NCBI GenBank assembly: GCA_963575745.1
Contig: CAUYUJ010018727.1
Span: 571,393-635,392, forward strand
DNA length: 64,000 nt
Direction of reading: 5' to 3'
Origin: Prorocentrum cordatum
Lineage: Eukaryota > Sar > Dinophyceae > Prorocentrales > Prorocentraceae
Within the stretch, counting starts at the first letter, position 1. The number at the start of each line of letters is the position of its first letter. Below, in pieces: positions 1 to 64,000 of this stretch. A program made the translations under genes and the position numbers. A model generated the notes under the pieces. It did not search any database. It was not told the DNA's origin and worked only from the letters and a program-made list of their open reading frames with translations.

Positions 1-101
1 AAAAGCAACGATGAGTTCATGCATACATTGATTCATACATTAAGCATGTATTAAATATCTCATGTTTTTAACAATCCTATGTATTAAAAACTGCCCTCCA
101 A
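1..101. repeat. Family H miniature inverted-repeat element, cut by window edge
   Basis: The AT-rich start matches 42440-42543, sharing AACGATGAGTTCATGC, then CATGTATTAAAAA and ending in ACTGCC. The 42.4 kb copy shows both inverted ends (GTGCCGTTTTTTATACATG against CATGTATTCAAAAACTGCC). Only the right part is inside this window. Confidence 0.6.
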
Positions 102-174
102 GGTCCCAGGGGTGGGCCCCAAATGTGTGGTCATGCGGAAATCCCACGACGCCCGGGACGGGGGTCGACGTATC

Positions 175-332
175 TCAGGAGGGGAACAAACACACAGACA
201 CAATGAATCGTCGATCCCCAAGAATATATGGTAAAATATGGGAATTGGGCGGGAAGCCAAAAACTTGGAAATCCAGGAACATGTGGGAAATCAGTTTATT
301 TTTGTGTATTTATTTGTGTGCCCTTGGGCCCC
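175..332. repeat. Family A miniature element, copy 1
   Basis: A ~160-bp unit starting CAGGAGGGGA, then ACACACAGACACAAT, an AAAATATGGGAA core, and ending TTTATTTGTGTG before GGGCCCC. The left ACACACAGACACAA and right TTTGTGTGTATTTATTTGTG are imperfect inverted repeats. Six copies occur in the window. Confidence 0.75.
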
Positions 333-507
333 TTGAGTATCTCCTGCTAGGAAGGGGTGGGCGAGGTCCGAGGCGCTGGGCTCGAGCAGGCCTCTGCTTC
401 TTCGTGCCCTGCCTCCCGGGGCCCGCCCCGGGCCCCGGGGACCGCGGAGAGCTTCTCCGGGAGGGGGGGGAGAAATTGTTCCGAGGAGGAAGAGGTACTC
501 TGCACGA

Positions 508-709
508 ACGAGATGGGCACGGAAAGAATGGGTACGATGCCCAACAGCAGTTCCTGTTCATTTTGAACAGGACTCGCTGTCCCCGCCGCCGCGGCCTGTG
601 TCCATTCGAGAGAAGGCCGCCTGCCCAGCAGCGGCCGCTGTTAGTTTGGGGCAACATTTGTTGTTGGGCATTGTACCCATTCTTTCCGTACCCATTTCGG
701 GCGTCCAAA
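508..709. repeat. Family G miniature element with ~45-bp TIRs, copy 1
   Basis: GATGGGCACGGAAAGAATGG...GATGCCCAACA at the left is the inverse of TGTTGGGCATTGTACCCATT...GGGCGTCCA at the right. Internal CCTGTTCATTTTGAACAGG is itself palindromic. The second copy at 42925-43133 is in the opposite orientation. Confidence 0.75.
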
Positions 710-775
710 GGTACCCATGCCTCCACTTTCCCCTCGTCTGCCTTTTTTGGAGGCCTCTTGGGCCTCCGTCGTCGC

Positions 776-850
776 CACCGCTGGATTTGCCTCGAGGTCC
801 TGGTCAGGATGCGCCCCAGGAGAGGAGCGGCGGTATTCTTGTGGTTCCCC
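776..850 (+). pseudogene. Fragment of a repeated coding segment (HxWIxLEVLxRMR)
   Basis: The frame beginning at 776 reads HRWICLEVLVRMRPRRG. It aligns with HGWIRLEILARMRLG on the minus strand near 57.6 kb and more weakly with RRCICLDALARNQRG near 41.6 kb. The shared amino acids despite different bases suggest descent from a coding sequence. No start, end or known domain is visible. Confidence 0.35.
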
Positions 851-1221
851 CCACTGCACCAGATGGATCCCGCTGGGAGCATCCTTTGCCCCGTCGGCCC
901 ATCCTCAGCGACTTTCGCTGGCCAACATCCTTCGAAAAACGTTTACGTGGCCCTTTCAAGGCCCTTGCATCCTTACCGCGCGTCCTTACTATACGGGTTG
1001 ACTGTATCCCCCCGTCTTCCTCGATTTTCTTGGCGCCCATCCAGTCCAGACATCCCTGTCGCTTCCGCGGGGACGGGAGAGTCAGGGGCAACGTTCAGGG
1101 GGGGATAAGCTCGGGGCGCTCGAGGTGTTCGAGCATTTTTATTTAATTACTGGCTCTGGGCGGTGTTCCAGCCTCAGGATGCTCTCCAGCGGCTGGGCCT
1201 CGCCGACGTTAGGGGGGGATA
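851..1221. other. No gene seen
   Basis: GC-rich sequence with open frames in several phases but no coherent protein. The stretch at 1150-1210 resembles family Y (GCGGTGTTCCAGCCTC, GATGCTCTCCAGC). Confidence 0.4.
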
Positions 1222-1440
1222 AAGAGGAGGAGGAGGAGCAGGAGGAGGAGGAGGAGGAGGAGCAGGAGCAGGAGGAGGAGGAGCAGGAGGAGGAGGAGGA
1301 GCAGGAGGAGGAGCACGAAGATGATGATGATGAGGAGGAGGAGGAGCAGGAGCAGGAGGAGGAGGAGGAGCAGGAGGACCAGGAGGAGGACCAGGAGGAG
1401 GAGGAGGAGGAGCAGGAGGAGGAGGAGGAACAGGAAGAGG
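1222..1440. repeat. (GGA)n / (GGAGCA)n microsatellite
   Basis: About 220 bp of GGA triplets with regular AGC interruptions and one GATGATGATGAT block. Glu-rich and Leu-rich open frames over it are repeat artefacts. Confidence 0.9.
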
Positions 1441-1645
1441 ATACGCCCAGGGCGCTCGAGGTCGTCGAGCACTCTCCGTCTTTTGCCGGCTCTGCCGGCT
1501 TTGGGCGGTGCTCTCCGGCCTCGGGGGGCGCAAACCTTCCAGCGGCTGCGCCTCGCCGCCGAGAGGGCGCTCCGTGGCCTGCCCCCCCCCCCCTGGATCG
1601 CCCGGGGCACGGCCGCCGGAAGCACGGGTGATGTGGTCACGCTTC

Positions 1646-2046
1646 AAGCAGTGGCGAAGCGTCCTGGCCCGCCTATAGCCCTACCAAACAATGTTCTAAG
1701 AACCTTTTGTGGATTCCACGAAATATTCTTAGAACATATCTGGCGGAGTCTGTCTTGTTTTATCACATCGGGTTTATTCAGGAGGGAAAGAAACACACAG
1801 ACACAATTAATCGGCGATTCCTCAGAAAATATGGGAAAATATGGGAAGTGGGGGGGAAGACAAAAACCCAGAAAATATAGGAAAATATGGGAAATCGTTT
1901 TATTTGTGTGTATTTATTTGTGTGTCCCAGTTCCCTTTCATTTATGTTCTAAGAACATTGTTTTTGTTCTTAGAACACTTTTGGGGGTTCTAAGAACATT
2001 TCGTGGTAGGAGTACAGAAATGCCAGGACGGTCGGTCCCTGCTCAA
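1646..2046. repeat. Family B miniature element with ~58-bp TIRs, copy 1, interrupted by family A
   Basis: Left end AAGCAGTGGCGAAGCGTCCT and right end GGACGGTCGGTCCCTGCTC are inverse ends. They extend inward through CCTACCA to TGTTCTAAGAAC. Compared with the intact copy at 43841-44072, this one carries an extra ~155-bp family A element at 1779-1932. Confidence 0.8.
1779..1932. repeat. Family A miniature element, copy 2, nested in family B
   Basis: Full-length A unit (CAGGAGGGAAAG to TGTGTCCCAG). It sits between GTTTTATCACATCGG and ATGTTCTAAG, which are nearly adjacent in the uninterrupted B copy at 43841-44072. A therefore moved after B. Confidence 0.8.
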
Positions 2047-2107
2047 ACGCTGTGGCGGGAAGTCGGCTCGAGGGGGGGGGGGGGGGGCGCATTCTAGGCC
2101 TCCTGGG

Positions 2108-2275
2108 TGGGGTCCGCATCGTCGATGCGTCGGCGGAGGAGGAGGATCGCGCCGCATCGTCGGAGGATCGCGCCGCATCGTCGATGCATCGGCGATACGA
2201 CTCAATACGGAGCCCGATTTCCTCCACGCTGGCGTCGCCGATGTATCGCCGACGTCGCCGAAGCCCGAGTGATGT
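2108..2275. repeat. Family V element (GATGCATCGGCGAT-rich), copy
   Basis: Repeated GGATCGCGCCGCATCG and GATGCATCGGCGAT, then GGAGCCC and GTCGCCGATGTATCGCC. It is related to 43139-43375, 44497-44605 and 21775-22015. The best copy has GGGGTCGGAGGAT ends facing ATCCTCCGACCCC. Confidence 0.5.
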
Positions 2276-2320
2276 GGTCCGAACGTTGGGGGGCCACGCT
2301 GTGGCAGGAAGTGGGCTCAG

Positions 2321-2476
2321 GGTTAAGTCGGGCGTGTCCCTCTACAGGCGGAATATTCTAAAATAGTCAACGAAGCAGTCTGGGGACGGTGCTTCTATTT
2401 TCTCTGGCTTAAAAAAAAAAAACATGTTTCGCCCAACATCCGCCTGTAGGAGGACATGCCCGATCTGAGCTTGGGG
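2321..2476. repeat. Family E miniature element with ~28-bp TIRs, copy 1
   Basis: Starts AAGTCGGGCGTGTCCCTCTA and ends TGTAGGAGGACATGCCCGAT, which are inverse ends. The interior is AT-rich, including a run of A. Six copies occur in the window. Confidence 0.75.
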
Positions 2477-2499
2477 GACGCGTTGACCCGCCGCCGCAA

Positions 2500-2670
2500 G
2501 CATGGATCCGGGGGGCGTGGATCAGCGACGGGCCCCGCTTCCGTGGGAAGTCGCGGATGCCTGCCGCCAGACGAGGCGGCACGGGCCGCATGTTTGGGAG
2601 GGCACCTCCCCCGACCCATGGATGTGGCGACCGCGCGCCAAATCCATGAATCATTGCTCCATGTTTGCGC
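2500..2670. repeat. Family D repeat, copy 1
   Basis: CATGGATCCGGGGGGCGTGG, GCGACGGGCCCCG, AGTCGCGGATGCC, GGGAGGGCACCTCCCCCGA and GCGACCGCGCGCC recur in the same order at 26430-26600. It begins and ends with CATGGATC/GATCCATG-like palindromes. Confidence 0.65.
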
Positions 2671-2682
2671 GCCCCCGAGCAC

Positions 2683-2826
2683 TGATCCGCAATCGCCCAA
2701 TCATCGCCGACATGGGCCCGATGGCCCCCCCTCGCCCATGGCCGTGCGGAGTCGCTGCCGGGGGCCGAAGTTATCGCCGACCTTGAGCGGCGGTGTATCA
2801 CCGACTCTGGGTCGATGGCTTCTCCA
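2683..2826. repeat. Family C-related element, degraded
   Basis: Shares the order AATCGCCCA...ATCGCCGA...GGCCCGATGGCC...GGGGGCC...ATCGCCGA...GGTCGATG with the intact 18.2 kb copy. The G-run ends are lost. Confidence 0.45.
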
Positions 2827-2927
2827 TGAGCGTGTCCTTCCCTGGCGCTGCCCTTCAGAGAGGGAGGGGGCGGAAAGAGTGAAGGGGGGAGCTGAGGGAG
2901 AGCATGTCAAGAATTATCGGGGAGGAG

Positions 2928-2985
2928 AGGTGGGGAGGAGGAGGAGGAGGAGGAGGAGGTGGAGGAGGAGGAGGAGGAGGAGGAA
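2928..2985. repeat. (GGA)n microsatellite
   Basis: About 55 bp of GGA with a single GGT interruption. Confidence 0.9.
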
Positions 2986-3264
2986 ACGGAGTGAGAATGG
3001 AACGGGGTTTGTGGGGGCGGGGGCGTAATTATGGGTGTCGTCGCTGTCGTCCTTGGGATTATGTAATCGTCCTTTCCAAAATCCAAAATCAGCCAAAGCA
3101 GCAGAACGCAATGTTTCAATATTCCCCCCCCTGTGCGTTTCTCTGAATCGCTACCCTACATTATCGCTCCACGCTCCTTCTATCAATATTTGGACTCCGT
3201 CCCTCACCACCGCGCTACAGATACCCGGCACCACCGCACATGCCCGCTTTGAAATCCCTGGCAG

Positions 3265-3345
3265 GAGAGCTTGAAGTATGCTGTCGTCAAGCTCAACATC
3301 GAGCGGAAGAAGAAGCGCCTCGCGCTTAAGAAGCGGAGGGCAGGG
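3265..3345 (+). CDS. Candidate internal exon, lysine/arginine-rich
   Basis: After GGCAG at 3260-3264 the frame reads ESLKYAVVKLNIERKKKRLA followed by LKKRRA, with mostly G or C in third positions. It is an isolated codon-like island with a splice-acceptor-like start and runs into G-rich non-coding DNA after 3345. The rest of the gene is not visible, and no family was recognised. It could be chance, because the track is only ~27 codons. Confidence 0.3.
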
Positions 3346-3455
3346 GAAGGGAGGGGAGGACAGAGTCCGTTTCGATCCGAGTAAGTCAGAGAAGTCGGCA
3401 CTGGAACTGGAATTGGGCAGGAGGGAGAACGCTCCGAGGCGGGAATTTTGTACAT

Positions 3456-3512
3456 GACCACCGCCTGGAGGGTCATTTTTCGGAGCCTCGGCAGGCGGTG
3501 GATATGGATATA
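3456..3512. repeat. Family M short repeat, copy 1
   Basis: GACCACCGCCTGGAGGGTCA then GCCTCGGCAGGCGGTGGATA has CCACCGCC/GGCGGTGG ends. It recurs at 15427-15490, 17507-17560 and 29535-29585, three times beside TA- or CA-rich microsatellites. Confidence 0.5.
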
Positions 3513-3534
3513 TTTGGGCCCCCTGGGGCCGAAA

Positions 3535-3536
<2 letters not shown>

Positions 3537-3573
<37 letters not shown>
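3537..3573. repeat. (TA)n microsatellite
   Basis: About 37 bp of alternating TA beside family M. A similar TA run follows the copy at 15.4 kb. Confidence 0.95.
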
Positions 3574-3577
<4 letters not shown>

Positions 3578-3582
<5 letters not shown>

Positions 3583-3633
3583 AGACTGCAGTGGCGCTTC
3601 GCGCCATGCACCTTGGTCCTTGAAGTTTGGTAC
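3578..3633. repeat. Short dispersed repeat (copy at 4454-4510)
   Basis: ATACAAGACTGCAGTGGCGC then TTCGCGCCATGCACCTTGG matches 4454-4497 with three differences. Its GGCGCTTCGCGCC core is palindromic. Confidence 0.55.
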
Positions 3634-3825
3634 GCAGGCGGAATAGCAGGAAGGTCAAGCCGAGAATTTAGCGATAACTCCTTGTTGCCTTTTCCGGCAT
3701 CGCCGCTATGATAATGTTATTGATTTATCTTTCCTCCATGTTTTTTTTTTTTCTTCTCATGTTCGCCATACCCTGCGCATTCTCCCTATCCTTCTCAGCT
3801 TTTTTTTTGCGGAGGCTCCTCCTGG

Positions 3826-4340
3826 GAGAGCCGCTGGGGGCCTAAAAAAAGTGGTTTCAGGCTTTCTTAAGGCCTTCTGGAGGCCTCCTGGGCGTATTCT
3901 GAGGCCTCTGGGGGCTTCCTCGGGCCACCCTATGGAGCTCTCTGAGGGCTATCTTGGACCTGTGTTGTGCCGTTTTGGGGCTCTCTTGGACTGCCTGCAA
4001 GCCCTTTAGGATGGTTGTGAGGCGATTTTGGAGCCTCCCAGGCGGCTTCGGACGCCCAGAAGACCGCCGTCTTGGAGCGTCGGGAAGCCGAAAAGAGGAG
4101 AACCCCCAAATTCACCCAAAACTAATAGAAAATCAATGATTTGTGCCTCTTGGGAGTGCTCTTGGAGGCCTCTTTGGGGCCGTCCTGGAGGCCTCTTGGG
4201 CCATCTTGAGGTCACGTCGGTCACTCTTGGAGCGCTCTTGCGCTGTGGGGGTCTCTGAGACGTCTCCGATGACCCTCCTGATCGCCCTAGGTGTGCTGGG
4301 AAGGCTTGGCAAACCGCCCTGCGAGGCCAGGGGGCCGCTT
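3826..4340. repeat. Degenerate ~12-bp array, family O, CTTGGGGCC orientation
   Basis: Irregular repeats of CTCTTGGGGGCC-like units, mostly 11-13 bp apart. Near 4075-4150 they are interrupted by a less GC-rich core holding AGAAAATCAATGATTTGTGC. Repeating open frames (GLLG/PRRP types) follow from the 12-bp period. Confidence 0.75.
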
Positions 4341-4847
4341 TAGGGCCCGTCCGGAGGGTCCCAAAGCCCCAGTTCCCGGGAGTCCGGTTTGGGGGGGGGG
4401 GGGGATGGGTTTTCCCCCCGCCCGGGCTTCTAAAAATATAGGAAGAGGAATATAGATACAAGACTGCATTGGCGCTTCGCGCCATGCGTCTTGGGCCTCT
4501 GAGTTTCGCAGAATTTGGCCGTTCGCGCCATCCTCTTTGGCCTTGAGCTGCGGCCGGCTACTGTTAAGTTGTGTTTTGACCGAATCTCGGGGCGGACATT
4601 CCCATGTGTCGGCGAGAACGCCGGAGGCCCCGGAAGAACGAAAAACTGTCGGCAAACCTTTGTCCTCGAACTTCGAATTTGGATCCCCTGCCTTCCTCTC
4701 TGGATCCTTGACCATTGAACCTCGATCCTCAAAAGTCGAACCTCGATCTTCTTAGGAAGTGCACCGAATCCCAGGTTCGCAACGGATTTCCGGGAATTTT
4801 GTTGCGGACCCAGGATTCGGGTCAGCTTAATGTACGTCGTAGGCTTT
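4341..4847. other. No gene seen; short repeat at 4454-4510
   Basis: Contains the second copy of the 3578 repeat and a run of short CTCGATCCTC-like near-repeats at 4715-4750. No coherent coding frame was found. Confidence 0.4.
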
Positions 4848-5165
4848 TCTGGAGGTCTTCTGTGGTCCGTCTTGGAACCCTCTTGGGCCGTCCTGGGGCC
4901 TCCTTGGGTCGTTTTGGAGAGCTTGGGCCCTCTAGGGGCCTTCTGAAGCCACCTTCGGCGCTCTTGGGGGCCTCCATTGGCCGTCTTGGGGGCCTCAAAT
5001 GGCCCTCTTGGGTTTCTCTTGGGAGCCTTTTTGGGACCTCTTGGGCCCCTTTTGGGCAGTCTTGGGGCTCTCTGGGCCAGTCTTGGGGCCCTCTTGGGCC
5101 ATCTTGAGATTCTCTGGGGGGCCTCTTGGGCCGTCTTGGGGCGATATCGGGGGCTCATCCAACCG
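4848..5165. repeat. Family O ~12-bp array, CTTGGGGCC orientation
   Basis: Dense CTTGGGGCC units. They stop at GGCTCATCCAACCG, just before the 90-bp tandem array. Confidence 0.75.
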
Positions 5166-5214
5166 TTTTGGACGCTGGTACGACCCAGAAAACGGACATG
5201 CTAAAAATGCGCGT

Positions 5215-5875
5215 TGCATTTTCTCGACGCCAGAGGGGGTGTGCAAGGGGGTAGTCTCTCACCGCGGTCTCTATACGCGCCAATGTGGCAGGGCCTAGTA
5301 GGCGTGGCACTTTCTCGACACCAGAGGGGGTGCGCAAGGGGGTGGTCTCTCACCTCGGTCCCTATACGCGCCAATGTCGCAGGGCCTAGCAGGCGTGGCA
5401 CTTTCTCGACACCAGAAGGGGTGCGCAGGGGGTAGTCTCTCACCGCGGTCTCTATACGCGCCAATGTCGCAGGGCCTAGCAGGCGTGGCACTTTCTCGAC
5501 ACCAGAGGGGGTGCGCAGGGGGCGGTCTCTCTCTGCGGTCTTACGCGCCATTGTCGCAGGGCCCAGCAGGCGCGGCACTTTCTCGACACCAGAGGGGGTG
5601 CGCAGGGGGTAGTCTCTCACCGCGGCCGCTATCCACGACACTGTCGAAAAGCTTAGCAGGCGCGGCAATTTCTCGACACCAGAGGGTGTGCGCTGGGAGT
5701 GGTCTCTGGTCCGGCTTCTTTCCACCACGTTGTCGAAAAGCCTAGCAGGCGCGGCAATGCCTCGACGCCACAGGGGGCGCGCAGTGGGTGGTCATTGGGC
5801 GCGGCCGCTATCCCCGACACTGCCGCAAAGCCTATTGCAGCAGGCGTGGCTGTTTCTGGACACTACTGGGGGTGC
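5215..5875. repeat. Tandem array of ~90-bp units (family N), about 8 copies
   Basis: Each unit contains TTTCTCGACACCAGAGGGGG, GTGCGCA, GTCTCTCACCGCGG, TACGCGCCAATGTCGCAGGG and CTAGCAGGCGTGGCAC. The TTCTCGAC starts at 5221, 5312, 5403, 5493, 5580, 5670, 5759 and ~5853 give spacings of 87-94 bp. Units diverge towards the right end. One minus frame stays open over most of it, which follows from 90 being a multiple of 3. Confidence 0.9.
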
Positions 5876-5922
5876 GGATGCATGGTTTCTAAGTGCGGTG
5901 CTTATCCACGGCACTGCCCTGA

Positions 5923-5944
5923 TCCGTAAATTTCGCGGCTCAAG
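5923..5944 (+). other. Possible very degenerate spliced-leader relict
   Basis: This 22-bp stretch begins TCCGTA and ends GGCTCAAG like the dinoflagellate leader, with exactly the leader length, but the middle eight bases differ. A 26-bp direct duplication (CTGAAAGATCGAAGTCAGCA) follows. Coincidence is quite possible. Confidence 0.2.
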
Positions 5945-6175
5945 CCGATCTGAAAGATCGAAGTCAGCACCTGATCTGAAAGATCGAAGTCAGCACCCTC
6001 AGTCCAGGTTCCCACTGCAACTGCTTCTAAATGTTTGATGGATGGCTAATGTGGCTCGTGGTGGTGGCGATGGCAGTGGTAGCATAGTGCACACAGGACA
6101 TAGAAATACATATGTGGGGTTCCTCGGTAGTGTAATGTTTGCATTGGTTTTTAATTGTTTTTGGGGGTTCTCGCC

Positions 6176-6386
6176 TTTTCGGGCCCAGAAGGGCCTTAAA
6201 CGGGCTAAGAGTTCCCAAAGATCGTCCCCAGACGGCCCCACAGGTTCCAAAAGGGCCCCAAAACGGTCCAAGAGGGCACCTCAGACGTCCCCAGAGGGCC
6301 CCAAAACAGTCCGAGAGGGCCCCAAGACGCCTCCAAGAGAGCCACAAGTGGGCCCCACGAGGCTCCTAAGTGGGCCCGAAGAGGCG
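6176..6386. repeat. Family O array, GGCCCCAAGA orientation
   Basis: Units such as GGCCCCAAAACGGTCCAAGA run on the strand opposite to the 3.8-5.2 kb arrays. It is preceded by GGGTTCTCGCCTTTTCGG, a lead-in also seen in altered form before other O arrays. Confidence 0.75.
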
Positions 6387-6496
6387 ATGTAGGGACTGGG
6401 CTGCTTGGGTGTGGTGTCTATGCTGGCCCCAAGCCGGTCCAAGAGTCCCAAAACTGTCCAAAAGGACAACCAAAAGACACTCAAGAAGCCCCAGAG

Positions 6497-6720
6497 ACGC
6501 CAAGGAACACCATGGCTCCCCACAGCGAGCGCTGATGTAACAAGGTCTTGATACCAAGGCTCCCCAGAGCGCGGTGACGTAAAGAGCTCTGAACAGCAAG
6601 GCTCCCAATAGCGAGCGGCAACGTAAAAGTCTCTGAACACCAGGGCTCCCAACGGAGAGCGGTAACGCAACAAGCTTTGAACGCCAAGATTCCCAAGAGC
6701 AAAGGGTGGCATGAGCCCTC
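6497..6720. repeat. Tandem array of ~45-bp units with TGACGTAA-like core (family P), array 1
   Basis: About five units of the form CAAGGCTCCC, AGAGCG, GGTGACGTAA, CAAGCTCTGAACAC. The 8-mer varies (TGATGTAA, TGACGTAA, CAACGTAA, TAACGCAA). The same array recurs at 7640-7870. Confidence 0.8.
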
Positions 6721-6734
6721 TCGAGCAAGTTTCT

Positions 6735-7050
6735 GCAGCGTTCCTTCCGTTTCCGTGCTGGCCCAGGTGACGGAAAGAGCGAGGTACGAGCGAGAGACAT
6801 TTCTCAGGGGGTGAAGCCCTTATAGGGAGGGGGTCCGGGGGAGGGGGCAAGCCCGAAGATAATGGTCTATTGGCCGCGTTTCCTTTTTGTATGTTCTCGA
6901 GGGAAGCGGCTCCCCGGCGGCTCCCATGGCCTGTTTCTTCATATTTTCTCAAGTGACGGAATAACGGAAAGAGCGAGGTACGAGTGATGACGTTTTGGTG
7001 TGGGCGAAGCCCTTAAGGGAGGGGGTCCAGGGGGGGGAAGCGCGAGTACA
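6735..7050. repeat. Repeated module flanking the family P arrays
   Basis: GGTGACGGAAAGAGCGAGGT and GAAGCCCTTATAGGGAGGGG near 6768-6835 recur at 6953-7027 with ACGGAAAGAGCGAGGTACGA and GAAGCCCTTAAGGGAGGGGG. TTTCCGTTTCCGTGCTGG at 6747 recurs as TTTCCGTTTCTGTGCCGG at 7912. No gene was seen. Confidence 0.6.
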
Positions 7051-7127
7051 GTGGTCTTATGGCCGTTTTTGGCAGTTTTCCCTCGGATGTTTTGTACGTT
7101 TTTCTGGTTTCTCCCCTGTTCCGCCCC

Positions 7128-7640
7128 AGAAGAGCCCAAGATCGCCCAAGACAGCCCAAGACGGCCCAACAGGCCTCCAAGAGGCCCCCAAGAGGCGCCC
7201 AAGGGGCGTCCCAAGAGGGCCCCAAGAGGCCAAAATCACTGATTTTCCCTAGGAAGCGTGCATGTTCAGCATATACGGCTTTTCGACTTGCACTGCGTTG
7301 ACGACGGCCCAAGAAGCCCCCACGACCTTGAGGACGGTCCCAGAGGTCCCAAAGACCGCCCCCAGACGGCCCAAGAGGCTCCCAAGAGGCCCCCAAAACG
7401 ACCCAAGAGGGCCCCAAGACGGCCCAAGAGGCGCCCACGACGGCCCAGGAGGGCCCCAAGACGGCCCCAAGAGGGAGACCACGAACCGAAAAGTCTAGCC
7501 TTTCGCCCCAAGAAGCTCCCAGGAGACCCCAAGAGCTCCCCAAGAAGCCCCAAGAGGCCCACAAGAGGCCACCAAAGGGGCTCGAAAAGGGCTGCAATTG
7601 GACTCTCAAGAAGGCCCAGAGAAGCCCAACAAAGAGCGAT
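7128..7640. repeat. Family O array, GGCCCCAAGA orientation
   Basis: Long C-rich 12-bp array, broken at 7233-7300 by AAATCACTGATTTTCCCTAG, which is related to the core of the 4.1 kb array. Confidence 0.75.
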
Positions 7641-7870
7641 CGGTAACGCAAAAAGCTCTTCACACCAAGGCTCCCCAGAGCGAACGGTGACGTAAACAGG
7701 CTGATCAGACCAAGGCTCCCAGCAGGGAGCGGTGACGTAACAAGTTCCTGACACCAAGGCCTAGTCAAGGCTCAGGAACGAGCGGCAACGCAACAATCTC
7801 TGAACACCAAGGCTCCCAAAAGCGCGGGGTGACGTAACAAGCTTTCAACGCCACGGTTCCCAGTACGAAC
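7640..7870. repeat. Family P ~45-bp array, array 2
   Basis: Five units with CCAAGGCTCCC, GGTGACGTAAAC, GGTGACGTAACAAG, CAACGCAACAA and GGTGACGTAACAAG, again followed by the TTTCCGTTTCTGTG module. It is paralogous to 6497-6720 in order and sequence. Confidence 0.8.
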
Positions 7871-7935
7871 GGTGGTGTGAGTAATTTCGGTTTCTGTTTC
7901 TGAAGCGCTCTTTCCGTTTCTGTGCCGGACCCAGG

Positions 7936-8412
7936 TGAACTGGCCAGAGGGCCCCAAGACGGCCCAAGAGGGCCCCCAAACGGTTTCTGAGGGCCCCAAG
8001 ACGGCCCCAAGGGATTTTGATTTCTTTGGTCTGCAGGTTTTTCGGGTTTCCCCTTTTGAGTCTTAGAAGGGCCCCAGACGGCCCAAGAGGCCCCAAAGAT
8101 CGTCCCAAGACGGCCCCAGAGGCGCCCCAAAGGGGCCCAAAACGATCCAAGAGGGCATCCAGATGGGCCCAAGACGGCCCAAGAGGCCCCAAAGATCGTC
8201 CCAAGACGGCCCCAGAGGCTCCCCAAAGGGGCCGAGAACGGTCCAAGAGGGGCCCCCAGACGGCCCAAGAGGTCACGGGAGGTTCCCAAGAGGGCCCATA
8301 GAGGGCCCTAAGACGGCCCAAGCCCGCCAAGACGACCCAAGAGGTCCCGGGACGGCCCACGAGGGCTCCAAAACGGCCCAAAGCGCCTCAAACGGACCCC
8401 CAGGAATATAAC
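7936..8412. repeat. Family O array, GGCCCCAAGA orientation
   Basis: Nearly continuous C-rich 12-bp units with an AT-rich insert at 8015-8062 (GATTTTGATTTCTTTGG). Confidence 0.75.
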
Positions 8413-8540
8413 CCATCGACGACCGAATCTGGCGCAGGGGGAAACCCTTGCGTCTGGGCCAGGGGTGGTAGCCCATCATCTGCCGAATCGGGGGAAGGGG
8501 GAAACCCTTGACTCCGAGCCGCTGGTGGTAACCCATCGAC
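8409..8540. repeat. Tandem repeat of ~60-bp unit, about 2.3 copies
   Basis: AACCCATCGACGACCGAATC, AGGGGGAAACCCTTG and GGGTGGTA recur about 60 bp apart, with a third partial unit at 8529. Confidence 0.75.
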
Positions 8541-8817
8541 GACGAAACCGAGCGATGACAACGACGACGACGACGACGACGAGCGACGAGCGACGAGCGA
8601 CGGGCGAGGACGATGACGAGCGATGTGGACGACGACGCCACGAGGTTACCGCGAGAAGATAGAACAATCAAGATTGTTCTCCCACAGACCAACGCATCAC
8701 GAGCGAAGTAATGGCACATTTTTGTTTGTTTGTCATTTTTGGCCATAGACGGCCCAAGTCAGCCCAAAGAGCGCGTCAGAGGGCCCCGCGCCGGCCCAAG
8801 ACAGTCCCAACAGCGCT
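8541..8817. other. (CGA)n run then unannotated DNA
   Basis: ACGACGACGACGACGAGCGA-type triplets cover 8558-8640. The rest to the leader relict holds a short family O piece (8748-8816) and no gene. Confidence 0.6.
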
Positions 8818-8841
8818 TCCGTAGCCATTTTTGTTTTCAAG
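8818..8841 (+). other. Decayed spliced-leader (SL) relict at the 5' end of a retrogene
   Basis: TCCGTAGCCATTTT matches the first 14 of 22 leader bases exactly. Then TGTTTT and a terminal CAAG replace GGCTCAAG. It lies 95 bp upstream of an ATG that opens a long intronless frame, the arrangement expected when a trans-spliced mRNA is copied back into the genome. The next bases (CTTCCC) are not a splice donor, so this is not an SL RNA gene. Confidence 0.6.
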
Positions 8842-8935
8842 CTTCCCTGGTTTATCTGATTCGTTGGTTTTCGGTCGCTTTGCCGCTACTCCCCGTCGAG
8901 TATATAGGACGGTTGCAACTGCCTCTGTCCAGGCG

Positions 8936-9727
8936 ATGTGGAGGCAGGAGTCGACCGAGAAGACAGAGCCCACGATCAGCGAGCCCGAGGCAATGAGGAA
9001 GCTGGTTCGACACGTCAGCCCGGGGTCCACCATTGCCAGCGAGGGCGACCGCTCCTTGTCGCCTGCCGCAAGCCCCACCAGGGGGGTGCCGAGCTCCGCC
9101 GTGCTGGGCGACGACCGCTCCTGCGGCGGCTACTACCGGTCTGGAGGCGCTCGCGCTCCGCGCGCGAAGCCCAGCCTGGCCGTGCTGGGCGACGACCGCT
9201 CCTGCGGCGGCCACTACCGCTTCGGCGGGGTGCGCGCGCTGGCCGCCGCGGAGGCCCCAGCCCCGCCGCCGGCGCCCGTGCCCGGGGGCCTGCCCAGCTC
9301 GGCCGTGCTGGGCGACGACGCCAGCTGCGGCGGCTACTACCGGTCCGGCGGCCGCCGCGCGCCGGCCCCCGCGGCGCCTGCGGCCACGCCGCCGGCGCCC
9401 GTGCCCGGGGGCGTGCCCCACGCGGCCGTGCTGGGCGGCGACCGCTCCTGCGGCGGCTACTACCGCTCCGGTGGCCCCCGCGCGCCGGCCGCCGCGAAGC
9501 CCGCGGCCACGCCACCGGAGCCGATGCCCGCGGGAGTGCCCAGCTCGGCCGTGGTGGGCGACGACACCAGCTGCGGCGGCTACTACCGCTCCAGTGTCAT
9601 TCGCCCAACGGAGGGAGCCGCCGCATGGCCGCGCGCCGCCGCGGTGCCCGTGATCGACAGCGACGGGGGCATCCGCTCTGCGGCGGCGACGGGCCCCGAC
9701 TTTCGAGGCGCGTGGCAGTGGTTGTAG
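8936..9727 (+). CDS. Five-repeat SCGGYYRSGG protein, probable retrogene
   Basis: The ATG at 8936 opens 263 codons ending in TAG. After a charged N-terminus (MWRQESTEKTEP) come five copies of a motif AVLGDDRSCGGYYRSGG, the last as AVVGDDTSCGGYYRSS. Ala/Pro-rich linkers separate them. Third positions in the motif are almost all G or C, and the Cys, Gly-Gly and Tyr are constant, which favours this frame over the open minus frame (8852-9877). There is no signal peptide or membrane segment, and I recognise no family. An in-frame extension upstream to 8831 has no ATG. The leader relict upstream and lack of introns suggest a reverse-transcribed mRNA. Whether it is expressed is unknown. Confidence 0.6.
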   Translation: MWRQESTEKTEPTISEPEAMRKLVRHVSPGSTIASEGDRSLSPAASPTRGVPSSAVLGDDRSCGGYYRSGGARAPRAKPSLAVLGDDRSCGGHYRFGGVRALAAAEAPAPPPAPVPGGLPSSAVLGDDASCGGYYRSGGRRAPAPAAPAATPPAPVPGGVPHAAVLGGDRSCGGYYRSGGPRAPAAAKPAATPPEPMPAGVPSSAVVGDDTSCGGYYRSSVIRPTEGAAAWPRAAAVPVIDSDGGIRSAAATGPDFRGAWQWL

Positions 9728-10094
9728 GCAGAATTGTGGAGCGGGGACCGCGGTGGCGCAGCGTTTGAAGACTGTTCGTGCCCGCTTCTCGCAGAGTAGG
9801 TCTTCCGTCTTTTTTACCGCGGAGCGGCATCGATGTGGTGTTTCCGGTGGGGAGGTGCCGTGCTGGCAACGTCTCAAGCAACGTGCTTGGATTCATGTTG
9901 TACAGTTTACGCAATGCCAGTGCAGCACTTGTGCACCTGAACGTCTTTGTCGCAATTTCTAGGTTCGCCAGGAGCGTTTACTGCGAAGGCCTTCTGGCCG
10001 GCACCGCTGCCCCCCGGGCGGGCACGACGAGGACGGCGAGGGCGAGGACGAGGAGGGTGGGGCTTACGCTCCAGGTGCGTGCTTCGCAGCTTGC
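9728..10094. other. 3' flank of the repeat-protein gene, no gene seen
   Basis: Mixed-composition DNA with no repeat family or coherent frame. It may contain 3' UTR. No polyadenine tract was found. Confidence 0.35.
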
Positions 10095-10433
10095 CTAAGA
10101 AAAGCTCCTCGACCGAGGGCCCGTTGGAAAATGATACGAGGAATTGGGGTATTCCCGTTGGTCCAGCGTGGCGACCACGTGGAACCGCTGGACGTCCTGC
10201 AGAATCACGGGCGCGTGATTCACGAGCCGCTCCTTGGTATTGAGGTCTCGCATGAGCTCGTAAAGGCCCCCGCGGACCAGCCGCAGACGGTGCGGAGGGA
10301 CTCCCAAATAAGGATGGTCGGGGATGAACAGCGGGGAGGTCGCTGCTTCATGGTTTTTTCTTGGGGCCAGAACCGCCAGGGGGGCGACATTCTGACTGGG
10401 GAGTTGCCTTGGGCCCCCCCTTGGACTCCCCAC
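10095..10433 (-). pseudogene. Fragment resembling the C-terminal part of a PIF1/Helitron-type helicase
   Basis: The minus frame (112 codons) contains DHPYLGVPPHRLRLVRGGLY, ELMRDLNTKERLVNHAPVIL and, later, RFHVVATLDQREYP. From memory of the family, PIF1-like helicases carry PPHxLxLxxGxxxxLMRNLxxxxGLVxNxxVxV in the region after the Walker motifs. Here N-to-D and G-to-R changes suggest decay. No Walker A or B is present, and flanking residues look non-coding. Probably a remnant of a Helitron or of a duplicated host helicase. Confidence 0.4.
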
Positions 10434-10619
10434 CAGCCTGGGGAGGGATCAAAGGGAAGGGTTTTTTCTTCGATTCAAAAAGGATGTTGCTGTTTCATTT
10501 CGCTTTGGCAGGGGCGCTTGAGGAGGCCCAGGGGAACGGCGACGGCTACGACGAGCGGAAAAGCGTCTTTCACACGCCGACCACCCGCCGACAGGGTCGG
10601 CGGACTTGCCGTGCAGCGG

Positions 10620-10880
10620 CGTGAGTCATTTTTGTTCGCAGGTTGTCCTTCGTGCTGGCCATTTCTCACGGCTTCAGTCAATGTCGTTTGGGGATTTGGC
10701 CGTCACGCTGGCTTTGGCCCATCGCCGTGGAGCAGACCAGCTGTTTAAAGTTGCCAAACAATGCGGGCGGAGATGCCGCGGATCGGATATGCCGCGGATA
10801 AGTTTGGGGGCCGACGGCAAGCATTTTGCACAGGACTCGGTGCGTCGAGACGCCTCTTTGGACCCGCGCTTGGCTACAGG
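10620..10880. repeat. Direct segmental duplication, left copy
   Basis: Shares with 11198-11505 the order TTTTGTTCG-AGGTTG, CTCGTG-like TGG, GTCAAT-TCGTT, ATCGCCGTGGAGCAGACCA and a 70-bp block (GACGGCAAGCATTTTGCACA) with only one or two differences. Confidence 0.7.
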
Positions 10881-11028
10881 CTACAGGCCGGCGCCGCGGT
10901 AGCGCTTCGCCAGCACCGCTTGCCCGCCACAGAAGTTGGTCATTCCCAAAGTAAGCCCCATGCTTGAATTACCCGTCTGCCCGATTCGACACGCATGCCT
11001 ACTCGATCGATATTGTTCCTTTACAGTT

Positions 11029-11060
11029 TGTGTGTGTGTGTGTCTGCGTGTGTGTGTGTG
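11029..11060. repeat. (GT)n microsatellite
   Basis: TTGTGTGTGTGTGTC then TGCGTGTGTGTGTGTGTT. Confidence 0.9.
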
Positions 11061-11197
11061 TTGCCCCATTCAGCTCCGTTGATAGATCCTTACATCCTGC
11101 GACGTATCAAAGAGCTGCGATGACAAGCGCACGTTTGCGCTGACACGTTCTGAGGATGATCGGGAAACAGCGTGATTTTTGTTCCATGAAGCCGCGT

Positions 11198-11505
11198 GAA
11201 TTAGTTTTGTTCGAAGGTTGGCCCTCGTGTTGGCTCTTCTTCTGTTTGCCGTGGGTGGATGTCAGTCAATTTCGTTCCATGGTTTGGCCTTTGTGCTGGC
11301 TCTGCTCATCGCCGTGGAGCAGACCAACTGTTCAAACGTATGAACGAATGAATGACTTCAGGAGGTGTTGCTCTCGCGCTGGGCCCTCGTCAATATCGCG
11401 GAGCGGCTTCAGCCGGAATTCAGCTTGGTGGCCGACGGCAAGCATTTTGCACAGGACTCGGTGCGTCGAGACGCCTCTTTGGACCCACGCTTGGCTACAG
11501 AAGGG
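11198..11505. repeat. Direct segmental duplication, right copy
   Basis: Matches 10620-10880. The terminal 70 bp around CAGGACTCGGTGCGTCGAGA are almost identical, while the middle is diverged. No coding role was recognised. Confidence 0.7.
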
Positions 11506-11950
11506 GCCCTCAAAACGTTCCACGAGGCCTCCAAAAGGACGCCCAAGAAGCAAACATCGTCCCACTCCCTCGGGGGAACTCAAAATGTTCTAGCATCTCT
11601 GTTTCGTTGCTCACAGCGTCCACGACGGCCTAAGATAAGAGGCCCTCAGGACCCCCCCGAGACGGCACAAGAGGCTCCGAGGACGGCCACAAGACGGCCC
11701 AAGACGGCTCCAAGACGGCCCCAGAGGGCCCCACGACGGCCCAAGAGAGGCCCTCGAGGGCCTCAAGAGATCCCCCAGAGAGCCGCAAAGGGGCCACAGG
11801 AAGTCCCCAAGACGTTCCAAGAGGGCCCCGAGCGGGCTCCAAGACGTCTCAACCCCCCCAAGACGGCCCAAGAGGACCCCAGGCCGACCCACGAGGTCCT
11901 CCAGACGGCCCAAAGGATTCCCGAAAGGACCCCTCCGAAAGCTTGGAGAG
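11506..11950. repeat. Family O array, GGCCCCAAGA orientation
   Basis: C-rich 12-bp units such as ACGGCCCAAGA and GGCCCCACGA. It faces the G-rich array at 12318-12850. Confidence 0.7.
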
Positions 11951-12196
11951 ACCATCTTCTCGGATGTTCGTCCGGTTGTGTGTTAGTTGCCTGCATGACG
12001 CGACTAAGTCTCAACACCAAGAGGGCTCTCAGACACCGAGTAAGCAACATCGCGCCCTCGCAAAGTACGAGCGCTTCCCGTCTCCGTACCAAGCGGGTCG
12101 AATTGCCTTCGGCCCATCCGGCCACCGTGCCTGGGTTGTGAGCATGAAGCCTGTTGGATGTTCGTCGGCATCTCGCGCGAGGCTTCTCGGGGCCTG
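11951..12196. other. Spacer between opposed family O arrays, no gene seen
   Basis: Mixed-composition spacer with no coherent frame. Confidence 0.35.
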
Positions 12197-12317
12197 GCAT
12201 CGCTCGGACGTGTGCATTTTTCCTTCGGCGAAGACCATCGAGGAGCATCCTTGATCATTTGGCGAAAAAACCACGCACGAAACCGAAAAAAGCACAGGGG
12301 ATGGACGTTCGAGCGAG
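12197..12317. repeat. Family F miniature element, copy 1
   Basis: GCATCGCTCGGACGTGTGCA at the left faces GGACGTTCGAGCG at the right. Between them lie GAGGAGCATCCTTGATCATT and CCACGCACGAAACCG. Five copies of ~122-130 bp occur here. Confidence 0.75.
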
Positions 12318-12850
12318 GCCAGGGGGGGCTCTTGGAGGCAGTTCGGATGGCTCTTGGGGGCCGTTTTTGGGGGCCTCTTTTGGGCCCCCTGGTGGGCTCT
12401 GTAGACCTCTTGGGGGCCCCTTGGAGCCCCTTGGGGGCCCTTTGGGGCGGAAGGCTCAGATTTTCGGTGCGTGCTCCTTCTCTTGGAGCCCTCTTTAGGC
12501 CGTCTTGAGTGCCTCTTGGCCCGTCTTACGGCGCTCTTGCGCCGTCTTGGGGCCCTCTTGGAGGCCTCTTGGACCGTCTTGGGGTGCTCTTGGCGGCGCC
12601 TTGGGCCGTCTTGTAGCGTCGGAAACCAGACAAGGCGAGAACGCCACAACCTAGTGAAAATCAATAATTTGTGCATCTTGGGATCCTCGTGGGAGGTCTC
12701 TTGGAGTGTCTTCAGGGCCTCTCGGGCTATCTTGAGACCATCTTGGGCAATTTGAAGCGATCTTTCGGCGACTCGGGGCCCTCTTGGGCCGTCTTGGACC
12801 TCGTGGCCTGTCTTGGGGGCCCCCTTGGGCCCGAAGCGGTCACGCGACGA
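12318..12850. repeat. Family O array, CTTGGGGCC orientation
   Basis: G-rich 12-bp units. Near 12620-12675 an AT-richer core AGTGAAAATCAATAATTTGTG matches that of the 4.1 kb array (AGAAAATCAATGATTTGTG). Confidence 0.7.
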
Positions 12851-12983
12851 GATGCGGGTGAGCCCAGGAGCGCACGCGGGAAGCTCTTCAGGGGCACGCT
12901 GGGAGCCCCGGGAGAGTCTTGAGTGTGGGGTCCGGGTCCTGGAACGCCTCCTCAGGAGTGAGGGTTGAGGCTCAGAGGCTTGG

Positions 12984-13103
12984 CCTGTTCTCCACCACCA
13001 CGACCACCACCATAGGTCGGAGGGGGAAGGAGGAGGAGGACGAGGAGGAGGACTCCCTCCCCCTCCAACTTATGGTGGTGGTGGTGGAAAATAGGCCCAC
13101 CAT
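12984..13103. repeat. Inverted-repeat element with (CCA)n arms
   Basis: GGCCTGTTCTCCACCACCAC and CACCACCATAGGTCGGAGGGGGA are the inverse of TCCCCCTCC-AACTTATGGTGG and GGTGGTGGAAAATAGGCC. The loop is (GGA)n. The whole can fold into one hairpin. Confidence 0.7.
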
Positions 13104-13465
13104 TAGAGGATTGGGCACAGGACCTGGGGAGCACGCCCACTCCGTGCCCAGCGGCACCGTGGCGGATTTTTTGAGGGCTGGACTCAGGCAAGCTGCGTGT
13201 AGACCAGTATTCGGTGTGGACACATGGATTGTATGTGCGAATAAACTGGCTCGCTCGCGGTAGTCAATTTTGGAACTTCTTGAGGGTATTATGCCTACGA
13301 TGTTCCGGCCGTAGAGTGTTGAAGGGGTGAGGCAGACAAGTGCGGTCGAAGGGTTATCGTTGTCGGAGGCGTCGGAGTCGGAGTCGTCGTCGGCGTCGGA
13401 ATCGTCGGAGTTGGAGATTGGTCGCACTCGCAGTCGTCGCAGTCCTCGTCGTCGTCATGCTGTGG
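13104..13465. other. No gene seen; degenerate TCGGAG repeats
   Basis: 13358-13460 is a run of GTCGGA/GTCGTC hexamers. The rest is unassigned. Confidence 0.4.
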
Positions 13466-13885
13466 CGTGCTGTCTGGGTGTGTCTGGCGTGTGTCTAGCG
13501 TCTCGCGTGTGTTTGACGTGTGTTCGGCGTGTGTCTGGCGTGTGTCTGGCGTGTGTCTGGCGCGTGTCTGGCGTGTGTCTGGCGCGTGTCTGGCGCGTGT
13601 TCGTCGTGTGTCTGGCAAGTGTGTGGCGTGTGTGTGTGTGTGTGGCATGTGTCTGGCGTGTTCATGGCGTGTGTCTGGCGGGTGCCTGTGTTTGTCTGGC
13701 GTGTGTCTGGCGTGTGTCTGGCGTGTGTCTGGCGTGTGTCTGGCGTGTGTCTGGGCGTGTGTCTGGGTGTGTCTGGGGTGTGCCCAGAATGTGCCCAGAA
13801 TGTGCCCAATGTGTTTCCAGGATGTGTCCAGGGTGTGTATGTGTGTGTTTGTGTGTTTGTGTGTGTGTTTGTGTGTGTGTGTGTG
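13466..13885. repeat. 11-bp minisatellite GTGTGTCTGGC, then TG-rich tail
   Basis: About 25 units of GTGTGTCTGGC with GCGTGTCTGGC variants to ~13770. CCAGAATGTGC repeats and a (GTTTGTGT)n tail to 13885 follow. Cys/Val/Trp-rich open frames are artefacts. Confidence 0.9.
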
Positions 13886-14291
13886 GAGTATGTCTGGCTC
13901 CAGGGCCCCTGGCATCACGGCCCCTGCTTTCGGAACGGCTTCCTTCGCCAGCAGCGCGTCTTGGACTGCTCCTTGGCGCGCGGGGTCTGCGCAGGTGTTC
14001 GGCGCTCGTGCCTGCCTCTTCCCATCCGGCGCTGGCACACCAAAGACTCCTCGCTCGGGGCCCCTTTTTCGGGGCTGGGCAGAACCCCCAACAGTGACAC
14101 GTCGATTAGTGAATTGTCCGTTTTCGGTTCTCGAGAGGGCGCCGTGGCCGTTATTTTCCAGGCTTGCGCCCGCCAGGTTTGGGCCTCAGGTCGTTTTCGC
14201 TAAACCACGTTTTGCGAAAGGGGGGTCTGTCCATCCCCGAAAGACTCCTCGCTCGGGGCCCCTCTTCCCGCCGCGGCGGGCGGGCAGGCAG
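13886..14291. other. No gene seen; duplicated 23-mer
   Basis: AAAGACTCCTCGCTCGGGGC plus CCC occurs at 14042 and again at 14239. No coherent frame. Confidence 0.4.
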
Positions 14292-14396
14292 CGGAACCTG
14301 CACAACCTGAAGCGCGACCCGCGCATCTACCTCATGTGCGACGTGAGCAGCTGCGCCTGGCTGCTGCGGCAGCTGAACCCGCAGCGCACCATCCTG
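14292..14396 (+). CDS. Candidate internal exon (RNLHNLKRDPRIYLMCDVSS)
   Basis: After GGCAG the frame reads RNLHNLKRDPRIYLMCDVSS CAWLLRQLNPQRTIL, 35 codons with G or C at essentially every third position. The GTCGGC that follows could serve as donor. Amino-acid diversity (W, C, Y, M, H) is unlike the surrounding repeat-derived frames. It is part of a gene whose other exons I cannot place, with family unknown. Confidence 0.4.
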
Positions 14397-14974
14397 GTCG
14401 GCCCGCGCCCGGGCGGCCCGCGCCCAGCCGCCGGGCACAGGGGCCACCTTTGCCCCCGTGCACGTTCTCTCGCCCTCCGCCCAGCCCTCTCTCGGCGGCG
14501 AGCGAGGGGGGAGAGCGAGAAGGGGCGGGGCCTCGCAGGAGGCTCGGAGGTCCCCCGGCCTTCGGAGGCGTTGCCCATGCCATTCCTCCCAGAGACAGAA
14601 CGGGGCTGCGCCTCCAGCGCCGCCCTCGGGAGTCCATCGCTGATCCAAGAAATCCGTGCGGACCTCCGAGAGTTGATTGCTGTGTCGTGTTTTGTGGCTC
14701 CAAGTCCCTCCGCCCTCTCCACCCTCCTGCTCCCTGTCCTCCCTCTCCCTTCCTTTCGTCAGTCTGTTCACCCATGGGCTTCTACAACGGCTGGTGCAAC
14801 ACATATATCAATAGCGTGGCCGAGCTCTGGCTCAGCGTTTGGTCACGTCGGCATTCCCAGGAGGGCAGGGGGCTACGTCAAGCTATTGGACTCTGTGTTG
14901 CCCCAGCCGTTGCAGAAACCAACGGGGGGAGTATACTTGGGAAAGAAGTGGGAGGAGACGGAGCGGGAGAAGAC
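14397..14974. other. No clear gene; family K fragment at 14618-14672
   Basis: CCAAGAAATCCGTGCGGACC then TCCGAGAGTTGATTG matches family K right ends. The rest is GC-rich with open frames in all phases and no coherent protein. Confidence 0.4.
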
Positions 14975-15310
14975 GGAGGAAGAGGATGTCTCTTGGGGGC
15001 ATCTGAGGTGCCTCTTGGGGGCCTCCTGGGACCTCGCTGGGGCTTATCGGGGGCTTCTGAGGGGCCTCTAGGGGGATGCCTTCAGAGGCTGGCGTTTGGG
15101 GCCTCTGGGCCGTCTTGGTCCCTCCTTCGGCGCTTTACGGCCGTCTTGGAGGCTTGTGGGGCCGTTTGGGGGCACTTTGGGGACCTCTTCGAAGTTCTTT
15201 TGAAGCCATCCATTTTGGTGGCACGAGGGGCAATCTTGTCCGTGTTAGATGCTAGTTTGGTTGCCTTGGAGGCCTCGTTGGCGCCATCTTGGGCGGCCAG
15301 CCGGATCGTC
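14975..15310. repeat. Family O array, CTTGGGGCC orientation
   Basis: More degenerate G-rich 12-bp units (CTCTTGGGGGCATCTGAGG...) fading out by 15310. Confidence 0.6.
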
Positions 15311-15426
15311 CGAGACACCATTAGGAGTTTTCTGTTGGCTCAAATGGTCAAACCTCGGTACGCCAACATCCCCGGTTGCAAGCAGCAGGGGGGCGGATCG
15401 ACGACGCCGACGGCCAACTATCGCCA

Positions 15427-15565
15427 CGGGGATGTGTCAATAACCGCCGCCTGGGGAGTCAATCTTCGGGGGCCACGGCAGGAGGTGGATATAGACATAT
15501 GGATATATGATTGATGTATCGGTGTACGTGTATGTATGTATATATATATATATATATATATATGC
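15427..15565. repeat. Family M copy followed by (TA)n
   Basis: CCGCCGCCTGGGGAGTCAAT and CCACGGCAGGAGGTGGATAT, then ATGTATGTATATATATATAT. Same neighbourhood as 3456-3573. Confidence 0.6.
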
Positions 15566-16145
15566 ACGTATACATCGTAATTGGTGTATGTGTATATTTG
15601 CCCATATGACTATTCCTTCTATTGTTCATATTCTCACCTCCATTTCCCGGAACCCTCCGCCAGATCCCCCTGAACTAGACAATCCCGGATCTTTGGCCCC
15701 AGGGGCGCCCTGAACGCCCTTTCGTAATGTCACGGGGGCCTTCTGGGTAGTGGGACGCCTTTGCCGAGCTTTGCCAGCGTGCTCGAAACGGTGCTACAGG
15801 CTGCCAAACAGCGCCACGAAGGCTCCAGGCGGCCCCAGACGCCCTGCTTCTTCTACGCCCGGCGACGACCCTGCAGAAGGCCCTCAGATCTCAGGGCCTT
15901 ATTTACGCAACGTGTAAAACATGATAGATTCTCACGAGGAAAACATCGTCCCACTCCGTGAAGACAACGTGCATTTTCATCATGTTCGCTTTCGCGAACA
16001 GATCGCCGTCGTGAACCGCCTGAGAGGCCCCCAAGGTAGCCCCACGCCGACCAAAGGCAGCTCCAAGACAGACCAGGAATGCCCCAAGACAGCCCCACAG
16101 GCAGCCAAAACCGACAAAAAGGCCTCCAGAGGGTCCAGAAGCCTG
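15566..16145. other. No assured gene
   Basis: Contains a short open frame at 15761-15961 (FASVLETVLQAAKQRHEGSR) that could be an exon, but splice flanks are weak. 16020-16140 is a short, degenerate C-rich stretch resembling family O. Confidence 0.3.
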
Positions 16146-16269
16146 GCATCGCTCGGGCGTATGTATTTTTTTCTCGGCGAGGACCCTTGAGGAACATCCT
16201 GGATCATCGAGCGAAAAAAACACACGCACGAAACCGACAAACGCACGGGAAATGGACGTCCGAGCGACG
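16146..16269. repeat. Family F miniature element, copy 2
   Basis: GCATCGCTCGGGCGTATGTA to GGACGTCCGAGCGACGG, with GAGGAACATCCTGGATCATC inside. Confidence 0.75.
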
Positions 16270-16816
16270 GCAAGGAAGAGGTTGCGAGACAGAACACTGG
16301 AGCTCACGCTGCGAGGCCTCCGCCCCGGGGCTCACCCCAAGACAAGGGCTCCCTCGAGGGCGCGAAGTTATTCGCGCTTCGCGCTTCGCGGTCCTCGTTC
16401 CTTCTCCCCCTCCTCCTCGTCCTCCTATTCTCCCTTTGGGAGGGCGGCGCGAGAGCGCGAAGCCATTCGCGCTTCGCGCAGCGCGCGCAGCGCGAGAGCG
16501 CGAAGTCGGGAGCCCTCGCAAGACGCTCCACGGGGCTCCCCGGGGAGGCCACGGCGGGCCCCCCCCCCGGCGTGCCCCCCGGGGAAGCACCCCGGCGTGC
16601 TCTTCGGCGGCGCGTCCCCGGGGGGCCCAGGGCCCGCTTCTCCGAGAGGCCTCCCGCGAGGCGCCCCGCTTTTGCGGGCGCGCCCGTGAGCCTCGCGGGG
16701 AGGCCTCGCGATCGGGATCGCTCCCCTCCCCCCCGCCTGAGGTCGTGGCCCTGTGGGCGTGGCGTGGCAGAGGGTGCCGGGGCAGCCCCCTGCCTCCCCC
16801 TGTGGGTGTGGGGTGG

Positions 16817-16858
<42 letters not shown>

Positions 16859-16980
16859 CAGACGACTCGAAGATGGCCTGAGGAGAGCCCCGGAGCGCCC
16901 CAAGGCAGTTCCGTGGTCGGCAGGCCCGTGCAGGCCCCCTCCCGAAGGCTGCTGTAGAGGCCTCCAGAGGCTCCAGGATT
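16270..16980. other. Extremely GC-rich DNA with TTCGCGC palindromes and (CGT)n
   Basis: Repeated GCGCGAAGCCATTCGCGCTT blocks at 16350-16510, a (TCG)13 run at 16818-16859, and open frames on all phases from lack of AT. No domain or coherent protein. Confidence 0.5.
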
Positions 16981-17131
16981 ATGTCGGGCCTGGGGGATGT
17001 CGACGAACAATAAACAATACCCCCAAAATAATCAAACAATAGTCCGAACATAGTCTGGGGACTATTTTGAATATTTGTTGGTCTTTTTGGTGTATTTTCG
17101 AAAATCCCCCTGCAGGGGGACACGCCCGACG
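16981..17131. repeat. Family E miniature element, copy 2
   Basis: ATGTCGGGCCTGGGGGATGT at the left and TGCAGGGGGACACGCCCGAC at the right. Interior ACTATTTTGAATATTTG. Confidence 0.7.
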
Positions 17132-17884
17132 GAACTCCAGGAGGCGCTCGCCCAGGAAGGGGCCCGCCGGTCGAGCCTGCTCGGCGCGTATGCGCCGACG
17201 TGTCAGGGGAGTGGCTCGGGTTGTCTGCGCGAGCGCGCTCGGACGTTGCCTATTTTTTTTGTCTGCTGAGCAAGGTGCATGGAGCGAAGCGCGAGTGCTT
17301 TCCTGTACGCGTATGCCAATCGGTTGCTAAGTTCGGGCCAGAGGGGTGTCAACTAAGTCCATCTGCACCGCTGATGTATAATTGCACAGATTCGGCCACA
17401 GGGGATCCAATAATCTAACAATATGTATGTACAGGTGTGTATATACACACACACCTCTAATGGGGTGGATATATATATAATATACACACACACACGCACA
17501 CATACATATCCACCGCCACGCAAAGCGTGGTCCCCGAAAACCGATCCCCGAGGTGGTGGTTCCATATTCATGCCCGGCTCGCACTGTCAGCCCCCGCCTC
17601 CATTCCTGCTCCTCCCCCCGCTGGGACCCAGAGGTCAGGCCCAGGAGGCGCCACCTCCTGAGCCTAGCTGCGAGGAGGAAGAGGATGCTGCTGCAGTTCC
17701 TCCTCAACTATAAACACGTTACGTTCTACCCCCTGGGGAAACAACAAATGCGTCCGCGTCATGCGGCGGCGCCTCTCCGAGTCTGGCTCCCGCCAGGCCA
17801 CCCCCCCCCTATGCCCAGCTCTCCGGCTCGCGCTCCGAGCTCTCCGGCTCCCGGGGCGTGAGCTTCGCTGCCGTCGCAGAGGCC
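17132..17884. other. No assured gene; CA/TA microsatellite and family M at 17420-17560
   Basis: TACACACACACACGCACACA and ATATATATAATATACACACA lie beside the inverted family M copy (CCACCGCCACGCAAAGCGTG ... GAGGTGGTGG). No coding frame was recognised. Confidence 0.5.
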
Positions 17885-18050
17885 AGTCTTACGCCGGGCC
17901 TGTCCCTCTGCAGGAGGAATATCCAGAAGTAGTCGAAAAATAGTCAGGGGGCAATTTTTGGAGTATTTTTTGAATATCTCTGGGGTATTTTTCGGACAAG
18001 TGCATTTTTCGTCCAAAATCCCCCTGTAGGAGGACATGCCCGACTTGAGC
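17885..18050. repeat. Family E miniature element, copy 3
   Basis: TACGCCGGGCCTGTCCCTCT to TGTAGGAGGACATGCCCGAC. The interior carries paired AAAATAGTC/GCAATTTTT blocks. Confidence 0.75.
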
Positions 18051-18210
18051 CCAGTCCGTCGGACCAGCTGTGGGCGCTTGCCGGCGCCAGCTCAGCAGCT
18101 CCCGCGATCGCCGTCCAGTGCGACTGCGACCTTCCTGAAGCGACACAGCGACGTTGAAGTCGGCTCGGGGTCTGAGGTGGCCCAGCACTGGTTCCAGCGA
18201 GCAGGAGGGG

Positions 18211-18424
18211 GGGGAAGAGAGGCAACGATAGGGGGGGATAGGCATAGGGGGGGATGCATCGACCCCAATCGCCCATTGATCGCCGATAGGGGTCTGATAG
18301 CCCAACCCCGCCCAGGAAGGTGCGGATTCGCTATCGGGGGGCTATCGCCGATCTATCGGCGATGTATCGCCGATTCCAGGTCGATGCATCCCCCCCTATG
18401 CCTATCCCCCCCTATCGTTGCCCC
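18211..18424. repeat. Family C miniature element with perfect 44-bp TIRs
   Basis: GGCAACGATAGGGGGGGATA GGCATAGGGGGGGATGCATC GACC at the left is repeated exactly in reverse complement at the right end, finishing TATCGTTGCC. The core has nested ATCGCCGATCTATCGGCGAT palindromes. Related copies lie at 33.8, 55.6, 22.6, 28.3, 37.5 and 2.7 kb. The identity of the ends suggests recent mobility. Confidence 0.9.
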
Positions 18425-19479
18425 TCAGATTCGAGGTGCTGGGTTCGAGAAGGCGCTGGGCCTTTTTCTATCCCTGGCAGTCGGTTTCGGGCCCCAGGGC
18501 CGTCAGAAAGGGAACGGGGCCGGGGTGAAAAACTGCACCTGATCGACCCGGGAGGGGTCCGGGGACAGCTTTGAGCGGGTTTGTTCTCATCCCCCTTCCC
18601 ACCGCGCTTCTGGGTCCCAACCAGCTCAGATCCCCGAGCGGTCTTTAGCATTAACTACAGTCCACGCGCCTGGTGAGGACGCGCGCCTTCGTCTGGGGTG
18701 CCCTTGTGTGTCCTTGCCTCTGCGGGCCGTCCTTTGCCGTTTTCACTGGTCGCCCAGGGCTCATAAAATCCCAGCTTCGGCTTCCTTGCCACCCGTCCTT
18801 AATACACGTTCTAACTGTAACCTGTACAGGACTGTTGTCGTTATCGAGAGCAAGACTTGCGCGGGCATTCGTAGCGCGAGGCTGGTCCTCGCAGACTGGG
18901 GCGGGGGCCGTGTTCATGTGCGTGGCTGGGCGCGTGCGCTTTCATGTGAGCTCCCCAACTCTCTGTGGCGCTTGTGGGGGTTCACACTCCCGCAGTTCCT
19001 GTCAACAGGTGACTGCGCCGAAGAGACCAGGGCGGCACCACACCTCCAGCGAGGAGGTCCACGATGTCACCCCGAGCTGGGGATGGGTGATGCCTCGAGC
19101 GGGGAGGGGGACCGCACCACAAGGATGGCCCCTGTGTCCTCGCGCCGGTTGTGCTGGTGTCGCTTTGCCTTGTTCTTGTCTTGCGGTGGCCAACAGGCCT
19201 GGACATCCGACCACGGGTGTTTGCAATGCGCGGCCCCAGAGGTCCCCACCCTTCTCCCCCGATGGGAGTCCTTCGTCCCGGATCCGTATTTGACGGACCC
19301 GGGGCTCGCTAACAGACCCGAGTGACCGAGACCGAGGAACACTGATGGGATTGCACAGATCATGCTGTCGGAGATGATTATTTGGGGATGCTTTTGTCTG
19401 CAACGGCTGCTTGGCAGCTAGACGTTGCGAGACGCCCACCGTGATGCGGCGCGATCCTTGGACCCCATTGCGGGCAATA
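18425..19479. other. No assured gene
   Basis: Mixed-composition kilobase without a recognised repeat. Two overlapping plus frames are open (18673-19325), but neither shows consistent codon bias or a domain. Unrecognised exons are possible. Confidence 0.3.
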
Positions 19480-19561
19480 CTTGTATCCATATCCAGTGCC
19501 GCTTGGACTTTCTTGGAAGGGGCGCCGCAAGGCCGAGGCGCACTGGATATGGATGAACATC
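19480..19561. repeat. Family W ~80-bp inverted-repeat element, copy 1
   Basis: TATCCATATCCAGTGCCGCT at the left faces GGCGCACTGGATATGGAT at the right. Confidence 0.7.
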
Positions 19562-19586
19562 GAGCCTCTCGGGGCCAGACTTCAAT

Positions 19587-19666
19587 CCATATCCAGTGCG
19601 ACTCAGGTTTCTTGGGGGGGAGAAAGCCCGAAACTCCACAAGACGCACTGGATGTGGATATAGATA
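19587..19666. repeat. Family W ~80-bp inverted-repeat element, copy 2
   Basis: ATCCATATCCAGTGCGACTC to GACGCACTGGATGTGGATAT, 25 bp after copy 1 and in the same orientation. TTTCTTGG is shared internally. Confidence 0.7.
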
Positions 19667-19683
19667 TTGCCCGCACCCATCTG

Positions 19684-19830
19684 CTCGGACCCCACCTGGG
19701 AGGCCTCCAGCACCTCCCCTGCGGGCGCCAGGTCGTCGACGAGCCCCCGATGGGCAGCGACCGCTACCCCTCCGTCCCGGAGGAGACCCCCGCGCCCGCG
19801 GGCCTGCCTCTGCTGGGGCTGCGAGGGGGC
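19684..19830 (+). CDS. Candidate exon (QVVDEPPMGSDRYPSVPEE)
   Basis: The frame reads LLGPHLGGLQHLPCGRQVVD EPPMGSDRYPSVPEETPAPA GLPLLGLRG with strong GC third-position bias between a family W repeat and the (TCC)n tract. No definite splice sites, and no family recognised. Confidence 0.25.
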
Positions 19831-19917
19831 GGTTCCACTCCGGGCAGGGCTGCCCTGGGTGGGGTAGGTCTCAAGCGGGGGGGGAACCTTCCGACGAAGC
19901 TTGCCCATCCTTCCCCC

Positions 19918-20280
19918 GCCCTCCTCCTCCCCCTCCTCCTCCTCCTCCTCCTCCTCCTCCTCCTCCTCCTCCCCCTCCTCCTCCTCTTCCCCCTTCTCGG
20001 CGCTCGGCGCTGTAGGCACCAGAATCCTCCACGGATTCTGCTGTGCCCCTCCTTTTCTTGTTCCTTCTTCTCCTCCTCCTTCTCCTCCTTCTCCATCTCC
20101 TCCCTCCTCCTCCTCCTCCTCCTCCTCCTCCTCCTCCTCCTATTCATCTCCTCCTTTTCCTCCGCCTCCTCTTCATTCGGCTTCTCATCCTTCTCATCGC
20201 CTTCTCCTCCTCCTCCTCCTCCTCCTCCTCCTCCTCACGCTCCTGCTCCTGCTCCTCCTCCTCCTCCTCGTCTTTCTCGA
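19918..20280. repeat. (TCC)n microsatellite tracts
   Basis: Four (TCC)n blocks separated by less regular CT-rich DNA. Confidence 0.9.
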
Positions 20281-21229
20281 ACCCCCACTCCACCCGTTCC
20301 AATAGCACGTGCCCACCCCCCCTCGCGGATCCAAGGGGGTGCGATTTTTTCCCATGCTAGAGTAGGCTCGGGACAGATCGTTCCAGGGCGTGTTGGAACG
20401 CTATCATGGCGTTCTGGAGCGCTCTGGCACGGCCGCGACGCCCGATCCAACCTCCAGAGCCGCAAGATCTCAGAGATCTTCGATATGTCCTGGTCTGATG
20501 TTGTCCTGGTCATGGTTTCCTTCTTGAGACTGGCAGAGGGCAGAGACGGAGCTCTGCCTGGTCAGGCGAGCCGTACGCCGAAGCGCGGACGCTGGGGAGA
20601 AGGGCGGTAAGTCAGAAGCCGCACACCTCCGTTATTTCCACCTTGTTGCGTCTACGGCCTGCACGTGCGCGCGCGCTTCCGGCGACACCGCGTTCGTTAG
20701 CCGTAGAGTTGCCGAATCGGATTCATGAGTAGAAGGTCGAGGGCAAAGAGGGGCTGAGCGTGCAGATCAGGGTTGAGGGTGTATTGTGTGGAAGGTCCAG
20801 ATTGACGCTTCAATCAGGGAGTCGAGAAAGTGGGGTAGACAGCAAAGTGTACCATGGTGTACAGATGATAAAGTAGTCGGGACGGCAAAGCGAGTGGAGA
20901 ACCGAGTCGGCATAGGGCAGAGAGTACCCTCTCAAAGTTTCACCCCTCCCCAACGCCAGTTTTTTATTCTAAGTAGGTTTTTGACGGCTCCGTGGTCCAG
21001 TCAGCTCCCACATATGCCGAATCTTGTACAACACCTCCCATCACGCTAATGCTCCCAGCGAGAGAGGGTGTGCGTCCCTCGTCGTCACCCCTGTGTCGGG
21101 ATGGAGAGCTGCACCTAGTGACGCACGCACACCGCCTTCCAGATGTGCGCGCTGCTCCTTCGTCTCCTGCGCAAGCGCCTGATCTCTCCTCGGTGGTCAC
21201 CTGGGCCCCCCCCCCAGGGTCGGGCCGGA
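20281..21229. other. No gene seen
   Basis: Contains short palindromes (AGATCTCAGAGATCT at 20466) and a moderate-GC region 20700-21000. No repeat family or coherent frame recognised. Confidence 0.35.
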
Positions 21230-21403
21230 CGAAAGGGGGGGATTGGGAAAGGGGGGGGTACGAATTCTGCTGCATGCAGCTGGTTTCGGCCCCACCGAGG
21301 GGCCCATTCCTCGATACATAGCCGCCTCCAGCGCCGGGAGGCGCCAGGAAAATCAGCTACGTGAGCTGATTCTCACCCCCCCCTTTGCTATCCCCCCCTT
21401 TCG
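21230..21403. repeat. Family I miniature element, copy 1
   Basis: CGAAAGGGGGGGATTGGGAA to CTATCCCCCCCTTTCG are inverse ends. Inside are TGCTGCATGCAGCTGGTTTC and AATCAGCTACGTGAGCTGAT. Preceded by GTCGGGCCGGAC, as are both other copies. Confidence 0.8.
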
Positions 21404-21774
21404 CCCCCCCCCCCCCCCCCAGGGGCGCGAAGCTGCTCCCGGCCCGCGCGTCGCGGCCTGGGCCGCAGCGGCTGCTCCTCTCCGGGGGCGGGCGCGCAGC
21501 GAGAGGGCCCCCCCCGTGCGGCCCGCCGCGCGCGCCGCCGCCCCCTCGGGAGCCTCTGGGCCGACGCGGCAGGGAGGCGCGGGCGCGGGCGCCTCTGCAC
21601 GGGCCCGCGTCGGGGCCCACCCGACGGGCCCGCGGCGAGAGCGCGCGGGCGCGGAGAGGGCGCGCGGCGCGCCTCGCGGGCCGCGAGGCGCCGAGCAGCC
21701 GCCGCGGGCTCGACTTGGAGCCTCCCCGGCCGGAGGCGCGCGGGCGCCCGAGCAGCCGAGGGGGTCGGGGGACC
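21404..21774. other. Very GC-rich, no assured gene
   Basis: GC is near 80 percent by eye, and open on nearly all frames because stop codons are rare. No domain seen. Confidence 0.4.
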
Positions 21775-22015
21775 GCGCCGCGTCGCCGATTCCTCGGCGA
21801 ATGCGGCTCGATGTCCTGGCATCGCTCGGACGTGTGCATTTTTTCTCGGCGAGAACCATCGAGGACCATGATGGACCATCGAGCAACAAAAAACACGCAC
21901 GAAACCGAAAAATGCACGGGACATGGACGTCCGAGCGATGTGGAGCCCAATGTCCTACACGCCGATGCATCGACGAGGCGGCGCGAGCTTCCGGCCCCAT
22001 CTGCTCCGACCCCCC
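21775..22015. repeat. Family V element split by a family F insertion
   Basis: CGCGTCGCCGATTCCTCGGC GAATGCGGCTCGATG resumes after the insertion as TGGAGCCCAATGTCC, ACACGCCGATGCATCGACGA and GGCGGCGCGAGC, matching the order in 43139-43375. Confidence 0.65.
21819..21940. repeat. Family F miniature element, copy 3, nested in family V
   Basis: GCATCGCTCGGACGTGTGCA to GGACGTCCGAGCGATG. ATGT occurs at both junctions and may be a target duplication. Confidence 0.7.
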
Positions 22016-22129
22016 ATGGGAGGCCTCGCGAGGACCGCTCTCTCCCGGGCGGCGCCGCGAGGAGAACCCGCTCGCCTGTGCGATGATACAGACCATGCTG
22101 ACGCCGATGTACAAGACAGGAGCCCTCAT

Positions 22130-22265
22130 CCTCCCTCTCCTCTTCCTCCTCTTCCTCCTCCTTCTCCGCCCTTCTCCTCCTTCCGCCTCCTCCTCCCCCT
22201 CCTCCTACTCCACCTCCTCCTCCTCCTCCTCCTCCTCCTCCTCCTCCTCCTCCTCCTCCTCTTCC
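22130..22265. repeat. (TCC)n microsatellite
   Basis: CTCCTTCTCC variants giving way to pure TCC triplets at 22205-22262. Confidence 0.9.
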
Positions 22266-22555
22266 ATTCCTTTTCCTTATCAATAACTTCTCCCTGCCGC
22301 ACTCCGAGCTAATTTTCGGGGCGAGCCCGCCCCCTATCAGGGGCCACGTCAGGGGGGGAGGGGCTCAGAGGGGAGGCGGCGTAAGCTCTCTCTCTCTCTC
22401 TCTATCGCTTTTCCTGGGTTTTCGGGGCCCGGGGTGGTGTCCCTCAGCTGCACCTCGTCGAGGCCGCTCTGGGGGTGCCTGGATCGTCCCGAGCGGCCGC
22501 AGGAGGCCCAAGTTCTGACCCGAACGCCCTGGGGCGACGCGAAGGTTTGAGAGGC
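22266..22555. other. No gene; (CT)n at 22388-22404 and GC-rich DNA
   Basis: A CTCTCTCTCTCTCTCTCT run. 22480-22520 resembles family Y (GGATCGTCCCGAGCGGCCGC). Confidence 0.5.
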
Positions 22556-22722
22556 TCCCGAGTGGGGGTGCATCGACTCCCAGGCGCCCATGGATCGCCG
22601 ACGATGTGGGCCCGATGGCCCACCCCGCCCGGGAACTCGCGCTTCCGCCGTCGGCGGCCCCTCGCCGATCTGCCCGCGATGCATCGCCGATGCCGCCTCG
22701 ATGTTTCCCCTCCCGAGCCGCC
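22556..22722. repeat. Family C-related element, degraded
   Basis: GGTGCATCGACTCCCAGGCG, CATGGATCGCCGA, GGGCCCGATGGCCCACCCCG, GCGATGCATCGCCGATG and CCTCGATG keep the family C order. Confidence 0.55.
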
Positions 22723-22754
22723 TGCCTCCCAACGTCTGCCCCCCCCCCCGAGGA

Positions 22755-22905
22755 GGAGGAGGAGGGGGAGGAGGAGGAGGAGAAGGAGGAGGAGGAGGAG
22801 GAGGAGAGGGAGGGAGGAGGAGGAGGAGGAGGAGGAGAGAGGGAGGAGGAGGAGGGAGGAGGAGAGAGGAGGAGGAGGAGGAGGAGAGGAGGAGAGGAGG
22901 AGGCG
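22755..22905. repeat. (GGA)n microsatellite
   Basis: About 150 bp of GGAGGA with GAGAGGGA interruptions. Confidence 0.9.
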
Positions 22906-23066
22906 TAGGCCCCCCGCGGGCCCCTCTGCTGGCGGTGCCGCGCGCCTGGGGGGATCTCGGGCGCCGGGGGGCCAGGCACACGTGCAGGTCCAGCGCTCGC
23001 CGAGTGCCCAGGGGAGCTCGATCCCCGCCCGGCGGCTGCCGATAGTTCCCCGCCTCGCAGCCTCTT

Positions 23067-23231
23067 CAGGAGGGGAAAAGACACCCAGACACAATTTGAT
23101 CGCCGATTCCCAAGAAAGTAAGGAAAAATGGGGGGGATTTGAGGGGAATGCAAAAACCCAGAAAATATAGGAAAATATGGGGAATCCTTTTATTTGTGTG
23201 TATTTGTGTATTTGTGTGTCCCAGGGCCCCT
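23067..23231. repeat. Family A miniature element, copy 3
   Basis: CAGGAGGGGAAAAGACACCC to GTGTGTCCCAGGGCCCCTT. Confidence 0.75.
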
Positions 23232-23469
23232 TCACTTCTTCCTCTTCCCTCCGCTCCCCCCGCAGTGCGAGTGCCCGCCACGCTCCCCCGGCATCCCACG
23301 CGCGCGCCCCTGCCCCGGGAGATGCCTTCCAGCGGCTCTGCGCCTCGGCTCGTGCGTCGGAGGCCTCTCGCCGGTTCTGCAGACTCGGGAGGGGACAACG
23401 CATGGTGGCCGTGGTCGCCAAGATGTAAGCCAGAGGAGAGGCCGACAGGGCTCATGGAGAACAACAGCC

Positions 23470-23553
23470 TGCATCGTGCTATCAGGCTTGGGGGTGCTGA
23501 GAGCCCCTAACCCTAATAGCACGATGAAGACGTGACCTCACTCAAGCCCACGT
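23470..23553. repeat. Two adjacent hairpins
   Basis: GCATCGTGCTATCAGGCTTG and CCCCTAACCCTAATAGCACGATG form one stem. GAAGACGTG and CACGTCTTC form a second one directly after it. Confidence 0.65.
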
Positions 23554-23800
23554 CTTCGCATCAGAGATCATGTATCTGGGCGGGTTGGTCTGATACATCT
23601 GCAGAAAAGACACTTTATCCCTAATGTGTTGGGCCCTCCCAACTTTGGTCCCCTCCCAAAGGGTCAGGTCAGGGGTGCCTTTATCGCTTATCAGCTTCAG
23701 CGGCGATTGAATCCGGGTCGGGCCCCCCTCGCCGTGGTGCCGTCACCTCCCGACCATCCCAAGGCGCTGCCCATCCGTCCATCCGCCCCCCCCCCGGCAG

Positions 23801-23915
23801 TGTGGATGTCCGCCACGCTCCCCCGCATCAACGCGCTGCCCACGCTGGTGACCAACTTCCTGGAGCGCTTCGGCCTTCCCCTGGAGTCGAAGGACCCGCG
23901 CGGCCGGCCTGGGGG
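23801..23915 (+). CDS. Candidate internal exon (WMSATLPRINALPTLVTNFL)
   Basis: After a long C tract and GGCAG the frame starting at 23803 reads WMSATLPRINALPTLVTNFL ERFGLPLESKDPRG. Third positions are nearly all G or C. MSAT recalls helicase motif III, but one such tetrapeptide is not enough to assign a family. No neighbouring exon was identified. Confidence 0.35.
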
Positions 23916-23924
23916 GTGGACGAG

Positions 23925-24165
23925 ATGTGGGGAGGGAAGGGAAGGGGGGGGGGGGAGGAGAGGGGAGGGGACGGGAGGGAGGGGGGAGGGAGGGGACGGA
24001 AGGGAGGAAACAGGAGATGAGGGCAGGGGAGGGGACGGGAGGGGAGATGGGGGGATATGAGGGGGGGGGAGGAGGGGAGATGAGGGGTTGGGATGGGGAG
24101 GGGGAGGGGAGGGGAGGGGGAGGGGAAGGGAGGGGAGGGAAGAGGCGAGGGAGGAGGTGAGGGAG
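23925..24165. repeat. G-rich (GGGGA)n-like simple repeat
   Basis: GGGGAGGGGACGGGAGGGGA-type sequence over 240 bp. Confidence 0.85.
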
Positions 24166-24589
24166 GCGAGGCGAACCGTTCGGGCAGCAGAGACAAGAGA
24201 TGTCAGCATGGAGATGCGGGGGCGGGGTCCGAACCCCACAACCAGGGGGGGCGGTGTATCTCAGAGCGTGAAAGACCTACCCCGCTTCACGCGCCTCCTC
24301 GTCAAGCGGCCTGACCAGTACAGGCTGTAGTTTGGCATCGCTTGGTATCTCCTGGAAGCGAGGGTGGTCAAAAGCGAGGTAGGTTTGGTTGCCCCCTAGT
24401 ATCCCAGTGCATTGCCACGCCAAGCTGTCCTGTCACACGGCTGGCGCAAGTCCAAAGCCAAGGCGGGCTCGAGCACCTTGGCCGAGCCGACTTTTCATGA
24501 CGGGTGCTTGCAGTCAGCCACACGTTGCCAAGCGGCCTTCGTGCCGTAGGGCTCCTTGTTGCACGGTGCCTGTAAGTAGGGATCGAAGA
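24166..24589. other. No gene seen
   Basis: Mixed-composition DNA between two purine tracts. No coherent frame. Confidence 0.35.
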
Positions 24590-24720
24590 GCGGGGAGGGA
24601 GAGGAGGGAGGAGGACGAGGAAGAAGGAGGACGAGGAAGGAGGAGGACGAGGAGGGAGGAGGACGAGGAGGATGGAGGGTAGACGAGGAGAGGAGAGGTG
24701 AGGCGAGGGACAGCGACACG
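24590..24720. repeat. (GGA)/(GACGAG)n purine tract
   Basis: AGGAGGACGAGGA repeated with variations. Confidence 0.8.
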
Positions 24721-24763
24721 AGTCGAAGAAGAACACCTTGCTGAGGCATGCATCTTTGGAGTT

Positions 24764-24824
24764 CTGCGCCTCGTCATCTAATTAGTGACGCGCGTGAATG
24801 GATTAACGAGATTCCCATTGTTCT

Positions 24825-24866
<42 letters not shown>

Positions 24867-25225
24867 AGATAATCAGCGGGGAAAGAAGACCCTGTTGAGC
24901 TTGGCTCTAGTCCGACTTTGTTGAATGACTCAGGTGGTGCCGAATAAGTGGGAGATTTGACAACCTTGGAATACCGGTACTCTTGATGTCATTTTCGTTA
25001 TTCCGTTAGATTGTGACTAAGGTCGTCTTTTTGATGTTTGATCTATGCGGAAGACATAGTCCGGTGGGGAGTTTGGCTGGGACGGCACATCCATTAAATG
25101 AAAACGCAGGTGTCCTAAGGCGAGCTCAATGAGAACAGAAACCTCGTGTGGACTAAAAGGGGGAACAGCTTCCTTGATATTGATTTCCAGTACGAATTCA
25201 AAATGTGATAACTTGTTCTTGGATT
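24764..25225 (+). rRNA. Partial, diverged cytosolic large-subunit rRNA (likely pseudogene)
   Basis: About 460 bp match the conserved domain IV-V part of eukaryotic nuclear LSU rRNA in order: CCTCGTCATCTAATTAGTGA, GTGAATGGATTAACGAGATT, GCGAAACCACAGCCAAGGGA, CAGCGGGGAAAGAAGACCCT, GAATAAGTGGGAG, GGTGTCCTAAGGCGAGCTCA, CAGAAACCTCGTGTGG and CAGTACGAAT. Both ends stop abruptly in unrelated sequence: a purine tract on the left and family K on the right. The near-universal GACTGGGGCGG is GGCTGGGACGG here, a sign of decay. There is no SSU, 5.8S or spacer nearby. GC is much lower than the surroundings. Most likely an rDNA fragment inserted into the repeat-rich DNA. Confidence 0.85.
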
Positions 25226-25229
25226 GGCG

Positions 25230-25335
25230 CTGATCCCCCTCCCGGGCGCGCGGAGCGCGCACGAGGTGGCGCCGCAGGCGCCGCCACGGGGGGTCCAGCG
25301 ACGAGCCAGGAAACCCGCGCGGACCTCCAATAGTG
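25230..25335. repeat. Family K element, copy
   Basis: GGCGCTGATCC...GGGCGCGCGGAGCGCGCAC, GGCGCCGCAGGCGCCGCCAC and GGGGGTCCAGCGACGAGCCA then GGAAACCCGCGCGGACCTCC. Related to 28720-28905, 30768-30880, 35440-35475 and 42787-42895. Confidence 0.6.
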
Positions 25336-25404
25336 TGTGTGTGTGTTTCTGCAGGGTGCCCCTCTTCTGGCGGCAGGGGGTGAGCGAGCGGAGGGGACGG
25401 GGTG

Positions 25405-25502
25405 AAGCCTGGGGGCGATGTTTCAACTCTTTCTGGCAATGTCTGAAGATTTCCGGGGTATTCTTTCATTGTTCGTCCGAAATCCGGCTGTAGGAGGACA
25501 TT
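25405..25502. repeat. Family E, right half only
   Basis: CCGAAATCCGGCTGTAGGAG GACA keeps the family E right end. It directly abuts family A copy 4, and the left end is missing. Confidence 0.6.
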
Positions 25503-25668
25503 CAGGAGGGAAAAAGCACACAGACACAATGACTCGTCGGTTCCCACGAAGACACGGGACACTCTGGGAAGTGGGGGGGAAGACAACAAAAACCCAGAAC
25601 ATGTGGGAACATGTGTGGGGGGTCCTGTGATCTGCGTGCGTCTATGACTGTGTGTCCCAGGGCCCCTG
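25503..25668. repeat. Family A miniature element, copy 4
   Basis: CAGGAGGGAAAAAGCACACA to CTGTGTGTCCCAGGGCCCCT. Confidence 0.75.
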
Positions 25669-25726
25669 CAGACAATGCCCGACCCAAGGATGGGAGGGCG
25701 GAGGGCGCGCAAAGGGCGAGGATCAG

Positions 25727-25881
25727 CAGGGAAAAAAACACAGACACAATTCATCGGCGATTCCCCAGCACATATGGGAAAACATGGGAAGTGGGGGGAA
25801 GACAGGAACCCAGAAAATATGGGAAAATATAGGGAATCCTGTTATTTGTGTGTATTTTTTTGTGTGTCCCAGGGCCCCTTG
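25727..25881. repeat. Family A miniature element, copy 5
   Basis: CAGGGAAAAAAACACAGACA to TGTGTGTCCCAGGGCCCCTT. In direct orientation 58 bp after copy 4. Confidence 0.75.
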
Positions 25882-26053
25882 AGAGGAGGAGGGGGGGGGG
25901 AAGGCGGGCCCAGGCCCTCCCGAGCGGGGCTCGGCGGAGGGGGGGGGGGGCTCGGCGGAGGACCGCGCCGCGCCGCCGAGTGCAGCCGCGAGGCATGCGG
26001 TACGAGCCTCGGGCCCCGGGTGCCATCGGGGTCGGCAAAGCGGGGGGCGATGA

Positions 26054-26222
26054 TTAGGGTTCAGTCGGGCCCGTTCCTCTACAGGAGGGACACGCAAAGA
26101 CAGTCCAAAAATAGTCCGGGGACGATTTTTGGACTATTTTTGAGCATTTGGGGAGTACTGTTGGAGTATTTCTGAAATTGCCGCCCAAAATCCCCCTGTA
26201 GAGGAAAGGCCCGACCCAAGAC
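26054..26222. repeat. Family E miniature element, copy 5
   Basis: CAGTCGGGCCCGTTCCTCTA to TGTAGAGGAAAGGCCCGACC. Interior AAAAATAGTCCGGGGACGAT faces GACTATTTTTGAG. Confidence 0.75.
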
Positions 26223-26429
26223 TAGGGGGGGTGGATATCATGGCGTGGGCCATGATAGTCCATCAGATTTTATGGCGCCTCTTCTTATTTCATTACGTCC
26301 CCAGACCCCCCCCCCCCTCGGCCACGCACACGCCGCCAGGCATGATTTGCACCCCCCCCTCTTGGACGCCCCCCTCCTGGCCGCCCCCGATGTGCTCCCT
26401 CGTGTTGGGAGGCCTCCGTCAGGCGATCG

Positions 26430-26600
26430 CAAACATGGATCAGGGGGGCGTGGATGAGCGACGGGTCCCGTTTCCACGGGGAGTCGCGGATTGCCGCCGC
26501 CGAGCGAGGCGGCCTTGGGGGAGGGCACTTCCCCCGATCCACGGATCTGGCGACCGCGCGCCGGATCCATGGATCGCAAATCCATTTTTGCGCGGCCCCG
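26430..26600. repeat. Family D repeat, copy 2
   Basis: CATGGATCAGGGGGGCGTGG, GCGACGGGTCCCG, GGGAGGGCACTTCCCCCGAT and GCGACCGCGCGCCGGATCCA, parallel to 2500-2670. Confidence 0.65.
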
Positions 26601-27004
26601 GCTCCAGTGGATAGGCAGGGGGAGGCGCGATGGGGGGATGTGAGAGTACAGCCGCACCGAGGTGTAAGATCGAGGTCGGCTCGGGGAGGGCAACCCTGAG
26701 GTTCTCGTCGTACCTGCTGGATGTGTGCACCCTGGGGAAGGGACCCTTGGATGTGCTGTGCGTTTACGGAGGGTCACACGTTCTCGAGGGACGTGCTTCT
26801 GGCCCAGGTACGACTGCAGCTGGAGTGGCCGCAGTTCGGTCGGGTCGGATGGCTGCGCTCGGTGGGCTCGGCTGCTCGGATGCTGCTCCGATGCGCCACC
26901 TCTGGGCTGCTTGCTGTCCGTTGGCTTCGGTCGGATTCGGTCTCGCTTGTCGGTCGGTCGGTTCTCGGTGTTGGTGTCACCGCGGGCCTTTCTGATTAGG
27001 AGTT
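26601..27004. other. No assured gene; paired segment at 26705-26835
   Basis: GCACCCTGGGG, CTTGGATGT, CTCTCGAGGGA-like and TCTGGC...AGGT recur in order at 40862-40975, so this is an old duplicated segment. Frames such as FTEGHTFSRDVLLAQ are possible but unproven. The end is rich in GTCGGTCGG. Confidence 0.35.
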
Positions 27005-27173
27005 GAGTAGGGGATCGCCTACAGAGTTGATTTACCCCAAACTTGATTGTCCGTCGAATCCACGAACATATATAGAAAGCTCGCTGGATCTACGGAGCAT
27101 TCGACGTATTTCCTTTGGATTTGACAGAAAACCAAGTCTGGGGTAAATCAACTTTGTAGTCCATCTCCTACTC
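27005..27173. repeat. Miniature element with ~34-bp TIRs
   Basis: GAGTAGGGGATCGCCTACAG AGTTGATTTACCCC at the left is matched with four changes by the inverse of GGGGTAAATCAACTTTGTAG TCCATCTCCTACTC at the right. The interior is AT-rich and has no coding capacity. Only copy in the window. Confidence 0.8.
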
Positions 27174-27469
27174 GAAGAAGGAAAGGGTAGATGCGAGGAG
27201 GGAGAGGGCTCACCTGGGTACCCCTGAGTGGAAATACGGGCATCTGCAGTCTGGAGGAGGCGGTGGTCCGGCAGCACCCCTTCTGGGGATGGGGAGAGCC
27301 GGTGCTCAGGACGAGCCGCTGCGGAGGGGGCAAGGAGTGTGCGGGGCGCCAGGGCGAAGGGCGCCGCTCGGAGCGGCCGAAGACGCCCCGAGTGGAGGCG
27401 CACGCTCGCGAGACCACGACCTCTGAGATTCGGCACGTGGAGAGCCGCGCGCGGAGGGGGCGGGGGCAC
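27174..27469. other. No gene seen
   Basis: GC-rich spacer leading into the hairpins. Open frames have no consistent bias. Confidence 0.35.
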
Positions 27470-27557
27470 GGCAGGGCGTCGGGTGCGACGGGGGAGCAGC
27501 GCTCGGCGTTGACGCCAACGCCGAGCAATGCTCCCCCGTCGCACCCGACGCCCTGCC
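27470..27557. repeat. Near-perfect 42-bp-arm hairpin with 4-nt loop
   Basis: GGCAGGGCGTCGGGTGCGAC GGGGGAGCAGCGCTCGGCGTTG is inverted in 27516-27557 with only two or three mismatches. The loop is ACGC. Such long arms with a 4-bp loop are rare outside transposons or recent inversions. Confidence 0.9.
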
Positions 27558-27565
27558 AGTTAAAA

Positions 27566-27661
27566 GACTGTCAATTGACAGCTTCAGCCGGCAGGGCACT
27601 CTCTCCCCCGAGGGGAAACTTGTCGATTGACAGCTTTGACCTCGGGGGAGAGTGCTGGGCC
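27566..27661. repeat. Second hairpin with duplicated TGTCRATTGACAGCTT
   Basis: GGCAGGGCACTCTCTCCCCC GAGG (27590) and CCTCGGGGGAGAGTGCTGGG CC (27640) are arms. TGTCAATTGACAGCTT at 27569 and TGTCGATTGACAGCTT at 27621 flank the left arm as direct repeats, each containing a palindrome. Confidence 0.8.
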
Positions 27662-28275
27662 TCCCGGGCGGGTTTCAGGGCAGGTGGTCGGGCGTTGCCA
27701 GAGGTGCCCCTGGCCCACGGTGCCCCCAGGGTTTCCAAGGAGGCCAGTTCTCAGAGCACCCCGCACGAGGCCCAGAGGGCCCCAGGGGCTCTCCAACATG
27801 GAGTGAAAAGCCGGGGGCACCTGGCCCCAGTGTACAATGGTGGGTCACCAAGGCACACGTCGATCCCGTGGGCTCTGATTCTGCGAGGGAGGGCGTGTTT
27901 GCGACCCTTGGCAGGCGATGCAATGGTCCCGTCCACGGTGCAACATCGAAAGCACCTCCCCTTCGTCGATTGACGAGAGAGGCGCCCCCTCCCGACCCTA
28001 CGAATTTGGACCGGAGTGCTCAAGGTCCAGCCCCAGACCAAAGACACATGCTCGGCACCAGACCAGGCCAAAGCCCCACACGTTTGTCACGTGGCCCAGG
28101 GCGAACAGTGGTTTTTGAAAGCTGGTCGAAGGATTCGATAACTCGTGCGAAGTATGCAGATCGTCGGGCCACAACCTTGAGCAAGACGAGCAGTGAGGAG
28201 GCAGGCGCCGCCAGTGTGGGTGGATGAACAGCAAGGTGAGGAGCAGGCATCAGCGGCAACGCCAGTGGTGGACAG
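27662..28275. other. No assured gene
   Basis: Mixed-composition 600 bp. Two or three plus frames are open but share no coherent codon bias. No repeats recognised. Confidence 0.3.
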
Positions 28276-28450
28276 GCTCGGACGGGGGGATGCTTTGACC
28301 CCCCATCGCCCGTGGACGCCGAGAGAGAGGCTCGACAGCACACCTCGCCCACGAGCGGGCGGCCTCGCTGCCGGGGGCCCGTTGCCGCTCTCGCGGCGAT
28401 GCATCGCCGATGTCAGATCGATGCTTCCCTCCTGCTCTGCCCCCTTCAGG
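28276..28450. repeat. Family C-related element, degraded
   Basis: GGGGGGATGCTTTGACCCCC, GGGGGCCCGTTGCCGCTCTC and GCGATGCATCGCCGATG then ATCGATGCTTCC keep family C order. Confidence 0.55.
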
Positions 28451-28535
28451 GGTGTATCCCCAACTGGGGTGGTAATTTGGTGGGGGTCTCGAAAGGGATG
28501 AGGATGGGGATGGGGGTCGGTTGAACGATACCGAG
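28446..28535. repeat. Family X repeat, copy 1 (inverse of 56124-56212)
   Basis: AGGGGTGTATCCCCAACTGG, GGTGGTAATTTGGTGGGGGT, CTCGAAAGGGATGAGG and GGGGTCGGTTGAACGATAC are all present in reverse complement near 56.15 kb. Confidence 0.75.
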
Positions 28536-28719
28536 TCTAGGGCTCTGGTCACGAGTTTTCGCGATGCTGCAATTGCTTGTCAACCTGGATCGCAAGGAAG
28601 CGACACTACACGGCCCAGGACAGCGAGACCGCGCTGCCCCCCTCACGTTCCCCCTGAAGGGGGCAGAGCAGGAGGGAGAGCGCCATAGGGTAGCCACCTG
28701 CGGCGCCCGATCGGCGGTG

Positions 28720-28905
28720 CGGAGATCACAAAAAACTACATACCCAGAAATCGCAGGAGCTCCACGCGGACTCCTCGCATCGGCGCTGGAGCCCCTTTGC
28801 GGCGCCTTCGGCGCCGCCTCCTGGCGCGCTCCTCGCGCCAGGGATTGGGGCCCAGCGCCGATACAAGAAATCTGCGCGGAGCTCCGAAAGTTTACTTGCT
28901 TGCAG
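28720..28905. repeat. Family K element with ~37-bp TIRs, best copy
   Basis: GAGCTCCACGCGGACTCCTC GCATCGGCGCTGGAGCCCC faces GGGGCCCAGCGCCGATACAA GAAATCTGCGCGGAGCTCC. The centre is a GGCGCCTTCGGCGCC palindrome. Confidence 0.75.
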
Positions 28906-29237
28906 TCTTTCCGCTCCGAGCTGCTGCGTTTCGCCTCTCGTGGTCCTGGCTGACCAGGGCTATTCTTGAGGCGGCGGCCGACGGCCTCCACAGGATTCGG
29001 GGCTTTCCTGCATGGCGCCCGAGTGCTCGGGCGCAGTCCTCTCTGGAGGGCCCACAAGGACTGCAGTTTTTGATTCCTCTATCCCTGCGACTGGCCCGTG
29101 GTCACCCGCCCGGCCCTGCGCCCGCCAGGAGCAGCACGTGCGCGAGTGCTTCAGCACGGAGCTCGACCGCGGAGCGCTGATGTGCGGCGGGAAGGGATCG
29201 GAGCAAGGGCCGCCATTGGGGCGTGAAGTTCTTCGCT
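28906..29237. other. No assured gene; possible exon at 29123-29192
   Basis: After CGCCAG the frame reads EQHVRECFSTELDRGALMCG with GC third positions. Too short to be sure. Confidence 0.3.
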
Positions 29238-29389
29238 AGGGGGCCACATGCGAACCCTACCCCTACCCCCCACGACTTCTGAGGGGGAGGGTAGGGTTCA
29301 CTTTGCTCGAGCGCTCCCGAACGAAGTGAACCCCACCCTCCCCCTCAGAAGTCGTGGGGGGTAGGGGTAGGGTTCGCATGTGGCCCCCT
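29238..29389. repeat. 152-bp hairpin with ~66-bp arms and telomere-like C/G runs
   Basis: AGGGGGCCACATGCGAACCC TACCCCTACCCCCCACGACT TCTGAGGGGGAGGGTAGGGT TCACTT is inverted at the right with one or two changes, around a ~18-nt loop (CTCGAGCGCTCCCG). The right arm carries GGGGGGTAGGGGTAGGGTT, able to form a G-quadruplex. No protein-coding frame of its own. Confidence 0.9.
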
Positions 29390-29534
29390 ATTCGCGGCTC
29401 GCGGTTCCCAATCCTCGTCCTCATCGTCCTCCTCGTCGCTTCTGGGAATTGCGGCGCGGAGGAGGCCACAGCAAGGACCGCCGTGGAGGCTCGGGCGTTG
29501 CGCGAAGGGGGCGGGTGCCCAACAGAGGGATCCA

Positions 29535-29585
29535 CCGCCTGCCGAGGTCCCCGAAGATCGGTCCGCCGGGCGGTGGTTATGGGTA
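29535..29585. repeat. Family M copy
   Basis: CACCGCCTGCCGAGGTCCCC GAAGATCGGTCCGCCGGGCG GTGGTTATG has inverse CACCGCC/GGCGGTG ends. Confidence 0.55.
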
Positions 29586-29789
29586 ACCCCCCCTCGCAGG
29601 TTTTTATGTCCCAAGCAACTATTTGCCTTCTGGCGACCCGATGCGACCCAACGTTCGTGCGGCGTGCTGTGCATGCATGTGGCGACGCGAGCCGTACATC
29701 GGGCCACGCACGCCGCCTCGCGTGCAAGCACGCGCGGAAGCGTCTGGTATCTGGGCGATCGGAATGTGCACGAAGCAAGGGGTACGAAG

Positions 29790-29976
29790 ATCCGTTGTCG
29801 CCGCCGCCGCAGATGTTGCTATTTTGGACAACAGGTCCGCCTTTCCCACCGGCGGCCGCTTTCGGTTCTGGACAGCAGTTGTTGTTGCCCACTTCCTCCG
29901 TCTCCATGTCGGGCCTGCCAAAAGGCTTGGTTTGGTACACTGGTTGCGTCGTCCACTCATTACCAGCCTGGAACAT
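29790..29976 (-). CDS. Candidate coding segment, hydrophilic (WTTQPVYQTKPFGRPDMETE)
   Basis: The minus frame reads AGNEWTTQPVYQTKPFGRPD METEEVGNNNCCPEPKAAAG GKGGPVVQNSNICGGGD. It is hydrophilic and diverse in amino acids, unlike repeat-driven frames. A TTCCAG precedes GCTGGTAATG on the minus strand. The plus frame is also open, so strand choice is uncertain. The first residues overlap the neighbouring miniature element. Confidence 0.25.
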
Positions 29977-30121
29977 ATCCCTGTCCCTATGCTGGGCACC
30001 TCCTCGTCACGATGCCAATCTTAGGGATTCCCTTATTTTTTGAGGGCGGATCCCTAAGATTGTCGTCGCCTTTTGGCGTGTCAATCTTAGGGATAGGGAT
30101 ACGCTCGAGGCTGGTAAAATC
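29958..30121. repeat. Miniature element with TIRs and nested ATCTTAGGGAT palindrome
   Basis: TACCAGCCTGGAACATATCC CTGTCCCTA faces TAGGGATAGGGATACGCTCG AGGCTGGTA. Inside, CAATCTTAGGGATTCC and GGATCCCTAAGATTG form another stem, and CAATCTTAGGGA recurs at 30082. Confidence 0.75.
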
Positions 30122-30767
30122 ATGGCGGGGCCAATTCGACTCGTTTTCGGCTCCTGTACCGCCGCTGCCCGATCCGAGGCGCGGCCGATCCGACCCGAGG
30201 TCGCGGCTCGATGCCAAAGCCGCATCGACGCGGTGGCGGCGTCGGCGCTCGAGGAGGAGGGCCACTGGCGGCTCGATGCATGCCAGTTGTCCGCGGACGG
30301 CATGTATGCACCGTACCGCGTCAGCGCCCCTCGAGGCGTCGTCGATCCTCGACCCAAGGATGGTACAGTGCAGAGTTTCCTGGCCCCCAGAGCCGAACAA
30401 ACTATGCACCGTGCCGCGTTGGAGCGGGGCCTGAACGGAGTCCAGGCACGGTACGGTGCATGGGCGCCGTTCTCGTACATTGGGAACGATCCCCGTTGTC
30501 GGACAGCGCGGAACCTGCATGATCGAAGGATGTGCGGATGACAGGAATCAACCTTCGCGACGAGACGACACGACGGAGACTTGCCCTGAGAACGTTTGAA
30601 AATTGTTCGCTTTGATTTCGAAAGGGATGCTCCTGATGTCCTTCCATGCTTGTGCATCCTGCGTTCCGTATGCATCTGGGAGCGTCTGAGGCCCCCAAAG
30701 AGGGCTTCGATGCTGATTCAAAAGGTGGTATGATGACGAAAAACAGGCAGAAACATACATGTTCGAA
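30122..30767. other. No assured gene; small inverted repeat at 30400-30461
   Basis: ATGCACCGTGCCGCG and CCAGGCACGGTACGGTGCAT are inverse. Related ATGCACCGTACCGCG occurs at 30306. The rest is unassigned. Confidence 0.4.
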
Positions 30768-30880
30768 GGTCCGCGCGGATTTCCTGGATCCGCGCTGGAC
30801 CCCCTTTCCTGGCGTGTCAGCGGCGGCGCTAGAGGCGCCAGGGAGAGGGGTCCAGCGCCGATCTGGCAAGGTGATGTTTG
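30768..30880. repeat. Family K element, copy
   Basis: GGTCCGCGCGGATTTCCTGG ATCCGCGCTGGACCCC faces GGGGTCCAGCGCCGATC. Centre CGGCGCTAGAGGCGCC. Confidence 0.7.
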
Positions 30881-30940
30881 TGACGTCTTTGGGGTCTCTC
30901 GGTATTGCGACACTTTGGCTGCACGAGTTGTTTGTCTGCT

Positions 30941-30988
30941 CTCTCCCTCTCTCTCTCTCTCTCTCTCTTCCTCTCTCTCTCTCTCTCG
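30941..30988. repeat. (CT)n microsatellite
   Basis: CTCTCTCTCTCTCTCTCTCT with one TTC interruption, ending CTCGGCTCCCAG. Confidence 0.9.
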
Positions 30989-31237
30989 GCTCCCAGGCGG
31001 GCCCGGGAGGCCCCAGCGGCAGGGTCGCGTTCCCCCACAGCAAGTGCAAGACGGCCGCGGAGCTCTCGGGCGCGCCCCGAAGGGGGGGGGGGGGGCTCCC
31101 CAGACGGCGGAGCCGAGAGCGGGCAGGCGACGAGCAGGGCCGGAAGTGCAGGGATTTGGGGGGAGGAGGGCTTACGTCGGACGCACGCGGGGGTGTCCCA
31201 GGGGTCGGGTGGAGGTCGAGGGCTTGGACGTGCTCTC

Positions 31238-31375
31238 GTGGGGCCTCGGCGGTGTTCCAGCCTCGGGATGCTCTCCAGCAGCTGCGCCTCGTCGAGGGCT
31301 TGTTTTTCCGGGGCTGCGCGAGTTGGCCCCGAGGGGTCGCCGGAGACCCGAGCTCCGATCCGAAAGAAGGAGGGC
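31238..31375. repeat. Family Y repeat, copy
   Basis: GGCGGTGTTCCAGCCTCGGG, ATGCTCTCCAGCAGCTGCGC and GAGCTCCGATCCGAA recur at 37212-37340. Weaker pieces lie at 1150-1210, 1500-1566 and 22480-22550. Confidence 0.55.
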
Positions 31376-31409
31376 GAGGATCCAAAGGGGGGTCGGACAA
31401 AAGGGGGGC

Positions 31410-32410
31410 GAGGACGATGAGGAGGAGAAGGAGGAGGAGGAGGAGGAGGGCGACGAGGGAGGAGGGGAAGGAGAGGGATTCTGGGAACTCGGGAGGACGC
31501 AGCTGGTTGAAGCTCCGCTGCCAGGCCCTCTCTTCGATACGCTGCTGCTCCTCCCAGCGCCAGGAGGCGCCGGGAGAACCTGCCGAGTGCAGTGGATTCG
31601 CTGTCCCACGTCCTTTTGTCGGATCCGAGGAGAAGGAGGGCGGGAGGGAGAGTTTGGTTTCTCTGAAGGATAATGAAACTCTCGAGAGGAGCGGGTATCA
31701 TGTAATTAAGCGCGCAAACGTCAAAGGTCAGCAGATTAAGGTATTGCTCAGCACGTCGGGGCGTGGATTCAGAAGTCATAATCTGATCGCGGCGGGGAGA
31801 GGGGTCGAGGGAGAGGGTGGAAACAGACGGGGGGGGTGCGAGCGGGACGAGTGCGGACGAATGTAGGGGAGGGCGAGAGGAGGAGGAAGAGGAGGAGGAG
31901 GAGGAGGAGGAGGAGGAGGAGCAGGAGGAGGAGGAGGAGGAGGAGGAAGGAGGAGGAGGAGGAGGAGGAGGAGGAGGGAGGAGGAGGAGGGAGGAGGAGG
32001 ATGAGGAGGAGGAGGAGAGGAGGAGGAGGAGGAGGAGGAGGAGGAGGAGAGGAGGAGGAGGAGGAGGAGGAGGAGGAGGAGGAAGAAGAAGAAGAAGAAG
32101 AATAAGAAGAATAAGAATAATACGAAGAAGAAGAAGAAGACGAAGGCGAAGAAGACGAAGAAGAAGAAGAAGACGAAGAAGAAGAAGAATAACAAGAATA
32201 ATAAGAAGAAGAAGAATAAGAAGAAGGAGAAGAAGAAGCAGAAGAAGAAGAACAAGAAGAATAATAATAAGAATAAGAAGAAGAAGAAGAAGACGAAGAA
32301 GAAGAACAATAAGAAGAAGCAGAATAATAAGAATAAGAAGAAGAATAAGAAGAATAAGAAGAAGAAGAAGAGGAGGAGGAGGAGGAGGAGGAGGAGGAGA
32401 TGGAGGAGAT
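31410..32410. repeat. ~1-kb purine tract, (GGA)n passing into (GAA)n and AAT-interrupted GAA
   Basis: 31410-31500 is interrupted GGA, and 31501-31870 holds non-repeat sequence. 31877-32085 is almost pure GGA. 32086-32370 is GAA with regular AAT and ACGAA variants. 32371-32410 is GGA again. Glu/Arg/Lys-rich plus frames and Leu/Ser/Phe-rich minus frames are artefacts. Confidence 0.9.
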
Positions 32411-32870
32411 GGAGGGGGGGAAGGAGAGGAGAGCGAGGAGTAGCAGGAAGAGGAAGCTAGCAGCGAGGAGCAACGGGGAGGAGTAGCTGTGGGAGGAGGA
32501 AAGGGGAGAAGGGTGAACAGCAGCAGCAGGAGTGGGAGCAGGATAGAGAGGACGGGGAGGATGCTCACGCATGACGAGGAGGAGGGGGAGGAGGGCGAGG
32601 GCCGCTGTGTGGACGGAGGGCGCGGGCCGCTGTAGGTGTCCGTCGATTTTGGGCGGCAATTGAAAGCTAAGGAAAGTGGCCCAGGAAGGTTGAGCTCCTT
32701 GCAGGAGCACACGATCACGACGACAGTGCGCGAGCAATTGCCGATGGGCTCGCACGGTAATACGCGCACGTACGCACGTACGTATCATCACGCGTGCCCT
32801 CCTTCTGTTCCTCCCCGTGCCTCCCCGTGTCTTGGGTTTACATTGGTCCTCCTCGTGTTTCCATATCCTC
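32411..32870. other. No gene seen
   Basis: GA-rich edge, then a CGTACGCACGTACGTA palindrome cluster at 32765-32785. No coherent frame. Confidence 0.4.
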
Positions 32871-32871
32871 C

Positions 32872-32965
32872 TCCTCCTCCTCCTCCTCCTCCTCCTCCTC
32901 CTCCTCCTTCTGCTCCTGCTCCTGCTCCTGCTCCTGAGGCTGCTCCTCATCATCCTCCTCCTCCT
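32872..32965. repeat. (TCC)n / (CTCCTG)n microsatellite
   Basis: CTCCTCCTCCTCCTCCTCCT then TGCTCCTGCTCCTGCTCCTG. Confidence 0.9.
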
Positions 32966-33469
32966 CCGCGCCGCCCGCTACAACTTAGTTTCCGCAGCCT
33001 CGTGGCCCAGAGTGTAATAGCTCCGTCGAGGCAGTAGCACACGGCTTCTGCTCTTCCTCTTCCCCCTCCTCGTCATTATTCTCAGCCTCCTTTTTCTGAT
33101 CGGCCCTTTTCCCACCCTGGTGGGCCTATCTCCATCCGCCACCCCCCGCCCTTCCCTGTCCCGCTGGTGCCGCCCCATCCCTCACCATCTTCCCTGCGAG
33201 AACCCCCCCCCCCCCGCTCTCCCACCCCCACCCGCGAAAGCTCCAACGGCACAGCTGAGACTGTCCTCGTCCTCCCTCTCCTCCGACGTCTCATGTCTTA
33301 TTCCGTGGCGTGCGCCCCCCGGGACTCTCGACCCCCCCTCCTCCCAGGGAGAGCTTTCCATCTCCAGTCGTCCTGAGGCCTCCCGGGGGCCGAGAGGTAG
33401 CCTCTCCAGAGCCTGAGGGCGGGGGGGAACAGAGACAATCCGTCGCGAGTTGATTGGCGACACCCAGCG
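32966..33469. other. No gene seen
   Basis: C-rich DNA between pyrimidine tracts. Frames are open from lack of A and show no domain. Confidence 0.35.
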
Positions 33470-33750
33470 CCTCCTCCTGCCCCTCCTCCTCCTCCTCATC
33501 CTCCTCTCTCCTCCTCCTCCTCCTCCTCCTCCTCCTCCTCCTCCTCCTCCTCCTCCTCCTCTCCTCTCCCCTCCTCCCCCTCCTCCATCTCCTCCTGTCT
33601 CTGCTCCTCCTCTCCCTCATCCTCCTCCTCCTCCTCCTCCTCCTCCTCCTCTCTTCTCCTTCTCATCCTCCTCCTCCCCCTTCCCCTCCTCCTCCTCCTC
33701 CTCCTCCTCCTCCTCTTCCTCCTCCTCCTCATCTGAGGGTCCTCCTCTGC
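33470..33750. repeat. (TCC)n microsatellite block
   Basis: Nearly continuous TCC triplets with CTCTCC interruptions. Confidence 0.9.
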
Positions 33751-33785
33751 CCTCATCGTTGTCAGGATCCCCCTCCCTTTTTGGG

Positions 33786-33998
33786 GAAACGATGGGGGGG
33801 GATAGGCATAGGGCCTAGGGGGGATGCATCGACCCCACATCGCTCATGGATCGCCGGTAGGTGTCTGATAGCCCCACCCAGCCCAAGAGCGTGTGGACTT
33901 GCCTTCGGGGGCCCATTGCCGAGCTATCGGCGCCGTTTTGCCGATTCCAGGTCGATGCTACCCCCCCCCTTATGCCAGTCCCCCCCTATCATTGCCCC
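33786..33998. repeat. Family C miniature element, full-length copy
   Basis: AACGATGGGGGGGGATAGGC ATAGG...GATGCATCGACCCC faces GGTCGATGCTACCCCCCCCC and CCCCCCTATCATTGCCCC. Core GCCGAGCTATCGGC. The ends are somewhat diverged from the 18.2 kb copy. Confidence 0.8.
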
Positions 33999-34254
33999 GC
34001 ACCGCCCACCGGGACGACGTGAGTTGGCGTACTTACCCTCTCCGGGTGGGGATTGGCGCCACGAGGCCCGAAGGAGACGGTGCGCCCGTGCCCGCCAACG
34101 GGGGGAGGGGGCAGACCGGCCAGCGGGGCAGAGATGCTTTGCCAGCACCCGTGCGGGGGTGGGGAGGGCCTTGGTTTGGCCAGGCTCCCTTCTCTGGCAT
34201 GCGGCTTCTGGCTTCCCTTCACTTGCCAGTCGTGCTCTTTGGCACGCAGCTGCC
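33999..34254. other. No gene seen
   Basis: Mixed GC-rich spacer. Confidence 0.3.
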
Positions 34255-34425
34255 TTCTTCTCCTCCTCCTCCTCCTCTTCCTCCTCCTCCTCCTCCTCCT
34301 CCTCCTCTATCTTCTGCTATTTCACCCCCTCCTCCTCCTCCTCCTCCTCCTCCTCCTCCTCTTCCTCCTCCTCCTCCTCCTCCTCCTCCTCCTCCTCCTC
34401 CTCCTCCTCCTCCTCCTCCTCCTCT
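34255..34425. repeat. (TCC)n microsatellite
   Basis: Two blocks separated by TATCTTCTGCTATTTCACC. Confidence 0.9.
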
Positions 34426-34429
34426 CAGG

Positions 34430-34640
34430 GCTCATTCCGATTCTTCCGACTTTATTCGATTCGATCTCGGTGGCTTCCAGTTCCGACTTGATTCGACTTC
34501 GGGTTCCGATTTGTGCTCCGATCTCCGAATAGAGGCCCACTGGCCTGTCGATTTCCGCCGACTCGACTTCTCCCGACTCGGCTGCTGATCTCCGCCGATC
34601 CGTTTCATGTCGATCGCCGATCCGACTTACAGTCGGCCCT
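34430..34640. repeat. Degenerate CGATTCC / CGACTCC short-period repeat
   Basis: ATTCCGATTCTTCCGACTTT, TTCGATTCGATCTCGG and TTCCGACTTGATTCGACTTC run on for 200 bp. A related texture occurs at 58620-58890, 37740-37800 and 45030-45130. Confidence 0.55.
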
Positions 34641-34739
34641 GATCAGTAGGTCGAGCCTCCCAAGTCAAGAGTACCCTTGTGTCCTGTATCTCGCGACCCA
34701 TGCCTCCTACATTATTTAATCGCTTCGCTCATTCCGCCG

Positions 34740-34880
34740 GCCCCGAAGCGCTATTCGGGGCCTCTTGGGGCCGTCTTGGGGGCTCCTTGGGGGCTTCTTG
34801 GGAGCGTCTTGGGGCTCCTTGGCGGCGTATTGGGCTCCCCTGGGGCCTCTTGGGGGGGGGGGGCTCTTGGGGGCCCCTTG
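34740..34880. repeat. Family O array, CTTGGGGCC orientation
   Basis: GGCCTCTTGGGGCCGTCTTG and similar 12-bp units, ending in a run of G. Confidence 0.75.
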
Positions 34881-35142
34881 CCGCGGTGCCTCCTACATTA
34901 TTATGGCATCGTGGCCCTTGGAAGGGGTCACGTGTCCTCGCGCGTCCTGTCCAATCCAGTCCGACTGTATGGAGTCGCTTCCGGGCTCTCCTGCCCTCTC
35001 GGGGCCAGCGGCAAAGGTCGGGCACTTCGGCTCAGGCTGCCTCCCGCGTGCCGTCGAGCGCAGGCGCACCTCTCGGAGCGCAGATGCTCTGTTCTGCTCC
35101 TCCCCTGCTCCTCCTCCTCCTCGCCATGAGAGTTGTGGGCGA
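34881..35142. other. No gene seen
   Basis: GTGCCTCCTACATTATTATG echoes 34698 ATGCCTCCTACATTATTTAA across the O array. No coherent frame. Confidence 0.35.
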
Positions 35143-35345
35143 CGATCAATGGAGAGGGAGCATGTTGCTAAATCATGTCCACATGTCTAAAAAATGATTC
35201 ACACATGTCTTGAACATGTTAAACACATAATATGAACAAGTTTAAGTGTATGTTTCATCCACTGATAGGAGTGCTAGGATGTCCATTGCCATGGCATCCA
35301 CAACATGAAAGAAACGACTCCTGAGGGAAATGGGATTTTTGTTCT
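35143..35345. other. AT-rich island with ACATGT/CATGTT words
   Basis: CATGTCCACATGTCTAAAAA, ACACATGTCTTGAACATGTT and similar words give local dyads. A single copy here, unlike the GC-rich surroundings. Possibly a degraded mobile element. Confidence 0.35.
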
Positions 35346-35439
35346 ATGCTTCGCCACTTTGGGCTCCCTGGGGCCCTCCACGGGACCTGGCACCGCCAGA
35401 AAACGCAGCGGGGTGGAGACTTGGCCCCGGGGGAATCTA

Positions 35440-35475
35440 GAACTTCTCGGAGGTCCGCGCGGACCTCCCAGAGTG
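35440..35475. repeat. Family K fragment
   Basis: GGAGGTCCGCGCGGACCTCC is a perfect palindrome joining two K ends. Confidence 0.55.
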
Positions 35476-35684
35476 CAAATTCTTTACGCTTCGCGTATCC
35501 CCACCAGCCCATCTCGCAACAGCAACTCTTGCGAAGCATGCCGACAGTCGTGTTTTTCAGGCTTGTGTCCGCTTGGCCCCGCATGTCTCCCCTGTTCCTC
35601 CTTCCTCCCGCCTCCTTGTACATCCTCCTTGTGGGGGGAGCGGGAGAAGGACGAGGCGGAGGAGGAGGGAGAGAAAGCGCTCCT

Positions 35685-35945
35685 CGTGGTTTGAGTCGTT
35701 TGGGGTTTCTCGTCCTGGTGTGAGTCGTTCGGGCCCTTCTTCCTGGTGTGAATCGTTCGGGCTCTTCGTGATGTGAGTCGTTCGGGCTCTTCGTCCTGGT
35801 GTGAGTCGTTCGGGCTTCTGGTGGTGTGAGTTGTTCGGGCCCCTCGTCGTCGTGTGAGTCGTTCGGGCCCCTCCTCCTGGTGTGACTCGTTCGGGCTCCT
35901 CGTGGTGTGAGTCGTTCGGGGCCCTCGTCGTGGTGTGAGTCGTTT
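35685..35945. repeat. Tandem array of ~26-32-bp units
   Basis: About ten units of GTGTGAGTCGTTCGGGCCC plus CTCGTCGTG variants, passing directly into a family O array. Confidence 0.85.
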
Positions 35946-36260
35946 TGGGAGCCTCTTGGAGGCCTTTTGGGGCGTTTTCGGGGCCTCTTGGCGGCCCCAC
36001 GGGCTTCTAGGAGCGTCGTGGGTGCCTTGGTGGAGCCTCTTCGGGCCTCTTGGGAGCCTCTTGGAGGCGGTTTGGGGCGTCTTGGGGGCCTCTTGGCGGC
36101 CCCAGGGGCTTCCAGGAGCGTCTTGGGTGCCTCGGGGGAGCCTCTGGGGGCCTCTTGGGCGCCTCTTGGGGGCATCTTGGGGGCCTCTTGGAGGCCTCTT
36201 GGGGCCTCTTGGGGCTCTTTGGGAGGGGTCTGGGAGGAATCTTGGGGCCATCTGTCGGGC
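35935..36260. repeat. Family O array, CTTGGGGCC orientation
   Basis: GCCTCTTGGAGGCCTTTTGG and similar units. Two ~110-bp sub-blocks (from 35945 and 36050) repeat CTCTTGGCGGCCCC, GGGGCTTC-AGGAGCGTC and TGGGTGCCT, a higher-order repeat. Confidence 0.8.
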
Positions 36261-36786
36261 GATCGATCACAGATGGGGGGAGCACTTTTCTCCCTCCCCC
36301 CGTCGGGGCCAGAATCCTCGTGAGGGGTGTCGAATTTTAGCCCTCCCAGGAGTCGAAAAAGACCCCTCTGACCACCCGCGGGGCGCCCTCTCCAGGCCCA
36401 GGGGGAGGGGGTAGGGGGAGGGGGAAGCCCCTCCCCGAAGGGGAAGAAGGGGGTTGAGAACAGAGCGGGCTCTCTAAACCACTCACGCCCAAAGGGCTGG
36501 TGGGATTCCGTAATCCTTTGTTTCTCAGTGCGTCCCCTCCGAGCAGCCGTCGGTTTGCGCCGCGGTGACGCGGCGGCGACGGCCCCTGCGCGGGCGTTCG
36601 AGGCTCATGCTGCCAGTGGCCCAGAATCGGATGGTGACGAGCGATCTGCGCTGTCGCGGAGCCGCGATCGTTCGAGGTCGACCGATGAGTGCGGCGTCAG
36701 AAGCCAGCCTCCGCGGCATCGCGGCGCAAACCGGCTGCCACAATCTCCGCGGGGGCCGTGTCGTGTGCGCAGCCCGCCCGGCGGCA
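36261..36786. other. No assured gene
   Basis: Mixed region with GGGGGAGGGGGTAGGGGGAG at 36400. No domain. Confidence 0.3.
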
Positions 36787-36910
36787 GCCCTGTGCAACCG
36801 CCTGCCGACGGACCCCCTGGTGCTCAAGTCCTACACCGAGCGCGCCCTCGCGAGCCTGCTCGAGCGCTGGCGCCTGCTCGACAAGGAGAGCCCGCCCGGC
36901 CGAGGCCCTT
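36787..36910 (+). CDS. Candidate exon (CNRLPTDPLVLKSYTERALA)
   Basis: After GGCAG the frame reads LCNRLPTDPLVLKSYTERAL ASLLERWRLLDKESPPGRG, followed by a TAA at 36910. GC third-position bias is strong, and SYTERALASLLERWRLLDKE would form an amphipathic helix. Unknown family. It could be a terminal exon or read into an intron. Confidence 0.35.
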
Positions 36911-36958
36911 AAGGGCAGAGGCGGGGGCACGGTCTCACGAGTGAGCGTCGGGCCGGAC

Positions 36959-37133
36959 GCAAGGGGGGGATTGGGAAAGGGGGGGTACGAAATCTGCTGC
37001 GTGCAGCTGGTTTCGGCCCCACCGAGGGGCCCATTCCTCGACACGTAGCCGCCTCCGGCGCCGGGAAGGGCGCCGGGAAAATCAGCTGCGCGAGCTGATT
37101 CTCCCCCCCCCCCTTTGCTATCCCCCCCCCTCG
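36959..37133. repeat. Family I miniature element, copy 2
   Basis: CGCAAGGGGGGGATTGGGAA to CTATCCCCCCCCTCG. Interior TGCTGCGTGCAGCTGG and AATCAGCTGCGCGAGCTGAT. Confidence 0.8.
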
Positions 37134-37211
37134 CCCGGCCCGAGAGCGCCTCGACCGCCAGTCGCCTACTCATCGCCGGCTCGGGCTCGAGGCTCAAGGT
37201 TCTCGAGCGTG

Positions 37212-37340
37212 TTCGTCGGTGCTCGGCGGTCTCCCAGCCTCGGAGTGCTCTCCAGCAGCTGCGCCCCGCCGAGAGCGTGCCGGGGATGCCCGGATCGTCC
37301 CGAGCGGCCGCCCAAAGTCCGAGCTCCGAGTCAAAAGCAT
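37212..37340. repeat. Family Y repeat, copy
   Basis: GTGCTCGGCGGTCTCCCAGC, TGCTCTCCAGCAGCTGCGCC and GGATCGTCCCGAGCGGCCGC. Confidence 0.55.
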
Positions 37341-37506
37341 AAGGAGAAAAAACAGAAACACAGGTACAATAAATCGTCGGTCCCCAGGGGAAGGTGGGAA
37401 CATGCATGGGAAGTGGGGTGGAAGACGAACACCCAGGAACTTGGGGAAAACATGGGGAATCCTGGGATATCTGTGCCTATTTATTTGCGTGTCCCTGGGC
37501 CCCTTT
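37341..37506. repeat. Family A miniature element, copy 6 (most diverged)
   Basis: AGGAGAAAAAACAGAAACAC, GGGAAGTGGGGTGGAAGACG and TTTATTTGCGTGTCCCTGGG. Confidence 0.65.
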
Positions 37507-37722
37507 ACCAACCTTTGGAGGGGGGTAGGTTCAGGGGCACAGGCCTCGGCCGCCAAAATTGCCCCCTTGTCGCCGAGAGAGGCCCGAGAGGCCAGCCCCC
37601 GCCCAGGAGTGCGCCGCTCCGCTATCGGGAGCGCGTCGCCGATCTTCTGGCGCTGCACCGCCGATTCCAGGTCGACGTTCCCCCCCCCGGAGCCAGTCCC
37701 CTCGCGTTGCCCCCCCTCAGAA
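37507..37722. repeat. Family C-related element, degraded
   Basis: CCCGCCCAGGAGTGCG, CGCTATCGGGAGCGCGTCGC and CGCCGATTCCAGGTCGACG match the 55.6 kb copy. Confidence 0.6.
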
Positions 37723-37989
37723 GGCAGGAGCCCTATGAACTCCATCGGTTCGATCTCGAGGGTGTCGATTTGATTCGCCTGCGGATTCCGACCGATGTTC
37801 TATCCCGACGTTTTTGTTCTCAGTTTCGGCATCCAGGGGGTTCGCTTCGGCCCCGAGCAGGGGCAACAAGAGCCCGGGAGATGTGTCATAGTTCCCCGTA
37901 TTCTAAGGTGGGGATCTTGCTATGACTTGACGTCTCCGAGGGAGCACTTCTCATCCCCACCTCCTCCTCCTCCTCCTCCTCGTCCTCCT

Positions 37990-38280
37990 CGTCTTCCTCA
38001 CCCATGCTCACTCATACTCAGACTGACGCACCACTCGGACCCACTCATACACTCAGACTCACTCACGTTCAGACTCACTCATCACTCGCGCTCAGACTCG
38101 CTCACACTCAGGCTCAGTCATGCTCATACACACTCATACTCAGACTCACTCTCAGACTCACTCACTCCCAGACACACACACACACACACTCAGACTCACT
38201 CACACTCAGACTCAAACACTCAGACACGCGTACTCCTCTCATACTCAGACTCAGACTCACTCATACTCAGGCTCACACGT
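37990..38280. repeat. Degenerate (CTCA)/(CACTCAGACT)n array
   Basis: CACTCATACTCAGACTGACG, CTCAGACTCACTCACACTCA and similar over 290 bp. Confidence 0.85.
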
Positions 38281-38299
38281 ACCATGTAATGATGACTCA

Positions 38300-39110
38300 G
38301 GCGAGGCGCTGGTTTCAGCATTCCCAAGGGCCAAGGGGGAGCGCCAGGGGGTATCTCACGGGCCTGTTCGCGCCCAAAGTGTGGGGATGTCTCAGGCGGT
38401 TCGCCCGTTTGCGTGCTCAACATCTTTTGTGTTCGGAACAGTTTGTGAAGTTGTCGCAGGCGATGCGCTGCGCTGGTTTCAGCACCCCCCAGGGGCAGGG
38501 GGCGCCACGGGGTGTCTCACGGGCTCGCTTGCGCCCAGATGTATGGAATGTCTCAGGCGGTTTGCCCATTTGCGTGCTCAACATCTTTGGCTTTCGGAGC
38601 GGTTTGTGAGGATGTCTCAGGCGGCTTGCCTGTTTCTGCACCCCCAGTCCTTTTCGTTCGTGGTCCAATGCTCACCGCCTGCACTCCAAGGAGGAGCTGC
38701 GAGGGGTGGGGACGCTCCAGGGTTCGCGTCCAGATTGCAGGGATGTCTGAAACGGCATGTTTGTTTGTGTTTCCCAGACGTATCTATCTTTGTGGTTCAG
38801 TGCTCATCGCGATATGGCAGGCGCGGCGTTGTTGCACCCCCAGGGGAGCCGCCAAGGGTAGGAGCACTCCAGGCTTCGCGTCCAGATTGTGGGGATCTCT
38901 GCGACGGTGTGCCTGTTTCTGCCCCCCCCGGACTTTCTCTTGTGGTGGTCCAGTGCTCACCGTGGCATAGCAGGCGTGACGTTTGGGCACCCCACGGCGG
39001 AGCCGCCAGGGGGTGGGGACACTTCAGGATTCGTGCTCACGTTGGGGGGATGTCTCAGGCGGCTCGCCTGTTTCTGCCCCCTGCCCCCCCAGACTTTCTC
39101 TTTGGACGAG
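38300..39110. repeat. Tandem array of ~130-165-bp units, inverse of 46071-46430
   Basis: GGTTTCAGCA at 38311 and 38475 marks ~164-bp type-1 units (GATGTCTCAGGCGGTTTGCC, GTGCTCAACATCTTT). From 38640 shorter type-2 units repeat GTGGTCCAATGCTCACCG (38660, 38792, 38945) and GCTTCGCGTCCAGATTG. One plus frame is open through it (Cys/Phe-rich), but no domain is seen, so it is treated as repeat. Confidence 0.75.
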
Positions 39111-39507
39111 TTCGCTCTTCACGCACTCACTCACTCACTCACTCATTCACTCACTCCTCTCCTTATTCGTTCCCCCACTCGGACGCACTCATCCGAGGAA
39201 CTGGTGTGTTCAATCTCGGCTTTTGCCTTGTCGATTTCGGTTGGCCTCTCGGGTGCGTGAACGAGGCCCTTCTCTCCTCTTCCTCCTCATCCTCCCTCCT
39301 CCACGGGCGGGAGGAGTTCGGTGAGGTTGGCGGCTTGTGCCATCGGGCCCACGCGTGGGCCATCCACGAGCCGAGGCGATTGCAGGCCAGTCGCAGGTTG
39401 TCCCTGCATGGTGCACTTGCTCGGAAACTGGAGCATATACATTACCACTGGCGGGCTCTCCTTCAGTCCAAGGACTTTTTGAGGGTCGGTGACGACGTCG
39501 GGGTGGT
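39111..39507. other. No gene; (CACT)n at 39120-39150
   Basis: CACTCACTCACTCACTCATT then unassigned DNA. Confidence 0.5.
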
Positions 39508-39563
39508 GTGGTGTATACGTTTCCCCCGTTTCCCCAGGGAAACAACGAAACATGTATACACCA
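39508..39563. repeat. Hairpin with GGTGTATACGTTTC arms
   Basis: GGTGTATACGTTTCCCCCGT TTCC faces GGGAAACAACGAAACATGTA TACACC. A third ATATACACCAGGAT follows at 39573. Confidence 0.8.
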
Positions 39564-39750
39564 GGACCCCATATACACCAGGATCCGCTTTCTGGTGAGA
39601 ACTTCAGCGCAGGGCCGGAAAATGCGTCGGTGTATAGAGTTCGGTTTCCTATTTGCCTTCATCTCGTGCTGGCATGCTTCTGGTGCATCTCGCCGACGCC
39701 TTCCGCGCGTCAATGGTGCTCTTGTCTTATCTCCTCCACGCCCTTGTGTT

Positions 39751-39897
39751 AAGTCGGGCCGGTTCCTCTACAGGGGGAGTATTCAAAAATAGTCCGGGAA
39801 CTATTTTTGATTATTTTCGAGCATTTGGGGAGCATTTTCTGAGTTTTTTAATCTTCTGCCCAAAATCCCCCTGTAGGGGGACACGCCCGACCTAAGC
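39751..39897. repeat. Family E miniature element, copy 6
   Basis: TAAGTCGGGCCGGTTCCTCT to TGTAGGGGGACACGCCCGAC CTAAG, close to perfect TIRs. Interior AAAAATAGTCCGGGAACTAT. Confidence 0.8.
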
Positions 39898-40317
39898 TTA
39901 GTGGCCGAGTGGCAGACACGCGAGGGAAAGGGCAGTGCTTTGACAAAGAGAGGTGCCCACAGGACCCTCCTCGGGTGTGAATCTTCGCGCACGTGCATGC
40001 CAGCCTCAGACCAGGTCTATTACCCCAGGGCGTCGCGTCGCTCCCTTGCTGAGCGATCTGGAGACTCTGCGACCTGACCTTGTCGCCGAGCTCCCCGAAG
40101 CGCCCAGCGTAGACTGTAGCCTTCTCGTGCACGGTCCGGCGACTCCTTCTGGTGATCCTCAGGACGTGTGTTGGCCCAATGTGTGTGTGTGTGTGGATGT
40201 TACCCCGCTCGGCCGGCGTCGACGAACCGTCGGACCGGCACACGTTGGCGTGAACCCGCGTTCCGAGGATCGGCAATTCTTGCGCGGACGAGCTCCTGGA
40301 GACCTCAGAGGAGCCTG
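39898..40317. other. No gene seen
   Basis: GTGTGTGTGTGTGG at 40181 and mixed sequence. No coherent frame. Confidence 0.35.
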
Positions 40318-40440
40318 GCATCGCTCGGGCGTGTGTATTTTTTCTCGGCGAGGACACTTGAGGAACATCCTGGATCATCGAGCAAAAAAACCACGCACGA
40401 AACCGACAAATCCGCTGGAAATGGACGTCCGAGCGACGGC
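40318..40440. repeat. Family F miniature element, copy 4
   Basis: GCATCGCTCGGGCGTGTGTA to GGACGTCCGAGCGACGG. Confidence 0.75.
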
Positions 40441-40580
40441 AAGGGAGGGGCCTCCCGCTTGGGCCCCCCGACCTCTGGCGGGTCGGGAGGGGGCCGCGGG
40501 CGGCCCGGAAGCCCGGACGGGGCGCGCCCCTCGGCCTCGCAGTGCCCCGTGCGGGGTGCCCGCTGCAGAAGGGCCTCTTG

Positions 40581-40702
40581 GCACCGCTCGGACGTGTGCC
40601 TTTTTTCTCGGCGGGGACCACCGAAGAGCATCTTTGATCACTTGGCGAAAAATGCACGCACGACATCGAAACATGCACGGGGAGTGGACGTCCGAGCGAT
40701 GG
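40581..40702. repeat. Family F miniature element, copy 5
   Basis: GCACCGCTCGGACGTGTGCC to GGACGTCCGAGCGATGG, 140 bp after copy 4 and in the same orientation. Confidence 0.75.
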
Positions 40703-40984
40703 CGAGGCAGGGCCTGGGAGGGTCACCCCGCGCGCTCCAGGGAGCCTGTCGCGGGGCCCCGCAGAGGAGCCGGCCGCGGTCGGACCGAGCTACGGGCACA
40801 AGAGCGGAATCGCTCCGGGGAGGGTGCCCCCCAGTGTTCTTCGTGCTCGTTGGAGGTTGTGGGGCACCCTGGGGGCGGGCGCCTTTGGATGTTCTGTTGG
40901 CTCTGGCCAACGCAGGGCCCCATGCTCTCGAGGGATGCGTCTCTGGCGTAGGTCCCACTGCACATCGTCGTGGTGTCGGACGCC
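40703..40984. other. No assured gene; paired segment 40862-40975
   Basis: CACCCTGGGGGCGGGCGCCT, TTGGATGTTCTGT and GCTCTCGAGGGATGCG resemble 26705-26835. Confidence 0.4.
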
Positions 40985-41145
40985 TCCTCCCTGCTTGGGC
41001 CCGACTCCGCGCTTCCCCTCCTCCTCCTCCTCCTCCTCCTCCTGCTCCTCCTCCTCCTCCTCCTCCTCCTCCTGCTCCTCCTCCTCCTCCTCCTGCTCCT
41101 CCTCCTCCTCCTCCTCCTCCTCCTCCTCCTCCTCCTCCTCCTCTC
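40985..41145. repeat. (TCC)n / (CTCCTG)n microsatellite
   Basis: About 130 bp of TCC with periodic TGC interruptions, ending TCTCGG. Confidence 0.9.
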
Positions 41146-41255
41146 GGATCACCCCTTCCCGGCGATGCCGCGTCGGAGCGATGCCGAGCCCGGGCCGAGG
41201 CCTGCCGCCAGAGCCGCGCGCGAGGAGATCGCGCACAGCGTGCGCCGCAGGGCCA

Positions 41256-41413
41256 CCCACCAAACCACCCCAACCCAACCCGAAGGCCTCAATTTGCCCT
41301 CCATTTCCAGTTGGGCGGGGTCGGGGAACACTGAAAAAACACATGTGGAACCCGTACCCCCCCCAACCCGAAATTGGGGTCTTCGGGTTGGGTTGGGGTG
41401 GTCTGGTAGGTAG
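41256..41413. repeat. Family J miniature element, copy 1
   Basis: CCACCCACCAAACCACCCCA ACCCAACCCGAAGGC faces CTTCGGGTTGGGTTGGGGTG GTCTGGTAGGTAG. Interior GAAAAAACACATGTGGAACC. Copy 2 at 63729-63889. Confidence 0.8.
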
Positions 41414-41914
41414 TCACGCGCGCAGGGCCCGGCCCTGCCACTTACGGTGCTAGCCGGGTGGGGCACGCGCTTCTGGCGGCGCCAGGCGGGCCCTCTGAGG
41501 CAGCACACCGGCATGTCGGAGCTGCGTCCGCCGCCGCTCCGGGGGGAGAAGTTACCGATGCCGATACCCTTGCCTCGCTTTCGCCCTTTTGGGCCTCATA
41601 GGAGGCCCTCGTCGCCGCCGCTGCATTTGCCTCGATGCTCTGGCGAGAAACCAGAGAGGTCCGGGGGGTACCTTATGGTTTCCCACTTCCCTGCATGTCC
41701 TTGTTTTCCTCCTCGTCTTCCGTCTCCTCTCCTCTTTCTTCTCTCGGATATCCCTTCCCTTCCACCCACACGCATTGATTCCCCTGCCCCAGGCCAGACG
41801 ACCTCACACAATTCCCTACTCCTACTCGACTGGTAGTACCATCCCCACTTCTTCGCCCCTGGCAGACGTCACCTTGCATGTTGTCTTTCTCGTGCTGCCA
41901 CTGCTCGCCCGCAG
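41414..41914. other. No assured gene; repeated coding fragment near 41590-41700
   Basis: GGAGGCCCTCGTCGCCGCCG CTGCATTTGCCTCGATGCTC TGGCGAGAA is homologous to 748-810. Likely a decayed copy of the same segment. The rest is pyrimidine-rich, leading to a good branch/polypyrimidine region. Confidence 0.4.
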
Positions 41915-42078
41915 GAAGGGCGGCTCCCGGACAACTTCAAGAAGTCCGTCATCTCGCCCGAGAAGAAATTCTCGGACCTGTCGGAGCTGAACCACAGCTC
42001 CATCCGCGGATATGCGGTCGAGATCCTCGAGGGAATCGCGGCAGAGAAGGACAGCTCGACCGAACGTTCATGCGCAAG
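41915..42078 (+). CDS. Candidate internal exon (EGRLPDNFKKSVISPEKKFS)
   Basis: TTGTCTTTCTCGTGCTGCCA CTGCTCGCCCGCAG ends at 41914, a strong acceptor. The frame then reads EGRLPDNFKKSVISPEKKFS DLSELNHSSIRGYAVEILEG IAAEKDSSTERSCA with high GC in third positions, to AAG before GTGTGCAG at 42079, a plausible donor. At 164 nt it has normal exon size. This is the most convincing spliced exon in the window. No in-frame ATG. Family not recognised. Confidence 0.5.
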
Positions 42079-42387
42079 GTGTGCAGTCGGATCTTGGCGG
42101 TCAATTCAGGCAATCTAGTACAATGTTTGCCCGTCTGGATGCAGCAAGCAGGCGTGGTGGGTCGTTCAGGGGAGCAGTCAACACGATATTGAACACCGTT
42201 CCATTGAATGTGTCCCTCTGCGCACACTCCGGGCCCGCGTAGTGAGTTCTTTGAGTTCGGTCGCGTCCCCAAGATGTTGCGATGTTGCTGCCCACGTCCA
42301 GACGTCCAGCGGCTCTGAACAACTCCCTAGGCGTAGGCCAGATCCCGCCCACTGGCGGCGTTGAAGTACTGCATCTTGTTCATACAG
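42079..42387. other. Possible intron, no other exon recognised
   Basis: Moderate-GC sequence between the exon above and family H. No repeat seen. Confidence 0.3.
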
Positions 42388-42543
42388 TGCCGTTTTTTAT
42401 ACATGCTCCGCGTGCGGATCATGTATTAAACATGCAGGGATTCAGCATTAAAAACAACGATGAGTTCATGCCTAAATTTATTCCTAAATGAATCATGTAT
42501 TAAAAATCCGATCTAAACAATCCCATGTATTCAAAAACTGCCT
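42388..42543. repeat. Family H miniature element, complete copy
   Basis: GTGCCGTTTTTTATACATG and CATGTATTCAAAAACTGCC are inverse ends. AT-rich body with ATCATGTATTAAACATG. Confidence 0.7.
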
Positions 42544-42750
42544 TGTACGACGCTGGCGATGTAGACCCCGACTCTGCGCACGGCTCCCTCCTGCCGTCCG
42601 CTCCAGGGGCCGAGGCCCGCCCCGCGCCCGTGGCCCCTCGCTGCCGCAGCAGCGCGCTTGTTGGCTCCCTGCCCGCGCCGCTGCCCCCGTCTCGGAGTGC
42701 CTGGCCGGTGCCCGGGCCGGGCGACTGCACGGGTTTAGGCCTCATAGACG

Positions 42751-42924
42751 TCTGGACGCCCGAAATCGGTACGGGAAAAATTGGCGCGCAGAGCGCACCA
42801 GGGGCGGTGCCGGAGGCGCCGCGGGGGGGGGGTGCCCAGCGCGGATCCAAGAGATCCGCGCGGAGCGCCAAAAGTTTATGCTTATGGCGTTTTTTCTTCT
42901 TCGACGGGGGTAAGGTCGCGGGTT
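42751..42924. repeat. Solo family G end plus family K insertion
   Basis: TCTGGACGCCCGAAATCGGT ACGG (a G terminus) is followed by K sequence GGATCCAAGAGATCCGCGCG GAGCGCCAAAAGTTTA and then by a complete G element. Confidence 0.6.
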
Positions 42925-43133
42925 TGGACGCCCGAAATGGGCACGGAAAAAATGGGCGCAATGCCCAACAACAAGTCTTGTCCCAAACCAACAGCGGCCG
43001 CTGTTGGGCAGGCGGCCTTCAGTCTCGAATGGACACAGGCCGCGGCGGCGTGGACAGCGAATCCTGTTCAAAATGAACGGGAACTGCTGTTGGGCATTGT
43101 GCCCATTCTTTCCGTACCTATTTCGGGCGTCCA
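42925..43133. repeat. Family G miniature element, copy 2 (inverted)
   Basis: TGGACGCCCGAAATGGGCAC GGAAAAAATGGGCGCAATGC CCAACA to TGTTGGGCATTGTGCCCATT CTTTCCGTACC...GGGCGTCCA. Orientation opposite to 508-709. Confidence 0.8.
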
Positions 43134-43138
43134 GATAG

Positions 43139-43375
43139 ATGGGGTCGGAGTAGTAGATGGGGTCGGAGGATGGCTCCGCGTCGCCGATGCATCGCCGCTG
43201 CGGCTCGATGCGGGGCCCGGTGTGCTTCACGCCGACGCCGCTGATGAATCGAAGGCGTCGACGAGGCATTGCCTGTGTATCGCCGATGCATCGCCGATAC
43301 GTCGCCGATGCAATGCCGATGTATCGGCGATGCGGCGCGATCCTCCGACCCCATCGACTCCGACCCCATCCAGGA
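43139..43375. repeat. Family V element, best copy
   Basis: ATGGGGTCGGAGTAGTAGAT GGGGTCGGAGGAT at the left, GATCCTCCGACCCCATCGAC TCCGACCCCATCC at the right. The core alternates GATGCATCGCCGAT and GATGTATCGGCGAT. Confidence 0.75.
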
Positions 43376-43524
43376 GGCCTCTGACGAGGGGGGTCTTTCC
43401 GTCCAGGGGCGCGCGGCGCCGCGCCCGTGCTGCCCAGGGGTGCGCGCGTGCGGGCGCTCGAGACCACGCCGCCAGCCCGGAACGGGCCGAGATCGAGTGA
43501 CCTTCTGGCGGGTGCCAATTGGTC

Positions 43525-43702
43525 AAGCAGTGGCGAAGCGTCCCGGCTCACCTATAGCCCTACCAAACACTGTCTTACGAACCTTTTGCGGTTCCCACGG
43601 AGTGTTCTTAGAACATTGTTTCTGTTCTTGGAACATTTGTGGGTTCTAAGAACATTTCGTGGTAGGACTATAGAAATGCCAGGACGGTCGGTCCCTGCTC
43701 AA
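43525..43702. repeat. Family B miniature element, copy 2
   Basis: AAGCAGTGGCGAAGCGTCCC to GACGGTCGGTCCCTGCTCAA. Shorter in the middle than copy 3. Confidence 0.8.
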
Positions 43703-43840
43703 AAGGGGGGGGGGAAGACCGGGCCCCAAAAGGGCCCTCGAGGGCCCCTTGTGGAGCCAGTTGGTGCCCAGACGGGGCCCTGAAGGTCCCCTTGATGGCC
43801 CTTTGCCTCACCACCCATTGGGGCCACCCCCTATTTAATC

Positions 43841-44072
43841 GAGCAGAGACGAAGCGTCCTGGCTTGCCTGTAGGCCCACTAAAGAATGTTCTAAGAACAT
43901 TTGGTGGTCTGCACGAGAACTGCTTAGAACATTTCTGGCCGAGACTATTTTGTTTTAACGCATCGGCCCTATGTTCTAAGAGCACTGCTTTTGTCCTTAG
44001 AACATTTTCGGGGTTCTAAGAACATTTCATTGTAGGCCTAAAGGAATGCCGGGACGGTCGGTCCCTACTCAA
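43841..44072. repeat. Family B miniature element, copy 3 (full, uninterrupted)
   Basis: GAGCAGAGACGAAGCGTCCT to GACGGTCGGTCCCTACTC, with GTTCTAAGAAC dyads inside both ends. Serves as the empty-site reference for the nested copy at 1646. Confidence 0.8.
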
Positions 44073-44277
44073 CATTACCACCCGCCCGAGCGACTTGCGC
44101 TGTCGAAGAGCCGCGATGTTTGAAGGCGGAACGGTCCATGCGGGGTCAGAGAACCAGCGCGCACGTCTTCACGCCGCGGGCCTGCTTCTGGGGAACTAGC
44201 CGGAGGGACACCGCCCGGCTCTGCAGCCCCGTCTGCGTCCACCTGGGCCTCCCACATGGGGTCGCAGGAGATGTCTC

Positions 44278-44475
44278 CTCTTCCTCCTCCTCCTCCTCCT
44301 CCTTTCTCCTCCTCCTCCTTTCTCCCTCCACCTCCTTGTTCTTTCCTCCTCCTGCCTCCTCCTTTCTCCTCCTACTCCTCCTTGTTCCTCCTCCTCCTCC
44401 TTCCTCCTTCTCATCTTTCCTCCTGTCTCCTTTCTCCGCTTCCTCCTCCTCCGCCTCCTCCTCCTCCTCCTACTG
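44278..44475. repeat. (TCC)n-rich pyrimidine tract
   Basis: TCCTCCTCCTCCTCCTCC mixed with CTTTCTCC. Confidence 0.85.
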
Positions 44476-44496
44476 GGGTCTGAGGAGCCCGCCGCA

Positions 44497-44605
44497 GTGT
44501 CGATGCATCGGCGATGTGGCTCGGTGCGGAGCCCAGTTTTCTCAGCGCTGGCGTCGCATAGGTGCACTGGCGATGCGGCGAGATCCTCCGACCCCATCCA
44601 CTGGG
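44497..44605. repeat. Family V element, partial
   Basis: GTCGATGCATCGGCGATGTG and GCGATGCGGCGAGATCCTCC GACCCCATCC. Confidence 0.65.
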
Positions 44606-45299
44606 ACCCAACCTGTCAGGGGTTCGACCATGGACCCCTCGTGAAACGCGAGCAGTTCGCTTTCACGCCGACGACCGCGGACGGCCGCGGGGAAGGCGCC
44701 GAAGGCGGCGGCAAACGGCCGAGGACCGCCGGGAGACCGCGGCAGAACGCCCGAGGCAGATGGGCAGCAAGAGGTCCATGGTCAGACACGTGGCGTTCGC
44801 TGTGCGTCGCAGGTCGGGAGGCCTCTATAGTCCAGGCGGCCTTCGCCCCGCGGGGGTCGGTCTCCCCCGCGCTGTGCCGGTCTGCGCTGCCGGCTCGAGC
44901 CGTTTGGGCCCATCGGGATCGGGATTGCTGGCGTTGCGCGCGGCCCTTCCGCGTCGGATCTCACTTGGTCGGCCCTGACCGGGCGCTGGCAGGGACGCCC
45001 CCCCGATTAGGATGCAGCTCTTGGGAGGTTGAACTCTGAGTCGGCGTCTGTGTTGCCTTGGTCGCGAGCTGGCCTAATCCGGCTTGATCCCGCTTGCTCC
45101 GGCTGAATCCCAGGCTGAGTTTGGCCCAGTCCGGCCCCGTGGATTCCTGTTTTGGCCCAGTTGCCCTCCGCCGCTCCGACGAAGACCTCCCAGGAGCTGC
45201 CCTCGAACCCCCGCCCCCCCAGGCGCCCGCACGTCCGCAGAGGGCTCGTGGCCGCCGCCACCCCGCAGGATCCCAGGCGCCGCGAGAGAGAAGCACGAC
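44606..45299. other. No assured gene
   Basis: 44700-44820 could be coding (TAEDRRETAAERPRQMGSKR SMVRHVAFAVRRR, GC third-position bias), but boundaries are unclear. 45030-45130 is a degenerate CCGGCTTGATCCCG-type repeat. Confidence 0.3.
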
Positions 45300-45480
45300 G
45301 GAGGAGGAGGAGGAGGAGGAGGAGGAGGAGGAGGAGGAGAGGAGGAGGAGGAGGGGAGGAGGAGGGTAGGAGGAGGGGGAGGGGGAGGGGGAAGGAGGAG
45401 GAGGAGGAGGAGGAGGAGGAGCAGAGGAGAAGAGGAGGAGAAGGAGGAGGAGGAGGAGGAGGAGGAGGAGGAGTCCCAGG
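45300..45480. repeat. (GGA)n microsatellite between duplicated borders
   Basis: TCCCAGGCGCCGCGAGAGAG AAGCACG precedes the tract (45273) and recurs after it (45474), so the tract sits inside a short direct repeat. Confidence 0.9.
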
Positions 45481-46070
45481 CGCCGCGAGAGAGAAGCACG
45501 GCGGGGCCCATGCTGCTGCACGGCCTCTGCTTCCCTGGGGCCTGCGCCCTGGGCCCCCCGGGGGCCCACCAGGGCACCGGCGCGCGGGATGAGAGGCCGC
45601 TCGCTGGGAGAGAGGAGGGGCGCAGGGCGGCGGGGCCCTCGCCGCTAGGAGAGGCGCGTCGTCGCGAGGAGGCCAGCCAGCCCTGCATGGCCAGGGCCAT
45701 GCGCTGCCCCCTGGGGTGGTGTACAGATGGCCTCGTCGAGGCCAGGCGGGCGTGCGTGCATGCCTCAGGATATACAGATGCGTCCACACACCGTGTGCAG
45801 TATAGTATTCATGTGTGTATATCTATATATTTATGTGTGTGTCTACTCCCCACTGGCCGCAATTGTGAAGCACCCCGCAATTGCGGATAAGAGTGAGGGG
45901 ACGGGCGCGGGCTGGGCCGCGGGTGGGTCGCCGTGGGGATCGCGGGGGGTCGCGTGCGGGTCGCGCGCGAGGACGACGACATCACAGCAACAACAACAAC
46001 AGCAGCAGCAGCAGCAACAACAGCAACAACGATCATTCTCAGACTGTTCGCTCTTATTTGCTTGCGTGTC
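45481..46070. other. No assured gene; (CAA/CAG)n at 45985-46028
   Basis: Open frame LLHGLCFPGACALGPPGAHQ has no clear ends. AACAACAACAACAGCAGCAG microsatellite near the right. Confidence 0.4.
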
Positions 46071-46430
46071 ATCGCGATCTGGGCCCCCAGGGGTGCGAAA
46101 ACCAAAGCCTCGCCCGAGGCATCCTCAACATCTGCTTCGAAAGCGGGGGATGTCGGGTGGTGAAACAGGCAAGCCGTTCGAGACATCCCCTCAATCTGGG
46201 CGCGAACGGGCCCGTGCAATACCCCCTGGCGGCTCCCCTTGGGGGTGCGAAAACCACTGCTTCGCTCGAGACATCCTCAAAATCTGCTCTGAAAGCGGAG
46301 GATGCCGGGTGGTGAAACAGGCAAGCCGCTCGAGACATTCCCGCAATTTGGGCGCGAACGGAGGAGTACAGTGCCCTTAGGCGCCCCCCCCCCTGGAGTG
46401 CTGAAACCAGCGCCTGGCCCGATACCTCCT
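46071..46430. repeat. Tandem units inverse to the 38.3 kb array
   Basis: GGGGGATGTCGGGTGGTGAA ACAGGCAAGCCGTTCGAGAC ATCC and a second unit from 46295 (~150 bp later). Reverse complement matches 38300-38640, including the GAAACCAGCGCC end. Confidence 0.75.
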
Positions 46431-46454
46431 CAGAATCTGGTCCGTCATCCTCCT

Positions 46455-46547
46455 CATCAGCATCAGCATCAGCATCAGCATGATCAGCAGCATCATCGTC
46501 CTCCTCCTCCTCCTCCTCCTCATCATCATCATCATCATCATCATCAG

Positions 46548-46587
<40 letters not shown>

Positions 46588-46690
46588 GTCATCGTCATCG
46601 TCATCATTGTCATTGTCATTGTCATTGTCATCGTCATTGTCATCGTCATCGTCATCGTCATTGTCATCACCATCTTCATCACCATCATAC
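46455..46690. repeat. (CAT)/(CAG)/(CGT) trinucleotide array
   Basis: ATCATCATCATCATCATCAT passing into TCATCGTCATTGTCATTG. Confidence 0.9.
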
Positions 46691-46739
46691 CATAGACGAA
46701 GTAGTGACCCTGAGCGTGACTCTGGGAGAGGAGTTTTAG

Positions 46740-47290
46740 GAGGAGGAGGAGGAGGAGGAGGAGGAGGATGAGGAGGAGGAGGAGGAGGAGAGGAGTATAA
46801 GGAGAAGGAGAGAAGGAGGAGGGAGGATGATGAGGTGAGGAAGAGGGAGGAGGAGGAGGACGGAGGAGGACGGAGGAGGAGGAGGGAGGAGGAGGAGGAG
46901 GATGAGGAGGAGGAGAGGAGGAGGAGAAGGAGGAGATGGAATGAGGAGGAGGCGGAGGAGGAGGAGGAGGACGGGAGGGAGGAGGAGAGAGAGAGACGAG
47001 GAGGGAGGACGAGGAGGACGAGGAGGACGAGGAGTAGGAGGAGTAGGAGGAGGAGGAGGAGGAGAAATGGGAGGGAGGGGAGGAGGAGGCGGAGGAGGAG
47101 GAGGAGGAGGGAGGGAGGGAGAGGGGAGGAGAACACGGAGAGGGAGGGAGAGGAGAGGAGAGGAGGAGGAGGAGAGGAGCGGAGAGGGAGAGGAGGAGGA
47201 GAGGAGGAGGGGAAGGAGGAGGAGAAGGAGGTAAAAGGAGGAGGGGGAGGAGAGAAGAGGAGTAGGCGGAGGAGGAGGAGGGAGGTGTGA
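46740..47290. repeat. (GGA)n-rich purine tract, ~550 bp
   Basis: Interrupted GGA/GAGGGA/GACGAG repeats. Confidence 0.9.
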
Positions 47291-47519
47291 GTGGAAGGAG
47301 TCGGCGCGGCCAGAGTAACAACAAGAACCTCATCTTTTGGATATGGGGCAACGCAATCTCTCAGGGGGGCGCTCCTGCCGACGCGCCCAGCCGCGCAGAA
47401 ATAGGGCGCCATGCCGCAGCAGCTCCCGAAGCCCGAGCACCTGGCGCGGCGCAGCCGCGGCCGGAACAGGCGCCCCGCGAGGCCGTCCCGCCCGCCGTGC
47501 CTTCTGCGCGGTCGGGGCC
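47291..47519. other. Short GC-rich spacer, possible coding start
   Basis: MPQQLPKPEHLARRSRGRN from an ATG at 47411 shows GC third positions but runs into the (TCC)n tract. Confidence 0.25.
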
Positions 47520-47954
47520 CAGTTCAAACTCCTCCTCCTCGTCCTCCTCCTCCTTCTCCACCTCCTCCTCCTCCGCCTCCTCCTCCTCCTCCTCCTCCGC
47601 CTCCGCCACCGCCTCCGCCTCCGCATCCTCCTCCTCCGTCTCCTCCTCTTCCTTCTTTTCCTCCTCCTCCTCCTCCTCCTCCTCCGCCTCCGCCTCCTTA
47701 TCCTTCTCCTCTTCCTCCTCCTCCTCCTCCTGTTCCTCTGCCTCCGCCTTCGCCCCTGCCTCCGCCTCTTCCTCCGCCTCCTCCTCCTCCTCAGCCTCCC
47801 CCTCCTCCTCATCCTCCTCCTCCTCCTCCTCCTCCGCCTCTTCTTCTTCATTCTCTCCTCCTCCTCCTCCTCCTCCTCCGCCTCGCCTTCCTCCAACCCC
47901 TCCTCCTCCTCCTCCTCCTCCTCCTCCTCCTCCTCCTCCTCCTCCTCCTCTTCC
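47520..47954. repeat. (TCC)n-rich tract ending at the retrotransposon
   Basis: 430 bp of TCC/CTCCGCC triplets. The last 19 bases, CTCCTCCTCCTCCTCTTCC (47936-47954), recur at 54919-54937. Confidence 0.9.
47936..47954. repeat. Possible target-site duplication, left copy
   Basis: CTCCTCCTCCTCCTCTTCC is identical to 54919-54937. The last TCC overlaps the leader. Simple sequence weakens the case. Confidence 0.45.
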
Positions 47955-47973
47955 GTAGCCATTTTGGCTCAAG
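47952..47973 (+). other. Complete dinoflagellate spliced-leader sequence
   Basis: TCCGTAGCCATTTT followed directly by GGCTCAAG, the 22-nt leader trans-spliced onto dinoflagellate nuclear mRNAs. The next bases are GCTCATG, not the GT donor of an SL RNA gene, so this is a leader already joined to a transcript and copied into DNA. Confidence 0.9.
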
Positions 47974-48168
47974 GCTCATGCTTTTGCGGGCTGAGCCCGT
48001 ATTGGCATTCACGGATACCGCTAGTCCGCGGCAGTGCCAGAGCGCTTGCGCTCGACAGCTTTTCGCCTACACCGAGGGGTTGGGCTCCCTCATCAGTTTT
48101 GACGCCACGGCCAGGCTGCCCTCTGGTCCGTGGCACTCGCCGCTCGTCCCTGCGATATCGACGCCACG

Positions 48169-49208
48169 ATGGCCCCGACACGCAAGGAGAATGCTTCGCC
48201 ATGGTACTGCAAGTGGTGCAGGCACGACGTCACGAATCAGCCGTGGTTCAATGCCTCTACCCTTGTCTACTGTAAGAAGTGCGGCCTGCACAAGAGCAGC
48301 TGTTTCAAGGAAAACAAAGCAGCGTCGCAGCCCAGTGTCTCGGCCAAGCAGCAGTCGCTCGCGGCCAAGGTCAAGGAGCTCGAGGCGCAGCTCACCAAGC
48401 TCCGAGAGCATCCCCCTGGGCATGGGCCAGCGACTACGGGTACAGGTGCGAGCCCACCATGGGCTGCTGCGCCAGGGGATGCCGACACCGCCAAGCGGAA
48501 TCGGATCAAGATGCTGGATCAGTTGCTTCGTGTCACTACTGACCCTGCTGATGCTGATACTGTGGCCAAATGGCGCGAAGAGCGGGCGAGGTTGGACGCC
48601 GAGCTCTTTCAAGATAGGCCCATCGAGCATCAGGCCAGGTCTTTGGCGTCAAGACTGTCTTCCGCCCGATCGCGACATGCTACCATCCAGGCCACCCGTG
48701 ACGAGCAGCAGAAGAAGATTGACGAGCTCACCCGCGGCCTGGCCGACACGGACTCCAAGCTGCAAGAGGCCGCGGCGGAGGTCCTCCGCCTGGAGCAGCA
48801 GACCCGCACCGCCATGTCGCGAGTCCAGCCGCCCGAGGGCACGCAGCCACCGACGCTTGCGGACTTGCTGCCCACCTTCGCAGTCAGTGTGGAGCAGCTG
48901 GGCAAAGTTGCAACAGGCCTCGGTCTCGGCGCTGACATGGTCAAGGAGCTGCAAGCTATGGCAGACAGCTGCAGAGTTTGCCTCAGGCCAAGCCGCCTGA
49001 ACCTGCACCTGCTCATGCTGATGGTGATGAAGCTAGTGCTGAACCACCTGGCATCGAGATGTCTGAGCAGGAGTACCGTGAGACGCTGGGTGCAGCAGGG
49101 GTCCACGTCGAAGAGAGCGACACCCCCGACATCGTGCGCGAGAAGTTCAAGCGTCTTCAGCAGAGCTACTTGGACACTGTGGCCAAGAAGGCCAAGACGT
49201 CTGCGTGA
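48169..49208 (+). CDS. ORF1: zinc-finger/coiled-coil protein of the retrotransposon (frame-switched)
   Basis: The ATG at 48169 has A at -3. The N-terminus has Cys14, Cys17, Cys35, Cys38, His41 and Cys45 (WYCKWC...VYCKKCGLHKSSC), a zinc-ribbon-like motif likely to bind nucleic acid. Heptad-like stretches follow (AAKVKELEAQLTKL, then KKIDELTRGLADTDSKLQEA), predicting a coiled coil. At about 48970 sensible coding moves from frame 1 to frame 3 (a -1 shift), which continues as PEPAPAHADGDEASAEPPGI and ends DTVAKKAKTSA stop at 49208. The role by analogy is RNA binding and RNP formation. Only 16 bp separate its stop from the next ATG. Confidence 0.7.
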
Positions 49209-49251
49209 ACGTGCTCGGCCTGATATGCTGTTGCTTTGGTTCTTTGTCACC

Positions 49252-51027
49252 ATGGCTAGCTCTACATCAGCGCAACATGTTGAGAGTGCGCCTCCGTCAT
49301 CTTCGACAGCGGCGAGCATCTCGGGCAGGGGGGAGAGGGATTCAGCCCCTCATCGTCACACCTCCCTGCCCACAACGGCTTCCAGGGCCATGACCTCGGC
49401 TGGGACTACGGCGCCTACATTATTTCCCCCACTGGCCCGCTCCTCGGGGTGGGGGGCAGCTCCGACCTTGACTGCGGCTCCGCCTACGTCGGTTGCGCCT
49501 GCAGCTGGGTCTTTGGCGTCCACGGCATCACAGAGGGCTACTCCGCTTACGCCTACGCGGTTGGCCCCTGGCAGCACGCACTGCTCACCGACCTCACCTT
49601 CGGGGAGCGGCGGCAGAGGGCACCGACCGTCTTCGGACGGCACGCACCGCTCACCGCCCTTGCCCCCGGAGAATCCAGGCGGCAGAGGGCGCCGACTGCT
49701 AGGGGCGTCCTCGGGCCAGAGTGGCCCAGTGCGTACTACCTTGGGTGATGAGTATGACTTCTTTCAGGGCGTCGAGCCTGATATGGAAGCAGATCTGTGT
49801 GAAGGCGCATTTCAGGATGCGCCATCTTCGCCCCCACCTTCTTCCCGATTACGCTTCGAGAAATCATGTCAAGAACGCGCTGCACCTACCTCGCCTTTGC
49901 CGCCAGAGCGCACGGAGGCGAATGCGCAGCCAATGCATGCAGAATCTCAGCCGCAGCTCAAAGGCCTCATCACAACGGTGAACGCTACGAGCTACGGCCC
50001 TCTCTTTGACTTTTTGGCTACTTATCGGAGTATTATCTTGCTGGCACAGGAGTTGAGGATTACCGAACCTAGGCTTGGCGAGTTTCAGGCCAGGGCCTTG
50101 GACGCTGGATGGCATGGGCGATGGGCCCCGTCGCCCTCTACGGGTGACTCAGCTACGTCCAACTTTGGAGGGGTCGCTGTACTCGTGCCGACGTACATTA
50201 TGGTCACGGCCCCACCTGATGACGGGCACATTATCTATCCAGGACGAGCAGTCTGTGCACAGATTAATTGGGGAGTGGCTGGCGGTATCATAGTCGCCAG
50301 TGTTTATCTTGTCACGTCCATTGGCATCTCGGGCGAAAACATTGAGGTGTTGTGGGCCTTGGCCCAGAGAGTGGCAGCATGGAACTCACGGGGCCTCGAC
50401 TGGATCCTAGGCGGCGACCGGAACGCCGACATCGATGCGCCTAATGTTCGCAACTGGGTCGAGACCATGGCAGCCATCCACTATGTGCCCGACCAGCACA
50501 CCTGCATCACCGATGAGGGCAAGAGCACCATAGACTATGTTGTTGTCTGTGCCAATTTAGCGTCTCGCATCAAGGGCAAGCCAGAGGTCCAGTATGACTC
50601 CACGGTCGCGCCGCCGCCGCACTTCCCTGTGGAGCTGCAGCTCATGGGCGAGGATCGCCCCACGTGGTGCCGTGTCCCTGTGGAGCCGCGACCTTTTGCG
50701 GTGGTGCCGCCAGTTGGCTGTGCCAGGCATCCCTACCCGTGGCATATGCTCCAGACAGAGTTCCAACGGGTCAGCAGTGTCGACGACCTGAGCTCGCTCT
50801 GGGACTCTGTGCTGCGAGGGGTGGACTACGAGCTGGCAGGGCGTTACGACTGCGTGGGCGCCAAGGCCATGCAGTACATCGGACGCGAGGGGCCGCCGCA
50901 GTTCAAGTGGCAGCACCTGTCATGGCAGCCGCCGCGCAGGCGTACCTACAAGGAGCCGACTGTGCTGGCCTGGGCCACGGCGAAGCGCTGGCCCAGCACC
51001 TCGTGGCCGAGAAGAAGCGGCTTGTGA
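49252..51027 (+). CDS. ORF2 N-terminal part: AP-like endonuclease (EEP) domain
   Basis: Likely start ACCATGG at 49252. The early segment 49330-49745 reads better in frame 3 (GHDLGWDYGAYI, VGCACSWVFGVHGITEGYSA), suggesting compensating shifts. From 49745 frame 1 is convincing. The endonuclease spans about 49975-50650: VNATS, catalytic-type Glu in LLAQELRITEP, GGVAVLVP, ILGGDRNADID with the conserved Asp and Asn, TIDYVV, and a late His in PHFPVEL. It would nick target DNA to prime reverse transcription. Frame 1 loses sense at about 50970, where frame 3 takes over. The open frame itself runs to 51027. Confidence 0.75.
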   Translation: MASSTSAQHVESAPPSSSTAASISGRGERDSAPHRHTSLPTTASRAMTSAGTTAPTLFPPLARSSGWGAAPTLTAAPPTSVAPAAGSLASTASQRATPLTPTRLAPGSTHCSPTSPSGSGGRGHRPSSDGTHRSPPLPPENPGGRGRRLLGASSGQSGPVRTTLGDEYDFFQGVEPDMEADLCEGAFQDAPSSPPPSSRLRFEKSCQERAAPTSPLPPERTEANAQPMHAESQPQLKGLITTVNATSYGPLFDFLATYRSIILLAQELRITEPRLGEFQARALDAGWHGRWAPSPSTGDSATSNFGGVAVLVPTYIMVTAPPDDGHIIYPGRAVCAQINWGVAGGIIVASVYLVTSIGISGENIEVLWALAQRVAAWNSRGLDWILGGDRNADIDAPNVRNWVETMAAIHYVPDQHTCITDEGKSTIDYVVVCANLASRIKGKPEVQYDSTVAPPPHFPVELQLMGEDRPTWCRVPVEPRPFAVVPPVGCARHPYPWHMLQTEFQRVSSVDDLSSLWDSVLRGVDYELAGRYDCVGAKAMQYIGREGPPQFKWQHLSWQPPRRRTYKEPTVLAWATAKRWPSTSWPRRSGL

Positions 51028-54000
51028 GGTACATCGAGCGCCTCAAGCTGTGTGCCGCCGTTTGCGCCATCACGCCGCTGCAGTACACCAAGGTCGTCGT
51101 GGCCTTCAATGAAGTGGCTGCCTTTTATGGACGTGTGGCTCGGTCAGTGCAGGTGTTGTGTGTTTTGGATGTTGCCTTCGCAGGTTTCTTTCGGCGAGGG
51201 CTGACTGGCTTGGTCGAGGCTGACTTTGAGGACGTAGCCAATGCCATCATTGCCAGAGCTGATTCTCATTTGAGAACGGCGCAAAGAGCGTCGGAGAGGG
51301 CTTGGCGGCAGTGGGCCAAAGAAGCCTTCTTGGGAGGAGCATCTCGGGCGCATTCGTCCTCCAAGGTTCGGGCTCGACAGGAGGTGCTCGCCTACTCCCC
51401 TGACGCTCAGCCATACCAGATGGCCGACCGTACGCTCGACAAGTGGAGGGACGTTTGGACGTACCACGGTGCATGCCCTCTGCCGCTGCCTGTCGGTCAT
51501 GCTCAGTGGCCTTTGCTTCCGCCCTTGTCTGCATCGCAGGTGCGTGGAGCCACCAGAAGCTTTCCATTGAAGACGGCCCCGGGCCAGGCGAGGATCGCGC
51601 CACGCACGCTCGATGTGCTGTCCGACCAGGCCTTGCAGAGCCTGGCTGACATGTTCATGCAGTTTGAGAGTTGGCTGGCCTGGCCTACGGACAGGCTCTA
51701 CAGCGAGCTTGTTCGCCTGCCCAAGCCTGACGGGGACACTAGGTTGATCGTCCTCAGCCATACTTTCGTCAGGTTGTGGGGAAAGCTTCGTCGGCCGCTT
51801 TCATCGGAGTGGCAAGAGGCTCACAGTTGCGAACATATGTGGGGGCCCAGGGCTGGGCAGACTTCGACCGATTCAGCCTTCGACCACAACCTGAGCCAGG
51901 AGATAGGAGAACTTTTAGGTGAGCACACATGCACCATTCTCTTGGACATGACCAAGTGCTTCGATATGGTCAGTCACAGTGCACTTCTCCGAGAAGCCAG
52001 AGAGCTCGGGTACCCGCTGAGGCTCCTGTGGTTGCTCCTGGGCTCCTACCGCCAGCCGAGAAGGATCAAGTGTTGTGGGTCCGTATCCAGGCCCTTGGTG
52101 GCCCATCAGGGTATTCTTGCGGGCTGCACGCACGCCACGTATCTTTTATATCTCCTCACGTACCGAGCGGTCCAGCGCACGGCCAGTATTGCACCTACTA
52201 TCACGCCACGCACGCTCATGGACGATGTGGGCCTGCAGTACGTGTCGCCCGTATTGAGGGAGGTGTCCAACCTGGCCCGAGCGGCCAAGGCGCGCACGGC
52301 TGATGCAGGAGATCTCGGGATGGCCCTGAAGCCGCCGAAGTCTGGATGTATCCCTGGGACCCAAAAGGTTTGGGGGCAGCTCAAGAGGCACCTGGGAACC
52401 TTGAAGATACCGTACAGGGCCCACATGAGGAATCTGGGACACGAGCTCACAGGACCTCGAGTTCTTCGGCATATGGAGAAGCGTAGGCTGGTGCAGTTTC
52501 GTGAGCGCAAGCATCGTTTTCGCATGTTGAAGTCCGCCGTGGGGCGGAGTGCTACCAGCCTGTGGCGCACGGGCGCCCTTCCATCAGTGGCGCATGGCGG
52601 TGCAGTTGCTGGAGTTAGTGACAGCGCCCTTCGTGAGTTGCGACATTGTGCTGCGGTCCTAAATGGTGCTCCAGGTAAGACGATGGTTGGGGTAACAGCG
52701 TATCTTATATCTCATCGGGATGAATGTTATGACCCCATATATAACGCCACCACGGACATTGTGCTCAAATACGCTTCCTGGATCTGGGACGGGCGTGTGC
52801 AACCTAGCAGACTTCAGGAGGCTTGGGTATGTCTGGGTGCTAAGTTTGAGAGTTCACCTTCCTGGTCTAAGGCGCGAGGGCCCCTCGGGGCCACTTGGCT
52901 TACTTTGAGGCGCATCTCCTGGACTATGTCGTCAGAGCACATCCTGGTCGACGATTTGGGAAATAGTTTTGGCTTATATCGTATGTGTCCAGCAGACCTG
53001 CGAGTGTTCCTGCATCAGGGCATCCAGCGCTGGCAGCACCATAGGTTGCAGCAGCATTTTTACACCGAGCAGGCGGATGTGTGGCATCGTGCGCTACGCC
53101 ACTCGCTCGCCAAGGTAAAGTGTCACAGGCGCCTCGGAGCGCTGCAGGCTTTGTGGGCTGACAATCTTCCCATCCCACCGCGTCGGGACATGAAGCACGG
53201 GAGGCCCATCAGGCCTTGTCAGGCCTGTGGCAAGGCTATCGACTCCTGTTGGGGTCATATATTTTACGACTGCCCGCCGCTCCTCGAAGGGGACCCCGAC
53301 CAGGAATATTATGAGTTTCCAGAACAGTTTCAGGAGGTTCGAGACATGCTTCAGGCGTCTGGGCAGCTGCTGGGGTGCACCGACTGGGACCAGAGATACC
53401 TGGTCTATGGGGTTCCTGAGCCTGTCGCTGTGCCGCACTACACTACGGTCTCCAATGAGGTTTTTGAGTGGGGAGATGTCTCAGGCTCCTGGGGGCCTAC
53501 ATCCTATACTGATGGTTCGGGGTTCTCGGCCAGCATTCCTGAAGTACGTAGGTGTGGTTGGTCGGTCTGCCAGTTGGACCCCGTCACGTGGCTCCCCGCC
53601 AGAGCTGTATATGGGCCCTTGCCCTACTATGTGCAGACGGTAGGCCGTGCTGAGCGCTATGCCATCAAGATGGGACTTCAGAAGCATCCAGGGCATGAGG
53701 CTTTCATTTCGGATCTGAAATCGCTCGTGGAGGAGGGCACGTCCTGGGACCAGAAGCTCGAGTTTGGCAAAGCGAAGCACGCCCGAGTCTGGAGAGACAT
53801 TTTTTCGGCTGCCAGAGCACGCGATCCACGTCTGCCACCAGTGCGGTTTCAGTGGACTCCAGCTCACAGGAAGCTGGAGGACATCATCGAGTCGGCCACG
53901 CCAGACGAGCTGGAGGCCTTCGTCGGCAATGCCTGGGCCGACTTCTTCGCGAAGTGCGGCAGCGCTGCACACATGGTGTCTAAAACAATGGCTGACAGTT

Positions 54001-54764
54001 TGGCCGCTGCGTTGAAGCAGCACAAGCAGGTCTTGCACTATGTGTCTTGGGCGGCTTTCCAGGTGGTTCAGTTTCGGAAGTGGGGAACGGATCCTATCGT
54101 GGAGCGGGGCCCAGAGCTTGCCCAGGTGCCCAAGCGTGTGGTCTTCGAGAGGCCCCAGGACCACGAGTTGCTTTTCTGCCAGAGGTTGTCTGAGTATCGG
54201 TGTCGACGGTGCAATCGAGTCGCTCGAAGTGCGAGTACCCTCCATACTCTTCGCTCGGGAGCTGATCGGGCGTGTGCTCCCTCGCCTCTGGTCCAGAGCG
54301 TTGCCGAGGACTTCTTCCAGCGGAGTTCTGAGGCGTGGCTTAGTGTTTCGGACTCTAGGGTCACGGCTGCCATCGAGGCGGCCGATAGGATTTTGGGGTC
54401 CACGTCTGGGCCTCTGGAGGCCTCCTCGGGGCTTGGCGCGGTCCCTCCTCAGCCGCTGGAGCAGGTGAATGCTGCCAGTGGCTCGGCCGACGCTCCCCAA
54501 CCAGTGCTTGCCGAATTCGCTGAATTGGGGCATGACGTTTTCTGTGTTAATTCCGTTTATTGCTGCCGCAAGTGCGGGGGCAATTTCAACGGGTCCGAGT
54601 CCTTCAGGTCCGCCCGCAAGCTGCGGGCGTTGTGCCAAGGGTTTTCGGAGAATCCAAAGACACGGGTGAACCAGCACACGGCGATCGACAGAATCACCCG
54701 TGGCTTGGAGCCCCGCCAGCGCGGGGCAGGTGCGGCGCGTTCTGGCCCGAACCCTGCCCCCTAG
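50980..54764 (+). CDS. ORF2 C-terminal part: reverse transcriptase, RNase H and zinc motifs
   Basis: Frame 3 is open from 50664, but sensible sequence begins about 50980 (EKKRLVRYIERLKLC). RT: FPLKTAPGQA, RLPKPDGDTRLIVL, motif A LLDMTKCFDMVSH (51940), motif B QGILAGCTHATYLL, and motif C LMDDVG (52216) with both Asp kept and Tyr replaced. A zinc-type CxxC-H-C motif follows at 53217-53273 (CQACGK...WGHIFYDC). RNase H: DGSG (Asp at 53511), AERYA (Glu 53652), SDLK (Asp 53712), WTPAHRK, and NAWADFF (Asp 53940). After it come CRRCNRVA and CVNSVYCCRKCGGNF then RALCQGF, two more Cys motifs outside the usual LINE plan. Stop TAG at 54764. Catalytic residues are intact. Confidence 0.85.
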
Positions 54765-54918
54765 TGTTGCTCTTTGGACCCTGGGAGGTTTTAGGGTGTG
54801 GTTTTCCTGAGGCGCCCCACCCTCTCCCAGGCTTCCGCCTTTCCGCCACCCCTGTGGCTTTCAGGTCTCACACGCGGTTGGTGTTCGTCACTCGGACGCC
54901 TCTCCTGCGGCTCGCTCG
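54765..54918 (+). other. Presumed 3' UTR of the retrotransposon
   Basis: 154 bp between the ORF2 stop and the (TCC)n tract, including GGTTTTAGGGTGTGG. No A-rich tail. Confidence 0.5.
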
Positions 54919-54952
54919 CTCCTCCTCCTCCTCTTCCTCCTCCTCCTCCTCC
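54919..54952. repeat. (TCC)n tract / possible right target-site duplication
   Basis: CTCCTCCTCCTCCTCTTCC (54919-54937) equals the left copy. Further TCC and a run of C follow. Confidence 0.6.
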
Positions 54953-55139
54953 CCCCCCCTGTCGTCCGACCCGAGGCGTGTGCGGTGCCCCCCCCCCGGG
55001 GGGGGCCAGAGCGGGAAGAGCCGTCCACAAGAGCTCGGGCATCGCAGCCGGGCCCGTGCTCGATCTCGCTCGCTCACGCGTGAGCCACCTCGCTCGTCGT
55101 CGAGCTGTGTGTGCTCCTCTTGTCCTCCCGCTGCTGCAG

Positions 55140-55246
55140 TCGAGACACTGCAAAGAGTGCCGGATTGGGTTCAGGACGTGCGCTGGTCGGAGGACCTGTT
55201 CGTGGCCGATGCTCGAAGTGGCCAGATACGGCCCCCTCATTCCTGA
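55140..55246 (+). CDS. Candidate terminal exon (LQRVPDWVQDVRWSEDLFVA)
   Basis: CTCCTCTTGTCCTCCCGCTG CTGCAG ends at 55139. The frame then gives ETLQRVPDWVQDVRWSEDLF VADARSGQIRPPHS stop. Good polypyrimidine acceptor, moderate codon bias. Unknown function. Confidence 0.3.
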
Positions 55247-55605
55247 CTCAGCGTTCCAACTGGTAGCTTGGTGGCTGCAGTCTTTCCTCTCCCCGCCCTC
55301 GGCCCGCTCGGTCGTGCCAGGGGTGCTCGTCATCCCTGGCCAGCGCCCCGCATCTCCAGCCCCCAGAGGGCGCGGCACCGCCCATGCCGCACGGGCTCGC
55401 GCTCGGCCCAGCTCCGCAGAAGGCTCCTGGTACACCACCGCCGCGCGCCTGGCCAGGGCCGTCCCGCGTCGCGCCCTCGGGTTTCGTCAGTCATCGGTCG
55501 GCCTCGGCATGGAGACGGTAGGCCAGCTGCACGCTTTAGGACGTGTTTTGGGCGTTTCGTAACAGGTGTGGAGAAACATATCCATATCCACCACCACCCG
55601 AAGTC
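55247..55605. other. No assured gene
   Basis: GC-rich, open in several frames. No repeats or domains recognised. Confidence 0.3.
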
Positions 55606-55796
55606 GCAGGGGGGGGATAGGCTCAGTGGGGAACGTATCGACCCCAACCCCAAATCGCGATTCATCGCCGATTACGTAGGGCCCGCTAGCCCGCCCCGCC
55701 CAGGAGTGCGGATTCGTTATCGGGAGCATATCGCCGATCTATCGGCGATGGATCGCCGATTCCAGATCGATGTTTCCCGCCTTCGTTGCCCCTCAG
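55606..55796. repeat. Family C miniature element, copy
   Basis: GGGGGGGGATAGGCTCAGTG GGGAACGTATCGACCCC to GATCGATGTTTCCCGCCTTC GTTGCCCC. Core ATCGCCGATCTATCGGCGAT. Confidence 0.75.
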
Positions 55797-55867
55797 GGTA
55801 TGATGTGGGTAAATCCGCGCCTTGCAGCGTGGTGGTGTACAGCTGCCCTCTGCGACCCGGCGCGACC

Positions 55868-56032
55868 ATGGCGGACCCAGGCCCCCCGCCGCCGCCGCGC
55901 GTGTCGCCGCAGGAGCCGCCGTACGGAGTGGGGAGGCGCCCCGCGTGCCGAGGGAAGCGCCCGGCGGCGGGGCCAAAACCAGCCGTGGGCATGTTTGTCA
56001 GGAAGGGGTCGAGGTTGCCGGGGAGCCCGTAG
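55868..56032 (+). CDS. Candidate first exon or small ORF (MADPGPPPPPRVSPQEPPYG)
   Basis: GCGACCATGG gives a good start context. 54 codons, Pro-rich, then GVGRRPACRGKRPAAGPKPA VGMFVRKGSRLPGSP stop. Immediately follows the family C element, so it may be chance. Confidence 0.25.
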   Translation: MADPGPPPPPRVSPQEPPYGVGRRPACRGKRPAAGPKPAVGMFVRKGSRLPGSP

Positions 56033-56123
56033 GGGAGTGAGCCTGGCGAAGGATCCAACCACACCAACTACATGCAGCTGCGAGTAGGCAGCGCGCCGCG
56101 AGAGGGATGGATCAGTATCGTTG

Positions 56124-56212
56124 AACCGACCCCCATCCCCATGCCCATCCCCTTCGAGACCCCCACCACATTACCCCCCCCCAGTTGGGGATACACCCCT
56201 CGAAACCCGAAG
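56124..56212. repeat. Family X repeat, copy 2 (inverse of 28446-28535)
   Basis: GTATCGTTGAACCGACCCCC, CCCCTTCGAGACCCCCACCA and CAGTTGGGGATACACCCCT. Confidence 0.75.
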
Positions 56213-56353
56213 GGAACGGCCTATATCCCCATCTAGGGGGTTAAATCGGCCAGTGGTGCCCAGGCCACGCCGCTGGGGATAGGGATCCGATAAACGACAC
56301 TCAATGCAGCACGGGGCAACGCGGATGCATGCGGGCGCTGCGACCGGGGGACA

Positions 56354-56470
56354 CATGCGGGGCGTTGCCATTGGGGCCTTCGGCGGAGCTTCCCATGGGC
56401 CACGAAACATGTAAAGGGTGTTTCAAAATAGGCAGAAGAAGGCATGCGAACCCTGCCACTGGGGCCTGAC
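56354..56470. repeat. Family Z unit (single, diverged)
   Basis: GCCATTGGGGCCTTCGGCGG, GGGCCACGAAACATGTAAAG GGTG and GGCATGCGAACCCTGCCACT GGGGCC match the tandem units at 57880-58225. Confidence 0.7.
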
Positions 56471-56474
56471 GATT

Positions 56475-57045
56475 GAGTAGATTTCTTGTCAGCACCTGCC
56501 AACTCTGACAGCACCGCCTTGCGCTTTGAAGCAGACCCCCCAAAGAACTCTGCCAGAAAACATCCGCACTTCCACTGAATCATCCCAGCGCAATTCAAGG
56601 ACTTGCCACCATACCTGCCATGTGGACGTGCCAAAATTAACAACTCAACCCCTTCATTGTCCAACATGTTGGTTTGCTTATCCACACCGAGCTCCACTTT
56701 CAAAGTCTTCAGCATTGGCGTTCGCAGCTTGGAAGTAAGTGTGTTGCCCGCCACCTGGTCGTTGCGATTGCAGAGCAATGAGCTTAAACGCTTCGTCTTG
56801 ACTTTGGGATGTTGACCCACATCGGCAACAAATCCCTGTGTGTCCATGAGCTCTAACTCCGAAGACAACACAGCACCAATCGCTCGAGTCCAACGTGCAA
56901 CGCTTGGCGTGCCCTCGACTCGTGCCGGTCGTCCCCGAAGGGAGTCCCGGCAACGAGCGGGGGTCGTCAGGCGGGAAAGCGACCCCGCCCCAAGTTTGAG
57001 CCTCAGCAGTTGCGGAGCCACTCCGTGTCCTCTCTCACTCGCCAC
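56475..57045 (-). CDS. Hypothetical protein segment, lower GC than surroundings
   Basis: The minus frame is open from 57045 to 56233. The plausible protein part ends near 56475, before it runs into family Z. The first ATG is at 56847 (MDTQGFVADVGQHPKVKTKR), with open sequence upstream. It continues TLKVELGVDKQTNMLDNEGV ELLILARPHGRYGGKSLNCA GMIQWKCGCFLAEFFGG. Composition is diverse, and GC is near 50 percent, so long openness is more meaningful than elsewhere. No membrane segment or known domain recognised. It may be an exon or a captured gene fragment. Confidence 0.45.
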
Positions 57046-57554
57046 GCTGCGCTAATCACGGGAAACCCAGGTGCCACAGTGTGAGTATAGTTGTTTGTTT
57101 CCCAGCTTTTGCTCCCGATGGAAGCACGGGAGTGTCGGCCACCCACCCGCTTTACGGCTCTTCGGCCGAATGAAAGTCATAATGGAAAGCAAGGTGCAGC
57201 TTGCGGCGTGGTGTCCCGATAGCGAAAGCGACCCGTGCTTGCGACGCGCGTCCTTCCCCTCCCCTTCTTCCTCCCGCCCCTCCCTCCATCCTTAGAACTT
57301 CCAGAGATGTCAAACCCCCTTCTAACGCTCTCAGAACGCCTGACATCCTTTCAAACCTCTGAGGAGGAGGCTCCCCCTCCTCCTTCCTCCATCCTCAATC
57401 ATTATTCTCCCTCCCCCTCCTCACCCTCTCCCCTCTCGCTGTTGAAGCCGCCCCGAAGCTCTCGGGAGCCCCCGAAGACATCCACGAACCGAGGAAATCC
57501 GCCTCCACACCCATGCCTCTTCTCTCCTGTTCCTCTTACCTGCGTCGAACCAGG
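57046..57554. other. No assured gene; short (CTCC)n at 57365-57430
   Basis: Pyrimidine-rich stretch and mixed DNA. Confidence 0.4.
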
Positions 57555-57665
57555 ACGCTGTGGGTCTGGGTTCCCCGCTCCTCAAAGTCGCAAAAGTCGA
57601 CCTGCGGACTTGTCCCCAGGCGCATTCGGGCCAGAATTTCGAGACGGATCCAGCCGTGGCCACGA
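57555..57665 (-). pseudogene. Repeated coding fragment (HGWIRLEILARMR)
   Basis: The minus frame reads GRPRGHGWIRLEILARMRLG TSPQVDFCDFEERGTQTHSV. It matches HRWICLEVLVRMR at 776-850 on the plus strand. The Phe-Glu-Glu-Arg segment is not seen in the other copies. Confidence 0.4.
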
Positions 57666-57719
57666 GGGCGCCCCGAGAGGCCCCAAGAAAGCAAATAGCC
57701 GCCCAAAATATTCAACTGA

Positions 57720-57793
57720 CCAGGACGGCGGGGACAACGACGACTACGACGACGAAGACAACGACGACGACGACGACGATGACGTTGAAGACA

Positions 57794-57824
<31 letters not shown>

Positions 57825-57850
57825 ACACGACGAACACGACGGACACGACG
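57720..57850. repeat. (GAC)n microsatellite
   Basis: GACGACGACGACGACGACGA with ACAACGA interruptions. Confidence 0.9.
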
Positions 57851-57879
57851 GACGACGACCTTGAGCCGCACATTCGGTG

Positions 57880-58225
57880 GGCGGGGAACCGCATGCGAAC
57901 GCATGCGAACCCTGCTCCTGGGGCCCTCGGTGGAGCTCCGAATGGGGCCACGAACCGTGTGAGGGGTGCGCCGAAATGGACGCGCGGTGGGCGGGGAACC
58001 GCATGCGAACCCTGCCATTGGGGCCTTCGATGGAGCCCCCAATGGGGCCACGAACCGTGTGAGGGGTGTGCCGAAGTTGACCTGGGGTGGTCGGGGAACC
58101 GCATGCGAACCCTGCTGCCGGGGCCCTCGGTGCAGCTCCCTATGGGGCCACGAACCGTGTGAGGGATGTGCCGAAATGGTGGGCAGGGAACCGCATTCGA
58201 ACCCTGCCACTGGGGCCTTCGGTGG
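57880..58225. repeat. Family Z tandem array, ~92-104-bp units, about 3.6 copies
   Basis: Units start GGTGGGCGGGGAACCGCATG CGAACCCTGC and contain GGGGCCACGAACCGTGTGAG GGGTG and GCCGAAAT. The first unit has CGCATGCGAACGCATGCGAA duplicated. Confidence 0.9.
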
Positions 58226-58619
58226 AGACCCCTATGGAGAAGCCTTTGGGAGGAGAGGCACGTATGGGAGATGAGAGAGGCGGAGGCAGCGGGAGGAGGA
58301 GGATGAACGCAGGGACCGTCTCTTCAAAGCGAGGACCCAGCACCACAGGATGGTTGGGAACAAAAAAGACATCGGATCTCTGGGTACCCCACGCCTTTTC
58401 CCAATCCCCCCTTCTCGTCGGACCCACCTTTTTGCAGACCCTCCACGGCCTGATGGGAGGGCCACAAGCACGAACAGTCTCCAGGGGTCGGGTGTCTTCT
58501 TTCTTTCAGTACGGGGTCGTCAAAAGTCCCGACCCAGTCCCAGGCCCGGCTTCTCAGCCTGAGTCGGTTTCTGACGGTCCAGGGTTTGGCGAGGGGCCCC
58601 AAAGGACGAAAACGGTGAA
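58226..58619. other. No gene seen
   Basis: Mixed-composition DNA. Confidence 0.3.
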
Positions 58620-58890
58620 AACAAATCCGTCTCGAATTTGGGTGATCCTCTTCGTCCTGTTCTTTCTCGCCCCGAAGGTCCAGTCGATACGATTTGAAAT
58701 TGATTATGGCCGGCTTTATCCGATTCGATTCCGATATTCCGACGATCCGATCCGGCCCGATGATTAAATGGCGTTGTAGTGCAGCCGATCTGTTTGGATT
58801 CTGTCTCCATGCTGATGCAGCCATTTCCGACGCATATTTCGATTCCGTGTCGATATCCCGATTCGACGCTGACTGATTTTGTCCTTTTGT
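58620..58890. repeat. Degenerate CGATTC-type short-period region
   Basis: TTATCCGATTCGATTCCGAT, ATTCCGACGATCCGATCC and TTTCGATTCCGTGTCGATAT. Same texture as 34430-34640. Confidence 0.45.
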
Positions 58891-59694
58891 CCTCCTTTTC
58901 TGTCTGGCGTCTTCATGTTTCTTAAGTTGTTTCTTCGCATTCCCGCCCTGCATAGTTATAGTCTGCACCAAGATGATAGTTGTTCGAAGTTTTGATATTG
59001 TCCCTGCGTTCTGCGAGTTGTCTATCAGACCGGTGTGGTAAGACGCGACGGCGCTGGCTCGCCTACGTCGGGAGCATTAGCAGGATTACGATTGAGGGAA
59101 AACGCGCTGGCGGCGCGCGCAAGGGTGTGGCGGCGGGGGGCCAGCCTTCCACGAAGGCGTAGGAGCTTCCAAGAAGCTCGGGGGGCTTCTAAGAGGCCAC
59201 TGGGCCCTTCAAGGAGGGGGGGGGTATCGAAGGAGGAGAGGCCTTCTCAGAAGCCATCCTGGCTTCCCTGCCAAGAAGCCCCGCTGCCTTCCGAGACGCA
59301 GCTCGGGGTGCTGCCAGAGGCGTCCCTGGCCCAGGGTGTCCCCGAGAGGCCCGAGGAGGCCCAGTGTGGCCTTCGGAGCACCCCTCACGGGGCCCCCGGA
59401 GCCGCAGGGGCTCCCAAAGGGAGCGAACAGCTGGGGGCATCTTGGGCCCGGACCACTCGCGGCAGCCCGAGGCGCAGTTCTTCCAGGCCGGCCTCCTTGG
59501 GCCAACCCTGCCCACGCGGTGGCGCAAGAGTGGCCTGTGGCGCGACCCGAAAGGAGCGCACTGTGATTTGGCCCGCCCTCGCCACTCCAGAGACTGTCAG
59601 AAACCGAAGCAGGACCGTCCTCCCGCGGCCTGCACCCCTTCCCCCCCCCCCCCCCATCCCTGGCCGCCGGCCGAGGAGGCGGAGGCGGGGAGCA
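58891..59694. other. No assured gene
   Basis: 58900-59040 is AT-rich. 59140-59560 is GC-rich with AAGAAGCC/GGCCCGAGG words and open frames in all phases. Confidence 0.3.
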
Positions 59695-59820
59695 GCCCCA
59701 TGGAGGTGCTGCGGCGGACCCTCGCGCAGCCGGTGACCATCACGCCGCCGCCGCCGAGCGTCCCGGAGCAGGAGGCCCGCCCGCGCCTCCTGGGGGCAGA
59801 CGGCAACGGGAACGGGTGGG
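59695..59820 (+). CDS. Candidate exon (MEVLRRTLAQPVTITPPPPS)
   Basis: In-frame ATG at 59700, then EVLRRTLAQPVTITPPPPSV PEQEARPRLLGADGNGNG with G or C third positions. A GT at 59816 could be a donor. The long C run upstream is a possible acceptor tract. Unknown family. Confidence 0.35.
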
Positions 59821-60044
59821 GGTGTGCAGCAACCGTGGGGGGATGGGGGAATGCGGGGAAGTGCCCTTTCCAGGGGCACTTACCAGCACCGCCACCGCGG
59901 GCCAAAGAGGGGTGCGAAGGCGCACGGGTTTCCTCACCCCGCGTTCGTGGCCTTCCGTTATGGGCCCGCTGGGTTCATACCAGGGGGGTGGCAGGGAGAA
60001 AGGGAAGGGAGAGGGGAGGAGGTGGAGAGGGGAGGTTTCAACCT
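59821..60044. other. No gene seen
   Basis: G-rich spacer before the pyrimidine tract. Confidence 0.3.
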
Positions 60045-60140
60045 TCTCCCTCCTCCTCCTTCTCCCTCCTCCTCCTTCCTCCTCCTCCTCCTCCTCCTCC
60101 TCCTCCTCCTCCTCCTCCTCCTCCTCCTCCTCCTCCTCCC
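60045..60140. repeat. (TCC)n microsatellite
   Basis: CTCCTCCTTCTCCCTCCTCC then ~70 bp pure TCC. Confidence 0.9.
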
Positions 60141-60489
60141 GTGTCGGGGGGGGCGTTATCACTCTGCGGTCCCCAGTCCTGGGCGCGCCTCGCCCTCAGG
60201 CGCGCCTCGCTAGCGAGAGGCCGGTGGACCTCGAGATCCGAAGGCGCAGCAGCATCGGGGGCCCTCAAGCGGTGCGGTGACTGCTCCGTGTGGTGGGTAG
60301 GTGGGGGTTCGGGGTGGCCACACGGTGTTGTGACTCCAGCCGTTCTCCGAGGATGTCTCGGTCGGGGTCACAACGCTGTGTTGGGACTCGGGCCGTTCTT
60401 CGAGGATGTCGTCTCGGGCAATTGGGGCCTCCAAGGTTCCAAAGTGGTGCGGTGACTGGCCGTGCGGTGAGGTCTCGGTCTTGTCGGGC
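60141..60489. other. No gene; short tandem words
   Basis: CGAGGATGTCTCGGTCGGGT at 60350 echoes GAGGATGTCGTCTCGG at 60401, and GGCCGTTCTTCGAGGATG echoes AGCCGTTCTCCGAGGATG, a ~52-bp direct repeat. Confidence 0.45.
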
Positions 60490-60658
60490 CGGACAGCAGG
60501 GAGGGGTTACGAAATCTGCTGCATGCAGCTGGTTTCGGCCCCGCCGCCGTGCCCATTCCTCGATACATGGGCGCCTCTTGGCGCAGGGAGGCGCCTGGAA
60601 AATCAGCTACGTGAGCTGATTCTCAACCCCCCCTTTCTGCGTTATCCCCCTCTTTCGC
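60490..60658. repeat. Family I miniature element, copy 3 (left TIR eroded)
   Basis: GTCGGGCCGGACAGCAGGGA GGGGTTACGAAATCTGCTGC ATGCAGC to GTTATCCCCCTCTTTCG. Confidence 0.75.
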
Positions 60659-61159
60659 CCGCCCCGATCTTTGGGGGTTCCAAGGTCACGGCACGATCTC
60701 CCACAGCATTGCAAAACATGGCCGCAACCACAAGATGTTCCACATATCTTTCAACACGCTCCCTGCCCTGCCCACCCCCCTCGTCCGCGCACACGAGCCA
60801 TGGAGCGCTAACATCCTTCTCTTTCTTCGGACCCCTGCTTCGGCGCACCGGGTCCCTCCTCCTGGCGTCTGCAGGCCTCTCTGCTGCGAGCAGGCAAATC
60901 ACGTCGGGAGGTCTTTGCAGATTTTTGTTACCTGTGGGGGGGCCTTAGCCGGGCCCTGTGGGCCGTCGACAGATTATCATGTAGGATGGCAAGGCCGTTC
61001 CTGGGGAAGCGACCCAGACCACCAGGGAACCACGCTGTGAAAGAACATGACGTCGGAGGTCTGTTCCTGCATCCTCTCCTCGTCTCCCCCACTCCTGCTC
61101 TTCCCTTCTCTGTATCCTCAGTCCTGCTTGCTTGCTTCTTTTACCAGTCGTCCTTCTCC
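60659..61159. other. No gene seen
   Basis: Mixed-composition DNA. No repeat family recognised. Confidence 0.3.
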
Positions 61160-61215
61160 CACCTCCTCCTCCTCCTCCTCCTCCTCCTCCTCCTCCTCCT
61201 CCTCCTCCTCCTCTC
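61160..61215. repeat. (TCC)n microsatellite
   Basis: About 55 bp of TCC. Confidence 0.9.
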
Positions 61216-61479
61216 CCTCTCTCCGGGGGGCTCTCCCGCCTCATCCCCAGACCACGCGGTGACCTCCAGAAAAAGATGGCATGACTTCGAGCGATCCCCA
61301 CCGAAACCTTACGAATTTGCTCCCGGCGGCGCGCTGTCTCCTAATTGGCCGACAGTTGCCGTGTTTGGATTTAACGGTTTAACCGTGTTCCATGTAGTCA
61401 CGCTAGTTCATGTTATGTTATCTTATGTCTTGTTCAGTTCTCGACCGGCTGGCGTGACGTCGTGACGCTTGCGACGTTA
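61216..61479. other. Transition to pentamer satellite, no gene seen
   Basis: GC falls sharply after 61360. TATGTTATCTTATGTCTTG at ~61415 heralds the satellite. Confidence 0.4.
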
Positions 61480-63145
61480 GATGCGTCGTCTGTTATGTTG
61501 TTCGTCGTCATTTTGATGTGTCTCTTCCGATAGCGTATGGTATGGTATGCTCATCTCTGTCACCACGTGTTTCGGATTTGTTGGTGTGCGATGCTCTGTG
61601 GCACTATGATATGGCATGACATGGTATGTCAGCTTTTGTTATAGTATGCATGTTCCGTGATGCTATTGACAGTTCGGTTCTGGCATCGAATAGTATGATA
61701 TGTTATGCTAGTATGTTTCGTTATGATTCGCTTTCGTGTTATGATAGGTTCGGTGGTGTTACGATGATATGATAAGATATGTATGGCATGGTGTGTTACG
61801 CTATGCTCGGCTCTAGTATGTTATGTTGTGTTATGTCGTCTTATGGTATGTATTGGTTTGCTATAGAATGTATGTGATAGTATGCTTGTTGAGGTCTCGG
61901 CTCACCGTATGATATGTACTGTTGGTATGTGTCGATATCTTATGCTGCCGTGTTATGATATGCTCTGCGATGCTGTGCCATGATTTTAGGTGCTCTGTCT
62001 AGGTTTGTCATGTTCTGCTCGGGTATGTTATGTTATGGTGTGCTCTGTCGTCTTCTGCTAGGTCATGCTCTTCTCTTGTATGGTCTGGGGTGTTCGCAAT
62101 GCCCTATGTTGTCATGGTATTGCTATTGTATGGTTTGTCGTATTCCCCCATGCTCGTTGTATGTCCGGACCTGATATGGCGTGCCATCTTGTGTTCTCGC
62201 GTGTTCGTCGTCGCGATGTCCTGCTGTTGTGTTATGATATGTTCGGTGTTGCTATGTCATGGTATGATATATGTTATGACAAGCTGTGTTGTGTTGTACT
62301 ATGTCCAGCGATTTTATGTTTTTGTTGTCGTCTGATATTGTATGCTATGCTCGTGTATGTTATGTGATGTTATGTGATGCAGTATTATGTCATGGTATTG
62401 ATATGTTATGTTCTGGCATGTCATCTCATGCTCTGTTGCGGTATGTCATGAGCTGCTCTGCCATGTTGTGTTATGCCGTGTTCGTCGGGTTATGTAATGT
62501 TCTGTGTTGGTATGTTCTGTGTTAGTTATGTGATGTTCTGTCATGTTATGGTGTTTTGCTCTGGTATGGTATGTGATGTTATGTCATGCCCTGTGTTGCC
62601 ATGACATTGCTATGTTATGTCCTGTCATGCTCGTGTTATGTTCTGGCATGGTCTGTTGTGGCATGGCGTTCTCTGTCGTGTTCGTCTCAGTTTTTTTTGT
62701 GATGTTGTGATATGTTCGGTTCTTTGTTGTTGTGCCATGATATGGTATGTTATGTTAAGGTTTGTTATGTTAGGCTCGGCGCTGTTCTGCTACGTTGTTA
62801 TATGTCGTTTCTGTTCTGGCATGGTCTGTTCTAGTATGTTATGGGTTGTTATAATGTGTCATGACATTGGCATGCTCTGTTCTGCCATGTTATGTCATGC
62901 TCGTGGTATGTTCTGGCAAAGTATGTTGTGTTATGTCGGTTTCGTCTTCGCTATGCTCGGCTGTCGTGTCATGATCAGTTCTGCGATACTGTGCCATGAT
63001 ATGATACTGTCTGAACATGTGTGTTTTGTTGTGCTCGGCTATGTTACGTTATGTGGTGTTATGTCGTCTTCTGGCATGGCATGCTCTGTCATATTATGTT
63101 ATACTCTGTTCCGTTCTGTCATGCTCTGTTCTGGCATGTTGTGTT
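61480..63145. repeat. Degenerate ATGTT/TATGC pentamer satellite, ~1.7 kb
   Basis: Words TATGT, TATGC, CATGT, TCTGT, GTGTT follow one another at 5-bp spacing for long stretches, for example TATGTTATGTGATGTTATGT at 62355. Boundaries are sharp: GC-rich DNA before 61400 and GGGCGCGAGGCGGG after 63150. Several Met/Cys/Leu-rich frames are open because 5-bp units cycle through all phases. They are not genes. Confidence 0.9.
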
Positions 63146-63728
63146 CTGCCGTGTTCATCGAGGGCGCGAGGCGGGATACCCAGGACTCGGGAATCATCGG
63201 GGCAACTTGTTGTCTGGCGGCCGCGGCATGCAGGGTGGGGTTGGCTAGGGGGCCTGTTGCAATCTAACAACCCTGACCTGTCGGGTGGGGGCAAAACAAA
63301 ATAAGCACGGTGGGCCTGCTCACACGACCCTGGTCTCTGATGGGGGTCGGTTCCTTCCTCGCCCTGGGGCCACCAGAAAATGGCCCGCAACAGGCGGGCA
63401 GGCATAAAGTGACCCAAAATCGCTCTTAAACCATGACCCTGGGTCACACGGTGCACGAGAGGCGTACGCTCCCTCCCCCCACGTTTGTCGCCCCCCGTTA
63501 ACAAACTCCCAAGACAAAAGAACAAGCACGGCCCCGTGATAAGGCCGAGAGCATCCAGGGCCAAGACCCGTATCGCGGCCAAGCAGGCATATTTTGAGAC
63601 GGAGCCCCCACACACTGCGACTTCGGCGGTCTCGCGCGTCGTGGCGGTCAGGCAGAGACCCCCACGCTCACATCGCACACACCCACACACACACACACAC
63701 TTTTGGCGTCGCGGCCCTGACACACTCA
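63146..63728. other. No assured gene; CA-rich run at 63677-63702
   Basis: Mixed-composition DNA followed by CACACACCCACACACACACA. Confidence 0.4.
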
Positions 63729-63889
63729 CCACCCACCAAACCACCCCAACCCAACCCGAAGGCTCAGATTTACCCTCAGCTTCCAGTGGGGGGGGGTCGG
63801 GAAACATCGAAAAAACACATATGGAACCCTTACCCCCCCCAACCCGAAATTCGGGTCTTCGGGTTGGGTTGGGGTGGTCTGGTAGGTAG
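63729..63889. repeat. Family J miniature element, copy 2
   Basis: CCACCCACCAAACCACCCCA ACCCAACCCGAAGGC to CTTCGGGTTGGGTTGGGGTG GTCTGGTAGGTAG. GAAAAAACACATATGGAACC inside. Confidence 0.8.
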
Positions 63890-63911
63890 TCACACACACA
63901 CACTTTTGGCG

Positions 63912-64000
63912 TTGAGGAGGAGGAGGAGGAGGAGGAGGAGGAGGAGGAAGAGGAGGAGGAGGAGGAGGAGGAGGAGGCGGAGGCGGAGGCGGAGGCGGAG
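63912..64000. repeat. (GGA)n then (GGCGGA)n microsatellite at window end
   Basis: GAGGAGGAGGAGGAGGAGGA passing into CGGAGGCGGAGGCGGAGG. Continues past the window. Confidence 0.9.

Follow-up and report, generated by a model that had tools for sequence, protein, structure and literature searches.

The window analysed here, a 64-kb stretch of Prorocentrum cordatum DNA, contains a LINE of about 6.97 kb that is inserted in a (TCC)n repeat and runs on the + strand from position 47952 to about 54919. Its first 22 bases, TCCGTAGCCATTTTGGCTCAAG (47952–47973, +), are the complete dinoflagellate spliced leader, with 0 mismatches, and its first base, a T, is the 5' terminus of the element. Directly upstream is a (TCC)n tract (47901–47951, +), part of a wider TCC-rich stretch that starts near 47529, and the far side of the same tract follows the element at 54920–54952 (+). 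The original observation that the leader lies exactly at the 5' edge, directly after (TCC)n, is borne out: 22 of 22 bases match, and 30 copies of the element share sequence up to the leader. No other site in the window matches the 21-mer CCGTAGCCATTTTGGCTCAAG when as many as 3 mismatches are allowed (0.01 expected in shuffles), or the 22-mer when as many as 5 are. Genome-wide, the exact leader 21-mer occurs 14218 times (7201 times on one strand, 7017 on the other), and the reversed pattern, used as a control, 0 times; a chance match is thereby ruled out. Nor is this a gene for the spliced-leader RNA, since the leader is followed by GCTC rather than by a GT splice donor.

Beyond the leader lies a 5'UTR (47974–48168, +), in which substitutions shared between copies show no codon-position bias (6, 8, 10), unlike the next 1045 bases, where such a bias is present. 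The first reading frame, ORF1, opens with an ATG at 48169–48171, 195 bases after the leader; it had been expected 196 bp past it, implying 48168–48171. The interval 47952–48171, put forward as the LINE copy, thus has the right start, but comprises leader and 5'UTR only, the element reaching ~54919. The ORF1 frame (48169–51027, +, from the ORF scan and copy comparison) has a CxxC-rich start and a coiled-coil-like part, and continues into the endonuclease domain. This read-on is probably due to small indels of the window copy relative to most other copies; ORF1 measures 345–351 aa in 24 of the 28 copies checked (2 of 30 were missed by the anchor used). In ORF1, 46 of 65 and 54 of 86 shared substitutions fall on the third codon position, and the bias is absent further on (43, 40, 46).

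An AP-type endonuclease domain at 50008–50565 (+) matches Pfam Exo_endo_phos with E 2.1e-4 and 21.5 bits, the curated cut-off being 24.5, and the reverse transcriptase frame of 1366 aa at 50664–54764 (+) contains RVT_1 at 51720–52235 with E 1.8e-6 and 28.2 bits, where the cut-off is 29.6. While the window copy stays slightly below both Pfam cut-offs, three other leader-headed elements (L014, L018 and L020) lie above both. Proteins of P. cordatum and of environmental origin align with the reverse transcriptase frame; two of these carry a Pfam endonuclease annotation, and proteins from P. cordatum match short parts of the frame at 94–95% identity. With reverse transcriptase and endonuclease both present, the element is a non-LTR retrotransposon (LINE) of the AP endonuclease type. 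The 3'UTR and 3' end (54765–54919, +) are placed, to within ~4 bases, by the point where other copies stop matching and by the 3' flanks of three copies. In the search with the 3' end, the best 40 of 329 candidates were scored; these are the window copy and 39 others, and the latter all cease to match at query positions 717–767, on the edge of the 3' (TCC)n tract or slightly beyond it. The two ends of the window element differ by eye. The fold of the whole 5' end is ordinary (z −1.67, with 10 of 200 shuffles as low), and a known 5' ribozyme was set aside as improbable, as Rfam gave nothing for 47900–48400 beyond a match at chance level (E 4.6); this comparison would miss undescribed ribozymes.

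Other copies of the family were sought in the P. cordatum genome (4.13 Gb, 21875 contigs) by means of 600 bases of the element body alone, leader excluded. The best 40 of 778 candidates were scored, with 40 full matches and one partial, and 30 of these 40 copies were read at sequence level. Although found by their bodies alone, all 30 carry the leader at the same position. It is an exact 22-mer in 26 of them and has at most one change in 29, the remaining copy (L046) having 6 mismatches within its first 9 bases. In one copy (L051) the first 57 bases are tandemly duplicated, with a full leader outermost. For 19 of the 40 scored 5' ends, among them that of the window copy, a matching 3' end lies at a start-to-start distance of 6217–6245 bp, indicating 19 full-length copies of ~6.97 kb. 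The expectation that many copies begin with the leader at an identical position is therefore met in 30 of 30 copies read, and the opposite outcome, leaders absent from every other copy, is excluded.

The upstream flank is TCC-rich on the sense strand in 27 of the 30 copies, and GGA-rich in none. Compared all against all, the upstream flanks have in common only TCC and short dispersed stretches (35–181 bases), with the exception of one pair: the window copy and L033 share a flank of ~1.3 kb up to the leader (window 46474–47951), identical in 234 of 234 bases of its unique part. Between the two bodies there are 31 differences in 2012 bases, and downstream of the element L033 has a 3' flank other than that of the window copy. 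A homologous upstream extension of non-leader sequence, which would have told against a leader at the element's edge, was hence encountered once among the 29 other copies. This single case, with its unmatched 3' flank, suggests that a locus was duplicated or an insertion site shared; the pair may have arisen by duplication of the locus, by two insertions at one site, or by a mis-join within the TCC tract. As the two junctions may not be independent, they were counted as one flank, giving 29 independent flanks among the 30. Segmental duplication was rejected as a general cause, as this is the one pair among the 30 copies to share its flank up to the leader.

Three family copies (L041, L054 and L059) were picked for having flanks other than plain TCC, and their 3' flanks were compared. 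All three have target-site duplications abutting the leader, with longest exact matches of 21 bp (L041), 16 bp (L054) and 14 bp (L059, which has two extra G before the leader). A LINE of another family (L015) likewise has a 14-bp target-site duplication ending at the leader, its second copy lying 6592 bp downstream. The target-site duplications of a LINE are thus found in three family copies and in L015; for the window copy, which lies within (TCC)n, none can be defined. In L041 the duplication ends exactly before the first T of the leader. The T at 47952 is for this reason a base of the element and not just of the TCC tract, and reverse transcription reached the first base of the leader. A (TCC)n tract is absent on both sides of L041 and L054, so that the tract is target DNA; its interpretation as a tail of the element was rejected. 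The two extra G of L059/L102, between target-site duplication and leader, are what cap copying might give. As a general mark of the cap, extra G were rejected: they occur in L059 only, and no general excess of G is seen by eye in the sampled sites described next.

Leaders elsewhere in the genome were sampled as the first 60 of 100 listed places obtained by the exact leader pattern. The sequence upstream is TCC in 28 of these, GGA in 12 and other in 20. A T immediately precedes CCGTAG in 55 of the 60 sites, including 19 of the 20 in the last class, and in 2145 of the genome's leaders CCTCCT directly precedes CCGTAG. A length of 7 kb was examined at each of the first 20 sites by contig order (18 lie on a single contig), and 13 of the 20 head a LINE, with endonuclease or reverse transcriptase sequence downstream. 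Both strands were searched for L010, L012, L015, L019, L022, L027 and L028, with matches in sense only; for L014, L016, L018, L020 and L026 only sense frames were given to Pfam; and L024 has a weak Pfam match backed by similarity to L020. At the other seven sites (L011, L013, L017, L021, L023, L025 and L029) Pfam found no LINE domain in the one or two frames submitted for each. In a small comparison among themselves, the leader-headed LINEs fall in two reverse transcriptase groups without links at E 1e-4.

Three further families were followed with queries composed of body and flank, the best 40 candidates being scored for each. The L015 query, the only one with a non-repeat flank, offered 99 flank bases ahead of a leader that starts at position 100. 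Of the 39 other copies, 28 start at query positions 95–101 and none reaches more than 5 bases into the flank; the remaining 11 miss the leader start (one starts at 120, one at 160, and nine have no 5' match). The L019 family reaches the leader in 34 of 39 copies, 33 of them with (GGA)n upstream, and has no match at the leader start in 5 of 39. In the L028 family, leader and TCC tract are included in 39 of 39 copies. The leader thus heads many LINE families and is present in most mapped copies of these three, its identity in the individual copies being deduced from alignment ends. The window copy is not a special case, since the leader regularly heads copies and many LINE families.

Several other features of the leader sites are worth recording. 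Four leader-headed sequences (L019, L024, L073 and L075) lie in (GGA)n, which is the window family's target read on the other strand, while (AT)n, (CAT)n or (ACAGAC)n-like repeats harbour others. As the L019 family lies behind (GGA)n, a pyrimidine tract in the target was rejected as a general need. (TCC)n is a target preference of the window family, as is (GGA)n of the L019 family, and it is not required for leader addition in general. Three near-identical leader-headed units with the same upstream sequence lie within ~8.3 kb of contig C39 (L095, L096 and L097); they are a local array and not separate insertions. An AT-rich IMG/VR contig classed as viral (L001) carries two exact leaders on the − strand, at 2746–2766 and 2893–2913, 147 bases apart; a scan of viral contigs for relatives gave 23 pattern matches and no relative.

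A small hairpin, CCGC-TAGTCC-GCGG, is found in the 5'UTR of the window element (48018–48031, +), and is common to other leader-headed sequences. The motif occurs ~23–40 bases past the leader in ten sequences, hand-picked by eye (the window copy, L010, L014, L016, L018, L062, L066, L068, L072 and L081). Its stem varies with compensatory changes (CCGC/GCGG, CCTC/GAGG, CCCT/AGGG, CCCC/GGGG) around a TRGTCC-like loop; in the ten, 40 of 40 cells are paired and 7 are changed on both sides, and none of 500 shuffles reached this covariation score. For five of the ten, a LINE is known to follow, and these belong to both reverse transcriptase groups (the window copy and L010; L014, L016 and L018). This distribution points to an exchange of 5' modules or to convergence. 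The distance from the leader to the hairpin region differs among relatives.

The leader is immediately followed by an ATG in 10 of the 60 sampled sites. Such an ATG opens a long frame in L028 (at least 2226 aa) and in L014 (at least 1864 aa), so that some LINEs may have no 5'UTR other than the leader. That the leader-adjacent ATG is a true start is not claimed, because GC-rich frames stay open by chance. In the window family the constrained frame is ORF1 at +195 and not one from a leader-adjacent ATG.

Leaders also occur in tandem. Perfect tandems (leader followed by CCATTTTGGCTCAAG) number 1202 in the genome, compared with 14218 leaders in all, and account for 6 of the 60 sampled sites (L018, L013, L023, L025, L080 and L098). 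In L018 the perfect tandem stands ahead of a LINE, so that copies with two leaders, which had been anticipated, do exist. A second leader-like stretch, with at least 11 of 15 bases matching, is present in 12 of the 60 sites, compared with ~0.06 in shuffles. In the group formed by L015, L027 and L090 the inner leader is degenerate (CTGTTTTGGCACGAG, TCCGGAGCCGTTTTGGCACAG and TCCGTAGCCCTTTCGGGTCAG) while the outer one is canonical, a canonical outer leader being the sampling condition for sites found by the exact pattern. The inner leader thus appears to behave as inherited sequence. Tandems and decayed inner leaders together favour re-addition by trans-splicing over plain inheritance, and the 1202 perfect tandems are as expected if an AG inside an existing DNA-encoded leader took a new leader. 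The original view of the leader as part of the mobile unit stands insofar as it is the 5' terminus of the copied RNA. It is better called renewed than inherited, because inner leaders decay while the outer one stays canonical. Within the window family, no clear inner relict was seen in the 30 copies read. Its 21 leader columns show 0 shared changes (L046 and L051 omitted), compared with 66 of 579 body columns (chance ~0.08), and 2 columns with a shared change when those two copies are kept; as a sign of renewal, this invariance is suggestive at most.

Most likely, these elements have a trans-spliced RNA intermediate, which is reverse-transcribed as far as base 1 of the leader. We put at roughly 0.85 the probability that the LINE RNA is trans-spliced like a host mRNA and then reverse-transcribed to the first leader base, so that 5'-complete copies begin with the leader. 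In this scheme, the capped leader of 22 nt would be joined to a transcript spanning a genomic copy, close to or exactly where the element body begins. Starting from the 3' end of this RNA, and primed at the nicked target, the reverse transcriptase of the element would then copy it as far as the first base of the leader. The new copy would come to sit between target-site duplications, in the window family mostly within (TCC)n and in one orientation. The proposal made at the outset, that the leader implies a trans-spliced RNA copied to its end, is upheld in that the leader marks the 5' terminus of the copied RNA (30 of 30 copies; the duplication of L041), trans-splicing itself being deduced from DNA. 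The source of the transcript (promoter or read-through), its cap and the acceptor AG in the window family are likewise presumed. The tandem cases support a role of the DNA-encoded leader as acceptor in the following round of trans-splicing, and the same would apply to other copies by extension.

This last point could be taken further, although only tentatively, towards the capped, translatable RNA from any insertion site that was suggested at the outset. The DNA leader would then be a portable, self-renewing acceptor, through which promoterless read-through at any site yields a capped, full-length RNA, and the LINE would live on the trans-splicing of its host. Either the internal AG of the DNA leader (TCCGTAG) or the terminal one (CTCAAG) would accept the new leader, and insertion into sense-strand (TCC)n would also place a pyrimidine tract before it.

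It is also possible, though less likely than not, that the leader is nothing but a scar: a few source copies with a true upstream acceptor would give rise to leader-headed progeny that are inert. Single-base changes of the leader are indeed private, one each in L033, L037 and L038, and the (GGA)n-targeted families have no pyrimidine tract before the leader, both as this would have it. However, the best explanation of the 1202 perfect tandems and L018 is trans-splicing, at the leader's internal AG, of a transcript from a leader-headed copy, followed by renewed copying, and no leaderless source copy is present among the 30 of 40 copies read.

An unlikely alternative is a single capture of the leader, which would since have been passed on as an ordinary 5' end, a promoter in element or flank starting transcription at its first base with no later trans-splicing. 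The junction at the same base in 30 of 30 copies read and the lack of a clear inner relict in the window family would agree with this, and trypanosomatid LINEs, in the relevant part of one account, do use a 5' promoter and an unspliced RNA (PMC8190864). A single capture is difficult to reconcile with leaders at the head of LINEs from two groups lacking similarity at E 1e-4 in the small comparison made, with a leader that joins a common hairpin region at differing distances in relatives, and with inner leaders that are decayed where outer ones are not, perfect tandems existing besides. Chance, contamination or an assembly artefact is very improbable and is refuted for the family as a whole: although the flank that the window copy has in common with L033 would allow a mis-join inside the TCC tract, the match counts given above and the target-site duplications around leader-headed copies outside plain TCC stand against it.

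LINEs must restore a transcribable and translatable 5' end to each cDNA copy. If trans-splicing supplies that end, the 22-base tag marks 5'-complete copies, tandem leaders count rounds of copying, and retroposition becomes traceable to an RNA class. Perfect tandem leaders could then also date rounds of retroposition, and leader-headed starts make the LINE life cycle unusually easy to trace. Genomic leaders tallied as retrogenes may include retrotransposons. According to the pertinent passages of one report, the type of element behind dinoflagellate retroposition is unknown, LTR elements being favoured (PMC6050394). With 13 of 20 sampled leader sites heading LINEs, these are strong candidates for its mediators.

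No description of leader-headed LINE families in dinoflagellates was found in the open-access papers searched, a scope outside which most subscription papers fall. DinoSL relicts on dinoflagellate retrogenes were reportedly described by Slamovits and Keeling in 2008, a work cited in PMC6050394. Leader relicts of this kind are well known, judging from the portions concerned of three reports (PMC6050394, PMC12014239, PMC7245778). As they are presented there, DinoSL retrogenes resemble the present elements in having a DNA leader at the 5' end of a reinserted RNA and tandem 15-nt relicts after repeated rounds. The window element, too, is a retroposed copy whose 5' end is a leader encoded in DNA, but it is not a copy of a cellular gene, its frames encoding LINE domains. 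DinoSL retrogenes are cellular genes, whereas here the leader heads retrotransposons and is the regular 5' end of many families. A leader within 500 bp of 6 of 26 polymerase copies of endogenous dinoRNAV has been taken as a mark of retroposition, according to the relevant section of that study (PMC10235124); those elements are copied viral genes, in contrast to the retrotransposons described here. For two Symbiodinium genomes, 496 and 244 putative leaders have been counted with a different search method (PMC8045281), as against the 14218 exact 21-mers of P. cordatum.

Outside the dinoflagellates, six genome-encoded SL exons merged to transposable elements are given for Schistosoma mansoni, and in the section concerned the authors suggest elements that were trans-spliced and retro-transcribed, while allowing for chimeric assembly (PMC5832876). 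As set out in that section, these fusions are a handful of cases without boundaries, target-site duplications or copy families, all of which are present here. In Hydra, 29.7–30.9% of the Iso-Seq reads of transposable elements carry a spliced leader (PMC12220107); the evidence in the relevant part of that report is at the RNA level only, without DNA copies that begin with the leader. The trypanosomatid LINEs L1Tc and ingi share with the elements of P. cordatum a fixed short 5' module and a host with polycistronic transcription and spliced-leader trans-splicing, as far as the pertinent passages of one account go (PMC8190864). Their Pr77, by the same account, is a promoter combined with an HDV-like ribozyme and gives an unspliced RNA, whereas in the LINEs described here the 5' module is the leader.
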